A stretch of 48,917 bases of DNA. Origin: an uncultured Mycoplasmatales bacterium (GTDB lineage Bacteria; Bacillota_I; Bacilli_A; UBA3375). A program made the translations under genes and the position numbers. Positions 1 to 48,917 of the stretch are shown here, piece by piece. Each line of letters begins with the position of its first letter. The first letter of the stretch is position 1. The notes below the pieces were generated by a model. That model ran no database searches. It saw nothing but the letters and a program-made list of their open reading frames with translations, and was not told where the DNA came from. The stretch is taken from the NCBI GenBank assembly GCA_937936465.1, contig CALDDH010000006.1, positions 1 to 48,917 of the forward strand, given 5' to 3'.

Positions 1-1
1 C

Positions 2-337
2 ATAAAATGTTTAAAGAAAGCATTGAAAAAAATTAATACAAAAAAATTGATTATACATACAGATCAAGGTACTCATTTTACAAGCAAAATTTATCAGAAG
101 TTATTAGATGGTGAAAGTGTAAACATATCTCATTCACGTAGGGGTAATTGTTTGGATAATGCTCCAATAGAAAGTTTCTTTTCATTGTATAAAAATGAAT
201 CATTTTATATTAATAAACCATATAATCATATTGATGTATGTAATCAGATAGATAAATATATGTTATATTATAATCAACAAAGAATACAAATTGGTTTAAA
301 TGGAAAAACACCACACGAATTTAATTTATCCGCATAG
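2..337 (+). CDS. IS3-family transposase, C-terminal part (cut by window start)
   Basis: C-terminal end of an IS3-type DDE transposase (OrfB). The frame is open to the window edge, so the true start lies outside. HTDQGTHFTSKIYQ is the second catalytic Asp region, and GNCLDNAPIESFFSLYKNE carries the catalytic Glu that lies about 35 residues after that Asp in IS3 elements. The end, YYNQQRIQIGLNGKTPHEF, matches the usual IS3 C-terminus. No frame break is seen in the visible part. Whether the element is complete cannot be judged. It lies tail to tail with plsY. Confidence 0.9.
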   Translation: MKCLKKALKKINTKKLIIHTDQGTHFTSKIYQKLLDGESVNISHSRRGNCLDNAPIESFFSLYKNESFYINKPYNHIDVCNQIDKYMLYYNQQRIQIGLNGKTPHEFNLSA

Positions 338-374
338 TGTCTTTTTTATTTTTATAAAATACTGGACCTACTCA
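338..374. mobile_element. Probable right end of the IS3-type element
   Basis: The transposase stop is followed within 40 bases by TGGACCTACTCA (363-374). On the other strand this reads TGAGTAGGTCCA, and a TG-starting outer end is usual for IS3 elements. The left end is outside the window, so the terminal inverted repeat and target duplication cannot be checked. The boundary is a guess. Confidence 0.35.
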
Positions 375-413
375 TTTTTAAACTTAGTTCTTTTTGCATA
401 TAAATATATTTAA

Positions 414-989
414 TTAAAACCAACTGATTTTACTTTCAGTTCCTGCTTTAATCTTCTTAATATTATTCTTATGTAAATAAATAATAAATAACCACAATAT
501 AAAGACTGCTATACAGTAAATTGGATCGCCTAAGATAATTGTATAAAGTAAGTATACGAAGATTGCTAAAATTGCAGATAGTGATACGAACTTAGATATC
601 TTCAATACAATTAAGAAACTAATTATAGCTATTGTTGCCCCAAGTGGTGTATAAAACATTACAAAACCAAATGAAGTTGCAATTCCTTTGCCACCTTTGA
701 ATTTAATCCAAATGGGAAACATATGACCAAGTAAAGCAAAGAGTATTGCAATGATTGGAGATAAGCCTAATGTAATAGTTAAAATTGCAGCAATCATACC
801 TTTAGAAAAATCAAGTATGAATCCTGTAAATCCAGCTTTTCTTCCACATGTTCTTCCTAAGTTAGATGCTCCAACATTTTTGCTTCCATGTTCTCTTATA
901 TCTTTATTATATAATTTTCCAATTAATAAAGAAAAAGGGATTGAGCCATATAAATAAATTAATAAATAAACTAATATATCTATTTCCAT
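414..989 (-). CDS. plsY: Glycerol-3-phosphate acyltransferase PlsY
   Basis: Membrane enzyme that transfers the acyl group from acyl-phosphate to glycerol-3-phosphate, the first step of phospholipid synthesis. At 191 residues it has normal family length, with about five hydrophobic segments. All PlsY signature loops are present: GSIPFS near residue 15, EHGSKNVGASNLGRT (residues 33-47) and the G3P-binding FKGGKGIATSFG near residue 97. A good SD (AAAGGAG) precedes the ATG. It is transcribed away from rdgB and towards the IS remnant. PlsX is not in the window. Confidence 0.96.
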   Translation of the reverse strand: MEIDILVYLLIYLYGSIPFSLLIGKLYNKDIREHGSKNVGASNLGRTCGRKAGFTGFILDFSKGMIAAILTITLGLSPIIAILFALLGHMFPIWIKFKGGKGIATSFGFVMFYTPLGATIAIISFLIVLKISKFVSLSAILAIFVYLLYTIILGDPIYCIAVFILWLFIIYLHKNNIKKIKAGTESKISWF

Positions 990-1018
990 AATAATTTCTC
1001 CTTTGTCATCATAAAGAG

Positions 1019-1027
1019 ATTATAACA
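1019..1027 (-). promoter_or_regulatory. Extended -10 promoter of plsY
   Basis: On the minus strand this reads TGTTATAAT, an extended -10 box about 30 bases before the plsY start. No convincing -35 is seen. Confidence 0.5.
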
Positions 1028-1056
1028 AAGATTGAAAATTATTTATTAATCATTTA

Positions 1057-1065
1057 TGATATAAT
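1057..1065 (+). promoter_or_regulatory. Extended -10 promoter of the rdgB operon
   Basis: TGATATAAT is an extended -10 box 26 bases before the rdgB ATG. A TTGAAA at 1032-1037 is 22 bases upstream, too far for an ordinary -35. It is divergent from the plsY promoter. Confidence 0.55.
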
Positions 1066-1091
1066 TGAATTAAAGATATTTAAGGAGCAAT

Positions 1092-1682
1092 ATGCAATAT
1101 ATACTAGCATCTCACAATCAAAATAAAGTCCATGAAATTAAGAAAATACTTAATGTTAATATTTTAAGTTTAGAGGATATCGGTTATAGTCAGGAAATTA
1201 TTGAAGGTGGTAAATCTTTTTATGAAAATGCTAAAATAAAAGCAGATACAATAGCTAAGTTATATCCAGAATCAATTATTATAGCAGATGATTCAGGTTT
1301 AGTTGTCCCGGCTATGAGTGGCATGCCAGGTATATACTCAGCTCGCTTTGGCAAGGATAAAATCGGCTATAATGAAAATAAAGATTTAACTAATAATAAA
1401 TATCTTTTACAAAGAATGAATGGAATTAAAGATAGGTCAGCTTACTACATTACATGTATTGTTGTTGTTTGTAAAAAATCCAAAATAGATCAAACTTTTT
1501 ATGGACAATTAGATGGTCAAATAACAAATGAAATTGTAGTTGGATCTGGATTTGGTTATGATTCTGTTTTTAAAGTTAAAGATACAGTGATTTCACAAAT
1601 GAGCCAAGAAAAAAAAAATAAAATTTCACATCGTTTTATAGCACTTGATAAGCTTAAAGAAAGTGAAATCCTTGAATTATAG
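1092..1682 (+). CDS. rdgB: XTP/dITP diphosphatase (RdgB/HAM1 family)
   Basis: House-cleaning enzyme that hydrolyses non-canonical purine triphosphates (ITP, dITP, XTP) to monophosphate and pyrophosphate, keeping them out of DNA and RNA. Its 196 residues match the family. Visible motifs are the N-terminal ASHNQNKVHEI substrate loop, the catalytic DDSGLVVPAMSGMPGIYSARF around residues 67-87, GFGYDSVF, and the C-terminal SHRFIALDKL. The SD AAGGAG precedes the ATG. It is first in the long plus-strand run, and its 3' end overlaps the start of ispD. Confidence 0.96.
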   Translation: MQYILASHNQNKVHEIKKILNVNILSLEDIGYSQEIIEGGKSFYENAKIKADTIAKLYPESIIIADDSGLVVPAMSGMPGIYSARFGKDKIGYNENKDLTNNKYLLQRMNGIKDRSAYYITCIVVVCKKSKIDQTFYGQLDGQITNEIVVGSGFGYDSVFKVKDTVISQMSQEKKNKISHRFIALDKLKESEILEL

Positions 1683-2319
1683 TGTTGTCATTCTTGGAGC
1701 CGGCCTTGGCAGTAGAATGAATTTAGGTTACAATAAAATCCTATATAAACATAATGGACATTCAATAATTTATAAAACAGTTACATCAATTATTGAAAGT
1801 AATTATTTTGATCAGGTAATTGTTGTAATTAATCAAGTTGATGAATTACATATTAAAAAAGAATTAAAAAAATACCCAAATATTCAATATGTATATGGTG
1901 GAAAGACTAGGCAAGAAAGTGTTTTTAATAGCCTTGATCATGTGACAAATGATTTGGTTTTCATTCATGATGGTGCAAGATCAAATATTACTAAAGAATT
2001 ACTTATGAGGCTGATTGAAGATGTAGAATTAAATACTAACTATCAAGGATATGCACTCGCTTGTCAAGTTAAAGATACAATATTAAAGGTTGAAGATTAT
2101 GAAATTAAACAAGTACTAGAGCGATCGATTTTATATACAATGCAAACTCCACAAGTATCTAATCCAAACATACTAAAAAAGCATTTAATGAAAGCCCAAG
2201 AAGAAGGAAGACAATTTACAGATGAGATGTCGCTTTTAACATTTTATGGATTAAAAACAAAAATAGTTAAAAGTGAGTATTATAACAATAAAGTTACAAC
2301 AATAGAAGATATAAGATAG
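1672..2319 (+). CDS. ispD: 2-C-methyl-D-erythritol 4-phosphate cytidylyltransferase
   Basis: Third step of the MEP isoprenoid pathway: CTP plus MEP gives CDP-ME. The nucleotide-binding start is YSVVILGAGLGSRMNLGYNK, followed by FIHDGARSNIT (most relatives have DGARP; here Ser replaces Pro), an RSILYTMQTPQ segment and TDEMSLL. I chose the TTG at 1672, which gives the usual short N-terminus MNYSVVILGAG. A GTG at 1663 and a TTG at 1645 are in frame upstream. All of these overlap the end of rdgB, so translation is probably coupled. ispE lies two genes downstream. Confidence 0.9.
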   Translation: MNYSVVILGAGLGSRMNLGYNKILYKHNGHSIIYKTVTSIIESNYFDQVIVVINQVDELHIKKELKKYPNIQYVYGGKTRQESVFNSLDHVTNDLVFIHDGARSNITKELLMRLIEDVELNTNYQGYALACQVKDTILKVEDYEIKQVLERSILYTMQTPQVSNPNILKKHLMKAQEEGRQFTDEMSLLTFYGLKTKIVKSEYYNNKVTTIEDIR

Positions 2320-2328
2320 AAGGAAGAT

Positions 2329-2853
2329 ATGGAAAATATAAAAATACCAAAGCAATTAATAGAAGATTATCAAAAATTTAATTTAAATGAAAATGAAGTA
2401 ATTATTTTAATTAAAATGTTTAAGTATGAAAAGAGATACATTAATTTAATTGTTTTTTTAGAAACTGAAAAAATCAAAAAGCAAAATATTCAAAACTTAC
2501 TTGATAAAGAAATTATAAGTTTGAAAAATCAAGAAAACAATGTATATATTGATTTGGATACATGCTCAAATAAATTATCTAATCAAAATAAAAATAACAA
2601 TATACTAAATGAGAAAGATATAAGTAGAATTAACTTTATTTTAAATCGTGAATTAAAACAATATGAAATAGATAAAATACTTTTCTGGATTGAAGCAGGA
2701 TATCAATTTAAAGAGATAGAAGAAGCAATATATAAATCACTTATTAAAAACATAGATAACTTTAGTTACATTGAAGCAATTTTATTTAATAAAGCAGATG
2801 ATAAAAATAATAAAGTTGAAAAAAAGCTTAAAAGGACATGGAATTTTGAATAA
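2329..2853 (+). CDS. DnaD-domain replication protein
   Basis: The 174-residue protein has an N-terminal winged-helix-like part (LNENEVIILIKM...) and a C-terminal segment, residues ~103-152, of the DnaD/DnaB_2 type. The segment runs ILNRELKQYEIDKILFW to NFSYIEAILFN and keeps the family pattern of a helix before a YIxxIL motif. In Firmicutes, DnaD works with PriA in replication restart and initiation, and priA is three genes downstream. It is shorter than Bacillus DnaD (about 230 residues). SD AAGGAAG precedes the ATG. Its end overlaps the start of tsaB. The family is fairly clear; orthology to DnaD itself is inferred. Confidence 0.75.
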   Translation: MENIKIPKQLIEDYQKFNLNENEVIILIKMFKYEKRYINLIVFLETEKIKKQNIQNLLDKEIISLKNQENNVYIDLDTCSNKLSNQNKNNNILNEKDISRINFILNRELKQYEIDKILFWIEAGYQFKEIEEAIYKSLIKNIDNFSYIEAILFNKADDKNNKVEKKLKRTWNFE

Positions 2854-3370
2854 TAAAGCCAAGTTAAATCTATTTTTAGACAGTAGTAGTAATAATGTAA
2901 CAATTATTTTATTTAATGAATATAAAGTTATTAAAAGCAAGCAATATATTGGTAATAATAATCATACAATTACAATATATAAAGAACTTGAAAAAATGAT
3001 TAAATTTAATGATTTTAATCAAATAAAAAACATTTATTTTTTAAATGGGCCTGGGAGTTATACAGGTATTAGGGTCGGGATGAGTATTGTTAAAACAATA
3101 TGTATGGTTCATAACACAAGTTTATACATTTTAAATAATTTACTTTTCTTTAAAGAGATGTATAAGTCGCCAATTGCAATTGATGCTAGGGGTAAAAAAT
3201 ACTATACATTAATTGATAATGAGTATAGAGTTAAGCCTCTTGGTGAAATAGGTAATAGCCGAGTTGATCCAATTATAAATGTTGATAAGTTTATTGATCA
3301 GAAAATATATAATAAGTTTAATAAAGTTAATTATCAAGATGTCAAAATAGATTATATGAAAGGTATTTAA
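2846..3370 (+). CDS. tsaB: tRNA threonylcarbamoyladenosine protein TsaB
   Basis: TsaB is the non-catalytic partner of TsaD and TsaE in making t6A37 of ANN-decoding tRNAs. The ASKHA-fold signature FLNGPGSYTGIRVGMSIVK is plain near residue 65. I chose the TTG at 2846 (MNNKAKLNLFLDSS), placed about 10 bases after AAAGGA. The frame is open upstream to 2771, but that part overlaps the DnaD-like gene. At 174 residues it is short, lacking much of the usual C-terminal half, as is common in reduced genomes. The TsaE partner is at 8802, and tsaD is not in the window. Confidence 0.9.
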   Translation: MNNKAKLNLFLDSSSNNVTIILFNEYKVIKSKQYIGNNNHTITIYKELEKMIKFNDFNQIKNIYFLNGPGSYTGIRVGMSIVKTICMVHNTSLYILNNLLFFKEMYKSPIAIDARGKKYYTLIDNEYRVKPLGEIGNSRVDPIINVDKFIDQKIYNKFNKVNYQDVKIDYMKGI

Positions 3371-3392
3371 GTTTAGAAAGTAGGTAAACAAA

Positions 3393-4238
3393 TTGTCAGA
3401 GATGAAAGTTATTGAAAAAGGATATGCAAAAATAAATTTAATTTTAAATGTTTTAAATAAACTTGATGATGGATATCATAACATTGACTTTTTAATGACA
3501 ACAATTGATATCTTTGATCAAATAACTGTAACAATTGCTGATTATGACCAAGTTGAGGTAATTGATTATCCTGAGTTAAGTAATCAAAATAACTTAGCTT
3601 TTAAAGCAATTAAATTAATAAAAGATAAATACCAAATCAATCAGTCCTTTAAAGTTTCAATTATTAAAAATATTCCAATTGGTGCTGGGTTAGCCGGAGG
3701 AAGTGTTGATGGCTCAGCAACGCTAAGAGCAATTAATAAATTAATGAATTTAAATAAAACACTTGATCAATTAGCAGATATATCAATTGAACTTGGTAGT
3801 GATCTTCCTTTTTGTATTTATAGTCAACTTGCTCGTGTTAGCGGTACAGGGCAAACTGTAAAATTACTTGATCATAAATACCCAAGTAGTTATGTATTAG
3901 TTATTAATCCAGGAGTTGAATTATCAACAAAAGATGTTTATCAAAATCATCATATTACAATTTATAATGCTAATATTAATAAAATGCTTAATACAAAAAA
4001 TCATGATGATTTTTATAAATTGATCTCAAATGATTTAACAGATAGTGCTAAAAAATTAGAACCATTAATTGATCAAATAGAAAATGATTTAATTAATGCA
4101 GGAAGTACAATCAATAAAATGTCAGGTTCAGGGGCAACGATGCTTGCTTTTTTTAAAACAAAAAAAGAAGCAGAGGTTGTATTGGATAAGTTAACTAATA
4201 AATATAAATATTGCTTAATTACGAAAGTAAAATCATGA
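3393..4238 (+). CDS. ispE: 4-diphosphocytidyl-2-C-methyl-D-erythritol kinase
   Basis: GHMP-family kinase that phosphorylates CDP-ME in the MEP pathway, the step after IspD. Seen: AKINLILNV at the N-terminus, the ATP loop PIGAGLAGGSVDGSATLRA around residues 92-110, LGSDLPF, and the C-terminal MSGSGATMLAFF. I chose the TTG at 3393 because AAAGTAGG (3377-3384) lies 8 bases before it. The ATG at 3402 would be too far from any SD. The gene ends in TGA within ATGA, overlapping priA by four bases. Confidence 0.95.
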   Translation: MSEMKVIEKGYAKINLILNVLNKLDDGYHNIDFLMTTIDIFDQITVTIADYDQVEVIDYPELSNQNNLAFKAIKLIKDKYQINQSFKVSIIKNIPIGAGLAGGSVDGSATLRAINKLMNLNKTLDQLADISIELGSDLPFCIYSQLARVSGTGQTVKLLDHKYPSSYVLVINPGVELSTKDVYQNHHITIYNANINKMLNTKNHDDFYKLISNDLTDSAKKLEPLIDQIENDLINAGSTINKMSGSGATMLAFFKTKKEAEVVLDKLTNKYKYCLITKVKS

Positions 4239-6481
4239 AGTCAATTGAAGTATACATTGATCAAATCAATCAATTAAATCAAACATTTAGTTATCAAGTT
4301 AATCTTGATCAGTATAATCAATTGTCTAAAGGATCATTAGTAATAGTTGAATTTAATGGTAAATTAAAAATTGGATTAGTTGATAGCGTATTGAGTGATC
4401 AGAAATATACATATAAATTAAAATCAATTATAGCTATCTTTAATCTTAATCCACTTAATGAATATCAAAAAGAACTAATGAATTATGTTGATCAAAAAAA
4501 TTATGGATCACAAATTGATAAATATAATTTATTTTTGATTTATGGAAATAAAGTTAAGATTGACTTATTATTAAATGATAAAGTGACTAATCAAGAAATT
4601 AAATATAGTAATTTAACATTTAAAGAAAAGAAAGTATTGAACTATGATGATTATTATATTGAAGTCTTGATTAGTAAAAACATTAAAGATCAAACAATCA
4701 ATTATTTGCAAGTGTATAGTTTAGATACATCTAAACTAACAATTAGACAAAAACAAGTATTTGATTACATTGAAAAGTATAGTGAAATTAAAGTTAGTGA
4801 ATTAAAAAAAGAACTTAAAGTATCACAATCTGTAATTGATAAATTAATATTTAATCAAAATATTAAAGTTGTTTCAAAACAAAGAGCATATCAAAGTTTT
4901 TCAAAGTTGGCAATTGAAAAAGAAATCAAATTAAATATTGACCAGAAAATAGCAGTTGATGAAATCGAACAAGACAAAAGAGTATCACTTTTATTTGGTG
5001 TTTCTGGTTCAGGAAAAACAGAAGTTTTAATTGAATACTTAAAGCGTAATTTAAATCATGAAATGCAAGCTGTGATTATCTTGCCTGAAATTAGTCTTTC
5101 ATATCAAATGATCAGTCGGATAGAGCAAGAATTCAATGATGTAATCATATACCATAATCAGCTATCAGACGGACAAAAAGTAGCATTTAATAAGCAAATA
5201 AAAAATAATCAGAAACATATAGTTGTTGGAACAAAAGAAGCGATATTTTTACCATTTAATAATTTGCAAATTATAGCAATTGATGAAGAGCAAGATCTTA
5301 ATTATAAAAATCGTGGAAAAATAAAATACCACCTTCGTGATTATATTGACTACTTTTCAAATATGCAGCTTAAAGTCATTTTAATGTCAGCAACCCCATC
5401 ACTTGAATCTTACTTTAGAGCACAAAGAGGATACTATCAAATGAGCATGTTAACAAGTCGTTACCATACCCAAGAATTCCCAACAATTAAATTTATTGAT
5501 TATAATCCAACTGAAGTTATATCGAGTGTCTTAAGTGATTTAATTAAAGTAAATAAACAAGTCAATCGTCCATCACTTATCTATTATAATAAGAAGGACT
5601 ATGCTAAGACAATTGAATGTAGCAGTTGTTATCATATTCAAAAATGCCCTAATTGTAATACTTCTTTATCATATAAAAAAGAAATTAATCAGCAAAAGTG
5701 TAAGTTTTGTAGTTGGAGTAGTAAGTTTAATCATAAATGTTTGAAATGCCAAGGTATGGAGTTTGTTTTTTCAAATATTGGCATTGAGCAGTTCTCTGAA
5801 TTAATCCAAGAACAGTTTCCTGATTTAAAGATTAAAACAATTGATTCAAATATGCATAAAGATAAAATATATAATACATTACTTGAGTATCAAAATAAAA
5901 AAATTGATATTTTAATTGGAACACAAATTATAAGTAAGGGAATTGATTTCATTGATATAGCAAATATTTATATAGTTAATATCGATTATTTATTATTTTC
6001 TGATGAGATTAAAAGTTTTGAGCATACTTACCAATTGCTAGAGCAACTATCAGGACGAGCTGGAAGAAATTTAAAGTATTCAGAAGTTTATATTGAGACT
6101 CACCACAATAAGCATTTTGTAATGCAAGCAATTGAACAACATCGTTATCAAAATTTTTACGATCAAGAAATAAAATATCGATATATGACAAAATCTGTCC
6201 CCTACTTAAATGTGTGTAAGATTGAGTTTCAATTAAATAACCAAGACTTACTTATTTATTTAATTAAGAAATTTAGTAAACAAATAAAATCATCTAGTAT
6301 AATAATTTCAGAGATTAATATTCCATATGTAGCGAAAATTGGCATAAACTATCGAAAATATATTATAATAAAGTATAAAAAACAAAATATTAATCAACTT
6401 ATTTTAAATAACCAACAAGAACTACTTAATAATAAGGTTAAAATGATTGTTGATTTGAATATTGATTATATCGGTATGTAG
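4235..6481 (+). CDS. priA: Primosomal helicase PriA
   Basis: 3'-5' helicase that recognises stalled or repaired forks and reloads the replicative helicase. The 748 residues match the family. Walker A is GVSGSGKTE (255-263) and motif II is DEEQD (350-354), where most PriA proteins have DEEHD. A cluster of Cys pairs at about residues 462-508 (CSSC, CPNC, CKFC, CLKC) forms the zinc-binding region. GTQIISKGIDF and QLSGRAGR are motifs V and VI. The start is the ATG overlapping the ispE TGA; the longer frame from 4211 would run inside ispE. A DnaD-like partner is upstream. Confidence 0.95.
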   Translation: MKSIEVYIDQINQLNQTFSYQVNLDQYNQLSKGSLVIVEFNGKLKIGLVDSVLSDQKYTYKLKSIIAIFNLNPLNEYQKELMNYVDQKNYGSQIDKYNLFLIYGNKVKIDLLLNDKVTNQEIKYSNLTFKEKKVLNYDDYYIEVLISKNIKDQTINYLQVYSLDTSKLTIRQKQVFDYIEKYSEIKVSELKKELKVSQSVIDKLIFNQNIKVVSKQRAYQSFSKLAIEKEIKLNIDQKIAVDEIEQDKRVSLLFGVSGSGKTEVLIEYLKRNLNHEMQAVIILPEISLSYQMISRIEQEFNDVIIYHNQLSDGQKVAFNKQIKNNQKHIVVGTKEAIFLPFNNLQIIAIDEEQDLNYKNRGKIKYHLRDYIDYFSNMQLKVILMSATPSLESYFRAQRGYYQMSMLTSRYHTQEFPTIKFIDYNPTEVISSVLSDLIKVNKQVNRPSLIYYNKKDYAKTIECSSCYHIQKCPNCNTSLSYKKEINQQKCKFCSWSSKFNHKCLKCQGMEFVFSNIGIEQFSELIQEQFPDLKIKTIDSNMHKDKIYNTLLEYQNKKIDILIGTQIISKGIDFIDIANIYIVNIDYLLFSDEIKSFEHTYQLLEQLSGRAGRNLKYSEVYIETHHNKHFVMQAIEQHRYQNFYDQEIKYRYMTKSVPYLNVCKIEFQLNNQDLLIYLIKKFSKQIKSSSIIISEINIPYVAKIGINYRKYIIIKYKKQNINQLILNNQQELLNNKVKMIVDLNIDYIGM

Positions 6482-6492
6482 AAAGGTTTATA

Positions 6493-7332
6493 ATGAAAAA
6501 TAATTTAATCCAAGGAATTGCAATAGGCAATCAAGTCAGGTTTTATTTATTTGATAGTACTAATTTAGTAATTGAATTACAAGAAATTAATAAACTATCG
6601 GTAATGGCAACCAATATTGTCGGTAAAAGTGCAACTATTACGGCAATGATGGCACAAATGATTAAAGGTGAGCAAAAATTATCTTCCACAATTGATACAA
6701 ACTCTTCAGTTGGTAAAATAATTTGCACAACAAGGGCACCAGGTAAGATAAAATGTAGTGTTACAAATCCTAATTTAGAATTGAAATTTAGTGGTAATAA
6801 ACTAGATCTTCCTGAAGTAATTGGTACTGGAAGATTAAGTGTTGTTAAAGATTTAGGTTTGAAAAGACCATTTGTTAGTGAAGTTGAATTAGTAGCAAAA
6901 GATATTGTAGGTGATTTTACATATTACTTTGCAAATTCAGAGCAAATACCGACTGCTATAAGTTCAGGTGTTCATGTTGATAAGTCAGGTAAAGTTATGC
7001 AAGCTGGTGGTTTAATGATTCAATTACTTCCTGGTGCAGAAGCTAAAACAATTGACTATATTGAAAAAATTATGTTGGAATTAAATTCATTAACTAAATT
7101 ATTAGCAGAATATTCACTTCAAAGAATTATTGAAAAATTATTTGGAGAAGATTTTCAAGTGTTGAAAGAAATGACAATTAAATATGAATGTGATTGCAAT
7201 TATAAGCGATTTGAAAATGGATTAAAAATGTTATCAGTTGATGATTTAATTGAATTGAAACAAGAGCAAGAAATTGAAGTTCAATGCCAATTTTGTCTAA
7301 AAAAATACCAAATTAAAACATCGGAGTTATAA
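6493..7332 (+). CDS. hslO: Redox-regulated chaperone Hsp33
   Basis: Cytoplasmic holdase switched on by oxidation of a zinc-bound Cys centre. Its 279 residues match the family. The N-terminal part has the usual AIGNQVRFYLFD start, and TGRLSVVKDLG, SEQIPTAISSGV and GGLMIQLLPGA are family segments. The C-terminal switch is CDC near residue 234 and CQFC about 30 residues later, giving the four zinc ligands. SD GAAAGG precedes the ATG. Its stop overlaps the ATG of the ABC ATPase gene (TAATG). Confidence 0.96.
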   Translation: MKNNLIQGIAIGNQVRFYLFDSTNLVIELQEINKLSVMATNIVGKSATITAMMAQMIKGEQKLSSTIDTNSSVGKIICTTRAPGKIKCSVTNPNLELKFSGNKLDLPEVIGTGRLSVVKDLGLKRPFVSEVELVAKDIVGDFTYYFANSEQIPTAISSGVHVDKSGKVMQAGGLMIQLLPGAEAKTIDYIEKIMLELNSLTKLLAEYSLQRIIEKLFGEDFQVLKEMTIKYECDCNYKRFENGLKMLSVDDLIELKQEQEIEVQCQFCLKKYQIKTSEL

Positions 7333-7985
7333 TGGATAAAAGTCAAATCATAATTAATAACTTAAACTTTAAATATAATGAACAAATTGTTTTAGATAAT
7401 ATTAATTTACAAATATCTCAAATTGATTACTTAGTTATTACTGGTAAAAATGGAAGTGGTAAAAGTACACTTATTAAGTGTTTACTTGGATTGAATAAAA
7501 TTGATAATCAAATAATCACAATAGATGGTGTTAGTATTAATAAGTTAGATAAAAAAGGGATATTTGGGTATGTGGCTCAAGAAAGTAAATTACTACTAGA
7601 CATTCCAATTACAGCAGTTGAGTATTTAAAGTTATATAAATCAGATATTAAAAAAATTAAAGAAGTTTTGAAAACAATTAATGCTAAGTATTTAGAAAAT
7701 AAACAATTAAATGATATGAGTGGTGGAGAGAGACAAAGAATATTCATTGCAAAAAGTTTATTAAATAATATTAAATTTTTAATATTAGATGAACCAATTA
7801 AGGGACTGGACAAGGCAATGCGTAAATCTTTTCATGACTTAACAAATACTCTTCATAAAAATGGTGTTGGAATAATAATTATCTCACATAACTTAGAAGA
7901 ATTAGATATGCATATAACAAAAGTTTATGATTTAGAAGAAAGGAAACTAAGTGAATTTAATCGAACAAATTGCAAATATTGTTAG
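7332..7985 (+). CDS. Metal-type ABC transporter ATPase
   Basis: ATP-binding subunit of a ZnuC/AdcC/MntB-like importer. Walker A is GKNGSGKST (near residue 38), the Q-loop is GYVAQES, the signature is MSGGERQR, Walker B is FLILDEP, and the H-switch is IIISH. It pairs with the ABC-3 permease gene that starts inside its last 35 bases. No substrate-binding lipoprotein gene is nearby, so the metal (zinc or manganese) cannot be told. Its start overlaps the hslO stop. Confidence 0.88.
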   Translation: MDKSQIIINNLNFKYNEQIVLDNINLQISQIDYLVITGKNGSGKSTLIKCLLGLNKIDNQIITIDGVSINKLDKKGIFGYVAQESKLLLDIPITAVEYLKLYKSDIKKIKEVLKTINAKYLENKQLNDMSGGERQRIFIAKSLLNNIKFLILDEPIKGLDKAMRKSFHDLTNTLHKNGVGIIIISHNLEELDMHITKVYDLEERKLSEFNRTNCKYC

Positions 7986-8793
7986 TTATGATTTTATGCA
8001 AAATGCATTAATAAGTGGGGTTTTTTTAAGTGTGGTTTTAGCTGTTGTTGGTTTACACCTTGTAACGCATAGGTTGACTTTTATTGCCGACACTTTAGGA
8101 CATATAAATATGGGTGGAGTAGCACTAACTTATTTGCTTGCACCAGTGATCGCTCTTAGTTTATTTTCAAGTTTATTGATTATCATGACTTGGAGTATTT
8201 TAGGTGGAGTCTTAATTGAATATTTAAGAAGTAAGTATAAAGACAATAAAGAAGTTGCTATTTTAATTGTCTATGCGATGGCAATTGCATTAACAATGAT
8301 TTTCTTGAATTTATCTACAAGTGCAAATACAGGTTTTTTAAATTTATTGTTTGGAAACATTAATGCTATTTCTAATCAAGAAGTAATTGTAGTAGTCGTA
8401 TTTTCAATTGTTATTTTAATTGTTATGCAACTAATAAATAAAAAATTATTTATTATTGCTTTTGATCAAGAAGTATCAGAGCTTTATGGAGTTAAGTATA
8501 CATTTTACCGTTATCTTTTCATTATTCTAGTTACAATTACAACAACACTTGCAATTAAAATACTTGGAGTTCTTTTAGTGTCTTCAATGATGATTATTCC
8601 AAATTTAAGTGCAATTAATTTATCAAAGAATTTAAAGCAAACTAAATACTTTGCAATTATATTGACAGAAATCTCAATGATATTTGGTATTTTCATGGCT
8701 TACTTTCTTAATCTATCAGCATCAGCTGTAATTGTTATTGTAGCAATTGTAATATATGGATTAACAGTTGTCTATAAAAGTAAATTTTCTTAG
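7951..8793 (+). CDS. ABC-3 family metal permease
   Basis: Membrane subunit of the importer whose ATPase precedes it, 280 residues with about eight hydrophobic segments. Typical ABC-3 features are LVTHRLTFIADTLGHINMGGVALTYLL near the N-terminus, EVAILIVYAMAIAL in the middle, and TTLAIKILGVLLVSSMMIIP in the second half. GTG start, with SD GAAAGG inside the ATPase gene, so the two are translationally coupled. Zinc or manganese is the likely substrate by family. Confidence 0.88.
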   Translation: MNLIEQIANIVSYDFMQNALISGVFLSVVLAVVGLHLVTHRLTFIADTLGHINMGGVALTYLLAPVIALSLFSSLLIIMTWSILGGVLIEYLRSKYKDNKEVAILIVYAMAIALTMIFLNLSTSANTGFLNLLFGNINAISNQEVIVVVVFSIVILIVMQLINKKLFIIAFDQEVSELYGVKYTFYRYLFIILVTITTTLAIKILGVLLVSSMMIIPNLSAINLSKNLKQTKYFAIILTEISMIFGIFMAYFLNLSASAVIVIVAIVIYGLTVVYKSKFS

Positions 8794-8801
8794 GGGGACA
8801 G

Positions 8802-9884
8802 ATGATTATTAGTAATGATCAACAAATGATTAATTTAGGTGAAAAGTTTGCAAGCCTTTTAATGCCAGGTGATACAATATTTTTAAATGGACAATTAGGT
8901 AGTGGCAAAACAACATTAACTAAAGGAATAGCAAAAGGACTTGGCATTAATAAAATTGTAAGTTCACCATCTTTTCAGATTATTAAATTATATGATCAGA
9001 AATTATGCCATGTCGATGGGTACAGGATAGATCAAGAAGATTTAGGAATAGAAGACTATCAAAAAAGTGGATATATTGTATGTATCGAGTGGCCTGGTGC
9101 AATATCAGATTATTTAGAGGATCCAACATATACAGTAACAATTGATTATTTTGGTAAAGAAAGAAAGGTTAAAATAATGAATAAAAATCAAGAAGTAACT
9201 TTTAATCAGATAAATATTGAAGAGAATTTCCGTTTATTATATACTGAAGGTATCGAACAAGGCAATTATCAAGAGGCAATTGAAAAATATGCAAATGATC
9301 CATATACCCAACATTCAACAGGAGTTGAAACAGGTAAAGAAGGTTTTAAAAAGTTTTTTAAAGAGTTTATTAGTAGATCTAAGTCACGAAAGTTTGTTTT
9401 AGAGCCAATCTTCTCTGAAGGGGACCTTGTATTTGCAATGGCTCATCAAAATATAAATGATGGTGAATCTCAGTGGATTACAATGGATATAATCCAAGCT
9501 GATCAATCAGGTAAATTTATTGAACATTGGGATATAATCCAAGCTTATACAAGTAAAGTTCAAAAGCAAGGTAATTTTAAAGTTTTTGATTTAGACAAAA
9601 CACAAACTAATAAACAATTTATTATTGATAATATTTTTAATTTAAATCAATTAATAAATTCAACTAATAATAATTCAGTAAATAAAGGAATTGAAATTAA
9701 TTCAATTTACCGAATTGTTGCTAAAGGGAATTTTGTAGCATGTTTGGTTAAGTCACAATTTTTAGGTAAGGATAGTGCGTCAATGCATTTGTTTAGTATG
9801 AGGGATAATCAAATAATTGGTTATTGGGATGCAATTGAATTAATTCCAACTCCAGAAGTTGCTAGAAACTCTGGTAAGTTTTAA
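8802..9884 (+). CDS. tsaE: TsaE fused to SnoaL-like (NTF2-fold) domains
   Basis: Residues 1-125 are a complete TsaE, the ATPase needed with TsaB/TsaD for tRNA t6A synthesis. Seen are LNGQLGSGKTTLTKGI (Walker A), SSPSFQI, VDGYRI and CIEWPG. A normal TsaE would end about here. The frame continues into a SnoaL-like domain (residues ~136-250: DPYTQHSTGVETGKEGFKKFF, then MDIIQADQSGKFIEHWDIIQAY, as in predicted SnoaL-like aldol-condensation enzymes) and a weaker second copy (~262-350, ending SMRDNQIIGYWDAIELIP). ATG 9177 (Met126) is preceded at 8 bases by AGAAAGG (9162-9168), so the C-terminal part may also be made alone. Last gene of the run. Confidence 0.85.
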   Translation: MIISNDQQMINLGEKFASLLMPGDTIFLNGQLGSGKTTLTKGIAKGLGINKIVSSPSFQIIKLYDQKLCHVDGYRIDQEDLGIEDYQKSGYIVCIEWPGAISDYLEDPTYTVTIDYFGKERKVKIMNKNQEVTFNQINIEENFRLLYTEGIEQGNYQEAIEKYANDPYTQHSTGVETGKEGFKKFFKEFISRSKSRKFVLEPIFSEGDLVFAMAHQNINDGESQWITMDIIQADQSGKFIEHWDIIQAYTSKVQKQGNFKVFDLDKTQTNKQFIIDNIFNLNQLINSTNNNSVNKGIEINSIYRIVAKGNFVACLVKSQFLGKDSASMHLFSMRDNQIIGYWDAIELIPTPEVARNSGKF

Positions 9885-10079
9885 GGTATTTATAATAGTG
9901 GATATAATATGTAAAATATAATAGTTAATCATATAAATATTAAACAAAAGTAATCTAATTAAATAAATGGAATACATCAATTAAATATATATTTAAATAA
10001 ATGAAGGTCTAATTAAAGATAATTTAAATAATAAAATAAAAATATATAATTTATTGAAATTTATTTTAAAAGGAGGATT
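9885..10079. other. AT-rich spacer upstream of the HEPN-like gene
   Basis: 195 bases with no ORF. TATAAT-like boxes at 9891-9896, 9903-9908 and 9917-9922 are candidate -10 elements, but none has a clear -35. A strong SD (AAAAGGAGG) stands just before the ATG at 10080. No terminator for the preceding operon is visible. Confidence 0.4.
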
Positions 10080-10871
10080 ATGAGAAAAGAAAATATTATT
10101 GCAAATTTTTTTAATGAAAATAAAAATAATATAACATATATTGAGGGAGAAGTATTAGACAATTTTATTGATGATAAAGGTAATTATTTATTTAAAGAAT
10201 TCAAAGAATTTATTGATCAAAAAAAAGAATTAAACGATTTTTTTAATAATATTGAAAAATATTATGAATTTATAGATAATGCTTTAGAATGCTTTGAAAT
10301 TTTTGATAGATATTTTAAAAATATAGAATTAAGAATAGAATCTAATGATAGAATTGGAATAAATGAAAATGATGAAAAATTAATTGCATTAAGTAAAAAT
10401 TTATTATATGAAATCAGTCATGCAGAAAGTTTATTTAAAGTTATAACAAATAAATTAGTAAAAAAACCTAAAATAATATTGCAAAAGTCATTGGTTGAAA
10501 ATAAAGATTTAATTGAATCCACAAATGGAAAATATTATAAAAATTTAAAAGATATAGGGTTTTGGAAAATATTTGATTATTATGTCAAAATAAGAAATCA
10601 ATTTAATCATGGTAAAATTAATTTTTTAATAGGAAAAAAAGAATCAGAAAAAACAATTAATAAATTAGATGATTTAGTGAAATTATTAAAATTATATAAT
10701 GTATATTTATATTCTATATCAAATTATATTTCATGTGATATAGGAATTGAGATTTTTGATAAGTTATATCCTTTAGGAGAAATAGGCATTACAAATGAAA
10801 AACAATATTCAAATAATAGTAAATACTATTTAATGTATAATATTTATCTTGCATTAAAAGTAGAAAAATGA
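10080..10871 (+). CDS. Helical protein with HEPN-like RxxxxH motif
   Basis: I do not recognise the family. The 263-residue protein is rich in Asn, Lys and Ile, predicted mostly helical and soluble. Residues 165-180 read FDYYVKIRNQFNHGKI. The R172-N-Q-F-N-H177 is an Rx4H motif of the kind that forms the RNase centre of HEPN domains, which are common in toxin and abortive-infection systems. The gene has a very strong SD and ends in ATGA, overlapping the next gene by four bases, so the two are co-translated. Its composition is more AT-rich than the housekeeping neighbours. HEPN assignment is inference from one motif. Confidence 0.6.
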   Translation: MRKENIIANFFNENKNNITYIEGEVLDNFIDDKGNYLFKEFKEFIDQKKELNDFFNNIEKYYEFIDNALECFEIFDRYFKNIELRIESNDRIGINENDEKLIALSKNLLYEISHAESLFKVITNKLVKKPKIILQKSLVENKDLIESTNGKYYKNLKDIGFWKIFDYYVKIRNQFNHGKINFLIGKKESEKTINKLDDLVKLLKLYNVYLYSISNYISCDIGIEIFDKLYPLGEIGITNEKQYSNNSKYYLMYNIYLALKVEK

Positions 10872-11740
10872 AAAAAATTCTTATAATTATATCTTTTATA
10901 GAGATCTCTTTATTATTTATACTTTTTATTTGTTTTTATAGATATAGTAATCTAATATTTGTTACACATAATGATTTTGAAGCTATATGCTCATTGTTTT
11001 TGCCAATGATTAGTGTTAATACAACTATAGGTGCTATCCTTTTAACTTATTATTTAACAAATAAAAGTAATAAATTAATTAGTGATAAGGCAAATAAAAT
11101 AAATACATTAGAAAGTCTTAGAATTAGCAATACAATGTATGGTGAATCAAAGAATAAATCAAAAACGGAAGATGAATATAAAAATCAATTTGAAAATAGC
11201 ATAATTGCACTACCGTTTACATATGATGAATACGATTTATATAAATGGACAAATGAAAAAGTTAAATTTTTAAACTTATGGAATTCAGTATTTGAAGAAA
11301 ATAAAGGTATGGATTATTTTTTTAATAATGAAAAAGTAAAATATTTAAAATATAATGATCAGTATAAATTTAATACAAAAAATAATCTTAATCAAGACAT
11401 GGAGCAATATCAATATATATCTAAAATTGAAAATTTTATAGTAATAAATAAAAAATTATATATATTTACTAACCAAAGAGAGCAACAATTTAGTGGTGTT
11501 GGAATATATTATAATGAAAATATTGATCAGGGTAGTGTTAATTTAGTTTATGATGATTATATACTAAAAGGTATTAGAAGGAAAAGAAATTCAGGTGGTA
11601 AATGTATACCTCTAGATAGTATAAAAAGAAATACTCATATGGATATCTTTAGGATAAATGATATGATTGGTATAATAAACAAGTGGAAAATAAATGGAAC
11701 AAAAACTTTAAAAAATACCGATGAAATTATTTTTTTATGA
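10868..11740 (+). CDS. Membrane-anchored protein coupled to the HEPN-like gene
   Basis: Family not recognised. Residues ~4-25 and ~38-62 are two membrane segments, followed by a soluble domain of about 225 residues with no motif I can name. Start ATG overlaps the stop of the HEPN-like gene. The frame ends at TGA just after a run of seven T (11730-11736). With one T fewer it would continue without a stop to TAG 11847-11849, adding about 37 residues starting FYDLTPNLHKVIQNINFVVI. So the C-terminus as written may be a mutation, a switchable tract or a sequencing error. The two-gene unit looks like a mobile defence or toxin cassette, but this is inference. Confidence 0.55.
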   Translation: MKKILIIISFIEISLLFILFICFYRYSNLIFVTHNDFEAICSLFLPMISVNTTIGAILLTYYLTNKSNKLISDKANKINTLESLRISNTMYGESKNKSKTEDEYKNQFENSIIALPFTYDEYDLYKWTNEKVKFLNLWNSVFEENKGMDYFFNNEKVKYLKYNDQYKFNTKNNLNQDMEQYQYISKIENFIVINKKLYIFTNQREQQFSGVGIYYNENIDQGSVNLVYDDYILKGIRRKRNSGGKCIPLDSIKRNTHMDIFRINDMIGIINKWKINGTKTLKNTDEIIFL

Positions 11741-11849
11741 CTTGACACCTAATTTACATAAAGTAATTCAAAATATAAATTTTGTTGTTATATTTACATC
11801 ATCATTTTTAGAAGATATTGATAAATTGTATAATAAATTATTAAAATAG
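11741..11849 (+). pseudogene. Out-of-frame C-terminal extension of the preceding membrane protein
   Basis: Continuation of the gene at 10868 in another frame, reached by removing one T from the T7 run at 11730-11736. It reads about 37 codons without a stop (ending SSFLEDIDKLYNKLLK) in DNA where chance stops are frequent, which suggests former or conditional coding. Confidence 0.45.
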
Positions 11850-11862
11850 AATATTTATTTAA

Positions 11863-12151
11863 GATGACTATATTGTCTAAGCACCAGAAGAAGAAGTTTA
11901 CTTCTCTTTTACGATGATGATAAAGCAGTTAAATTAGTAATTGGTTATGATGAATCAATAGTGGCTAATGGGAGTACGAGTTATACTTATTTTTCTGATA
12001 TTATTGTTATTATCCGCATGAATTTGATTTAGAAACTAATCCAGGAGTGTGTGATATGTACTTAGATGAAATAGTAAAGGAACTTGGGTATGATACAGTA
12101 GATGACATACTGTATGCTGAATTTGGTGAACTAATCACAAAAGATAAGTAA
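11863..12151 (+). pseudogene. Decayed small protein gene
   Basis: Three reading-frame pieces line up end to end. DDYIV, then a TAA at 11878-11880, then APEEEVYF; a shifted frame reading DDDKAVKLVIGYDESIVANG and on to TYFSDII; then another shift to YYPHEFDLETNPGVCDMYLD and on to ELGYDTVDDILYAEFGELIT, ending at TAA 12149-12151. The protein-like, acidic composition in all three pieces points to one former gene of about 95 residues with one nonsense change and two frameshifts. Family not recognised. It may be a lost third member of the cassette upstream. Confidence 0.55.
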
Positions 12152-12240
12152 GTCTAATTAATGATTTATTTTAAATATACTTTTAAATGTATTTAATTTA
12201 TTAAAAAATGTTTTTTTTTACTACTTACTATAGTATATTA

Positions 12241-12294
12241 TGCTATAATTTAAATTAAAAATTAAATATATTATAGTTTAAAGTGTGCTATAAT
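12241..12294 (+). promoter_or_regulatory. Two extended -10 boxes upstream of the division cluster
   Basis: TGCTATAAT occurs twice, at 12241-12249 and 12286-12294. Both are perfect extended -10 boxes. The second is 33 bases before the hydrolase ATG. No good -35 accompanies either. They probably drive the hydrolase-ftsZ-sepF operon. Confidence 0.55.
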
Positions 12295-12327
12295 GCTTAA
12301 GAGAAGTTATTTAGTAAAGTAGGTTAG

Positions 12328-13092
12328 ATGGCAAGTGAAAATTTATTAATTAATAATATAAATATTAGCTATAAACAAGAGGGTACTGGACAACCAGTAA
12401 TTTTTCTTCATGGTTGGGGTCAAGACAAAGAAAGTTTTCAATTGACATCTTTATTTTTATCTGATGAGTACACATGCTATAGTTTAGATTTACCAGGTTT
12501 TGGAGATTCACAGGAACCAACTCAGGATTATGATTTGCGTTATTATTCTGATATAGTGGAAGAGTTTATAATTAAGTTAAATTTACATGGTGCATATATT
12601 GTCAGCCATTCATTTGGTTCAAGGATAGTAGTTGATTTAGCAAGTCGTGGTAAAATAACAAATAAACTTGTTATTACAGGTGGAGCAGGAATCAAGCCTA
12701 AACATAGATTTAATTATCAAGTCAAAGTATATAATTATAAATTTTTAAAATTATTAACTAAAAGTTTATTTTATAATTATTATAAAGATGACTTGCTAAG
12801 CAATTCAGGATCAATTGATTATCGGCAAGCAAGTACTGTAATGAAAAAAGTATTAATTAATGTTGTTAATTTAGATTTAAAAAGTAAATTAGAATTAATT
12901 GAAAATGAAGTGCTTTTATATTGGGGTGAAAAAGACCAAGCCACTCCACTTAGTGATGGAAAAACTTTTGAAAAATTTATTAAAAATTCTAATTTAATTG
13001 TTAAAGAAAAACTAACACACTTTGCATTTTTAGAAGATAGTAATGATTTTAATCAACAAATATTAACTTTTTTTCAAGGGAGGAAAGTATGA
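12328..13092 (+). CDS. Alpha/beta hydrolase
   Basis: 254-residue alpha/beta-hydrolase fold protein. HGWGQDKESF forms the oxyanion region, SHSFGS carries the nucleophile Ser, and DLPGFGDS is typical. YWGEKDQATPL holds the likely acid Asp, and THFAFLED the His. Substrate unknown. It is the first gene of the division operon; its TGA stop overlaps the ATG of the FtsA-like gene (ATGA). No signal peptide is seen, so it is probably cytoplasmic. Confidence 0.88.
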   Translation: MASENLLINNINISYKQEGTGQPVIFLHGWGQDKESFQLTSLFLSDEYTCYSLDLPGFGDSQEPTQDYDLRYYSDIVEEFIIKLNLHGAYIVSHSFGSRIVVDLASRGKITNKLVITGGAGIKPKHRFNYQVKVYNYKFLKLLTKSLFYNYYKDDLLSNSGSIDYRQASTVMKKVLINVVNLDLKSKLELIENEVLLYWGEKDQATPLSDGKTFEKFIKNSNLIVKEKLTHFAFLEDSNDFNQQILTFFQGRKV

Positions 13093-14177
13093 AGACAATA
13101 TATCCTTCAATCGTCTATGAAGGTGAGATATTATCAGTAAAAATTATCTCAATTTATGATGGAATACCATATATTTTAAAAACAAGAAAAGTATATGATG
13201 GTGATATAACACAAATACAGAATGATGAAATAATTAAAAAAACAATTAAAAAAATTGATAATACATTTTATTACTTTGAAGATGAATTGAATTTAAAGTT
13301 CAGTAAAATTTATGTTGTAATTGATTCAATTGATTATTATTTCAATAAACGTGAATTTGGTGTTGAATTTAGTGAAAACAGAGAAGTTGAGAAAAAAGAT
13401 TTAGATTTAATTTTACGTAAAGCTTTTAGAAAAAGTGAAGAAGAAAATGATTATTCAGTTGTTAGTTTTATTACAGATCAAATTATATTAGATGATAAGG
13501 AAATAGCATCAATCGTTGGACATGCCGGAAAAAAAATTACTTTAAAAGGTGAATTAGTTTATATTGATGAGCAAACATTTAATGTAATTGATAATATAGT
13601 TAATCAAATAAAAAAAACTTTTTCAAGTTATATAGTAAGTAGTTATTCACTTAAGAAAGTTGATTCTTTTAAAAACAATAATGCAATAGTTGAATTTACA
13701 ACTGATAAAATAAAGTTTTTAATCAATAGTCGAGAAACTGTGCAAAATTTCACAATGGATTTAGGGTTTGGTCATTTGTTCCAAAAATTATATTTAAATT
13801 TAGTTAAAGAAAATACAGCAACTGATAGTGAAAAAATAGTTAGATACCTACAAAATAATTTTATTTTAAATAATTTAAAATATGATATTCAAGTAACAGA
13901 TAAATTAAGTTTCAACCAAATAATAGCTGAATTTAAAATTATTGCAATCGAGTACATGAAAGGTATTTTTAATCAAATATATAAGAAAAATATTAAACTT
14001 GAAAAGATTTATATTATGACAGAAAATTATTCAGATCAAGAATGGAAAATATTCTTAGAAGAAAATTTAGATTTTAAAGTTGAAATCTTTAATATTCCAA
14101 GGTATAATACTATACATAAAGATGATTTAAAATTATTGCATAGTATTGCTTATTTTGATCAAATAAAAATAAGGTAA
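13089..14177 (+). CDS. Divergent FtsA-like protein
   Basis: 362 residues directly before ftsZ. The segment KIYVVIDSIDYYFNKREFGVEFSE, then NREVEKKDLDLILRKAF, resembles the 1C/SHS2 domain of FtsA, which in other species reads RxVTxxDIxxVLxxA. The next part, ITDQIILDDKEIASIVGHAG, resembles the FtsA strand that ends in PxGMxG. The clear actin-type phosphate loop (DIGTSK) of FtsA is not seen at the N-terminus. FtsA anchors FtsZ to the membrane, but here no C-terminal amphipathic helix is obvious. Position and the SHS2-like region support FtsA; sequence similarity is weak. Confidence 0.5.
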   Translation: MKTIYPSIVYEGEILSVKIISIYDGIPYILKTRKVYDGDITQIQNDEIIKKTIKKIDNTFYYFEDELNLKFSKIYVVIDSIDYYFNKREFGVEFSENREVEKKDLDLILRKAFRKSEEENDYSVVSFITDQIILDDKEIASIVGHAGKKITLKGELVYIDEQTFNVIDNIVNQIKKTFSSYIVSSYSLKKVDSFKNNNAIVEFTTDKIKFLINSRETVQNFTMDLGFGHLFQKLYLNLVKENTATDSEKIVRYLQNNFILNNLKYDIQVTDKLSFNQIIAEFKIIAIEYMKGIFNQIYKKNIKLEKIYIMTENYSDQEWKIFLEENLDFKVEIFNIPRYNTIHKDDLKLLHSIAYFDQIKIR

Positions 14178-14190
14178 AGTTAGGAGTTAC

Positions 14191-15687
14191 ATGAAAGATA
14201 AGCAAACGACATTTGATATGTTTGAAGACATTAAAAAAACATTGAATTTACAAGAAGAATATTTTAAAGATGAATTGGAATTTGAAATTAATGATACTAA
14301 AAAAAATACTATTCAAACAGAAGAAAATCCTGAGCAAGTACAATTGATTAAAGAAGAAACACAAGAAAATAAGACTAGTGATTTAGAACCAGAACATGAG
14401 TTAAATCAAGAATCTACTACAGATGATTTATTTGAGATTTCTAAAAAAGATCATAAAGATATTAAGTTAGAAGAAAAAACTCAAGAAATTAATGATGAAG
14501 TTTTAAAAGAAATGGCTAACATTGATTTGAATCCAGTTGATAATGAAACTAAAAGAATTAATTTAGATATTGCACATGAGCATCAAGTTATTTTAAACCA
14601 ACAAGCTGGTTATGGTAAAGTTAATATTTTAACATTAGGAATTGGTGGTTGTGGTTGTAACACTATTAGTAGAATGTCTGAAGAGGGAATTCAAAACATT
14701 AAATTAGTAGCACTTGATACATCAAAACAAACACTTGAAAACACTCATTCAGATTACAATTTATTAATTGGTGATAAATACTTTTTAGGTCATGGTTCGG
14801 GTAGTCAATATGAAAAATTAAATGAAGTATTTAAAGAAGAAAAAGAAAAAATTCAAGAACTATTAAAAGATATTGATATGTTATTTTTAACAGGAGGAAT
14901 TGGGCGTGGAACTGGTAGCGTTGGTTTAGTTGAAATTGGTAAAATAGCTAGAGAAATGGGTATCTTAACAATTGGGTTTGCAACATTACCAAAACGATTT
15001 GAAAGTGATCCATTAATTACGCAGAAATATTATGAAGATTTTGTAAACAATGTAGATTCTTATGTAATTGTTGAAAATCAAAGGGTCTTTGATGTTTCAA
15101 GAAATTTACCAATGAATAAAGCTGTTAAAATTGCTGATCAAATGCTTGTAGATGGAATTAAAGGTATATCTGAATTAATAACAGCATCTGGTAAAATAAA
15201 CTTAGATTATGCTGATATTAAAACAGCATTCTCAAACAAAGGTTCAATTGCAATGGGAATAGGTAAAGCTAAAGGTGAGGATGCTGTTGTTGATGCAATT
15301 GAACAATCAATTAATGGTGATATTGTTAACTTTGAAAATATTAGAAATGCTAAAATAATTATTTTCAATATAGCATGTTCTAAAAATTCAGTTACTATTG
15401 ATCAAGCAACTCGCGGAACAGATTTAATATATTCATATAATGAAAACAATAAAATTGAACATTTATTATTCGGATATTCATATGATGAGAATTTAATTGA
15501 TGAAGTTAGAGTAACCTTTGTAGCTACAGGAACAAAAGGACTTGAAATAAATTATCGTGAAAACATTCAAGATGTTAGTTCAGTTGGAAGACGTGTTGTA
15601 GGGCAAAGAAAACCAAGAGAAGTTAAAAATCAAAATACTAATGGATCAATTGATTTGGAAATACCAAATTTTTTTAAAAAGAAATAA
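14191..15687 (+). CDS. ftsZ: FtsZ with long N-terminal extension
   Basis: Tubulin-like GTPase that forms the division ring. The core begins near residue 142, after an acidic, probably disordered N-terminal region of about 140 residues not usual in FtsZ. The first glycine loop is GIGGCGCNT (150-158; usually GVGGGGGNA). The tubulin signature is GIGRGTGSV (236-244; usually GMGGGTGTG). NLDYAD (337-342) keeps the catalytic T7 loop. The last residues, LEIPNFFKKK, match the conserved C-terminal peptide that binds FtsA and SepF. SD TTAGGAG fixes the ATG at 14191, so the extension is real. It lies between the FtsA-like gene and sepF. Confidence 0.93.
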   Translation: MKDKQTTFDMFEDIKKTLNLQEEYFKDELEFEINDTKKNTIQTEENPEQVQLIKEETQENKTSDLEPEHELNQESTTDDLFEISKKDHKDIKLEEKTQEINDEVLKEMANIDLNPVDNETKRINLDIAHEHQVILNQQAGYGKVNILTLGIGGCGCNTISRMSEEGIQNIKLVALDTSKQTLENTHSDYNLLIGDKYFLGHGSGSQYEKLNEVFKEEKEKIQELLKDIDMLFLTGGIGRGTGSVGLVEIGKIAREMGILTIGFATLPKRFESDPLITQKYYEDFVNNVDSYVIVENQRVFDVSRNLPMNKAVKIADQMLVDGIKGISELITASGKINLDYADIKTAFSNKGSIAMGIGKAKGEDAVVDAIEQSINGDIVNFENIRNAKIIIFNIACSKNSVTIDQATRGTDLIYSYNENNKIEHLLFGYSYDENLIDEVRVTFVATGTKGLEINYRENIQDVSSVGRRVVGQRKPREVKNQNTNGSIDLEIPNFFKKK

Positions 15688-15726
15688 GTTATGAAAATAA
15701 AAAAGTATAAAGAAAAGGTGATTATT

Positions 15727-16104
15727 ATGATGTCAAAGATTAAAAAAGTAATGGGTGAAGAGGAAACTGAATACATCGATACAGTTGAATTAGAAAAAGA
15801 TGCGCAAGAATTTGATGAAGATTTCAATGTGCGTGATAATGGAGTTAATTCAGCTAAAAGAAATATAGTAAAAATTTATGAACCAGTTTCAAAAACAACA
15901 GTTGATAAGATGATGGATTCAATTAAAAGAAGTGAACTATGTATTGTTAACTTCAAGAATATTAGTGAAGAAGAAGGAAATCAAGTATTAAACCAATTAT
16001 CAGGAGTTGTGTATGCACTTGATGGACAATTAATTCAAGTTTCAGGTGAAATAATTGTTTGTGCTCCAAAAAATTATATTTTAAATACAGATGGTTCTAA
16101 TTAA
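15727..16104 (+). CDS. sepF: Cell division protein SepF
   Basis: SepF tethers and aligns FtsZ filaments at the membrane. The conserved core is NIVKIYEPVSKTTVDKMMDS, then CIVNFKNISEEEGNQVLNQLSGVVYALDGQ, ending ISGEII-type VSGEIIVCAPKNYIL. I chose ATG 15727 because AAAGGTG (15714-15720) precedes it. The ATG at 15691 would add 12 Lys-rich residues but has no SD. It follows ftsZ by 39 bases, and its stop overlaps the next ATG (TAATG). Confidence 0.92.
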   Translation: MMSKIKKVMGEEETEYIDTVELEKDAQEFDEDFNVRDNGVNSAKRNIVKIYEPVSKTTVDKMMDSIKRSELCIVNFKNISEEEGNQVLNQLSGVVYALDGQLIQVSGEIIVCAPKNYILNTDGSN

Positions 16105-16364
16105 TGATAGCAATTATATTAATAATCTTATTAATATCTTTCCAAGCATATGAAATTATGATCTTTATGCATGTATTATTTTCTTGGATTTATCCAGTTA
16201 ATAAACCTAAATTTGTTTTGGTTGTTGCGCAGTTAGTTGAACCGTATATTAGTGTTTTTAGAAAAGTGATACCACCAGTATTTGGCTTAGATTTTTCACC
16301 AATAATTGCATTTTTAGTTATTAGTTTAGCAAGCAAAGGATTATTAACATTATTCATTATTTAA
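16104..16364 (+). CDS. ylmG: YggT/YlmG family membrane protein
   Basis: 86-residue protein with two hydrophobic segments and the family core FMHVLFSWIYPVN, then PYISVFRKVIPPVFGLDFSPIIAFLVI. In Firmicutes ylmG follows sepF in the division cluster and may help chromosome or septum placement; the exact role is not settled. Start overlaps the sepF stop. It is followed by a hairpin before ileS. Confidence 0.92.
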   Translation: MIAIILIILLISFQAYEIMIFMHVLFSWIYPVNKPKFVLVVAQLVEPYISVFRKVIPPVFGLDFSPIIAFLVISLASKGLLTLFII

Positions 16365-16391
16365 AATTAACTTCAAATTATGAAGTTAATT
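16365..16391 (+). terminator. Hairpin between ylmG and ileS
   Basis: Perfect 11-bp stem AATTAACTTCA (16365-16375) and TGAAGTTAATT (16381-16391) with a 5-base loop, directly after the ylmG stop. The following tract is T-rich but interrupted (TATTTATTA), so termination may be partial. Confidence 0.6.
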
Positions 16392-16425
16392 TATTTATTA
16401 TAAATTTTTAAAAAAGGGAGCAGAT

Positions 16426-19131
16426 ATGGAAATAAAAGATACTTTACTAACACCAAAAACTAAATTTTCAATGAAAGCTAATTTAACAAATCGTGAAAAG
16501 AATTTTCAAAAAGACTGGATTGATAATCAAGTCTTAGAGCAAAGAGAAAAATTAAATAAAAATAAAAAAGAATTTATTTTATTAGATGGTCCCCCTTATG
16601 CAAATGGAGAATTACATGTTGGTCATGCCATGAATAAAATTTTAAAAGATTTTATTTGGCGTTATAAATCAATGAGTGGTTATAATACACAAATAATAAT
16701 AGGTTGGGATACACATGGTCTGCCAATTGAAAATGCTTTACTTAAAAAGGGTAAAGTAAAACGTGATAAATTAACTGATGTTGAATTTAGACAAAAATGT
16801 GAAGAATATGCTTTGAAACAAGTTGAAAATCAAAAAGAAAGTTTTTTATCGTTAGGTCTTCTTACAAATGGTCAAAAAGTTTATAAAACATTAGACAAAA
16901 AATATGAAGCTGAACAAATTCGTGTTTTTGGACAAATGATTGATAAAGGAATAGTTTATAAAGGGTTAAAACCTGTTTACTGGTCTCCATCAAGTCAGTC
17001 TGCATTAGCAGAAGCAGAAGTAGAATATTATGATAAAGAATCACCAGCAATCTACGTTGGATTTGATATGTTATCTGAAAAGTTTTGTGATGTGCAAATT
17101 GTTATATGGACAACAACTCCGTGGACAATTCCAGCAAATCAAGGAGTATGTATTGGGCCTAACTTTGAATACAGTGTAATTGAAATTAGTAATAAAAAAT
17201 ACTTACTTGCAACATCATTAATAGACTCATTTTTAAAAGATATAAACCAAACAGAATATAAAATAGTTTCAATACATATTGCAAGTGAATTAGAAAACAT
17301 TGAATTAAAGCACCCATTGTTTGATCAAAAATCATTTATAATGCTTGGAAATCACGTTACACTTGAAGCGGGAACAGGTTGTGTACATACGGCCCCAGGG
17401 CATGGGGAAGATGATTTTATAATTAGTAAAAAATATCATATTCCTGTAATTTCTGTTATTGATGCAAAAGGTGTTATGACATCTGATGCTGGAATTTATG
17501 AAGGATTATTTTATGAAAAAGCAAATAGTATCATTTGTGAAGATTTAGAAAAGAAAAATCATTTAATTAATTTAACTTTCATAACACATCAATATCCACA
17601 TGATTGGAGAACTAAGAAGCCAATAATTTACCGTGCAACTGATCAATGGTTTGCTTCAATTAAGAAAATAAAAAAAGATTTATTGGATGCCATATCTGAT
17701 GTTAATTGGATAAATACATGGGGAGAAGTTAGGTTATCTAATATGATTAAAGGTCGTGATGACTGGTGTATTTCAAGGCAAAGAAAATGGGGTGTACCAA
17801 TACCGATTATATATACAGAGGAAGGTAATCCGATTTTAGATCAAGTTGTTATTAATCATATTGCTGATTTATTTGAAAAAGAAGGAAGTAATGTTTGGTT
17901 TGGTAAAGATGCAATTGAATTATTACCAATAGGATACACTCATGTTGAAAGTCCAAATTCTATTTTTACTAAAGAAACTGATATTATGGATGTATGGTTT
18001 GATTCAGGTGTTGCTCATAGTTCTGTTTCTAAAAATAAAATGAGATCTTATCAAGCTGATCTAGTTTTAGAAGGAAGTGACCAATATCGTGGTTGGTTTA
18101 ATTCATCATTAATTACGGGTGTTGTAAGTCAAGGTAAGGCACCGTATAAATCTGTTTTATCACATGGATTTATAAACGATAATAAAGGTAATAAAATGTC
18201 TAAATCATTAGGTAATGTAATAACTCCTAAAGAAGTAGTGAACAACCATGGAGCAGATATATTACGTCTTTGGGTCGCTAGCGTTGATTATCAATCAGAT
18301 GTAAAAATAAGTAATCAAATTTTAGATCAAGTTAGTGAAACGTATAAAAAATACCGTAATTGTATGAGGTTTTTATTAGGTAATTTACAAAACTATCAAA
18401 ACCAAAAATTTGAATTTAATGAGTTAGATCAAGTTGATCAATATATTTTAATAGAATTAGATCAAGTTATTGAAAAATCATTAAATGCATATGAAAGTTA
18501 TGAGTTTAAAAATATTTTACAAACTTTAAATACATTTATTACAAATATTCTAAGTTCATTTTATTTTGATTTCATTAAAGATATATTATATATTCAAGAA
18601 GTTGATAATGTTCGTCGTCAAAAAGTTGAATTTGTTTTAAATCAAATATTTATTAGTTTAACTAAATTATTAACACCTATTATTCCTCATACATCAAATG
18701 AAGCTTATCAAAATTACCAATATAATAATCAAAAATTTATTTTCTTAGAAGAAATGCCTGAAGTTAAGGGATATAAAAATATAGAAACAAGTAAATTATT
18801 TACTAGTTTCTTAGATAATCGAGATTTAATTAATAAAGAAATTGAATCTGCTAGAGAACAAAAAAGAATTGGTAAATCATTAGAGGCAAAAGTAATTATT
18901 AAGGCAAGCAAAGATTTAATAAATCAATTAAATCAAATAGATGAATTGCAATTAATGTTAATAGTCTCTAAATTGGAATTAGTTCAAGCTGATCATTTTT
19001 CAATTGAAGTTACAAAGTATACAGAGCATCGTTGTGAGAGATGTTGGAAATATTATTTAGAAACAGAAATCAATCAAAATAATCTTTGTGACTCATGTGA
19101 GTGTATAATCAAAAATATCATAGAAAGGTAA
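16426..19131 (+). CDS. ileS: Isoleucyl-tRNA synthetase
   Basis: Class I synthetase that charges tRNA-Ile. HVGH (64-67) within GPPYANGELHVGHAMNK, the KMSKS loop at 590-594, WTTTPWTIPANQG in the editing domain, and GWDTHGLPIE are all present. The C-terminal zinc motif CERCWKYY, then CDSC, is of the long bacterial type. 901 residues is normal. SD AAGGGAG is upstream. The leader is only about 60 bases, with no T-box. In Firmicutes ileS usually follows the sepF-ylmG-divIVA block; ylmH and divIVA are missing here. Confidence 0.98.
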   Translation: MEIKDTLLTPKTKFSMKANLTNREKNFQKDWIDNQVLEQREKLNKNKKEFILLDGPPYANGELHVGHAMNKILKDFIWRYKSMSGYNTQIIIGWDTHGLPIENALLKKGKVKRDKLTDVEFRQKCEEYALKQVENQKESFLSLGLLTNGQKVYKTLDKKYEAEQIRVFGQMIDKGIVYKGLKPVYWSPSSQSALAEAEVEYYDKESPAIYVGFDMLSEKFCDVQIVIWTTTPWTIPANQGVCIGPNFEYSVIEISNKKYLLATSLIDSFLKDINQTEYKIVSIHIASELENIELKHPLFDQKSFIMLGNHVTLEAGTGCVHTAPGHGEDDFIISKKYHIPVISVIDAKGVMTSDAGIYEGLFYEKANSIICEDLEKKNHLINLTFITHQYPHDWRTKKPIIYRATDQWFASIKKIKKDLLDAISDVNWINTWGEVRLSNMIKGRDDWCISRQRKWGVPIPIIYTEEGNPILDQVVINHIADLFEKEGSNVWFGKDAIELLPIGYTHVESPNSIFTKETDIMDVWFDSGVAHSSVSKNKMRSYQADLVLEGSDQYRGWFNSSLITGVVSQGKAPYKSVLSHGFINDNKGNKMSKSLGNVITPKEVVNNHGADILRLWVASVDYQSDVKISNQILDQVSETYKKYRNCMRFLLGNLQNYQNQKFEFNELDQVDQYILIELDQVIEKSLNAYESYEFKNILQTLNTFITNILSSFYFDFIKDILYIQEVDNVRRQKVEFVLNQIFISLTKLLTPIIPHTSNEAYQNYQYNNQKFIFLEEMPEVKGYKNIETSKLFTSFLDNRDLINKEIESAREQKRIGKSLEAKVIIKASKDLINQLNQIDELQLMLIVSKLELVQADHFSIEVTKYTEHRCERCWKYYLETEINQNNLCDSCECIIKNIIER

Positions 19132-19136
19132 TTGTA

Positions 19137-19979
19137 ATGATTAAGAAAATATTAAGTTTTATTTTTATATTTGGATTTTTAAGCAATGTTAATTTAAGTG
19201 CAACTCAAATAGTTGATGAAAATGAATTATATTATGATCAAAATACTGCTATTTGTGCAAACCTTGAATATACTTTAGAGTTTGATCAAACAGGATTCTA
19301 TGAAGTTATAGTTACGACTGAAGATAACTATATATTAGAAACAATGACAAGTACCTCAGATGAAATCGATTTTATAATGCCTGTTAATGTTAATCATGTT
19401 TACTTCTATATATTTGAATATGATGAAAATGGTCAGGAAATAAGTCATTCTAAAGAAGAATTATATATTGATAATTGCTACTATGATTTACAAAAAGATG
19501 ATTATCAATTAAATCCTTCACAATTTTCAATTGATATAAAAGATAATCAGTTAATTGTTAGTCCACCATCAGAGGAGTTAGAGGACTATAAATTATATAT
19601 AAATGCTTTGGGTAATGAAGAGTCAGATCAAATTAAATTTAACAATAATGATCCACAAACAATTGCAATTGAAAGTAATATATATCAAATTAAAGAACAA
19701 TATTCATCAGTTGATGGTGATGTTGTTAATAATTTTGAAGTAGAAATTATTGATTCAAATGATTATTTAATTAGGTCAGTTGAAGATTCGGATTTGAGCC
19801 TTATCTCTGATGTCTCTATCTTTAACTTTCATCAAATTGCAATCTTGTTATTCTTGTTGTTCTTACTTTTTACAATAAATATATATCGCAAGATTTTAAG
19901 AAGAAGATATCATCAGAAAAAGAAAAAAAAATTAATTGCAAAGAGAAGAAGATTAGAAAGAAATAAAAAATATGAGTAA
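19137..19979 (+). CDS. Unknown exported protein with C-terminal membrane anchor
   Basis: Not recognised. The 280-residue protein begins with a signal-peptide-like stretch (residues 1-22, MIKKILSFIFIFGFL). About 210 acidic, beta-rich residues follow, predicted outside the cell. One membrane helix (~235-257) comes next, and a very basic tail (RRRYHQKKKKKLIAKRRR) that would stay inside. Start ATG 19137 has SD AGAAAGG (19122-19128) eight bases before it; an earlier GTG at 19101 lies inside ileS. It overlaps lspA by eight bases. Its place among division and lipoprotein genes suggests an envelope role, but nothing more can be said. Confidence 0.75.
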   Translation: MIKKILSFIFIFGFLSNVNLSATQIVDENELYYDQNTAICANLEYTLEFDQTGFYEVIVTTEDNYILETMTSTSDEIDFIMPVNVNHVYFYIFEYDENGQEISHSKEELYIDNCYYDLQKDDYQLNPSQFSIDIKDNQLIVSPPSEELEDYKLYINALGNEESDQIKFNNNDPQTIAIESNIYQIKEQYSSVDGDVVNNFEVEIIDSNDYLIRSVEDSDLSLISDVSIFNFHQIAILLFLLFLLFTINIYRKILRRRYHQKKKKKLIAKRRRLERNKKYE

Positions 19980-20433
19980 AAATAAGCAAATAATATTAGT
20001 ATTCTCATTAATTCTTATTGATCAATTAACTAAAATAATTGCAGTGAATTTATTAAATAATTCAATCGTAATATTTGAAGATTTCTTCCAATTCCAATTA
20101 GCAATTAATCTTGGTTCCGCGTGGAGTATATTATCTGGTAGAATAATAATAATAATAAGTTTAGTTGCACTTTATTATTTATCTAAGTTAACTTATGAAT
20201 TTATTGATCAAAAGTATACACTTATCGGTCTTAATTTAATGATTGCTGGAACAATTGGTAATTTAATTGATCGGATTTTTCGTGGTGGAGTAATTGATTT
20301 TCTAGACTTTCAAATATTTAATTATGATTATCCAATTTTCAATTTGGCAGATACATTTTTAGTAATTGGATTGTTATTAATTATAATTGATTATATTGTT
20401 GATGAAATCAAAAATAAAAAGAAAAAGGAGTAA
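19972..20433 (+). CDS. lspA: Lipoprotein signal peptidase II
   Basis: Membrane aspartyl protease that cuts prolipoprotein signal peptides before the lipid-modified Cys. 153 residues with four membrane segments. The catalytic Asp residues lie in NLIDRIFRGGVIDFLDF and NLADTFLVIG, and INLGSAWSIL is the conserved NxGxAF region. A lipoprotein substrate is encoded at the end of the window (48307). The start is inside the preceding gene. Confidence 0.95.
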   Translation: MSKNKQIILVFSLILIDQLTKIIAVNLLNNSIVIFEDFFQFQLAINLGSAWSILSGRIIIIISLVALYYLSKLTYEFIDQKYTLIGLNLMIAGTIGNLIDRIFRGGVIDFLDFQIFNYDYPIFNLADTFLVIGLLLIIIDYIVDEIKNKKKKE

Positions 20434-20434
20434 A

Positions 20435-21343
20435 ATGCAAACTTGGATTGTTGAAGAAACAAATGAAATAAGTAGATTAGATAAATATTGTGCAAGTTAC
20501 TTAGGTAAACCACGTAACTTAATTTTACAATTAATTAAAATAGAAAATATATTAGTCAATGATCAAGTTAAGAAGCCTAATTATACAGTTAAAACTAATG
20601 ATCAAATATCTGTTGTAGAACTAGATAGACCAAATATTGAAGTAGAAGCACATCAAGTCGATTTAGATATTTTCTATGAAGATGATGATCTAATTATTAT
20701 TAATAAATCTTCTAATATGGTTGTTCACCCTGGAGCTGGTAATTATACTAATACAGTTGTAAATGGTCTAATGTATCTAAGTAAAAAATTATCAAGTATT
20801 AACGGTGAATATAGACCTGGAGTTGTACATAGAATTGATAAAGATACAACGGGATTAATTTTATTTGCAAAAAATGATCAAGCACATAATAAAATTGGTG
20901 CACAGTTAAAAGATAAGTCTAGTACAAGAAAATATATTGCACTTGTTCATGGTGTTATTGATGAAGATGAATTAGTAATTGATGCACCTATTGGTCGAGA
21001 TCAAAATGATCGAACTGCTATGACTGTTACTGAAAAAAATAGTAAAGATGCAATAACAAATGTAAAAATTTTGAAAAGATTTGCCAAATATACATTAGTT
21101 GAATGTCAATTAACAACTGGAAGAACACACCAAATAAGAGTTCATATGCAGTATATAAAACATCAAGTTGTTGGTGATCCAAAGTATGGATTAAGAAAAA
21201 CAATTGACTGTGATGGTCAAGCTTTACATGCAAAAACTTTAGGCTTTATTCATCCAAAAACAAATAAATATGTTGAATTTACATCAGAATTACCTGTAAA
21301 AATGCAAAATATGATTAATGAATTAGAAGAACTTGATGAGTAA
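20435..21343 (+). CDS. rluD: Ribosomal large-subunit pseudouridine synthase (RluD family)
   Basis: Converts specific uridines of 23S rRNA to pseudouridine. An N-terminal S4 domain (residues ~14-75) precedes the catalytic domain with HRIDKDTTGLILFAKND, whose Asp is the catalytic residue. ECQLTTGRTHQIRVHM and VVGDPKYG are family motifs. I chose ATG 20435, with SD AAGGAG just before it inside the end of lspA; an upstream in-frame ATG at 20387 would add a Lys-rich piece overlapping lspA. lspA-rluD is a common Firmicutes pair. Confidence 0.95.
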   Translation: MQTWIVEETNEISRLDKYCASYLGKPRNLILQLIKIENILVNDQVKKPNYTVKTNDQISVVELDRPNIEVEAHQVDLDIFYEDDDLIIINKSSNMVVHPGAGNYTNTVVNGLMYLSKKLSSINGEYRPGVVHRIDKDTTGLILFAKNDQAHNKIGAQLKDKSSTRKYIALVHGVIDEDELVIDAPIGRDQNDRTAMTVTEKNSKDAITNVKILKRFAKYTLVECQLTTGRTHQIRVHMQYIKHQVVGDPKYGLRKTIDCDGQALHAKTLGFIHPKTNKYVEFTSELPVKMQNMINELEELDE

Positions 21344-23582
21344 AATATGTTTGATAGGTCAGGTTCAAAAAATTATTTTTTCTGGGGACAATGGATATAC
21401 AATATTATCAATTTTTTTTGATGATACAAAAACAAGTGAAAAAATAGTTGGATATGTAAAAGTTATAGTTGGACAAAAATATCAATTTACTGGGGAGTAT
21501 GTTGATAATGCTAAATATGGGGAACAATTTTATATATCTAGTTATGAAATGGTTAAAATTAGTCAAGGTGATGAAATCATTGATTTTTTATCTTCTAAAC
21601 ATTTTAAAGGAGTTGGGAAAAGAACGGCAACTAAGATCTATGAACAATTTAAAGAACAAACATTAGATGTTATTAAAGATGAGCCTGAAAGATTAAAGAA
21701 TATTGGTGTCAATCAAGAAATAATTACAGAATTATCTAATAAATTAAATAATTTAACAGGAATAGAGCAATTATATCAATTATTAAGACCACTAAATTTC
21801 AGTGATATTTTAATAACTGAAATATATAAGTATTTACAAATAATTAAAGAAGAAAATGTAGTTGGATATGTAAAGTATAATAGTTATAGTTTAATTGATC
21901 ATATTGACTATTTAACATTTGAAAAAGCTGATCAAATTTTCTTGAAATATAATGGTGATCTAGATAGTATTGAACGTTATAAATCAGCAATTATCTTTTT
22001 TGCAAATAAATATTGTTATCAAAATGGTGATACAGTTTTTGAAATTAAGAAAATAATTAGTGATTTATCACAAAAAAAAATTTTAAATCCTGATTTAATT
22101 GACCAAGCAATCAGTAAGCTGATTAGTATTGAAATCTTAATTAAATTAAATGATGATCAATATATCTTATTTGATTTTTATGAAGCGGAGAAGTCAATTG
22201 CTATGAGTATTAAATTAAAACAAGAATCAATTTCGAAAACTATTGATAATAAAATAATTACTAAAAAATTATCTGAACTTGAAAGTCGTTTCAAAATAAG
22301 TTATTCTCCAGTCCAACATCAAGCAATTAAATCAGCTGTTAGTAATAACTTATCAATTATTACTGGCGGACCTGGTACTGGTAAAACTACGATAATTAAA
22401 GCTATTGCAACGATATTTACAGAAGATGTATCATTAGATATTGATGAACAAATATCTAGGAAAAGTATTATTTTATGTGCTCCAACTGGTCGGGCTGCTC
22501 AAAGGATGAAAGAAGCTACTGGTTTACAGTCTAGAACTATTCATTCATTATTGGAATGGGACCCTTATACTAAAAGTTTTAATCGTGATATTGATGATCC
22601 ACTAGTCCAAGATTTAATAATAATTGATGAATTTTCAATGGTAGATATATTTTTAGCAATGTCTTTGTTTAAAGCGATCAGACCAGAGGCAATAATTGTT
22701 ATTGTTGGAGATGCAGCTCAGCTTGAATCAGTTAATCCTGGTAATGTAATTGGTGATTTAATAAGATCACAAAAAATTGCGACAGTTCATTTGGACCAAA
22801 TTTTCAGACAAGGTGATGGTTCAACTATTGCAAAGTTAGCTGAAAACATTGATAATAATTTAGAATTTGAATTATCAAATACACATGATATGAGCATTAT
22901 TAATAAACAAAAAAATATTACAGATATTGTTAAGCAAGTTGTTGATAAAAGTTATGAGGCAGGTTTCAGTGAATTTGATGTTCAAGTTTTATACCCTAAA
23001 TATGCTGGTGATTCTGGTATAAATAATTTAAATAAAAAATTAAAACCGGATATTACTAAAGATTTTTTTGAAACAGCAAATGATAAGCTTCAAGTTGGTG
23101 ATAAAGTCATGCAACTTAAAAATAATTATGAAAAAGACATTTATAATGGTGATATTGGTTTTATTCAAGCGATAGTTAATCAAAAAGCTAAAGCTACTGA
23201 AATTGCATTAATTGTCAAATTTAAAGACAAAGAAGTTAAATTAACTAAAAAAGATTTATTAGATTTAACACATGCATATGCAATATCAATTCATAAATCT
23301 CAAGGGAGTGAATTTAAAGTTGTAATTATTCCAATTACAAAAGAAAGTTTCCATATGCTTAGTAAAAAATTACTTTATACAGCAATTACACGTGCAAAAG
23401 ATAAATTAATCCTTGTAGGAGAGATAAATATATTTTATAATGGTATTATGAAAGAAAATCAAAAACGAGAGACATACTTAAGTAAATTACTAATTGATCC
23501 AAAGTTGTTTAACCAAGGATTAGAAAATGAGTTAGTACAAGTTGTTAATCCTTATGATTTTCTAGAAGAAGAGTCAAAATAG
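21336..23582 (+). CDS. recD2: RecD2 (RecD/TraA-type) DNA helicase
   Basis: 5'-3' SF1B helicase of the AddAB-independent RecD2 type, acting in DNA repair and replication-fork care. 748 residues. The N-terminal OB-like part and helix-hairpin-helix (FKGVGKRTATKIYEQF) precede Walker A ITGGPGTGKTTI, motif II IIDEFSMVD, GDAAQLESVNPG, and the C-terminal motifs IHKSQGSEF and TAITRAKDKL. It overlaps the rluD stop; ATG 21336 chosen over the TTG at 21333. Confidence 0.95.
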   Translation: MSKICLIGQVQKIIFSGDNGYTILSIFFDDTKTSEKIVGYVKVIVGQKYQFTGEYVDNAKYGEQFYISSYEMVKISQGDEIIDFLSSKHFKGVGKRTATKIYEQFKEQTLDVIKDEPERLKNIGVNQEIITELSNKLNNLTGIEQLYQLLRPLNFSDILITEIYKYLQIIKEENVVGYVKYNSYSLIDHIDYLTFEKADQIFLKYNGDLDSIERYKSAIIFFANKYCYQNGDTVFEIKKIISDLSQKKILNPDLIDQAISKLISIEILIKLNDDQYILFDFYEAEKSIAMSIKLKQESISKTIDNKIITKKLSELESRFKISYSPVQHQAIKSAVSNNLSIITGGPGTGKTTIIKAIATIFTEDVSLDIDEQISRKSIILCAPTGRAAQRMKEATGLQSRTIHSLLEWDPYTKSFNRDIDDPLVQDLIIIDEFSMVDIFLAMSLFKAIRPEAIIVIVGDAAQLESVNPGNVIGDLIRSQKIATVHLDQIFRQGDGSTIAKLAENIDNNLEFELSNTHDMSIINKQKNITDIVKQVVDKSYEAGFSEFDVQVLYPKYAGDSGINNLNKKLKPDITKDFFETANDKLQVGDKVMQLKNNYEKDIYNGDIGFIQAIVNQKAKATEIALIVKFKDKEVKLTKKDLLDLTHAYAISIHKSQGSEFKVVIIPITKESFHMLSKKLLYTAITRAKDKLILVGEINIFYNGIMKENQKRETYLSKLLIDPKLFNQGLENELVQVVNPYDFLEEESK

Positions 23583-23596
23583 TTTGAGGGAGCAAG

Positions 23597-24715
23597 ATGA
23601 AAAATTTTATTGAAGAAAAAATAATTAAAAGGTTAGTTATTATAATATTATTAATGATAATAGTCTTAATATTTACTGTAATTAAAGATGATATATTTAA
23701 ATTCATTTCTATTATAATTTCGATCTTGTTACCAGTGATCTTAGGATTAGCTTTAACCTATATATTATGGCCATTTGTTAAGAAACTACAACTATATCTT
23801 AAATCAAGGTTATTAACAATAATAATTATTTATACAATGATTATAGTTATTATTGGATATTTATTATTTGCTTTTATTCCATTCATATATTTAGCATTTA
23901 AGCAGATAACAGAATTTATCAATACATTTGATTTTAATTTAATAACTAGTAGAATTAATGAATTAGTTGGAAATGATCAATTTGTAATTAATGCCTATTC
24001 TCAGCTAAGAGAAAATATTTCAATTGAAAATGAATTTGAATTATCAGCATGGTTAACTGGTATTTTCTCAGCAATTACATCTATAATATCTTTTTCAGTT
24101 AATATTTTAATTGGTGTTGTAATATCTGTTTATGCATTAATGATTTATGAGACAATCCCACATAAATTCAAAATTATTTTACCACCAAATAAAAGAAAAC
24201 AAGTTTTAGGATTATTTTATGAAATTAATCATGGACTAAGAAATTATTTTAAAGGATTATTAACAATTATATTAATTGACAGTTTTCTTGCATTTTTATT
24301 TTATTTAATAATTGGTTTAGATCAAGCATTAAACTTAGCAATTATATTAGGGGTCTTCTTACCAATACCTTTCTTAGGTTATTTACTTGGTGGAACAGCA
24401 GCCTTTATTCTAGCAGTCAGTATGTATTCATTTACTCGTGGAATCATTGTAATAATTGGTTTATTTGTAATAAATATGATTTCTGCAAATTTCATTGAAC
24501 CAAAAATAATTGGTAAAAAAATTAAAGTAGAACCAATTATTGTAATAATCGGACTAGTGATAGCTTCAAGTTTATGGGGTGTAATTGGTTTGATTTTAGC
24601 AATGCCACTTGTTACAATTTTAGGTATATTATACAATAATATAAAAACATCATACGATGGGTGGTTTGAAGAACTACAAGAGATAGAGGAGAAGAATGAC
24701 AACAGATCAAATTAG
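23597..24715 (+). CDS. AI-2E family permease
   Basis: 372-residue membrane protein of the AI-2E/PerM/YdbI family with about seven hydrophobic segments. The family block GLDQALNLAIILGVFLPIPFLGYLLGG is followed by NFIEPKIIGKKIKVEPIIVIIGL and a GLILAMPLVTILGILYN ending. Members are linked to export of small molecules or Na+/H+ exchange; the substrate here is unknown. SD GAGGGAG precedes the ATG. The last 20 bases overlap alaS. Confidence 0.9.
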   Translation: MKNFIEEKIIKRLVIIILLMIIVLIFTVIKDDIFKFISIIISILLPVILGLALTYILWPFVKKLQLYLKSRLLTIIIIYTMIIVIIGYLLFAFIPFIYLAFKQITEFINTFDFNLITSRINELVGNDQFVINAYSQLRENISIENEFELSAWLTGIFSAITSIISFSVNILIGVVISVYALMIYETIPHKFKIILPPNKRKQVLGLFYEINHGLRNYFKGLLTIILIDSFLAFLFYLIIGLDQALNLAIILGVFLPIPFLGYLLGGTAAFILAVSMYSFTRGIIVIIGLFVINMISANFIEPKIIGKKIKVEPIIVIIGLVIASSLWGVIGLILAMPLVTILGILYNNIKTSYDGWFEELQEIEEKNDNRSN

Positions 24716-27323
24716 AAATTTATGGATTAAATTTTTTAAAGAAAATGGACATCATATTGAAGAAAGTCAATCACTAATGCCTGTTAATGATGACACCTTA
24801 CTTTTCATTAATTCAGGTGTTGCAGTTTTAAAGAAATATTTTGATGGATCAGAAAAACCATTTTCACCAAAAATTGCTAATGTTCAAAAAGCAATTAGAA
24901 CTAATGATATTGAAAATGTTGGAGTTACATCAAGACATCAAACACTTTTCGAAATGTTAGGTAATTTTTCAATTGGTGATTATTTTAAAGTTGAAGCAAT
25001 TGATTATGCATACGAGTTTTTAACTAATTCAAAATGGTTAAATATTCCAATTGATAAATTATATTTCACAGTTCACCCTGAAGATAGTGATACATTTAAT
25101 AAATGGATTGAATTAGGAATTAAAAGTGAAAGGATTATTAAAACAATTGATAATTTCTGGGAAATTGGTCAAGGTCCAGGTGGTCCAAATACAGAAATAT
25201 TTTTTGATCGTGGTCAAAAATATGATCATCGTGATCCAATTGAATTATTGGAAGAAGACTTGGAAAATGACCGTATTATTGAAATATGGAATATTGTATT
25301 TTCAGAGTATAATTGTCAACCAGATAGTTTGAAGCGTTCTGACTATAAAGAACTACCACAAAAAAATATTGATACAGGTTTAGGATTAGAGAGACTTGCA
25401 TGTATAATGCAAGATGTTGAAACAAATTTTGAAACAGATAATTTCCAAGTTATAATTTCTGAAATAGAAAAGTATACTAAAGTTAAATATCAAGAAAATA
25501 AGCTTGCATTTAGAGTTATTGCAGATCATATTAGAGCAATTGTATTTGCCATTTCAGATGGTATAATGCCAAGTAATGAATCAAGGGGTTATGTTATTCG
25601 TCGGCTTATTAGAAGAAGTCTTACTTTTGCTCAAGTTCATTTAGAAATAAACGAAGGATTACTGACTAAATTAATTGAAACAGTAATTAAACTCTATCAA
25701 GTTTATTACACCCATTTAGTAGATAATCAAAAAGAAGTTAAAAAAATAATTTTTAATGAAGAACAAAAATTTTTAACTACTTTAGAAAGTGGTTTGTTGC
25801 AGCTTAATAAAGAATTAAAAAATAATAATTTTATTAGTGCAGCAATTGCTTTTAAATTGTATGATACATATGGTTTTCCTATTGAATTAACACAAGAAAT
25901 AGCAATGGATAAAAATATTGTAGTTGATATGGAAGGTTTTAAAGCAGAAATGGATAAACAAAAAGCAAGAGCAAGGTCAGCTCATCAACAAAATAGTGAA
26001 ATGGCTATTCAAAATCAATTATTACAAAATATTCAATTAGATAGTATATTTGTTGGTTATGATGACTTATCAACAAAAAGTATAATCATTTTAATAACTG
26101 ATTTAGAAACAGAATTAAGAGATACAGATAAATTAAAAGAAGTATATATTATTTTAGATAAAACACCTTTTTATGCAGAAAGTGGTGGGCAAGTTGCAGA
26201 TGTTGGAACTATTAATGGAAATATTGTTATTGATGTTCAGAAAATAACAAATGGTCAATTTTTACATAAAGTTATTTTAACTGAGCCTTTAAATTTAAAT
26301 CAAGAAGTTTATTGTCAAGTTGATCTTTTTAATCGCCAACAAATAGCCAAAAATCACTCAGCAACCCATTTATTACATTTAGGATTGGAAAAATTTGTCG
26401 GTAAGTTTGCAAAGCAAGCAGGATCTTATCAAGATAAAAAAAGAATTAGATTTGATTTTACCAACCCGGAAGCTATAAATCAAGAAACAATTAATTTAAT
26501 TGAACAATTTGTTAATCAACAAATTCAAGCAAGTCAAATAGTAGAAATTAAGGAGATGAAATTAGATGATGCAAAAAAAATTGGTGCTAATGCTTTATTT
26601 GGAGAAAAATATCAAGATGATGTTCGTGTAGTAAAAATTGGGGACTCCATTGAATTATGTGGAGGAACACATGTTAAAAATACATTAGAAATTGAAAGAT
26701 TCAAAATAATTAGTGAAGTTAGTATTGGTTCAGGTGTTAGAAGGATTGAAGCATTAACTAGCAGTAATATTGATCAGTATGCACAAAATTTAATTGATGA
26801 ATATGATACATTAACAAATGCCTTGTTTGATAAACTTAAAAATATGCAAGAGATTAAATTGGATGAACTTGAAAAAAAATTAATTAAAATAAAAACATAT
26901 CAGGATTTTATTGAAATTGACATTGATAGATTAGAATTAGATTTAAAAACACTTAATGATCAATTAATATATATTAAACAAAAAAACCTACAAAAAGATA
27001 CTAATAATATACTTAAATTAAAACAAGAACTTGAGTTATTAATTAAACCATATTTTGATCATCAGAAAATTGAGTATACATGTGAGCATATTGAGATGAA
27101 ATTAATGCGTGAATTAAGTGATCAATTAATTGCTGAAAATGAAAACTTAATTGTTATTTTGAAAAATATTAGTGATAATAAAATTCAAATTATTGTTAAA
27201 TGCTCTAAATCAATTAGTAATAATTATTCTGCTAAAGAAATATTGAATAGTGAATTAAAACAATATAATGGTAAAGGTGGAGGAAATAATCAAATGGCTC
27301 AAGGTGGAGGTGTCATTAAATAA
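24696..27323 (+). CDS. alaS: Alanyl-tRNA synthetase
   Basis: Class II synthetase that charges tRNA-Ala. 875 residues, full length. The catalytic N-terminus has FKENGHH, RTNDIENVGVTSRHQT, FEMLGNFSIGDYFK and GLGLERLA. The editing domain has the zinc ligands HSATH and CGGTH. The C-terminal domain ends GKGGGNNQMAQGGG, close to the usual GGRPDMAQAGG. Start overlaps the permease gene; SD GGAGAAG. It is the last gene of the operon and is followed by a strong terminator. Confidence 0.98.
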   Translation: MTTDQIRNLWIKFFKENGHHIEESQSLMPVNDDTLLFINSGVAVLKKYFDGSEKPFSPKIANVQKAIRTNDIENVGVTSRHQTLFEMLGNFSIGDYFKVEAIDYAYEFLTNSKWLNIPIDKLYFTVHPEDSDTFNKWIELGIKSERIIKTIDNFWEIGQGPGGPNTEIFFDRGQKYDHRDPIELLEEDLENDRIIEIWNIVFSEYNCQPDSLKRSDYKELPQKNIDTGLGLERLACIMQDVETNFETDNFQVIISEIEKYTKVKYQENKLAFRVIADHIRAIVFAISDGIMPSNESRGYVIRRLIRRSLTFAQVHLEINEGLLTKLIETVIKLYQVYYTHLVDNQKEVKKIIFNEEQKFLTTLESGLLQLNKELKNNNFISAAIAFKLYDTYGFPIELTQEIAMDKNIVVDMEGFKAEMDKQKARARSAHQQNSEMAIQNQLLQNIQLDSIFVGYDDLSTKSIIILITDLETELRDTDKLKEVYIILDKTPFYAESGGQVADVGTINGNIVIDVQKITNGQFLHKVILTEPLNLNQEVYCQVDLFNRQQIAKNHSATHLLHLGLEKFVGKFAKQAGSYQDKKRIRFDFTNPEAINQETINLIEQFVNQQIQASQIVEIKEMKLDDAKKIGANALFGEKYQDDVRVVKIGDSIELCGGTHVKNTLEIERFKIISEVSIGSGVRRIEALTSSNIDQYAQNLIDEYDTLTNALFDKLKNMQEIKLDELEKKLIKIKTYQDFIEIDIDRLELDLKTLNDQLIYIKQKNLQKDTNNILKLKQELELLIKPYFDHQKIEYTCEHIEMKLMRELSDQLIAENENLIVILKNISDNKIQIIVKCSKSISNNYSAKEILNSELKQYNGKGGGNNQMAQGGGVIK

Positions 27324-27353
27324 AAGATTAGAGTTATTTTAATCTAATCTTTT
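27322..27353 (+). terminator. Intrinsic terminator after alaS
   Basis: AAAAGATTAGA (27322-27332) and TCTAATCTTTT (27343-27353) form an 11-bp stem with a 10-base loop, followed by a T-rich tract. The stem begins inside the alaS stop codon. Confidence 0.85.
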
Positions 27354-27378
27354 ATTTTCATAATAAAAAATTAAAATA

Positions 27379-27407
27379 TTGTATAATTTTAATTTTTATT
27401 GTATAAT
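27379..27407 (+). promoter_or_regulatory. Chitinase promoter
   Basis: TTGTAT (27379-27384), a 17-base spacer and TATAAT (27402-27407). A second TGTATAAT at 27380-27387 is an alternative -10. SD AAAGGGG precedes the chitinase ATG at 27461. Confidence 0.6.
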
Positions 27408-27460
27408 ATTTATGGGTTTTGATTAATTGTTTTTATAAGGAAAATAAAAGGGGTATTTTC

Positions 27461-30400
27461 ATGAAAAAAAAACTAATAATCATTGTAACAGGAATAATTC
27501 TTATAGGGGTTGTTGTATTCGGATCGTTTAATCTTTATGCACAATATAGTAATAATGGCTATCGTAGTGTAATGTACTATGGTGACTGGTCAGTATGGGG
27601 AGGACAAAGTAACTATTATCCTAAAGACATACCAGCGGATAAAATAACGCATTTAAATTATGCTTTTTTAGATTTTGATCAAAATGGTAATTTAGTATGG
27701 ACAGATCAACAGGCAGCTGTTGGAGCACCAGTTGGTCAAGACGGTGTTGGTTGGGATCAAATAAATTCTGGTTTAATTCCAGCTATTAAAGAATTAAAGT
27801 CAGAAAATCCTAATTTAAAAGTAGGTATTTCACTTGGAGGATGGTCTAAGTCAGGAGACTTTTCAACAGTAGCAGCTGACCCGATCAAGCGAGCTAATTT
27901 AATTGATCAAACAATTCAATTTATTGATTATGTTGGATTTGATTTTGTAGATATCGATTGGGAATATCCAAATAGTGTTAGGCAACCTGATTTGATAGAT
28001 AATAAAAGAGATGAAGGAACGCCAGCAGCAAATCCATCAGATATTGAAAATTTTACAATATTACTTGAAGAATTTAGAGTAGCACTAGATGAGCTAGGTG
28101 AAACTAATGACAAATATTATGAGTTATCTGTTGCAGTACCAGCAAGCGTAACTGCTTTAGAAAATAACTATCAAATTGAACAAGTTTTTGAAATTTGTGA
28201 TTTTGTTAATTTAATGACATATGATTTGAATGGTGCATGGAGCCCAACAACGGGTCACCAAACTAACTTATATAGTAGTTCACAAGATCCAATGGGTGAT
28301 GAGGGATATTCAATTGATAAAGTTGTTCAATATTTAATTAATGACAAAGGTGTAGATAGTTCCAAAATTGTTATAGGATCAGCTTTTTATACAAGAGGTT
28401 GGCAAGGTGTTGAATCAGAAAACAATGGATTATATTCAAACGTAATTAAAACAGGTGAAGATGCAGATGGTACACCTAGTGCTGGAGCAGTTAATGAAGC
28501 ACCATTAGTCTCAGGTGATGGAGGAAGGTTAGGTGGTGTTTGGTCTTATCGTAATTTAGATCAATTAAAAGCTAAATATCCAGACTTAGAAGAATATTGG
28601 GATGATGAAGCAAAGGCACCATATTTATATAGTGAAGAAGATGGTCTTTTCTTTACATATGATAATCCAAGGTCAGTAACTGAAAAAAGTAATTATGTTA
28701 AAGAAAATAATTTAGGTGGAATTATATCATGGCAATCTTCAAATGATAGTCCAACCGATTCATCTAAAAGAGATGAATTAACAAATGTAATTTATGATAA
28801 TTTAATAGTAGGACAAAATTATGAAAATAAAACTATTTATCCAGAAAATAATATTGATGTTGAAATAAAGCCAATTGATAATGATTATCAGTTTGGATAT
28901 GAAATTACAGTTGATAACCTTGATCAATTAACAGAAAGCAATCAAGTTTTAAAAGATGTAGAATTAAAGTCTAAGTCACTTAGTTTACCAAAATATTATA
29001 TTAAAACAAGTGATACAGTAATTGGTACAGATTATAGAGGTGGAATATTTAAAGATGAAGGATCAGGGTTATATTCTTTTGATTTGGCGGGTGTTTATGA
29101 TGCTAGGTTTTTAAAACCACAAGAATCATACACATTTAATGTTTATACAAAAGATCAAGTTAATGTAAGTAACATTGAAAGCATATCTGTATCTACAAGG
29201 TCTTCATCAACTGGACCAGAAATTACCAATCAAGAAATTTATTCTTCTAATCTTGATAATTCTCCAACTATTAATGGAATAAATAATTTAACAATATCTC
29301 AGTTTAGTGAATTTGATTCAATGGATGGTGTAAGTGCATTAGATATAGAAGATGGTGATTTAACAAATCAAATTACAATTAATGGAGAAGTTAATACCGA
29401 AGTTATTGGTCAATATAATCTTAACTATTCAGTAGTTGATCAAAGTGGTAATCAAACAGAGGAAAGTAGGACAGTAGATGTCATTGAAAATGGCATTCCT
29501 AATTTCATTGGTTTGGATGCTCAAAGTATTGTTGAAGGTACTGAATTTGATCCAATGAAAGGTGTAACAGCTGTTGATATAGAAGATGGTGATATAACTA
29601 ATAACATTGAAGTTATCGGTCAAGTTGATAGTGACAAATCAGGTCAATATATATTAACTTATCAGGTTGAAGATTCTGATCAAAATGTTATAACTCAGGA
29701 CCGAGTTATTAGTGTAGAAGAAAATCAACCACCAGTTATTGTTGGGGCTGAAAATATATCTATTAAAAAAGATTCAAATTTTGATCCAATGAAAGGTGTA
29801 ACAGCTGATGATGATTTTGATGGTGATATAACTGATCAGATTCAAGTGATTGGAGAAGTTAATACAGGTGTTGAAGCAACATATGAACTATATTATAAAA
29901 TAACAGATAGTAATCAAGTTGAAACACTGATTATGCGTAAAGTTATCGTTGTATCTGATCAAAATAGTGATGTAACTGAAATGGTTAATCCAGAAGATAA
30001 AGTCCTAATTGGTTATTGGCATAACTGGGTTGGTGGAGATGGGTATAAAGGTGGAACAGCACAGGAGATGAAACTAACAGATGTTAATGATTATTATAAC
30101 GTTATTGCGGTTTCATTTATGAAGGTATATGATAATCAAGAATCAAGAATACCAACTTTTATCCCAGATCCAACAATATATCCAGATGAACAAGACTTTA
30201 TTGATGATATAGCAGAATTAAATTCACAAGGGACGAGTGTTATTTTATCATTAGGTGGTGCAGATGCTCATATTGAATTACAAGAAGGAGATTATATTGC
30301 ATTAGCTGATGAAATAATTCGTTTAACAGATAAATATGGATTTGATGGTATAGATATTGATTTAGAGCAAAGTGCAATTACTGCTGGGGATAATCAAACT

Positions 30401-31783
30401 GAAATAGTAAAAGCTTTGAAATTAGTTAAAGAGCACTACTTAGCTCAAGGAGAAAACTTTTTAATTGGAATGGCTCCAGAATTCCCATATTTAACTAAAC
30501 AAAATAATAAGTATCAATCTTATATTGAAGGATTAGATGGATATTATGATTGGATTGCACCACAATATTATAATCAAGCAGGTGATGGTGTTAGTGTTGG
30601 TTCTGAATGGATTGCCCAAAATAATGATCAAAGAAAAGAAGATTTTCTATATTATTTAACTAAGTCTATTTTGGAAGGAACAAATGGATATTTAGATTTA
30701 AATATTCCAAGTGATAAATTTGTAATAGGGTTGCCTTCTAATATTGATGCTGCAGCAAATGGTTATGTGCAAGACCCAGAAGATGTTAAAAATGCATATA
30801 AAAGATTAAAAGATGATGGTTATGATATCAAAGGGTTAATGACTTGGTCAGTTAATTGGGATCAAGGAACTAATTCATCAGATCAAAATTATAATGATCA
30901 GTTTGCAAATACATATGGACCATGGATTGAATCAATCGAAAATGATCAATCCAATAATCAAGCACCTAAATTAATCGGTTTAAAGGACCAAACAATTGAA
31001 GTGGGAGATACTTTTGATCCACTAGAAGGTATTTATGCACAAGATGATTATGATGGAGATATAACTGATGAAATTGAAATAACCGGTAGTGTAGATATTA
31101 ATAAAGCAGGTGTTTATGAATTAATATATCAAGTTGCAGACAAAGAGGGAATGAAAACTGAAAAAATTATTAAGATTACAGTTAAGGAAACAGTTAATAA
31201 TAATGATCCATACTTTATAGGAGTTGATGATAAATCTATTAATCAAGGTGATGATTTTGATTTATCAGCAGGAGTAAAAGCTTTTGATCAAGAAGATGGA
31301 GAAATTTCAAATAAGATTATTATAAAAGGTACAATTGATTCAAATGTTGCTGGAAAATATAATATTGAATATAGTGTTACAGATAACAATATGTCAACAA
31401 TAAAAGTTAATCGACAAATTACAGTTAAAAGTGATTCATCTGAAATTGATCCTGATGCAATACCTGATTATAATCCACAATATCACACACAAACTGGATA
31501 TACAAATGGTAGTATTGTAAAGTATAAAGGTAAAATTTGGAAACAAACAAGTGGTCAAATATCATGGTGGGGAGAACCGGGTAAACATGATGCTTGGACA
31601 CAAATTGCAGTTTATGATTATGATCAACCGATAGATGAGTGGGATGCAAATTATCAAACAAATAATGGTTACTACCCACAAGAAAAAGTAATTCACAATG
31701 GTAAAACTTGGATTCAAAATACTGAAAGTATTCTTTGGTGGGGAGAGCCAGGTGAACATAATGCATGGGTTGAAGTAAAATAA
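27461..31783 (+). CDS. Secreted chitinase with two GH18 domains
   Basis: 1440-residue exported glycosidase that should cut chitin. Order: signal peptide or anchor (1-28); GH18 domain 1 (~34-450) with D161-FV-D164-I-D166-W-E168 and SLGGWS; a linker domain; three Ig-like DUF5011/Cry22-type repeats (~602-835); GH18 domain 2 (~846-1140) with DGIDIDLE at 962-969 and SLGGAD; two more Ig-like repeats (~1167-1325); two CBM5/12-type chitin-binding modules (~1340-1388 and 1393-1440), each with a WWGEPG motif. Both GH18 centres keep DxxDxDxE, so both look active; one may be exo and the other endo. Start ATG 27461 has SD AAAGGGG. It is a single-gene unit. Confidence 0.93.
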   Translation: MKKKLIIIVTGIILIGVVVFGSFNLYAQYSNNGYRSVMYYGDWSVWGGQSNYYPKDIPADKITHLNYAFLDFDQNGNLVWTDQQAAVGAPVGQDGVGWDQINSGLIPAIKELKSENPNLKVGISLGGWSKSGDFSTVAADPIKRANLIDQTIQFIDYVGFDFVDIDWEYPNSVRQPDLIDNKRDEGTPAANPSDIENFTILLEEFRVALDELGETNDKYYELSVAVPASVTALENNYQIEQVFEICDFVNLMTYDLNGAWSPTTGHQTNLYSSSQDPMGDEGYSIDKVVQYLINDKGVDSSKIVIGSAFYTRGWQGVESENNGLYSNVIKTGEDADGTPSAGAVNEAPLVSGDGGRLGGVWSYRNLDQLKAKYPDLEEYWDDEAKAPYLYSEEDGLFFTYDNPRSVTEKSNYVKENNLGGIISWQSSNDSPTDSSKRDELTNVIYDNLIVGQNYENKTIYPENNIDVEIKPIDNDYQFGYEITVDNLDQLTESNQVLKDVELKSKSLSLPKYYIKTSDTVIGTDYRGGIFKDEGSGLYSFDLAGVYDARFLKPQESYTFNVYTKDQVNVSNIESISVSTRSSSTGPEITNQEIYSSNLDNSPTINGINNLTISQFSEFDSMDGVSALDIEDGDLTNQITINGEVNTEVIGQYNLNYSVVDQSGNQTEESRTVDVIENGIPNFIGLDAQSIVEGTEFDPMKGVTAVDIEDGDITNNIEVIGQVDSDKSGQYILTYQVEDSDQNVITQDRVISVEENQPPVIVGAENISIKKDSNFDPMKGVTADDDFDGDITDQIQVIGEVNTGVEATYELYYKITDSNQVETLIMRKVIVVSDQNSDVTEMVNPEDKVLIGYWHNWVGGDGYKGGTAQEMKLTDVNDYYNVIAVSFMKVYDNQESRIPTFIPDPTIYPDEQDFIDDIAELNSQGTSVILSLGGADAHIELQEGDYIALADEIIRLTDKYGFDGIDIDLEQSAITAGDNQTEIVKALKLVKEHYLAQGENFLIGMAPEFPYLTKQNNKYQSYIEGLDGYYDWIAPQYYNQAGDGVSVGSEWIAQNNDQRKEDFLYYLTKSILEGTNGYLDLNIPSDKFVIGLPSNIDAAANGYVQDPEDVKNAYKRLKDDGYDIKGLMTWSVNWDQGTNSSDQNYNDQFANTYGPWIESIENDQSNNQAPKLIGLKDQTIEVGDTFDPLEGIYAQDDYDGDITDEIEITGSVDINKAGVYELIYQVADKEGMKTEKIIKITVKETVNNNDPYFIGVDDKSINQGDDFDLSAGVKAFDQEDGEISNKIIIKGTIDSNVAGKYNIEYSVTDNNMSTIKVNRQITVKSDSSEIDPDAIPDYNPQYHTQTGYTNGSIVKYKGKIWKQTSGQISWWGEPGKHDAWTQIAVYDYDQPIDEWDANYQTNNGYYPQEKVIHNGKTWIQNTESILWWGEPGEHNAWVEVK

Positions 31784-31794
31784 ATGATAGAATT

Positions 31795-31825
31795 AAATAA
31801 GCTATTCTTAGCTTATTTTTTTTTA
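31795..31825 (+). terminator. Intrinsic terminator after the chitinase gene
   Basis: AAATAAGCTA (31795-31804), loop TTCT, TAGCTTATTT (31809-31818), then a T-tract. Ten-bp perfect stem. Confidence 0.88.
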
Positions 31826-31841
31826 TTAATAATCAAATTTT

Positions 31842-31870
31842 TTGTCATAATTTTTTGTCATAATTATAAA
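31842..31870 (+). promoter_or_regulatory. mtl operon promoter
   Basis: TTGTCA (31842-31847), a 17-base spacer and TATAAA (31865-31870). A near-copy of the first element (TTTTTTGTCATAA) is repeated just downstream. A further TATAAT at 31891-31896 lacks a -35. The start point would fall in the CRE-like site. Confidence 0.55.
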
Positions 31871-31872
31871 CA

Positions 31873-31888
31873 ATGGTAACGTTTTCTT
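31873..31888 (+). promoter_or_regulatory. CRE-like catabolite-repression operator
   Basis: ATGGTAACGTTTTCTT matches the CcpA operator consensus WTGNAANCGNWNNCWW at every fixed position but one (T for the first A). It lies at the probable transcription start of mtlA, a position expected to repress. CcpA itself is not in the window. A different LacI-family repressor could also use this palindrome. Confidence 0.55.
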
Positions 31889-31930
31889 TGTATAATATAA
31901 TTAAATTAAATTAAATGGAAAGGAATTATA

Positions 31931-33298
31931 ATGAATAGTAAGATTAAACAAATGGGTGGTTTTTTAAGTGGAATAATTATGCCAATAATTGGTGCATTTA
32001 TAGCGTGGGGGTTGATTACAGCATTATTTATTCCAGATGGTTGGTTACCAAATGAAAGTTTTGCAACACTAGTTGATCCGATGTTAATTTATTTACTACC
32101 AATCTTAATTGGTTATAGTGGTGGGAAATTAATTTACAAAGATAAAGGAGGATTAGTTGGTGCAATTGCTACAATGGGTGTTATAGTATCTGCTGATATT
32201 CCAATGTTTCTTGGAGCAATGATTATGGGACCAGTTGGAGGTATCAGTATCAAGAAATTTGATGAATTGCTTGATGGACGTGTTAAAAGTGGATTTGAAA
32301 TGCTAATTAATAATTATGCAGTTGGAATAATTGGAGCTATTTTAGCTGTTTTAGGCATCTTAATCGTTGGGCCAGTTGTTACATTTTTAACAGAATTATT
32401 TGGTTTAATTGTTAGTTTCTTAATTGATCATAATCTACTTTTCTTAACAAGTTTGATTATTGAACCAGCTAAAGTTTTATTTTTAAACAATGCAATTAAT
32501 CATGGAGTTTTAACACCACTTGGAAGTATTGATGTACAAGCAACAGGTCAATCAATATTATTTTTACTGGAAGCAAACCCAGGTCCTGGTGTTGGTATAC
32601 TATTAGCATTTGCCTTCTTTGGTAAAGGGAGCGCTAAAAGTACAGCGCCGGGTGCAATTGTAATTCAATTTTTTGGTGGTATCCATGAAATATATTTTCC
32701 ATACATTTTAATGAAACCTAAAATGATTATAGCTGCAATTTTTGGTTCAATGAGTGGAATTATTGTTTTTAGTCTATTAGGAGCAGGATTAATTGCCCCG
32801 GCATCACCAGGAAGTATTTTTGCAATAATAAGCATGGCACCAAAAGGTGGATTGTTTCCAGTGTTAGCTGGTGTATTTGTTTCAGCATTAGTAAGTTTTC
32901 TAATTGGAAGTCTTATTTTAAAATCAACTAGAGAAGTTGATGAAATAGATCAAGCTGTGAATAAAATGAATGAGATAAAAGGAAAAGAATCTAAAGTCAC
33001 ATCTAATTTATCTGAAAAAAAAAATAAAAAGATTGTATTTGCATGTGATGCAGGCATGGGCTCAAGTGCAATGGGTTCTGCTTTACTTAAGAAACTTGCA
33101 AAAGATAATGATCAAAGTGATTTAGATATTTCTAATCGAGCTTTGAAAGATTTAGATAATAATGTTGATTTAGTAATTACTCAAAAATCTTTTAATGAAG
33201 TTGCTAAAAAGTATGCTCCTAAAAGTCAAATATATTTAGTTGATAACTTCTTAGACAAAAAACAATATGAAAATTTATTAGAAAGTTTGAAAAAATGA
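31931..33298 (+). CDS. mtlA: PTS mannitol transporter, IICB components
   Basis: Takes up mannitol and phosphorylates it to mannitol-1-phosphate. The membrane IIC part (residues 1-~335) carries the family block FFGGIHEIYFPYILMKP with the conserved GGIHE. The IIB part (~368-455) begins KKIVFACDAGMGSSAMGSALL, whose Cys takes the phosphate from IIA. IIA is a separate gene (35175). SD AAAGGAA. TGA stop overlaps the mtlR ATG (ATGA). Confidence 0.95.
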   Translation: MNSKIKQMGGFLSGIIMPIIGAFIAWGLITALFIPDGWLPNESFATLVDPMLIYLLPILIGYSGGKLIYKDKGGLVGAIATMGVIVSADIPMFLGAMIMGPVGGISIKKFDELLDGRVKSGFEMLINNYAVGIIGAILAVLGILIVGPVVTFLTELFGLIVSFLIDHNLLFLTSLIIEPAKVLFLNNAINHGVLTPLGSIDVQATGQSILFLLEANPGPGVGILLAFAFFGKGSAKSTAPGAIVIQFFGGIHEIYFPYILMKPKMIIAAIFGSMSGIIVFSLLGAGLIAPASPGSIFAIISMAPKGGLFPVLAGVFVSALVSFLIGSLILKSTREVDEIDQAVNKMNEIKGKESKVTSNLSEKKNKKIVFACDAGMGSSAMGSALLKKLAKDNDQSDLDISNRALKDLDNNVDLVITQKSFNEVAKKYAPKSQIYLVDNFLDKKQYENLLESLKK

Positions 33299-35178
33299 TT
33301 AATTTAAGAAAAAGAAAAATAATTAATTTACTAATTAATAATCCATTAACATTTGAAGAAATTGAACAAGAAATTGGAGTATCAATTAGAACAATAAGAA
33401 GAGACTTTATTTTAATTAGTCATATATTGGAAAACTATGGATATTGGCTTGATAAAAAAAATAATTCATATGTAATTGATGATCCACACATGAATTTAAA
33501 AAGCATTCTAGAAAAAAATGATCAAGTTGATTTTGAACTTTTTGAAAAATTATTGATATATTGCTCTTTTTTAACAAATAAAGAAGCAACTATTAATTTA
33601 AAACAGCTAATAGATATTGTATTTATTTCAATTGATAAAATTAAACAAGAACTTGAGCTCTTCTTAATTGAAAACAAAATAAAATATACAATAATTAAGA
33701 ATAATTTAAAATTAGATATTTCCGATAATCAAAAATTTAAACTATATAATCAAATTATATTAAGATTTTTTTCTGCTTATAGTTTAGAAGAAATAATATT
33801 ACAAGAAGAAATAAAGGAACTGGGAATTTCTAAAATTAAACCATACTTATTAAATTATTTTGATATTAATCAATTTAATTATGTGATCAAAGAAGTTCAA
33901 ATTGTTTTTAATAAGTATAATAAATATTTAAGTGATCAAGAATTATTTGAATTAGTTATTAAAATTTTAATTTATTTAAAACATAAATATAATTTTAATT
34001 TTACAGATGAACTCATTTATGTTGCCAATGATCGAATTGCAGATGATTTAACTGCTATATTTAAATTAACATCAAAGCAAGATGGTAATTTTATTTTACA
34101 TGCAATTAGTAATTTAATAACTGATTTAGAGTTTGAAAAAATTGATTATAAACAAATAGAGAGAACACAAAGATTTATTTCTAAGATAGAAGATAAATTA
34201 AATTTAAAGTTTATGAAAATCAAAGATTTAGAATATAAAATAATAATGCATGATACAAGGACAAAAAAACAAGAATTACAAATTATTAGTAAAGATAAAA
34301 TTAAGTTTATGGATCAATTAATTATAGATAATAAAATTGTTTATGATGTAATTGAGCAAATTAATCAAGAACTAAATTTATATTCTGATTCAGAGTTATT
34401 ACAAATATTTATTTATATATTAATGTCTGTTGAAGAAAGTATCATTACAAGAGATTATAAAATATTAGTTGTATGTTCAAGTGGGATTGCAACATCACAG
34501 ATGATAAAAAAACAAATTCAAATGTTTTTGCCTAATGCTGAAGTTGATAATATACCTTTAGTTAAAGCAATAAAATTTAATCATGATAATTTTGATTTAA
34601 TAATTTCTAATATTGCAACCCCTAATAATTTTGAAGATATTATTGTAAATTACAGTCTTCAAGATAGCGATTTTTTAAATATTAAAAATTTATTACTAAA
34701 GAGAAAACAAATTAATTATGAAAACAAAAAAAAAGATCAAGTTAATTTAAATAATTTTAATTATAGTAATTTAGATCAAGAAGATGGATTGAAAAAACAT
34801 TTATTAATTTTAAAGAAAGAAAATTTAATTGAAAATGATTTATATATTTATGAAAAATTAAAAAAGAGAGAAGAACTTGGAATTGGGATTCCAGAAAGTG
34901 ATATAGCATTCTATCATACAAAAAGTAGTTCGATTAAACAAATCATAATTCATACTTTTATTACATCAAAATTTGAAGTTTTGGGTCTTGATTTAAAAAA
35001 TCAAAAATGTAAAATAATTTTATTAATGCTTATACCAGAAAGTATAACAAGTAATTATTTAGAAAAGATTAATCAATTAAGTTATGAATTGATTAGTAAT
35101 AAGCAATTAATTAATGAAATATCTACAGGAAAATTGTCATACTTACAAGAAATTATAAAAGTGGAGGAAGAAAAATGA
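33295..35178 (+). CDS. mtlR: MtlR-type PRD transcription activator
   Basis: 627 residues. An N-terminal HTH (LTFEEIEQEIGVSIRTIRRDF) is followed by two PTS-regulation domains (~175-385), an EIIB-like domain with VVCSSGIATSQM near residue 391, and an EIIA-like domain with GIGIPESDIAFYHTKS near 528-543. Phosphorylation of these domains by the PTS should set activity by mannitol supply, as in Bacillus MtlR. It is translationally coupled to mtlA, and its end overlaps mtlF by four bases. The likely target is the mtl promoter. Confidence 0.9.
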   Translation: MINLRKRKIINLLINNPLTFEEIEQEIGVSIRTIRRDFILISHILENYGYWLDKKNNSYVIDDPHMNLKSILEKNDQVDFELFEKLLIYCSFLTNKEATINLKQLIDIVFISIDKIKQELELFLIENKIKYTIIKNNLKLDISDNQKFKLYNQIILRFFSAYSLEEIILQEEIKELGISKIKPYLLNYFDINQFNYVIKEVQIVFNKYNKYLSDQELFELVIKILIYLKHKYNFNFTDELIYVANDRIADDLTAIFKLTSKQDGNFILHAISNLITDLEFEKIDYKQIERTQRFISKIEDKLNLKFMKIKDLEYKIIMHDTRTKKQELQIISKDKIKFMDQLIIDNKIVYDVIEQINQELNLYSDSELLQIFIYILMSVEESIITRDYKILVVCSSGIATSQMIKKQIQMFLPNAEVDNIPLVKAIKFNHDNFDLIISNIATPNNFEDIIVNYSLQDSDFLNIKNLLLKRKQINYENKKKDQVNLNNFNYSNLDQEDGLKKHLLILKKENLIENDLYIYEKLKKREELGIGIPESDIAFYHTKSSSIKQIIIHTFITSKFEVLGLDLKNQKCKIILLMLIPESITSNYLEKINQLSYELISNKQLINEISTGKLSYLQEIIKVEEEK

Positions 35179-35600
35179 TTGATAAAAATTTAATATTATT
35201 AAATAAGGAAATTAAAAGTAAAAAAGATGCAATTGAAATGTCAGGAAAGTTATTATATGAAAATGGTTGTGTAAAGCATGATTATATTGATTCAATGCAT
35301 CAACGAGATCAAAAACTTTCTGTTTATATGGGTAATATGATAGCAATTCCACATGGAACAGATGAGGCACGCAGTTTAGTTATTAAGACAGGTGTCAGTA
35401 TGATCCAAGTCCCAAGTGGGATTGATTTTGATGGTAATCAAGTTAAGATAATTTTTGGAATAGCTGCTAATGGTGATGATCATTTAGATATTATATCTAA
35501 GATAGCAATCTTATGTTCTGATATTGATAATGTTGAAAAGCTTGCTAAAATGGACAACATTGATCAAATAATTGAAATGATCTTAAGTGGTGATCAATAA
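35175..35600 (+). CDS. mtlF: PTS mannitol IIA component
   Basis: 141-residue cytoplasmic IIA protein that passes phosphate from HPr to the IIB domain of MtlA. The active His is H60 in GNMIAIPHGTDEA. SD GGAGGAAG precedes the ATG, which overlaps the mtlR stop. Its last base overlaps the start of mtlD. Confidence 0.95.
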   Translation: MIDKNLILLNKEIKSKKDAIEMSGKLLYENGCVKHDYIDSMHQRDQKLSVYMGNMIAIPHGTDEARSLVIKTGVSMIQVPSGIDFDGNQVKIIFGIAANGDDHLDIISKIAILCSDIDNVEKLAKMDNIDQIIEMILSGDQ

Positions 35601-36742
35601 TGAAAGCTATTCACTTTGGAGCAGGAAATATTGGTAGAGGGTTTATTGGTTTTATATTACATGAAAATAATTATGATTTAATATTTGTTGATATAAATAA
35701 AGATATTATTAATTTATTAAATCAAAAAAAAAAATATAATATACACTTATTAAAAGACCCAGTTACAAAAATTAATGTAGATAATGTAAGTGCTTTAAAT
35801 TCAGTAGAAGATTTAGATCAAGTAATTTTAGAAATAATGCAGGCTGATTTAATTACAACATCACTTGGTCAAAATAATTTAACTTATATTGTTAAGATAA
35901 TTATAAGTGGAATTGAAAAGAGAATTGATAATAATATCAATACAAATTTAGATATAATTGCATGTGAAAATGGAATTAAAGTTAGTAGTTATTTGAAAGA
36001 AATAATTTATCAAAATTTAACTAATAAACAAATAGATTATTGTAATAAATTTATTGGTTTTGTTGATAGTGCTGTAGACCGAATTGTACCAAATCAAGAG
36101 AATCAAAATTTACTTGATGTTCAAGTTGAAGCCGGTTATGAATGGGTATTAGATAAAACTCAAATTAAACGAAACAATCAACTGGAAAATGTTATATATA
36201 CAGATAATTTATTGTTTTTTAATCAACGTAAATTATTAACAGTTAATTTAGCACATGCACAAATTGGTTATATGGGTCACTATTACGGATACAAATATGT
36301 TAATCAAGCAATTGAAGATCCAATTATTTATAAGAGTGTTCAAACAAGCTTATTAAATATAAGAACAGCATTATCTTTAGAGTTTGATTTTGATGACCAA
36401 GAGCAACAAAAATATATTGCTTTAACAATTGAGCGTTTTAAAAATAAATTAATTTTTGATGAAGTTACGCGGGTTGCCAGAAATCCTGAGTTGAAATTAG
36501 GAATTAATGAAAGATTCATCAAACCACTACTTCAATTAGAAAATGCTGGATTAAATCCAAGTGGTTTAATTGTTGCGGTAGCATATGCTCTTAAGTATGA
36601 TTTTAAAGAAGATCAGCAGTCACAAAAAATAATTAGTTTAATCAATGATAAAGGAATTGATGAAGCAATTAAATCAATTACAAGTATTGATAATCAAGAA
36701 TTAATTGACAAAATAGTTAATCAGTATAATTTAATAAAATAA
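35600..36742 (+). CDS. mtlD: Mannitol-1-phosphate 5-dehydrogenase
   Basis: Oxidises mannitol-1-phosphate to fructose-6-phosphate with NAD, linking mannitol to glycolysis. The Rossmann loop FGAGNIGRGF (residues 6-15) is present, as are NLAHAQIGYMGHYYGYKYVNQAI and DEVTRVARNPELKLG from the catalytic domain. 380 residues is normal length. It closes the mtlA-R-F-D operon. Confidence 0.96.
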   Translation: MKAIHFGAGNIGRGFIGFILHENNYDLIFVDINKDIINLLNQKKKYNIHLLKDPVTKINVDNVSALNSVEDLDQVILEIMQADLITTSLGQNNLTYIVKIIISGIEKRIDNNINTNLDIIACENGIKVSSYLKEIIYQNLTNKQIDYCNKFIGFVDSAVDRIVPNQENQNLLDVQVEAGYEWVLDKTQIKRNNQLENVIYTDNLLFFNQRKLLTVNLAHAQIGYMGHYYGYKYVNQAIEDPIIYKSVQTSLLNIRTALSLEFDFDDQEQQKYIALTIERFKNKLIFDEVTRVARNPELKLGINERFIKPLLQLENAGLNPSGLIVAVAYALKYDFKEDQQSQKIISLINDKGIDEAIKSITSIDNQELIDKIVNQYNLIK

Positions 36743-36787
36743 TTAATATAAATGGTGTATAATAAAATTAGACAGGAAAGGCCCAAG

Positions 36788-37507
36788 ATGAATTTATATT
36801 ATGAATTATTTGAAAAGAAAAATCATAAATCAACAATCAAATTAACAAAAACTGATAAAATTATTCATAATTATATTATTAAAAATATTGATCTTATACA
36901 AGATTTAAGTATAAATCAAATTGCTAATAATACTTATACATCAAGGGCTAGTATTGATCGTTATGTCAATAAGTTTGGGGTGAAAGGTTATAAAGAATTT
37001 AAAAGTAATATAATTCATTATAAATTATTAGACCAGCATCAAAATGACTATAGTTTAAATATAAGTTTAGATTTAAGTTACAGTCAAGAAAAACTCTGCA
37101 AATTAGCACAGAAATTAATAGATATTAAAGATAAAAACATATTAATTAGCGGACTTGGAGGGTCATTTATAAGTGCAGAGTATTTATCTAGAAGATTAAA
37201 TTTTTTAGGATTTAAAACAAGTGCTCAATCAATTAGTTCAATTTTAGGAATGGATTTAAATATTGATAAAATTTTCTTAATTTCTAATTCTGGAAATACT
37301 AAGTTACTGAGTAGTTTATTAAATGATTATCCAAATATTGAGTCTTTTGCAATTACTCAAAAAAATAGTGATTTAGCAAAATATGTCAACTTATCCATTG
37401 AAATTGATCATCTATTTAAATTAGATCAAGCTAAACATCGTGATAATCAAATTGAAAACTTACTAATTATTGAAAAATTATTTAGTGAACTTATAAAGAT
37501 AAATTAA
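36788..37507 (+). CDS. RpiR-family regulator (HTH-SIS)
   Basis: An N-terminal HTH_6 domain (DLSINQIANNTYTSRASIDRYVNKFGVKGYKEFK) is followed by a SIS sugar-phosphate-binding domain (ILISGLGGSFISAEYLSRRL, then FLISNSGNTKLL). I chose ATG 36788: GGAAAGG (36775-36781) lies 6 bases before it, and a TATAAT at 36758-36763 falls inside the longer frame that starts at 36752. It probably senses a phosphorylated sugar and controls the GH4 gene that follows. It has its own terminator. Confidence 0.88.
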   Translation: MNLYYELFEKKNHKSTIKLTKTDKIIHNYIIKNIDLIQDLSINQIANNTYTSRASIDRYVNKFGVKGYKEFKSNIIHYKLLDQHQNDYSLNISLDLSYSQEKLCKLAQKLIDIKDKNILISGLGGSFISAEYLSRRLNFLGFKTSAQSISSILGMDLNIDKIFLISNSGNTKLLSSLLNDYPNIESFAITQKNSDLAKYVNLSIEIDHLFKLDQAKHRDNQIENLLIIEKLFSELIKIN

Positions 37508-37528
37508 AAAGGGGCGTATGCCCTTTTT
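37506..37528 (+). terminator. Intrinsic terminator after the RpiR gene
   Basis: AAAAAGGG (37506-37513), loop GCGTATG, CCCTTTTT (37521-37528), followed by more T. The stem starts just after the stop codon. Confidence 0.88.
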
Positions 37529-37558
37529 TTTTGTACTTAATTTCTCAAGTTTATCAAT

Positions 37559-37577
37559 TATAATTTATTTGTATAAT
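37559..37577 (+). promoter_or_regulatory. -10 boxes for the GH4 gene
   Basis: TATAAT at 37559-37564 and again at 37572-37577. Use of the second would leave almost no leader and lose the SD, so the first is more likely. No good -35 is seen. Confidence 0.4.
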
Positions 37578-37590
37578 AAAAGGAGCAATG

Positions 37591-38913
37591 ATGAGTAAGA
37601 TAAAAATGGTAACAATTGGTGGGGGAAGCAGTTATACCCCTGAACTAATGGAGGGATTAATTAAAAGACATCATGAATTACCGATTAGTGAATTATGGCT
37701 TGTTGATGTCAAAGAAGGAGAAAGAAAACAACAAATAATTTATGACCTATTAAATAGGATGGTCAAAAAAGCAAACATTGCATTGAAAATATATCAAACA
37801 CTTGATAGAAGAGAAGCATTAATTGATGCTGATTTTGTAACAACTCAATTTAGAGTTGGTCAATTAGATGCAAGGCATAAAGATGAGTCTATTTCTCTTG
37901 AAAATGGTGTTTTAGGACAAGAAACAAATGGTGCAGGCGGACTATTTAAAGGATTAAGGACAATACCGGTTATTTTGGATATAATTAAAGATGTAGAAGA
38001 ACTAGCACCAAACGCTTGGATAATTAATTTTGCCAATCCAGCCGGAATGGTTACAGAAGCTGTTTTTAAATATACAAACTTTAAAAAGTTCTTAGGTGTT
38101 TGTAATGTTCCAATTGGGATGAAAAAAGCAGTACTTGAAATGATTGATTATAATTCAAATGATCAAGATGTTAAAATGGATTTATTTGGTTTAAATCATA
38201 TGGTTTTCATGAGTGATCTGCAAATTAATGATCAAAGTTATTTTAAGAAAATTATTGAAACAATAATAAATAAAGAAGGTAGTGTTGGTGTTAATAATAT
38301 TATTGATTTAGATTATGAAGCAAATTTACTTAAGTGTTTAAACTTAATACCTTGTCCATATCATCGATATTATTTTAAAGAAAAAGAAATGTTAACAATT
38401 GAAACAGCTGAATATTATAAAGGTCAGACGCGTGCACAAGTAGTTCAGAAATTAGAAAAAGAATTATTTGAATTATATCTTGATCCAAAACTAGATATTA
38501 AACCACCTCAATTAGAACAGCGTGGTGGAGCTTATTATTCTGATGTTGCATGTGATGTAATTAGTAGTATTTACAACGATAAGAATCAAGAGTTATATGT
38601 TAATTTTCAAAATAATGGACATATTACCAATGTCGGTCATGATTGGGCAATTGAGATGAGTGCAACAGTTGGTAAAGATGGAGCTAAGCCAGTCCAAAGG
38701 ATTAAGGAATTTGATCCAAAAACATTAGGGATGATTAATGCTATTAAAACATTTGAACAATTAGCCGCAAAAGCAGCAATTACAGGTAATTATGAAGATG
38801 GTATCCTTGCACTAAATATGAATCCTCTTATTCATTCAGATATAGATGCAAAGAAAATATTTGATCAATTATTAGAGGCACATAAAGAACATTTACCAAA
38901 TTTTTTTAAATAA
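37591..38913 (+). CDS. GH4 family 6-phospho-beta-glycosidase
   Basis: NAD- and metal-dependent hydrolase of the GH4 family, 440 residues. The N-terminal dinucleotide loop is TIGGGSSYTPELMEG. FANPAGMVTEAV, the metal-binding Cys segment GVCNVPIGMKKA and FGLNHM are family motifs. Relatives (LicH, CelF/ChbF) split phosphorylated cellobiose or chitobiose. With the secreted chitinase nearby, phospho-chitobiose is a reasonable substrate, but no matching PTS is in the window. SD AAGGAG fits ATG 37591 better than the ATG at 37588. It is controlled perhaps by the RpiR protein. Confidence 0.9.
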   Translation: MSKIKMVTIGGGSSYTPELMEGLIKRHHELPISELWLVDVKEGERKQQIIYDLLNRMVKKANIALKIYQTLDRREALIDADFVTTQFRVGQLDARHKDESISLENGVLGQETNGAGGLFKGLRTIPVILDIIKDVEELAPNAWIINFANPAGMVTEAVFKYTNFKKFLGVCNVPIGMKKAVLEMIDYNSNDQDVKMDLFGLNHMVFMSDLQINDQSYFKKIIETIINKEGSVGVNNIIDLDYEANLLKCLNLIPCPYHRYYFKEKEMLTIETAEYYKGQTRAQVVQKLEKELFELYLDPKLDIKPPQLEQRGGAYYSDVACDVISSIYNDKNQELYVNFQNNGHITNVGHDWAIEMSATVGKDGAKPVQRIKEFDPKTLGMINAIKTFEQLAAKAAITGNYEDGILALNMNPLIHSDIDAKKIFDQLLEAHKEHLPNFFK

Positions 38914-38915
38914 AA

Positions 38916-38944
38916 AAAAATGAACCTGCAATAGGTTCATTTTT
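38916..38944. terminator. Two-way terminator between convergent genes
   Basis: AAAAATGAACCT (38916-38927), loop GCAAT, AGGTTCATTTTT (38933-38944). The 12-bp perfect stem is flanked by A and T tracts, so it can stop transcription from both sides. Confidence 0.9.
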
Positions 38945-38945
38945 A

Positions 38946-40490
38946 CTATTTATATTCTTTTAATAATAAAAATAAAAATGTGATTGGTAAAATAATTAAA
39001 TATATACTAAACAATAATGTTGATATAGTAAAAATTATAAATAGGATAGTATAAGCATATTTTCTATTTGTTTTAAGTTTATATATTCCAAATCCCATTG
39101 ATAAGAAGAATAATAACCCACCACCTGATAAAATAGCCCAACCAATCAACTCATTGATACTTGTTGTTGTTAAATCAAAGATTGAAAATACCATTGCAAT
39201 AAAGGTAATAACAAAAACAAAAACCCCTAGGAATGATCCAACTTTTTTATTTTTTATTATATTGAATTGAATGCCCTTTTTAAAGCAAAAAGCAACGTAT
39301 GATATCGCAATTAATATATATGGAACTAAAACAGCAATTGTTGTCATATCATATAAGGTGGTATAAATATTTGAACTTGTTGTACCTGTTGAAATTATTA
39401 AGAAGATTAAAACCATAATTCCCGTAAACAAAAGTCCAAACAATGGGATGTTATTAATTTTTTTATTTGTTAATTTTTTATTTAAAATCCCTTTTGGTAA
39501 ATCTGCAAATAAAGATGTAACTGTTGCATTTAACCAAAGTACTAATGCTGTGATTGTAATTAATAAATAACTAAATGTCATAATACGTAAAAATAATGGT
39601 CCAAATCCCCATAGGTAACCAACTTGAGCATACATTATTGGAATCATATTTTCCATATGAGTGACAGGAACTTGACTAGGTGTTAGAACAAAAGCAATTG
39701 CTATGAAACCAATGATGTATGAACTAATAACTAAAATTGCTCCTAAAACAATTGCTTTTGGTATCTTGCTTTTAGCATTATGTACATAAGGAGTATATGA
39801 TCCAACTGTTTCAATTCCAGCTATTGCAAATAAAATCCACGCAAAAGTTGATAAAGAAACGGGTGAAATAGTTGGAACAATACTTTCAAATGTTAATGGA
39901 TTAGCGATCGTTAGATTAAAGACTGGAACAGCCAATAGTGCTAGTGTAATAAATATTGCTGTTACAGCTAAACTTAACCAACCAATGAATTTTGCAAAAC
40001 TAGAAAAAACCTTATCAAAGAAAATTCCCAATACTAATGCGATAATAAATGTAATGAATGTTAAGAATAAAAATATAAAGTGATTATCTGTTGCATTAAC
40101 GACCCCACCAATTTGACCACTCGTAGATACAACTTGATCAAGCGACGTTATATCTGCTGTAAATGTCCAAGAAAATAAAACTGGTATTCTGGATGCAAGT
40201 AGTGGTAGGTAGAAAATATTTACAATGAAATATGCCCATGTTCCTAAGAATGCCCATTTTTCACCTAGTCCTAATGAAATCCAACCAAACATCCCAGATT
40301 TTGATGATGTATCTTGAGAACTTAATTCTCCAATAATAAATGCAAGTGGAATAAAATAGAAACTTAATAATATAAACCAACCAATTGAACTATTACCAAG
40401 TTGAGCATAGTTAGCAGGTATATTTGTGATTCCAAAAATTGCAACAAATAATAATAATGCAATTGACATACTAGAAATATTTTTTTTCAT
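38946..40490 (-). CDS. APC-family amino acid permease
   Basis: 514-residue membrane protein with about 12 hydrophobic segments. Its N-terminus (MSIALLLFVAIFGITNIPANYAQLG) and the middle LFAIAGIETVGSYTPYVHNAKSKIPKAIVLG are typical of the amino acid-polyamine-organocation superfamily, near glutamate/GABA-antiporter-like members. Substrate unknown. The start codon has no SD close by. The only good one (GAAAGGAA) is 32 bases upstream, separated by a perfect hairpin. A long leader with an intrinsic terminator precedes it, so expression is probably attenuated. A second APC permease lies at 41266. Confidence 0.88.
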   Translation of the reverse strand: MKKNISSMSIALLLFVAIFGITNIPANYAQLGNSSIGWFILLSFYFIPLAFIIGELSSQDTSSKSGMFGWISLGLGEKWAFLGTWAYFIVNIFYLPLLASRIPVLFSWTFTADITSLDQVVSTSGQIGGVVNATDNHFIFLFLTFITFIIALVLGIFFDKVFSSFAKFIGWLSLAVTAIFITLALLAVPVFNLTIANPLTFESIVPTISPVSLSTFAWILFAIAGIETVGSYTPYVHNAKSKIPKAIVLGAILVISSYIIGFIAIAFVLTPSQVPVTHMENMIPIMYAQVGYLWGFGPLFLRIMTFSYLLITITALVLWLNATVTSLFADLPKGILNKKLTNKKINNIPLFGLLFTGIMVLIFLIISTGTTSSNIYTTLYDMTTIAVLVPYILIAISYVAFCFKKGIQFNIIKNKKVGSFLGVFVFVITFIAMVFSIFDLTTTSINELIGWAILSGGGLLFFLSMGFGIYKLKTNRKYAYTILFIIFTISTLLFSIYLIILPITFLFLLLKEYK

Positions 40491-40497
40491 TTTTTGT

Positions 40498-40529
40498 ATT
40501 GATAATTAACCAAATTATCAATTCCTTTC
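40498..40529 (-). promoter_or_regulatory. SD site bridged to the start codon by a hairpin
   Basis: On the minus strand the order is GAAAGGAA, then ATTGATAATT, loop TGGTT, AATTATCAAT (a perfect 10-bp stem), then ACAAAAA and ATG. Without the hairpin the SD is too far away; folded, only about 7 bases separate stem and start codon. No other SD is near the ATG or the next in-frame ATG. Confidence 0.6.
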
Positions 40530-40547
40530 TTATAATATTTTTACCAT

Positions 40548-40578
40548 AAAAAAACAGTTCAATTAAGAACTGCCTTTT
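40548..40578 (-). terminator. Leader terminator upstream of the minus-strand permease
   Basis: On the minus strand AAAAGGCAGTTC, loop TTAATT, GAACTGTTTTTT, with a run of seven T. Six Watson-Crick core pairs are extended by two G-T and four A-T pairs. It lies in the leader, before the gene, so it must be read through for expression. Confidence 0.75.
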
Positions 40579-40725
40579 AAAATGTTGAAAAAATCATATA
40601 CATGTAACGTATATAAAGTGTTTGTTATGGCAGCTTTACAAACTTAATTTTCAGGATTACATCATCAATGCCTTCGGCCTTCGGCTCCGATTGTAAAAGA
40701 AAACTCCTTCAACTCATATATATTA
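40568..40725 (-). ncRNA. Riboswitch-like leader of the permease gene
   Basis: On the minus strand CTTTTACAA (40699-40691) and TTGTAAAG (40641-40634) can pair (one bulge) and close a ~50-base domain. That domain holds a tandem GCCGAAG repeat and the segment GATGATGTAATCCTGAAAATT. Next, AGCTGCC (40635-40629) can pair with GGCAGTT (40574-40568), the left arm of the terminator, for 7 bp including one G-T pair. That anti-terminator shares two bases with the closing helix, so the two compete: domain closed gives a terminator, domain open gives read-through. This is riboswitch logic. I could not match it to glycine, lysine, T-box, THF or purine classes. The ligand is unknown; an amino acid is the natural guess. 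Confidence 0.55.
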
Positions 40726-40730
40726 TAACA
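40722..40730 (-). promoter_or_regulatory. Promoter of the permease leader
   Basis: On the minus strand this reads TGTTATAAT, an extended -10 box placed just before the structured leader. No good -35 is visible. Confidence 0.5.
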
Positions 40731-40772
40731 TAATTAAAGTAAAAGTTATAATATAATTAAAAAAGGGGAGTT

Positions 40773-41215
40773 ATGAAAAATATAATAGTTATAGTACTAG
40801 TTATTATAATATGCACTACAAAATTAAAGGAATTAGGGGAAGGTATAAATAATATTAATATAAAAAGACAATTATATTATTTTAATCCAAACGTTAGCAA
40901 TATAATTGAAGGATCACATTTTAAATGTGACTTTTAATTTACTTATATGAAAGATCTTGTTTCTAAGGAAACACCTATAAAAAATTCAACATCCATAGTA
41001 GATGGTGTTATGTTGATATAAAATTTCAGAAACATTTAATTAAAGATACAAAATATAGAGGAACAGCTTGTGCAAGTGTTTCATATAAGATGATATTGCA
41101 AGAGAAACATGGCAAAGTAATTGTGCATACTAGCATTCATTTAATTATGAATTCTGTTTATAGCATATTATCGAATTTTGTTTTAAATATAATCTTTTTT
41201 ACAAATACAGGTTAA
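40773..41215 (+). pseudogene. Decayed exported-protein gene
   Basis: A strong SD (AAAAGGGGAG) precedes ATG 40773. The frame opens with a signal-peptide-like MKNIIVIVLVIIICTTK and stops at TAA 40935-40937 after 54 residues. The same frame then runs on (FTYMKDLVSKETPIKNSTS) to TAA 41019-41021. A shifted frame takes over with VDIKFQKHLIKDTKYRGTAC and then ILQEKHGKVIVHTSIHLIMN, ending at TAA 41213-41215. This is one former gene of about 145 residues with a nonsense change and a frameshift. Family not recognised. The first 54 codons could still be translated. Confidence 0.6.
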
Positions 41216-41228
41216 AATGTACTATAAT
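41198..41228 (+). promoter_or_regulatory. Possible promoter of the second APC permease
   Basis: TTTACA (41198-41203) and TATAAT (41223-41228) with a long 19-base spacer. The -10 is 37 bases before the ATG. Confidence 0.4.
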
Positions 41229-41265
41229 ATTAGAAATAAAATAATTTATTTAATGAAGGGAAATA

Positions 41266-42738
41266 ATGAATAAGAAAAAAATTACAGTTGGAGCTTTTGT
41301 CTTAATGATATTAACTTCAGTTTTTGGTGTAACAAATATTGGAATTGGTTTTTACAGAATGGGTTATGCAGCAATTCCAATGTTTGTAATTGGAGGGCTT
41401 TTATTTTTTGTGCCTTTCATTATGATGGCGACAGAATTTGCAACAGGTTTCAATAAGAAAAGTGGTGGAATATTTACATGGATGAAGGAATCTGTTAACT
41501 TAAAGTATGCTTTTATTGGTATTATGATGTGGTATTCTTCATATGTTATATGGATGCTTAGTAAATCATTATCAATATGGGTTCCATTATCATTTGCCAT
41601 TTTTGGTGAAGATGTGACTATTAATCCTGTTATGTTTGGAAACGTTGATATTGGACCATTTATATTAGGAATAGTCGGTATAATATTAATGCTTGTAATC
41701 TTTAAAATTGTTTCAAGTGGAGCATCCAAATTAACTAAAGTAACAGCAGTGGGTGGACTTTCGGTTATTGCTTTGAATTTTATTTTAATAATTGGTGGAT
41801 TAATTGCCTTTGTCTTAAATGGATTTGAACTGCAAACACCACTTACAGCAAGTTCACTTGTTACTTCACCAAATTCAGATTATCAGTCAATTATACCATT
41901 TTTAGGTTTTGTTGTATTTGCTGTATTTGCATATGGTGGAACAGAAGCAATGGCTGGAATAGCTGATGATTTAGAAAATCCACAAAAAGATGTAAAAAAA
42001 GGATTGTTCTTAGCAGGTATCTTTATTATTGTTTGTTATATTTTTGGATTCTTAATGGTCGGAGCATCTCTTAGTTGGTCTGATTTTCCAGCAGAAGTAA
42101 CTTCAATGTCAGCGTTATTTATTATTATGCAAAACTTAGGAGATACAATTGCTGGTCCTGGATCAATGCTTGGTCAGTTTTTAATGCGTTTTTCAGCAAT
42201 TGGAATGTTCTTATCATACCTTGGAGCAATGATTGCATTAGCATATGCACCATTGAAACAATTAATTGAAGGAACACCAAAAGAATTTTGGCCAAGTTCA
42301 TTTGAAAAAGTTAATAAAAATGGTGTGCGTGTTAATGCTTTAAAAGTTCAAACATTAATTGTAATTATTTTCATTGCAGTAAAATCAATTCTCTCTTTAA
42401 TTAACCCAGAAGGAGCAGCTGCTCTTTATGAGTTATTAATTACGATGACAAATGTTGGAATGACTATCCCATATATATTTATAATATATGCATGGTATAA
42501 ATTCCGTGAAAATGATCAGTTACCAAAAAATATTATTTTAATTAAATCTCAGTTTATGATTAAATTTTGTTTAATATCAACAATGAGTTTAGTATTTTTT
42601 GGTAATATCTTCACAATTATATCACCATTTTTAGTTGGAGATTATTCATCAGGAATTTGGACAATTATTGGTCCAGTAGTCTTTAGTATATTAGCATTAT
42701 TAATTTATTCAAATGCTAAAGATAAGCTTCCTAAATAA
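41266..42738 (+). CDS. APC-family amino acid permease (YjeM-like)
   Basis: 490-residue membrane protein with about 12 hydrophobic segments. The N-terminus TVGAFVLMILTSVFGVTNIG and GFVVFAVFAYGGTEAMAGIADDLENPQKDVKKG place it in the APC superfamily, and it resembles YjeM-type transporters. Substrate unknown. SD GAAGGGA precedes the ATG. It is not a close copy of the permease at 38946, though both share the family fold. It has its own terminator and no complex leader. Confidence 0.88.
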   Translation: MNKKKITVGAFVLMILTSVFGVTNIGIGFYRMGYAAIPMFVIGGLLFFVPFIMMATEFATGFNKKSGGIFTWMKESVNLKYAFIGIMMWYSSYVIWMLSKSLSIWVPLSFAIFGEDVTINPVMFGNVDIGPFILGIVGIILMLVIFKIVSSGASKLTKVTAVGGLSVIALNFILIIGGLIAFVLNGFELQTPLTASSLVTSPNSDYQSIIPFLGFVVFAVFAYGGTEAMAGIADDLENPQKDVKKGLFLAGIFIIVCYIFGFLMVGASLSWSDFPAEVTSMSALFIIMQNLGDTIAGPGSMLGQFLMRFSAIGMFLSYLGAMIALAYAPLKQLIEGTPKEFWPSSFEKVNKNGVRVNALKVQTLIVIIFIAVKSILSLINPEGAAALYELLITMTNVGMTIPYIFIIYAWYKFRENDQLPKNIILIKSQFMIKFCLISTMSLVFFGNIFTIISPFLVGDYSSGIWTIIGPVVFSILALLIYSNAKDKLPK

Positions 42739-42757
42739 AACTATCACAAAACATTAG

Positions 42758-42787
42758 AAAAGAGTAAAAATTAATTTACTCTTTTTT
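42758..42787 (+). terminator. Intrinsic terminator after the second permease
   Basis: AAAAGAGTAAA (42758-42768), loop AATTAA, TTTACTCTTTT (42775-42785), then T. The 11-bp stem is flanked by A and T tracts and may also serve the convergent VOC gene. Confidence 0.88.
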
Positions 42788-42811
42788 TATGATTAAATAT
42801 TTAAGTTGATT

Positions 42812-43306
42812 TTAATATGCACCTTCACTGTATGTTAATTCATAACTATGGGTATATATTTCAAATACATTACCCCATGGATCTTCCATGTAAACCATCT
42901 GAAATGGCTTATCTTCTGGGTAATAGCTACGGATTGGCATTCTTTGTTTACCACCACTTGCAACAATCTTTTCAACTAACTTTTCTATATTTGGATCTTG
43001 AATACAGAAGTGAAATAAACCATTTTTGTATGGATTAAATTCAGTAGTTAAGTCTTTGTTTTCTGGGAATTCAAATACTTCAAAGCCAATTCCATCAACA
43101 GTTGACATGTGTGCTATTTTAAAATTCTCAAAAGTTTTACCAAAAACATCTTGGCACATAATACCAATTGCACTATCACTTTCATTTTGAACTAAGGTTG
43201 GACTCATAATAATATACCATCCTAAAATATCGTGATACCATTTAACAAATTTCTCAATTTCTTGTACAGAAATACCAATGTGTGAAAATCTTCTTGGATA
43301 TAACAT
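42812..43306 (-). CDS. VOC (glyoxalase/dioxygenase-fold) protein
   Basis: 164-residue vicinal-oxygen-chelate protein with two paired beta-alpha repeats. FSHIGISVQEIEKFVKWYHDILGW opens the first, with a metal-ligand His. GLFHFCIQDPNIEKLVEKIVASGG and YMEDPWGNVFEIYTHS form the second, with His and Glu ligands. The reaction is unknown; glyoxalase, dioxygenase and resistance proteins share the fold. I chose the ATG at 43306, four bases after AAGGAGG; the longer frame to 43330 adds MYKLQGGI over the SD. It is divergent from an HxlR regulator, which probably controls it. Confidence 0.88.
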   Translation of the reverse strand: MLYPRRFSHIGISVQEIEKFVKWYHDILGWYIIMSPTLVQNESDSAIGIMCQDVFGKTFENFKIAHMSTVDGIGFEVFEFPENKDLTTEFNPYKNGLFHFCIQDPNIEKLVEKIVASGGKQRMPIRSYYPEDKPFQMVYMEDPWGNVFEIYTHSYELTYSEGAY

Positions 43307-43315
43307 AATTCCTCC

Positions 43316-43344
43316 TTGTAGTTTATACATAAGTATTATATAAT
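43316..43344 (+). promoter_or_regulatory. Divergent promoters with a shared palindromic -10
   Basis: ATTATATAAT (43335-43344) is a 10-base palindrome giving TATAAT on both strands. On the plus strand TTGTAG (43316-43321) stands 17 bases upstream. A looser inverted repeat, ACTAA with TTAGT, lies at about 43372-43390 before the HxlR gene and could be an operator. Confidence 0.45.
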
Positions 43345-43398
43345 GAATATGAGTAGTTTAAAAATAAATTAACTAATAAAAAAGTTAGTAGGAGAATT

Positions 43399-43698
43399 AT
43401 GGTTTGTGATATTGATAATTGTAATTTATATGAGACAAGAAATATAATTAAACATAAATGGATACCAATAATTATATATATATTAAATAAAGGTGAAATA
43501 TCATACACTAATTTATTGAATTCTATTTTATATATTTCAGATACTCAGTTATCATTAGCGCTTAAAAAATTAAAAGAAGATTCATTAATTGAGCAAACAA
43601 ATCAATTGTATACATTAAGTAGTAAAGGGCAAGAACTTGGTTTGATTATTGAATTAATGCAAAAGTTTACGATCAACCAAAAAAATACATCAGAATAG
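43399..43698 (+). CDS. HxlR-family transcription regulator
   Basis: 99-residue winged-helix protein with the HxlR pattern: an N-terminal Cys pair (MVCDIDNCNLYE), KHKWIPIIIYILNKGEISYTNLLNSI, then ISDTQLSLALKKLKEDSLIEQ. HxlR proteins often sense reactive aldehydes or oxidants through such Cys residues. SD AGGAG precedes the ATG. It is divergent from the VOC gene, a usual pairing. It is also only 13 bases before hsdR on the same strand, so it may form an operon with the restriction genes. Confidence 0.88.
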   Translation: MVCDIDNCNLYETRNIIKHKWIPIIIYILNKGEISYTNLLNSILYISDTQLSLALKKLKEDSLIEQTNQLYTLSSKGQELGLIIELMQKFTINQKNTSE

Positions 43699-43711
43699 AG
43701 GGAATAAGTAA

Positions 43712-46483
43712 ATGAATGAACATAAAGAGTTATATCAGCAAGATCGATTTATAGAAAAAATGATTGATAATGGATATCAATTATTTGATCCTAAAAATTA
43801 TCAAGATATTTTAAATAACTTTAAAAAAAAATTAGAAGAGCTTAATCAATTTAAATTATCAAATAATGAGTTTGAAACTTTTTATAACTTAATTAATCAA
43901 GGTACAGTCTTTGAAAGAACTAAAAAATTACTTAGAGAACATGATATTACACTAGATAATGGTGAATTGAAAGTCTTACGGCTAATTAATAAAGAAAAAT
44001 GGTGTGAAAATAACTTTCAAATTGCAAAAGAAGTTAAGTTAGAGAAAATTGGAATGGACGGAAAGACTTGTCGTTTAGATAGTGTAATATTTATTAATGG
44101 TCTACCTTTGACAATTATTGAGTTTAAACAAAGTGAGGTTGGAAATAGACAAGCATTAACACAAATAGTTGACTATCAAAAAGATGGTAAGTTTCATGAC
44201 CTGTTTTTATATAATCAAATCTTTGTTGTTTCAAGTTTTGCAACTAGTAGATATTTTGTTAATAATAATAAAATTGATCCAAAATTTGTTTTTCCATGGA
44301 CTGATTATGAAAACAAAGAAATTTCCCAAATGATTACAGGTAATAATACTTTTTACGATACATTCTTAAGTCGATGCTTCTTAGCTGAAATGATAGTTAG
44401 ATATATTGTTCAAAAAGATAGCAAAAAACTTAATATAATATTAAGGCCTTATCAAGTATATGCAACTAAAAGAATTTTAGAGAAAGTTAAATATAATGAT
44501 GGTGATGGGTATATTTTCCATACAACAGGAAGTGGAAAAACAATTACATCATTTAAAACATGTCAATTATTAAGTAGTTTTAAACAAATTGATAAAATTA
44601 TCTACTTAGTTGATCGCAAGGACTTAGATACGCAAACAAAAGATGAATATGAAGAACTTGAAAAGAATAGTTATGACCATGCTCAAAGTAGTTTTCATTT
44701 AAAAAAACATTTATTATCTACATCAGTTAAACCAATAATTGCAACAGTTCAGAAAATGGTCCATACGATTAATAATTTATCAGATCAGCAAAAAGAAGAT
44801 TTACTTAATAAAAGAATCGTAATTATAAATGATGAGTGTCACCGCTCACAAGGTGATGCAACAGTTAGTGCACTTAGAGAAATATTTAATCCTAATAAAA
44901 ATACTCAATACTTTGGTTTTACAGGGACACCTATTTTTGAAGAAAATCAAAAAGAAGGTGATATTCACTATAAAACTACTGAAAAAGTATTTGGTCAAGA
45001 ACTACATCGTTATTCAATTACAAATGCAGTTAAAGATGGAAATGTCTTGCAGTTTAATATTGATTATTTAAATAATCTTCATAACCCAGATTCAACTACA
45101 AATCATCCAGATCGAATTAAGAAAATATCTGAATTTATTATTAATAAACTTAATGATTATACAAATGATTTAAGGTTTAATGCTATCTTTGCTACGCAAT
45201 CTAAAAGTGATTTAAAATTATATTATAAAGCATTAAAAGAATATAATTCAACACTTAAAGAAGAAGATAAAATTAAATTTACATCAATTTTCTCAACAAA
45301 CCCTCAAGATACTGAAGAATATGCAGATAGTAGTCAAGAAGATCAATTTGTAACAGATGTAATAAATGATTTTAATCATAACTTCAATACAAGTGAATCA
45401 ACATCTGATATTAATAGTTTCAAAGGGCGTGTATATGATTATGTCCGTGAAAAGAAATTAGATTTAGTAATCGTCGTTAATATGTTATTAACAGGTTTTG
45501 ATTCACCAATGACTAAAGCATTATTTGTTGATAAGAACTTAAAGTATCACACTTTATTACAAGCTTATTCACGTGTCAATAGAATAGCTGAACATAAAGA
45601 ATATGGAAATATTATTACTTTTGTCGATCAAAAGGAAGATCGTGATAAAGCCTTGAAATTATTTTCAGCAGGGGGAACGCATACAGATTTTGAAATAAAA
45701 AATTATGATGAATTAATTGATGATTTTAATCAACAATTAAATAAAGTTAATACAGTAGTTCCAAATGTTGATGCACTTATCGATCATTTAGAAGGTGGTA
45801 ACTTGGATCAAATATATAATAGTTTAGAGTTAATTAAAGAACTACAAAAACAATATTCTTTTTTAAAGTATCACCCAAACTTTATCGAAGATGATTTAGG
45901 AATTAATAAAAAAGATTTAAATGATTTAAAAGATGCATATCGTGAAACTAAAAGAAAATTAAATGGACAATCTAAGTCTAAAGAACAAGATAATGAAGAA
46001 AACGAACAAAAAGAATTTGATTTTGAATTGAATTTATTTGAAGAAACAAATATTAATTTAGAATATTTATTGAAACTGATTCCTAATAAAATTAATGTTG
46101 ATGAAAAAGATAAAATAATTGAAAGGATAGAAGCATCAGATTATCCACAAGAAATAAGAATAAGTGCAATTCAATTTGTAAATGATAAAAATAAAGAAGA
46201 TTATCAAAGTGTTGTACAATATCTTAAGCAAGATTTTGAAAAGAAAAAAAATAATGATTTAATCAAGATGATTGAGCCATTATCAATAATGCATACAGAT
46301 GCATTTATTGAAATGACAAAAAAACAAGAAGATGGAAGCATGAGTGAGTCAAATAAGAATGATTATCAGAAAGTAATTGATAAAAAGTTAAATTATGGAG
46401 AGCAAACAAAAGTAATAGGAGAAATTTATTTTCAAGTAGCTGAAACAATAGAGAAGTATGATTTTGAAAAATATGACAAATAG
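43712..46483 (+). CDS. hsdR: Type I restriction enzyme, R subunit
   Basis: Translocase-nuclease subunit that cuts unmodified DNA far from the target site. 923 residues. The PD-ExK nuclease centre is RLDSVIFINGLPLTIIEFK (D123, E137, K139). The SF2 motor has FHTTGSGKT (270-278), DECH (374-377), GFTGTP, NMLLTGFDSP and QAYSRVNRI. The C-terminal part is helical and charged. It needs HsdM (next gene) and HsdS, which is not in the window. SD GAGGGAA. Confidence 0.96.
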   Translation: MNEHKELYQQDRFIEKMIDNGYQLFDPKNYQDILNNFKKKLEELNQFKLSNNEFETFYNLINQGTVFERTKKLLREHDITLDNGELKVLRLINKEKWCENNFQIAKEVKLEKIGMDGKTCRLDSVIFINGLPLTIIEFKQSEVGNRQALTQIVDYQKDGKFHDLFLYNQIFVVSSFATSRYFVNNNKIDPKFVFPWTDYENKEISQMITGNNTFYDTFLSRCFLAEMIVRYIVQKDSKKLNIILRPYQVYATKRILEKVKYNDGDGYIFHTTGSGKTITSFKTCQLLSSFKQIDKIIYLVDRKDLDTQTKDEYEELEKNSYDHAQSSFHLKKHLLSTSVKPIIATVQKMVHTINNLSDQQKEDLLNKRIVIINDECHRSQGDATVSALREIFNPNKNTQYFGFTGTPIFEENQKEGDIHYKTTEKVFGQELHRYSITNAVKDGNVLQFNIDYLNNLHNPDSTTNHPDRIKKISEFIINKLNDYTNDLRFNAIFATQSKSDLKLYYKALKEYNSTLKEEDKIKFTSIFSTNPQDTEEYADSSQEDQFVTDVINDFNHNFNTSESTSDINSFKGRVYDYVREKKLDLVIVVNMLLTGFDSPMTKALFVDKNLKYHTLLQAYSRVNRIAEHKEYGNIITFVDQKEDRDKALKLFSAGGTHTDFEIKNYDELIDDFNQQLNKVNTVVPNVDALIDHLEGGNLDQIYNSLELIKELQKQYSFLKYHPNFIEDDLGINKKDLNDLKDAYRETKRKLNGQSKSKEQDNEENEQKEFDFELNLFEETNINLEYLLKLIPNKINVDEKDKIIERIEASDYPQEIRISAIQFVNDKNKEDYQSVVQYLKQDFEKKKNNDLIKMIEPLSIMHTDAFIEMTKKQEDGSMSESNKNDYQKVIDKKLNYGEQTKVIGEIYFQVAETIEKYDFEKYDK

Positions 46484-46491
46484 GAGAAATT

Positions 46492-48006
46492 ATGAATGAA
46501 AAACAACAATTAGAAAAAGTACTATGGGCAATAAGTAATGATTTAAGAGGGAATATGGATGCAACAAAATTTAAAGATTATATTTTAGGAATTATTTTCT
46601 TTCGTTTCTTATCATACAATATGGTTGCAGAAATAAGAAAGTTTGATCAAGTTACAGAACTTGAAGAATTATACAATTTATACCCAAGTGAAATTAAAGA
46701 AAACTGCCTGGCAACATTAGGTTATTTTATTAATCCTAATAACTTATTTGATAACTTTGTTGATGAATATAAAGATGGTAAAAATATCTTAGAAGATTTA
46801 TCTAAAGTTTTAAAAGATATTGAAACTTCAACTTACGGTCAAGAGAGTCAAGGGGATTTTGAAGGATTATTTAGTGATTTAAATTTAACTTCGCAAGACT
46901 TAGGAATTGATGCAACTGAAAAGAATGATGCAATTGGGCAAATATTAGTTAGACTATCTGAAGTTGATTTTCAATTTACTAACTCTAAAATTGATGTATT
47001 GGGAGATGCTTATGAATATATGATTGGGCAATTTGCATCAGATGCTGGTAAAAAAGCTGGAGAGTTTTATACACCACAATCAGTTGCTAAACTATTAACT
47101 AAAATTATTGCAACAGACAAGAAAAATATTAAGAGTGTTTATGACCCGACATGTGGAAGTGGTTCATTACTTCTTCGTGTTGCACGTGAGTATGATATTA
47201 AGGCAGTTAATATATATGGTGAAGAGAAAAACACATCAACTTATAACTTGGCAAGAATGAATATGCTTATTCATAATGTTAAATATGATCGTTTTAAAAT
47301 AAATAATACAAATACACTTGAAAATCCAACGATGTTAAATCAACAATTTGATGCAGTAATTGCCAATCCACCATTCTCAGCTAATTGGGAAGCAAACTCA
47401 AAGTTTCTTGATGATAATAGATTTAAAGAATATGGTAAACTAGCACCTAAAAGTAAAGCTGATTTAGCGTTTGTCCTACATATGTTAAACCAAGTAAATG
47501 AAGAAGGAACAGTTGCAACATTATTACCACACGGTCCACTATTTAGAGGATCAGCTGAAAAGACAATTCGTGAAAAGTTATTAAAGGATAATCATATAGA
47601 TGCAGTAATTGGGTTGCCTCAAAGTATCTTTACAGCAACAGGTATTCCAACGATTATTTTAATTTTAAAGAAATGTAAAAAAGATAAAGATATCTTATTT
47701 ATTGATGCATCAAAAGAATTTACAAAAGTTAAGACTCAAAATATTTTAGAAGAAAAACATTTAGAAAAAATCATTAAAGTATATCAAGATAGATCAGTAG
47801 TTGAGAAATTTTCTCACTTAGCTACAATCGATGAAGTAGTAGAAAATGATTATAATTTAAATATACCACGTTATGTCGATACATTTGTTGAAGAGGAAAA
47901 AGTTGATTTAACAGAAGTAAGTAATTTATTAGATGAAAACACTAAGAAGTTAAAAGAAAAACAAAAAGAAATACAAGACTTTTTAAATGATACAGTCAAT
48001 AATTAA
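46492..48006 (+). CDS. hsdM: Type I restriction-modification DNA methyltransferase, M subunit
   Basis: N6-adenine methyltransferase, 504 residues. An N-terminal helical domain (LWAISNDLRGNMDATKFKDYILG) leads to GEFYTPQSVAKLL, the AdoMet motif DPTCGSG (218-224), and the catalytic NPPF (292-295). The C-terminus is a coiled-coil-like tail that normally contacts HsdS. SD TAGGAG is eight bases after the hsdR stop. The expected hsdS is absent: the next 300 bases hold a small toxin-antitoxin-like locus. Confidence 0.96.
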   Translation: MNEKQQLEKVLWAISNDLRGNMDATKFKDYILGIIFFRFLSYNMVAEIRKFDQVTELEELYNLYPSEIKENCLATLGYFINPNNLFDNFVDEYKDGKNILEDLSKVLKDIETSTYGQESQGDFEGLFSDLNLTSQDLGIDATEKNDAIGQILVRLSEVDFQFTNSKIDVLGDAYEYMIGQFASDAGKKAGEFYTPQSVAKLLTKIIATDKKNIKSVYDPTCGSGSLLLRVAREYDIKAVNIYGEEKNTSTYNLARMNMLIHNVKYDRFKINNTNTLENPTMLNQQFDAVIANPPFSANWEANSKFLDDNRFKEYGKLAPKSKADLAFVLHMLNQVNEEGTVATLLPHGPLFRGSAEKTIREKLLKDNHIDAVIGLPQSIFTATGIPTIILILKKCKKDKDILFIDASKEFTKVKTQNILEEKHLEKIIKVYQDRSVVEKFSHLATIDEVVENDYNLNIPRYVDTFVEEEKVDLTEVSNLLDENTKKLKEKQKEIQDFLNDTVNN

Positions 48007-48031
48007 AATAAATCATTAGTAATGAAATTAA

Positions 48032-48059
48032 TTGACACGTTAAATTGATATGCTATAAT
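48032..48059 (+). promoter_or_regulatory. Strong consensus promoter of a short RNA
   Basis: TTGACA (48032-48037), a 16-base spacer and TGC-TATAAT (48051-48059). Both boxes are perfect and the -10 is extended, the best promoter in the window. No ORF follows; a terminator follows about 60 bases after the start point. Confidence 0.85.
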
Positions 48060-48065
48060 ATAAAT

Positions 48066-48126
48066 GTATATCATTACAATTAATGTAAATTATAAAGAAG
48101 TCCCTCTGCAAAAGGGCTTCTTATTT
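48066..48126 (+). ncRNA. Predicted antisense RNA (antitoxin) of a type I system
   Basis: Transcript of about 60 bases predicted from the strong promoter at 48032-48059 to the terminator at 48095-48122. It holds ATATCATTACAA (48068-48079) and AATGTAAAT (48082-48090). These occur again, as 12/12 and 8/9 matches, in the start region of the hydrophobic peptide gene facing it (48161-48172 and 48177-48185). The RNA is therefore complementary to the peptide mRNA just after its start codon, and again at the shared terminator. This matches RNA II of the par/Fst design. Prediction only. Confidence 0.65.
48095..48122. terminator. Shared terminator of toxin mRNA and antisense RNA
   Basis: AAGAAG-T-CCCT (48095-48105), loop CTGCAAA, AGGGCTTCTT (48113-48122), then ATTTT. 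Ten pairs with one bulged T. It stands between two convergent transcripts and may act in both directions, though the minus-strand T tract is weak. Confidence 0.75.
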
Positions 48127-48188
48127 TAATGTTTGATGGCAACTATTAATAACAGCAACAATATCATTACAAGAATAATGAAAATCAT
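48126..48188 (-). CDS. Small hydrophobic peptide, likely type I toxin
   Basis: 20-codon gene read as MIFIILVMILL, then LLLIVAIKH: one membrane span with a short charged tail. It is preceded by a perfect SD (AAGGAGG, 48192-48198) three bases before the ATG. Peptides of this size and make-up, such as Ibs or Fst, insert in the membrane and are held down by an antisense RNA. The predicted antisense RNA lies in the convergent unit at 48066-48126. The promoter is less clear: TATAAT at 48271-48266 (minus strand) would give a leader of about 70 bases. No similarity to a named toxin can be claimed. Confidence 0.65.
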   Translation of the reverse strand: MIFIILVMILLLLLIVAIKH

Positions 48189-48306
48189 AATCCTCCTTAT
48201 ATATGTGAAGGTCATAAGATTAGACTAATACTTAAGTGTTTAAAATAAATAGAGTATCTAATTCAATTATATTTGATATTAATACTAATTCAGAAAGAAG
48301 ATGAAT

Positions 48307-48917
48307 ATGCAAAAGAAATTAAAAATAATAATTAGTTTACTAATCTTAACATTTATCTTGTCTGGGTGTATAAAAATTAGAGATACAGAAATTATCCAAA
48401 AAGATATTGGTTATAATCATACGTATCAAATTGATGACAATAATGAATTGATTGATCCAGAACAAGATCAAGATATCGATTTATGGGAAGATATTAAAAT
48501 TATATTACCTATTGATGTAATTGAAGAGTATGTAGTTGAGTTTAAAATTTACACTGATGGCCGTAATGGTGAATTAGCATATGTCGAGCAAATAGATTAT
48601 GAAAATGATTATTGGCAAATAAGCGTTGACTATAAAGATACATACAATATGAAAAAAGAATACTCTAATGAATTTTATAAAACAATTATTCATGAATTTT
48701 TTCATGTTTTATCAATTAATAATAATCAATCAACTTTAGATAACTGTAGTGATTGTAAAACATTTGATGATCAAGAATATTACTATCAAGATTCTTATGT
48801 TGGACTTTGGATTGATGAATTTTGGCCAACAAGAGATATACAAAGGATTTCTAAAAATGATGGATATTGGAATAAGAAAATTTATCGAGAAAACAAATTT
48901 GTAACTGAATATGCATC
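48307..48917 (+). CDS. Lipoprotein with HExxH metallopeptidase motif (cut by window end)
   Basis: Exported lipoprotein: signal peptide with LSGC lipobox, Cys at about residue 21, to be cut by LspA (19972). H129-E-F-F-H133 in TIIHEFFHVLSI is a zincin active-site motif. A C-S-D-C pair follows, so it may be a surface metallopeptidase; the rest is not recognised. I chose ATG 48307 because AGAAAGAAG (48292-48300) is too close to the ATG at 48301. The frame is open to the window end, so the C-terminus is missing. Confidence 0.75.
   Translation, partial: MQKKLKIIISLLILTFILSGCIKIRDTEIIQKDIGYNHTYQIDDNNELIDPEQDQDIDLWEDIKIILPIDVIEEYVVEFKIYTDGRNGELAYVEQIDYENDYWQISVDYKDTYNMKKEYSNEFYKTIIHEFFHVLSINNNQSTLDNCSDCKTFDDQEYYYQDSYVGLWIDEFWPTRDIQRISKNDGYWNKKIYRENKFVTEYA

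Follow-up and report, generated by a model that had tools for sequence, protein, structure and literature searches.

An uncultured Mycoplasmatales bacterium carries one uninterrupted open reading frame of 360 amino acids—positions 8802–9884 on the plus strand of the window, the 48,917-nucleotide stretch of contig CALDDH010000006.1 that was analysed here—in which TsaE is followed in frame by a pair of SnoaL-like domains. Both modules are homologous to other proteins along their length, the frame holds the only TsaE found in the genome, and in relatives the two genes are separate. Judged from sequence, this is a genuine-looking in-frame join of two neighbouring genes, lineage-specific in our sample. 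We consider it probable that the fusion is adventitious, joining the single-copy tsaE to the next gene so that the SnoaL-like part travels as a passenger, with no functional coupling needed.

A TsaE frame that continues into a tandem SnoaL-like protein

An earlier note on this DNA had described TsaE running in frame into one clear and one weaker SnoaL-like domain, a description borne out by the open frame, Pfam, hhalign and AF2. The parts of the locus and its immediate surroundings are as follows.

2957–3232, plus strand: TsaB, apart from tsaE (PF00814 match in Pfam)
7951–8793, plus strand: ZnuB-like ABC permease, separated from tsaE by 8 nt and likely in its operon (from the ORF listing; named by reading the sequence)
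8792–8797, plus strand: AGGGGG ribosome-binding site of the fused gene (duplex energy −9.3 kcal/mol)
8802–9884, plus strand: fused tsaE–SnoaL reading frame, 360 aa (open ORF; codon-usage signal unbroken over the junction)
8811–9194, plus strand: TsaE domain, residues 4–131, without a recognisable form of the C-terminal helix of other TsaE proteins (Pfam, NCBIfam, class profile)
9222–9554, plus strand: SnoaL-like domain 1, residues 141–251, retaining YTQHSTGV and EHWDIIQ (Pfam, family alignment, hhalign)
9588–9863, plus strand: SnoaL-like domain 2, residues 263–354, shortened, QH motif lost and EHWD changed to GYWD (alignment, AF2, hhalign)

Neighbouring genes in the window are mostly separated by −29 to +22 nt. 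Right after the fusion, at 10080–11740, lie adjacent ORFs of 263 aa (no NCBIfam match) and 290 aa (no Pfam match). Further along, a 1454-aa secreted protein (27419–31783) reads as two chitinase (GH18-type) modules with repeats and is followed by PTS genes, and the contig edge (23–337) holds what reads as the end of an IS-type transposase.

The N-terminal half passed the curated cut-offs for TsaE (YjeE/YdiB), with matches to PF02367 over residues 4–116 (E 5.5e-31; 107.6 bits, cut-off 26.6) and to the NCBIfam equivalog TIGR00150 over residues 4–126 (E 4.3e-28; 97.8 bits, cut-off 60.1). A profile made from 29 TsaE sequences of the same class matched residues 2–131 (129 bits), and the motifs of the family are kept: Walker A (GQLGSGKTT, residues 30–38), HxDxYR (as HVDGYR) and IEW, within CIEWPG (residues 94–99). 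This half is intact up to and including its last strand, and its earlier description as a complete TsaE holds that far but not for the C-terminal helix: the conserved tail that follows the last strand (KYxxLxxxL) was not detectable by PSSM (score 0.5, shuffle p = 0.31; controls 8–27), nor did the scan detect a tail concealed in residues 126–142. The curated TsaE models do not extend to the tail helix, which is not taken to define the family, so the filing of the protein as TsaE stands, although it differs from other members in its C-terminal fusion and its want of a recognisable helix. In this genome (G000), of which about 13% is missing, the fused copy is the single TsaE; TsaD, TsaB and two Sua5-family proteins are also encoded, and t6A synthesis is therefore expected.

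The SnoaL pair is likewise present, but is no loose add-on: from the alignment, the C-terminal part from Met126 is the whole protein of a standalone tandem-SnoaL family of about 250 aa. Residues 141–360 match standalone relatives over their full length at 33–41% identity. These NTF2-superfamily proteins, annotated ‘nuclear transport factor 2 family protein’, are 245–260 aa long, start with MSKKxENAKNLYL about 10 residues inside the equivalent of Met126 and mostly end in NSGKF; the window’s SnoaL half shares their two-domain layout and GKF C terminus. They are free-standing in frames of their own, whereas the window copy is fused, with a shortened second domain that lacks the QH motif. All 25 distinct tandem-SnoaL relatives recovered are separate genes in open frames of 247–396 aa, none with TsaE.

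Within the pair, SnoaL_2 (Pfam) matched residues 147–241 at 4.6e-6, barely above cut-off, and domain 2 alone (residues 263–360) gave no convincing Pfam match. Domain 2 does align with its counterpart in the standalone relatives, their second SnoaL domain, and is about 25–30 residues shorter. Across the family, domain 1 matches domain 2 (hhalign probability 99.4%, E 1.4e-21); by sequence, the two NTF2-like domains are internal duplicates, of which the window’s second is degenerate. The AF2 models came from shallow alignments (mean pLDDT 51 and 58) and were used solely for the NTF2 fold of domain 2, most of which has a pLDDT of about 78–87 and a helix plus four-strand NTF2 layout. Foldseek matched the model to SnoaL-like and ketosteroid-isomerase structures, including lasalocid epoxide hydrolase, LasB (PDB 3rga), a tandem SnoaL-like protein. 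The LasB match spans the entire SnoaL part (E 3.6e-4), but with a TM-score of only about 0.3–0.36 for a low-confidence window model, and the window holds no biosynthetic cluster.

Rarity, and other fusions of TsaE

The earlier note knew of no such fusion, and no second one turned up in the genomes searched. TsaE was present in 57 of 60 genomes in a first survey and in 380 of 392 in a second, in which frame lengths came from the best ~155 of the 380 matches; no further TsaE–SnoaL fusion occurred among these listed matches. From the SnoaL side, a survey of 395 genomes of the class, followed by surveys of two families (43 and 245 genomes; the sets overlap in part), left the window as the sole case joined to TsaE. 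GTDB species contigs gave matches to the SnoaL part alone, none covering TsaE, and viral contigs searched for the fusion yielded no relative. In the only other genome of the window’s family the contig stops inside tsaE, after 85 residues, and the SnoaL part found no match. In relatives, tsaE and the SnoaL gene are separate and not adjacent. The earlier note had held that a consistent separation in relatives would count against the fusion; they are indeed all separate, but that finding marks the fusion as lineage-specific without refuting it.

Long TsaE frames among the matches listed were those of the window, L072 (a 222-aa frame open to the contig end), G187 (347 aa), G311 (358 aa) and, in the first survey, G026 (343 aa). 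G187 and G311, two genomes of one genus in the window’s class, carry in-frame TsaE–TsaB fusions (loci L070 and L071, minus strand). G026 has the same layout (L073:1311-2342). Translated with table 11, its frame shows a stop codon where IEW should stand, and this genome therefore likely reads TGA as Trp; L073 is probably a third TsaE–TsaB fusion. In these fusions, as in the window's, the TsaE frame runs on into a downstream protein, but their partner is a t6A subunit and, in L070 and L071, TsaE retains the tail helix that the window’s lacks. Such fusions in the window's class show that TsaE tolerates being joined at its C terminus to the product of a neighbouring gene.

The junction and a possible internal start

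Between 9081 and 9350, a stretch that takes in the linker, codon usage supports the frame of the ORF at each 60-nt step; throughout the junction (9126–9230) the signal stays in this frame, and stops are abundant in the other two. TsaE homology passes Met126 to reach residue 131 and SnoaL homology begins at residue 141. A frameshift within the homologous stretch was rejected, as one frame holds all the codon signal and the TsaE homology is in frame to residue 131. Neither half looks dead or foreign, because their terminal branches are similar (1.76 for the TsaE half, 1.94 for the SnoaL half) and GC3 is alike on either side of the junction (0.160 and 0.165). Decay of the SnoaL half as a passenger was unsupported, the TsaE branch being equally long, though domain 2 has lost motifs.

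Two features bear on whether the gene might yield a second product.

9162–9168, plus strand: AGAAAGG, candidate internal ribosome-binding site (−4.4 kcal/mol; 18th among the window's 179 internal ATGs)
9177–9179, plus strand: ATG of Met126, candidate internal start, product of 235 aa (sequence, alignment with relatives)

The earlier note had credited Met126 with a well-placed Shine–Dalgarno sequence of its own and suggested that one gene may give two proteins, the full fusion and a free SnoaL-like protein initiated at Met126. The motif is there, its AAAGG core 8 nt ahead of the ATG, and its anti-SD duplex falls in about the best tenth of the window’s internal ATGs; a product from Met126 would be full length, because the standalone relatives begin about 10 residues beyond that Met. 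Against this, the site is mediocre—usable and unremarkable—with a duplex weaker than those of 21 of the 28 gene starts (that of tsaE is −9.3 kcal/mol). Moreover, its bases encode Glu-Arg-Lys in a TsaE strand, and relatives conserve the Arg, so the resemblance may be a by-product of coding, and Met126 itself lies inside the TsaE homology. Two products may be made, but we think this unlikely on the sequence evidence.

A different account is that only this assembly or this strain lacks the stop (or frame) that separates two ordinary genes. This would fit the separate genes of all relatives. In addition, 12 codons among residues 116–142 are a single substitution away from a stop, and TAA stands directly before the ATG at 9177 in both other frames (at 9170 and 9175), such that a single-base length change there would give two ordinary genes. 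The coding signal and both homologies nevertheless share one frame, and the assembly is not visibly error-prone, because the window's long conserved ORFs (901, 875, 756 and 749 aa) are unbroken. We regard a missing stop as distinctly improbable, and the accidental fusion that the earlier note had offered as one option as the best fit.

Neighbours of the SnoaL relatives and the meaning of the fusion

The surroundings of the standalone relatives, the nearest of which have ergothioneine-type genes and not t6A genes beside them, give a hint of what the SnoaL half may once have done. In its three closest in-class relatives (G119, G187 and G311) the SnoaL gene lies in a run with a permease–substrate-binding fusion of about 505 aa and an ATPase; this is the EgtU layout, and we read the run as an EgtU-like transporter from layout. 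A SnoaL2-family gene, spd_1644, also occurs in the pneumococcal ergothioneine-uptake (egtU) operon (PMC9732360), a likeness of gene position. On one Flavobacteriaceae contig (L044), a tandem SnoaL gene ends 6 nt before egtB (TIGR03440, 511.8 bits, cut-off 360), followed by egtD (286.1 bits, slightly below its cut-off of 290.9). The loci are these.

L062:5572-8589, L063:5992-9694 and L064:5904-9582: tandem SnoaL with EgtU-like transporter genes, window’s class
L044:713-3609: tandem SnoaL with egtB and egtD, Flavobacteriaceae

Tandem SnoaL proteins beside such genes are candidate ergothioneine-related enzymes or binding proteins. More distant tandem SnoaL genes (L066:3102-6437, L067:1845-5165 and L068:5757-9536) keep company with genes for an Rrf2/HypR-type regulator and for PPOX-like, macrodomain ADP-ribose hydrolase and sirtuin-like proteins. 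Given such neighbourhoods among its relatives, a redox- or ergothioneine-linked protein is the probable ancestor of the SnoaL half. No egtU- or egtB/egtD-type genes adjoin the fusion, and a search of the window’s genome for an EgtU-like transporter found none; the one match, at 25%, was to an ABC permease of a different type, which we read as a thiamine-precursor-type transporter.

These observations lend no support to the idea, also raised in the earlier note, that the fusion links t6A synthesis to a small-molecule enzyme. A selected bifunctional protein tying t6A modification to a SnoaL reaction, for instance to redox or thiol status, would accord with the expected essentiality of the fused gene, with main motifs kept in both halves and with the redox and ergothioneine neighbourhoods of SnoaL relatives. 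Yet the fusion was seen in no other genome searched, the two genes are not neighbours in relatives, the QH motif is gone from domain 2, and absence of the usual SnoaL partner, the EgtU-like transporter, argues against a t6A-linked role; we judge such a protein very unlikely. Also very unlikely, in our judgement, is a truly bifunctional protein retained across a lineage outside the sample, its SnoaL-type pair, catalytic or sensory, standing in for the TsaE tail and tuning t6A synthesis to a small molecule.

The adventitious fusion that we favour would have arisen where a single-copy tsaE, downstream of zinc-transporter-like genes in a densely arranged operon, came to run on in frame into the following gene; that gene would have encoded a complete, standalone two-domain SnoaL-like protein. 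We infer that loss of the 3′ end of tsaE (stop and tail helix), or of the stop alone, made the join. With its N-terminal ATPase domain the polypeptide would do the work of TsaE alongside TsaD and TsaB, and the SnoaL pair would be a passenger keeping its own chemistry, no coupling between the halves being necessary. The fusion was seen in one genome, and loss of the tail helix could impair TsaE.

The fusion is thus best seen as a rare joining of two working proteins, probably accidental, and as no new system; the pairing of TsaE with SnoaL should not be taken as a functional link. Possibly worth more is the recurrence, in different phyla, of tandem SnoaL proteins beside genes for ergothioneine uptake or synthesis. 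If the fusion is real in cells, TsaE must work while carrying a C-terminal passenger of 230 residues and lacking the tail helix it usually has, which would limit the possible roles of that tail in the TsaD–TsaB–TsaE cycle.
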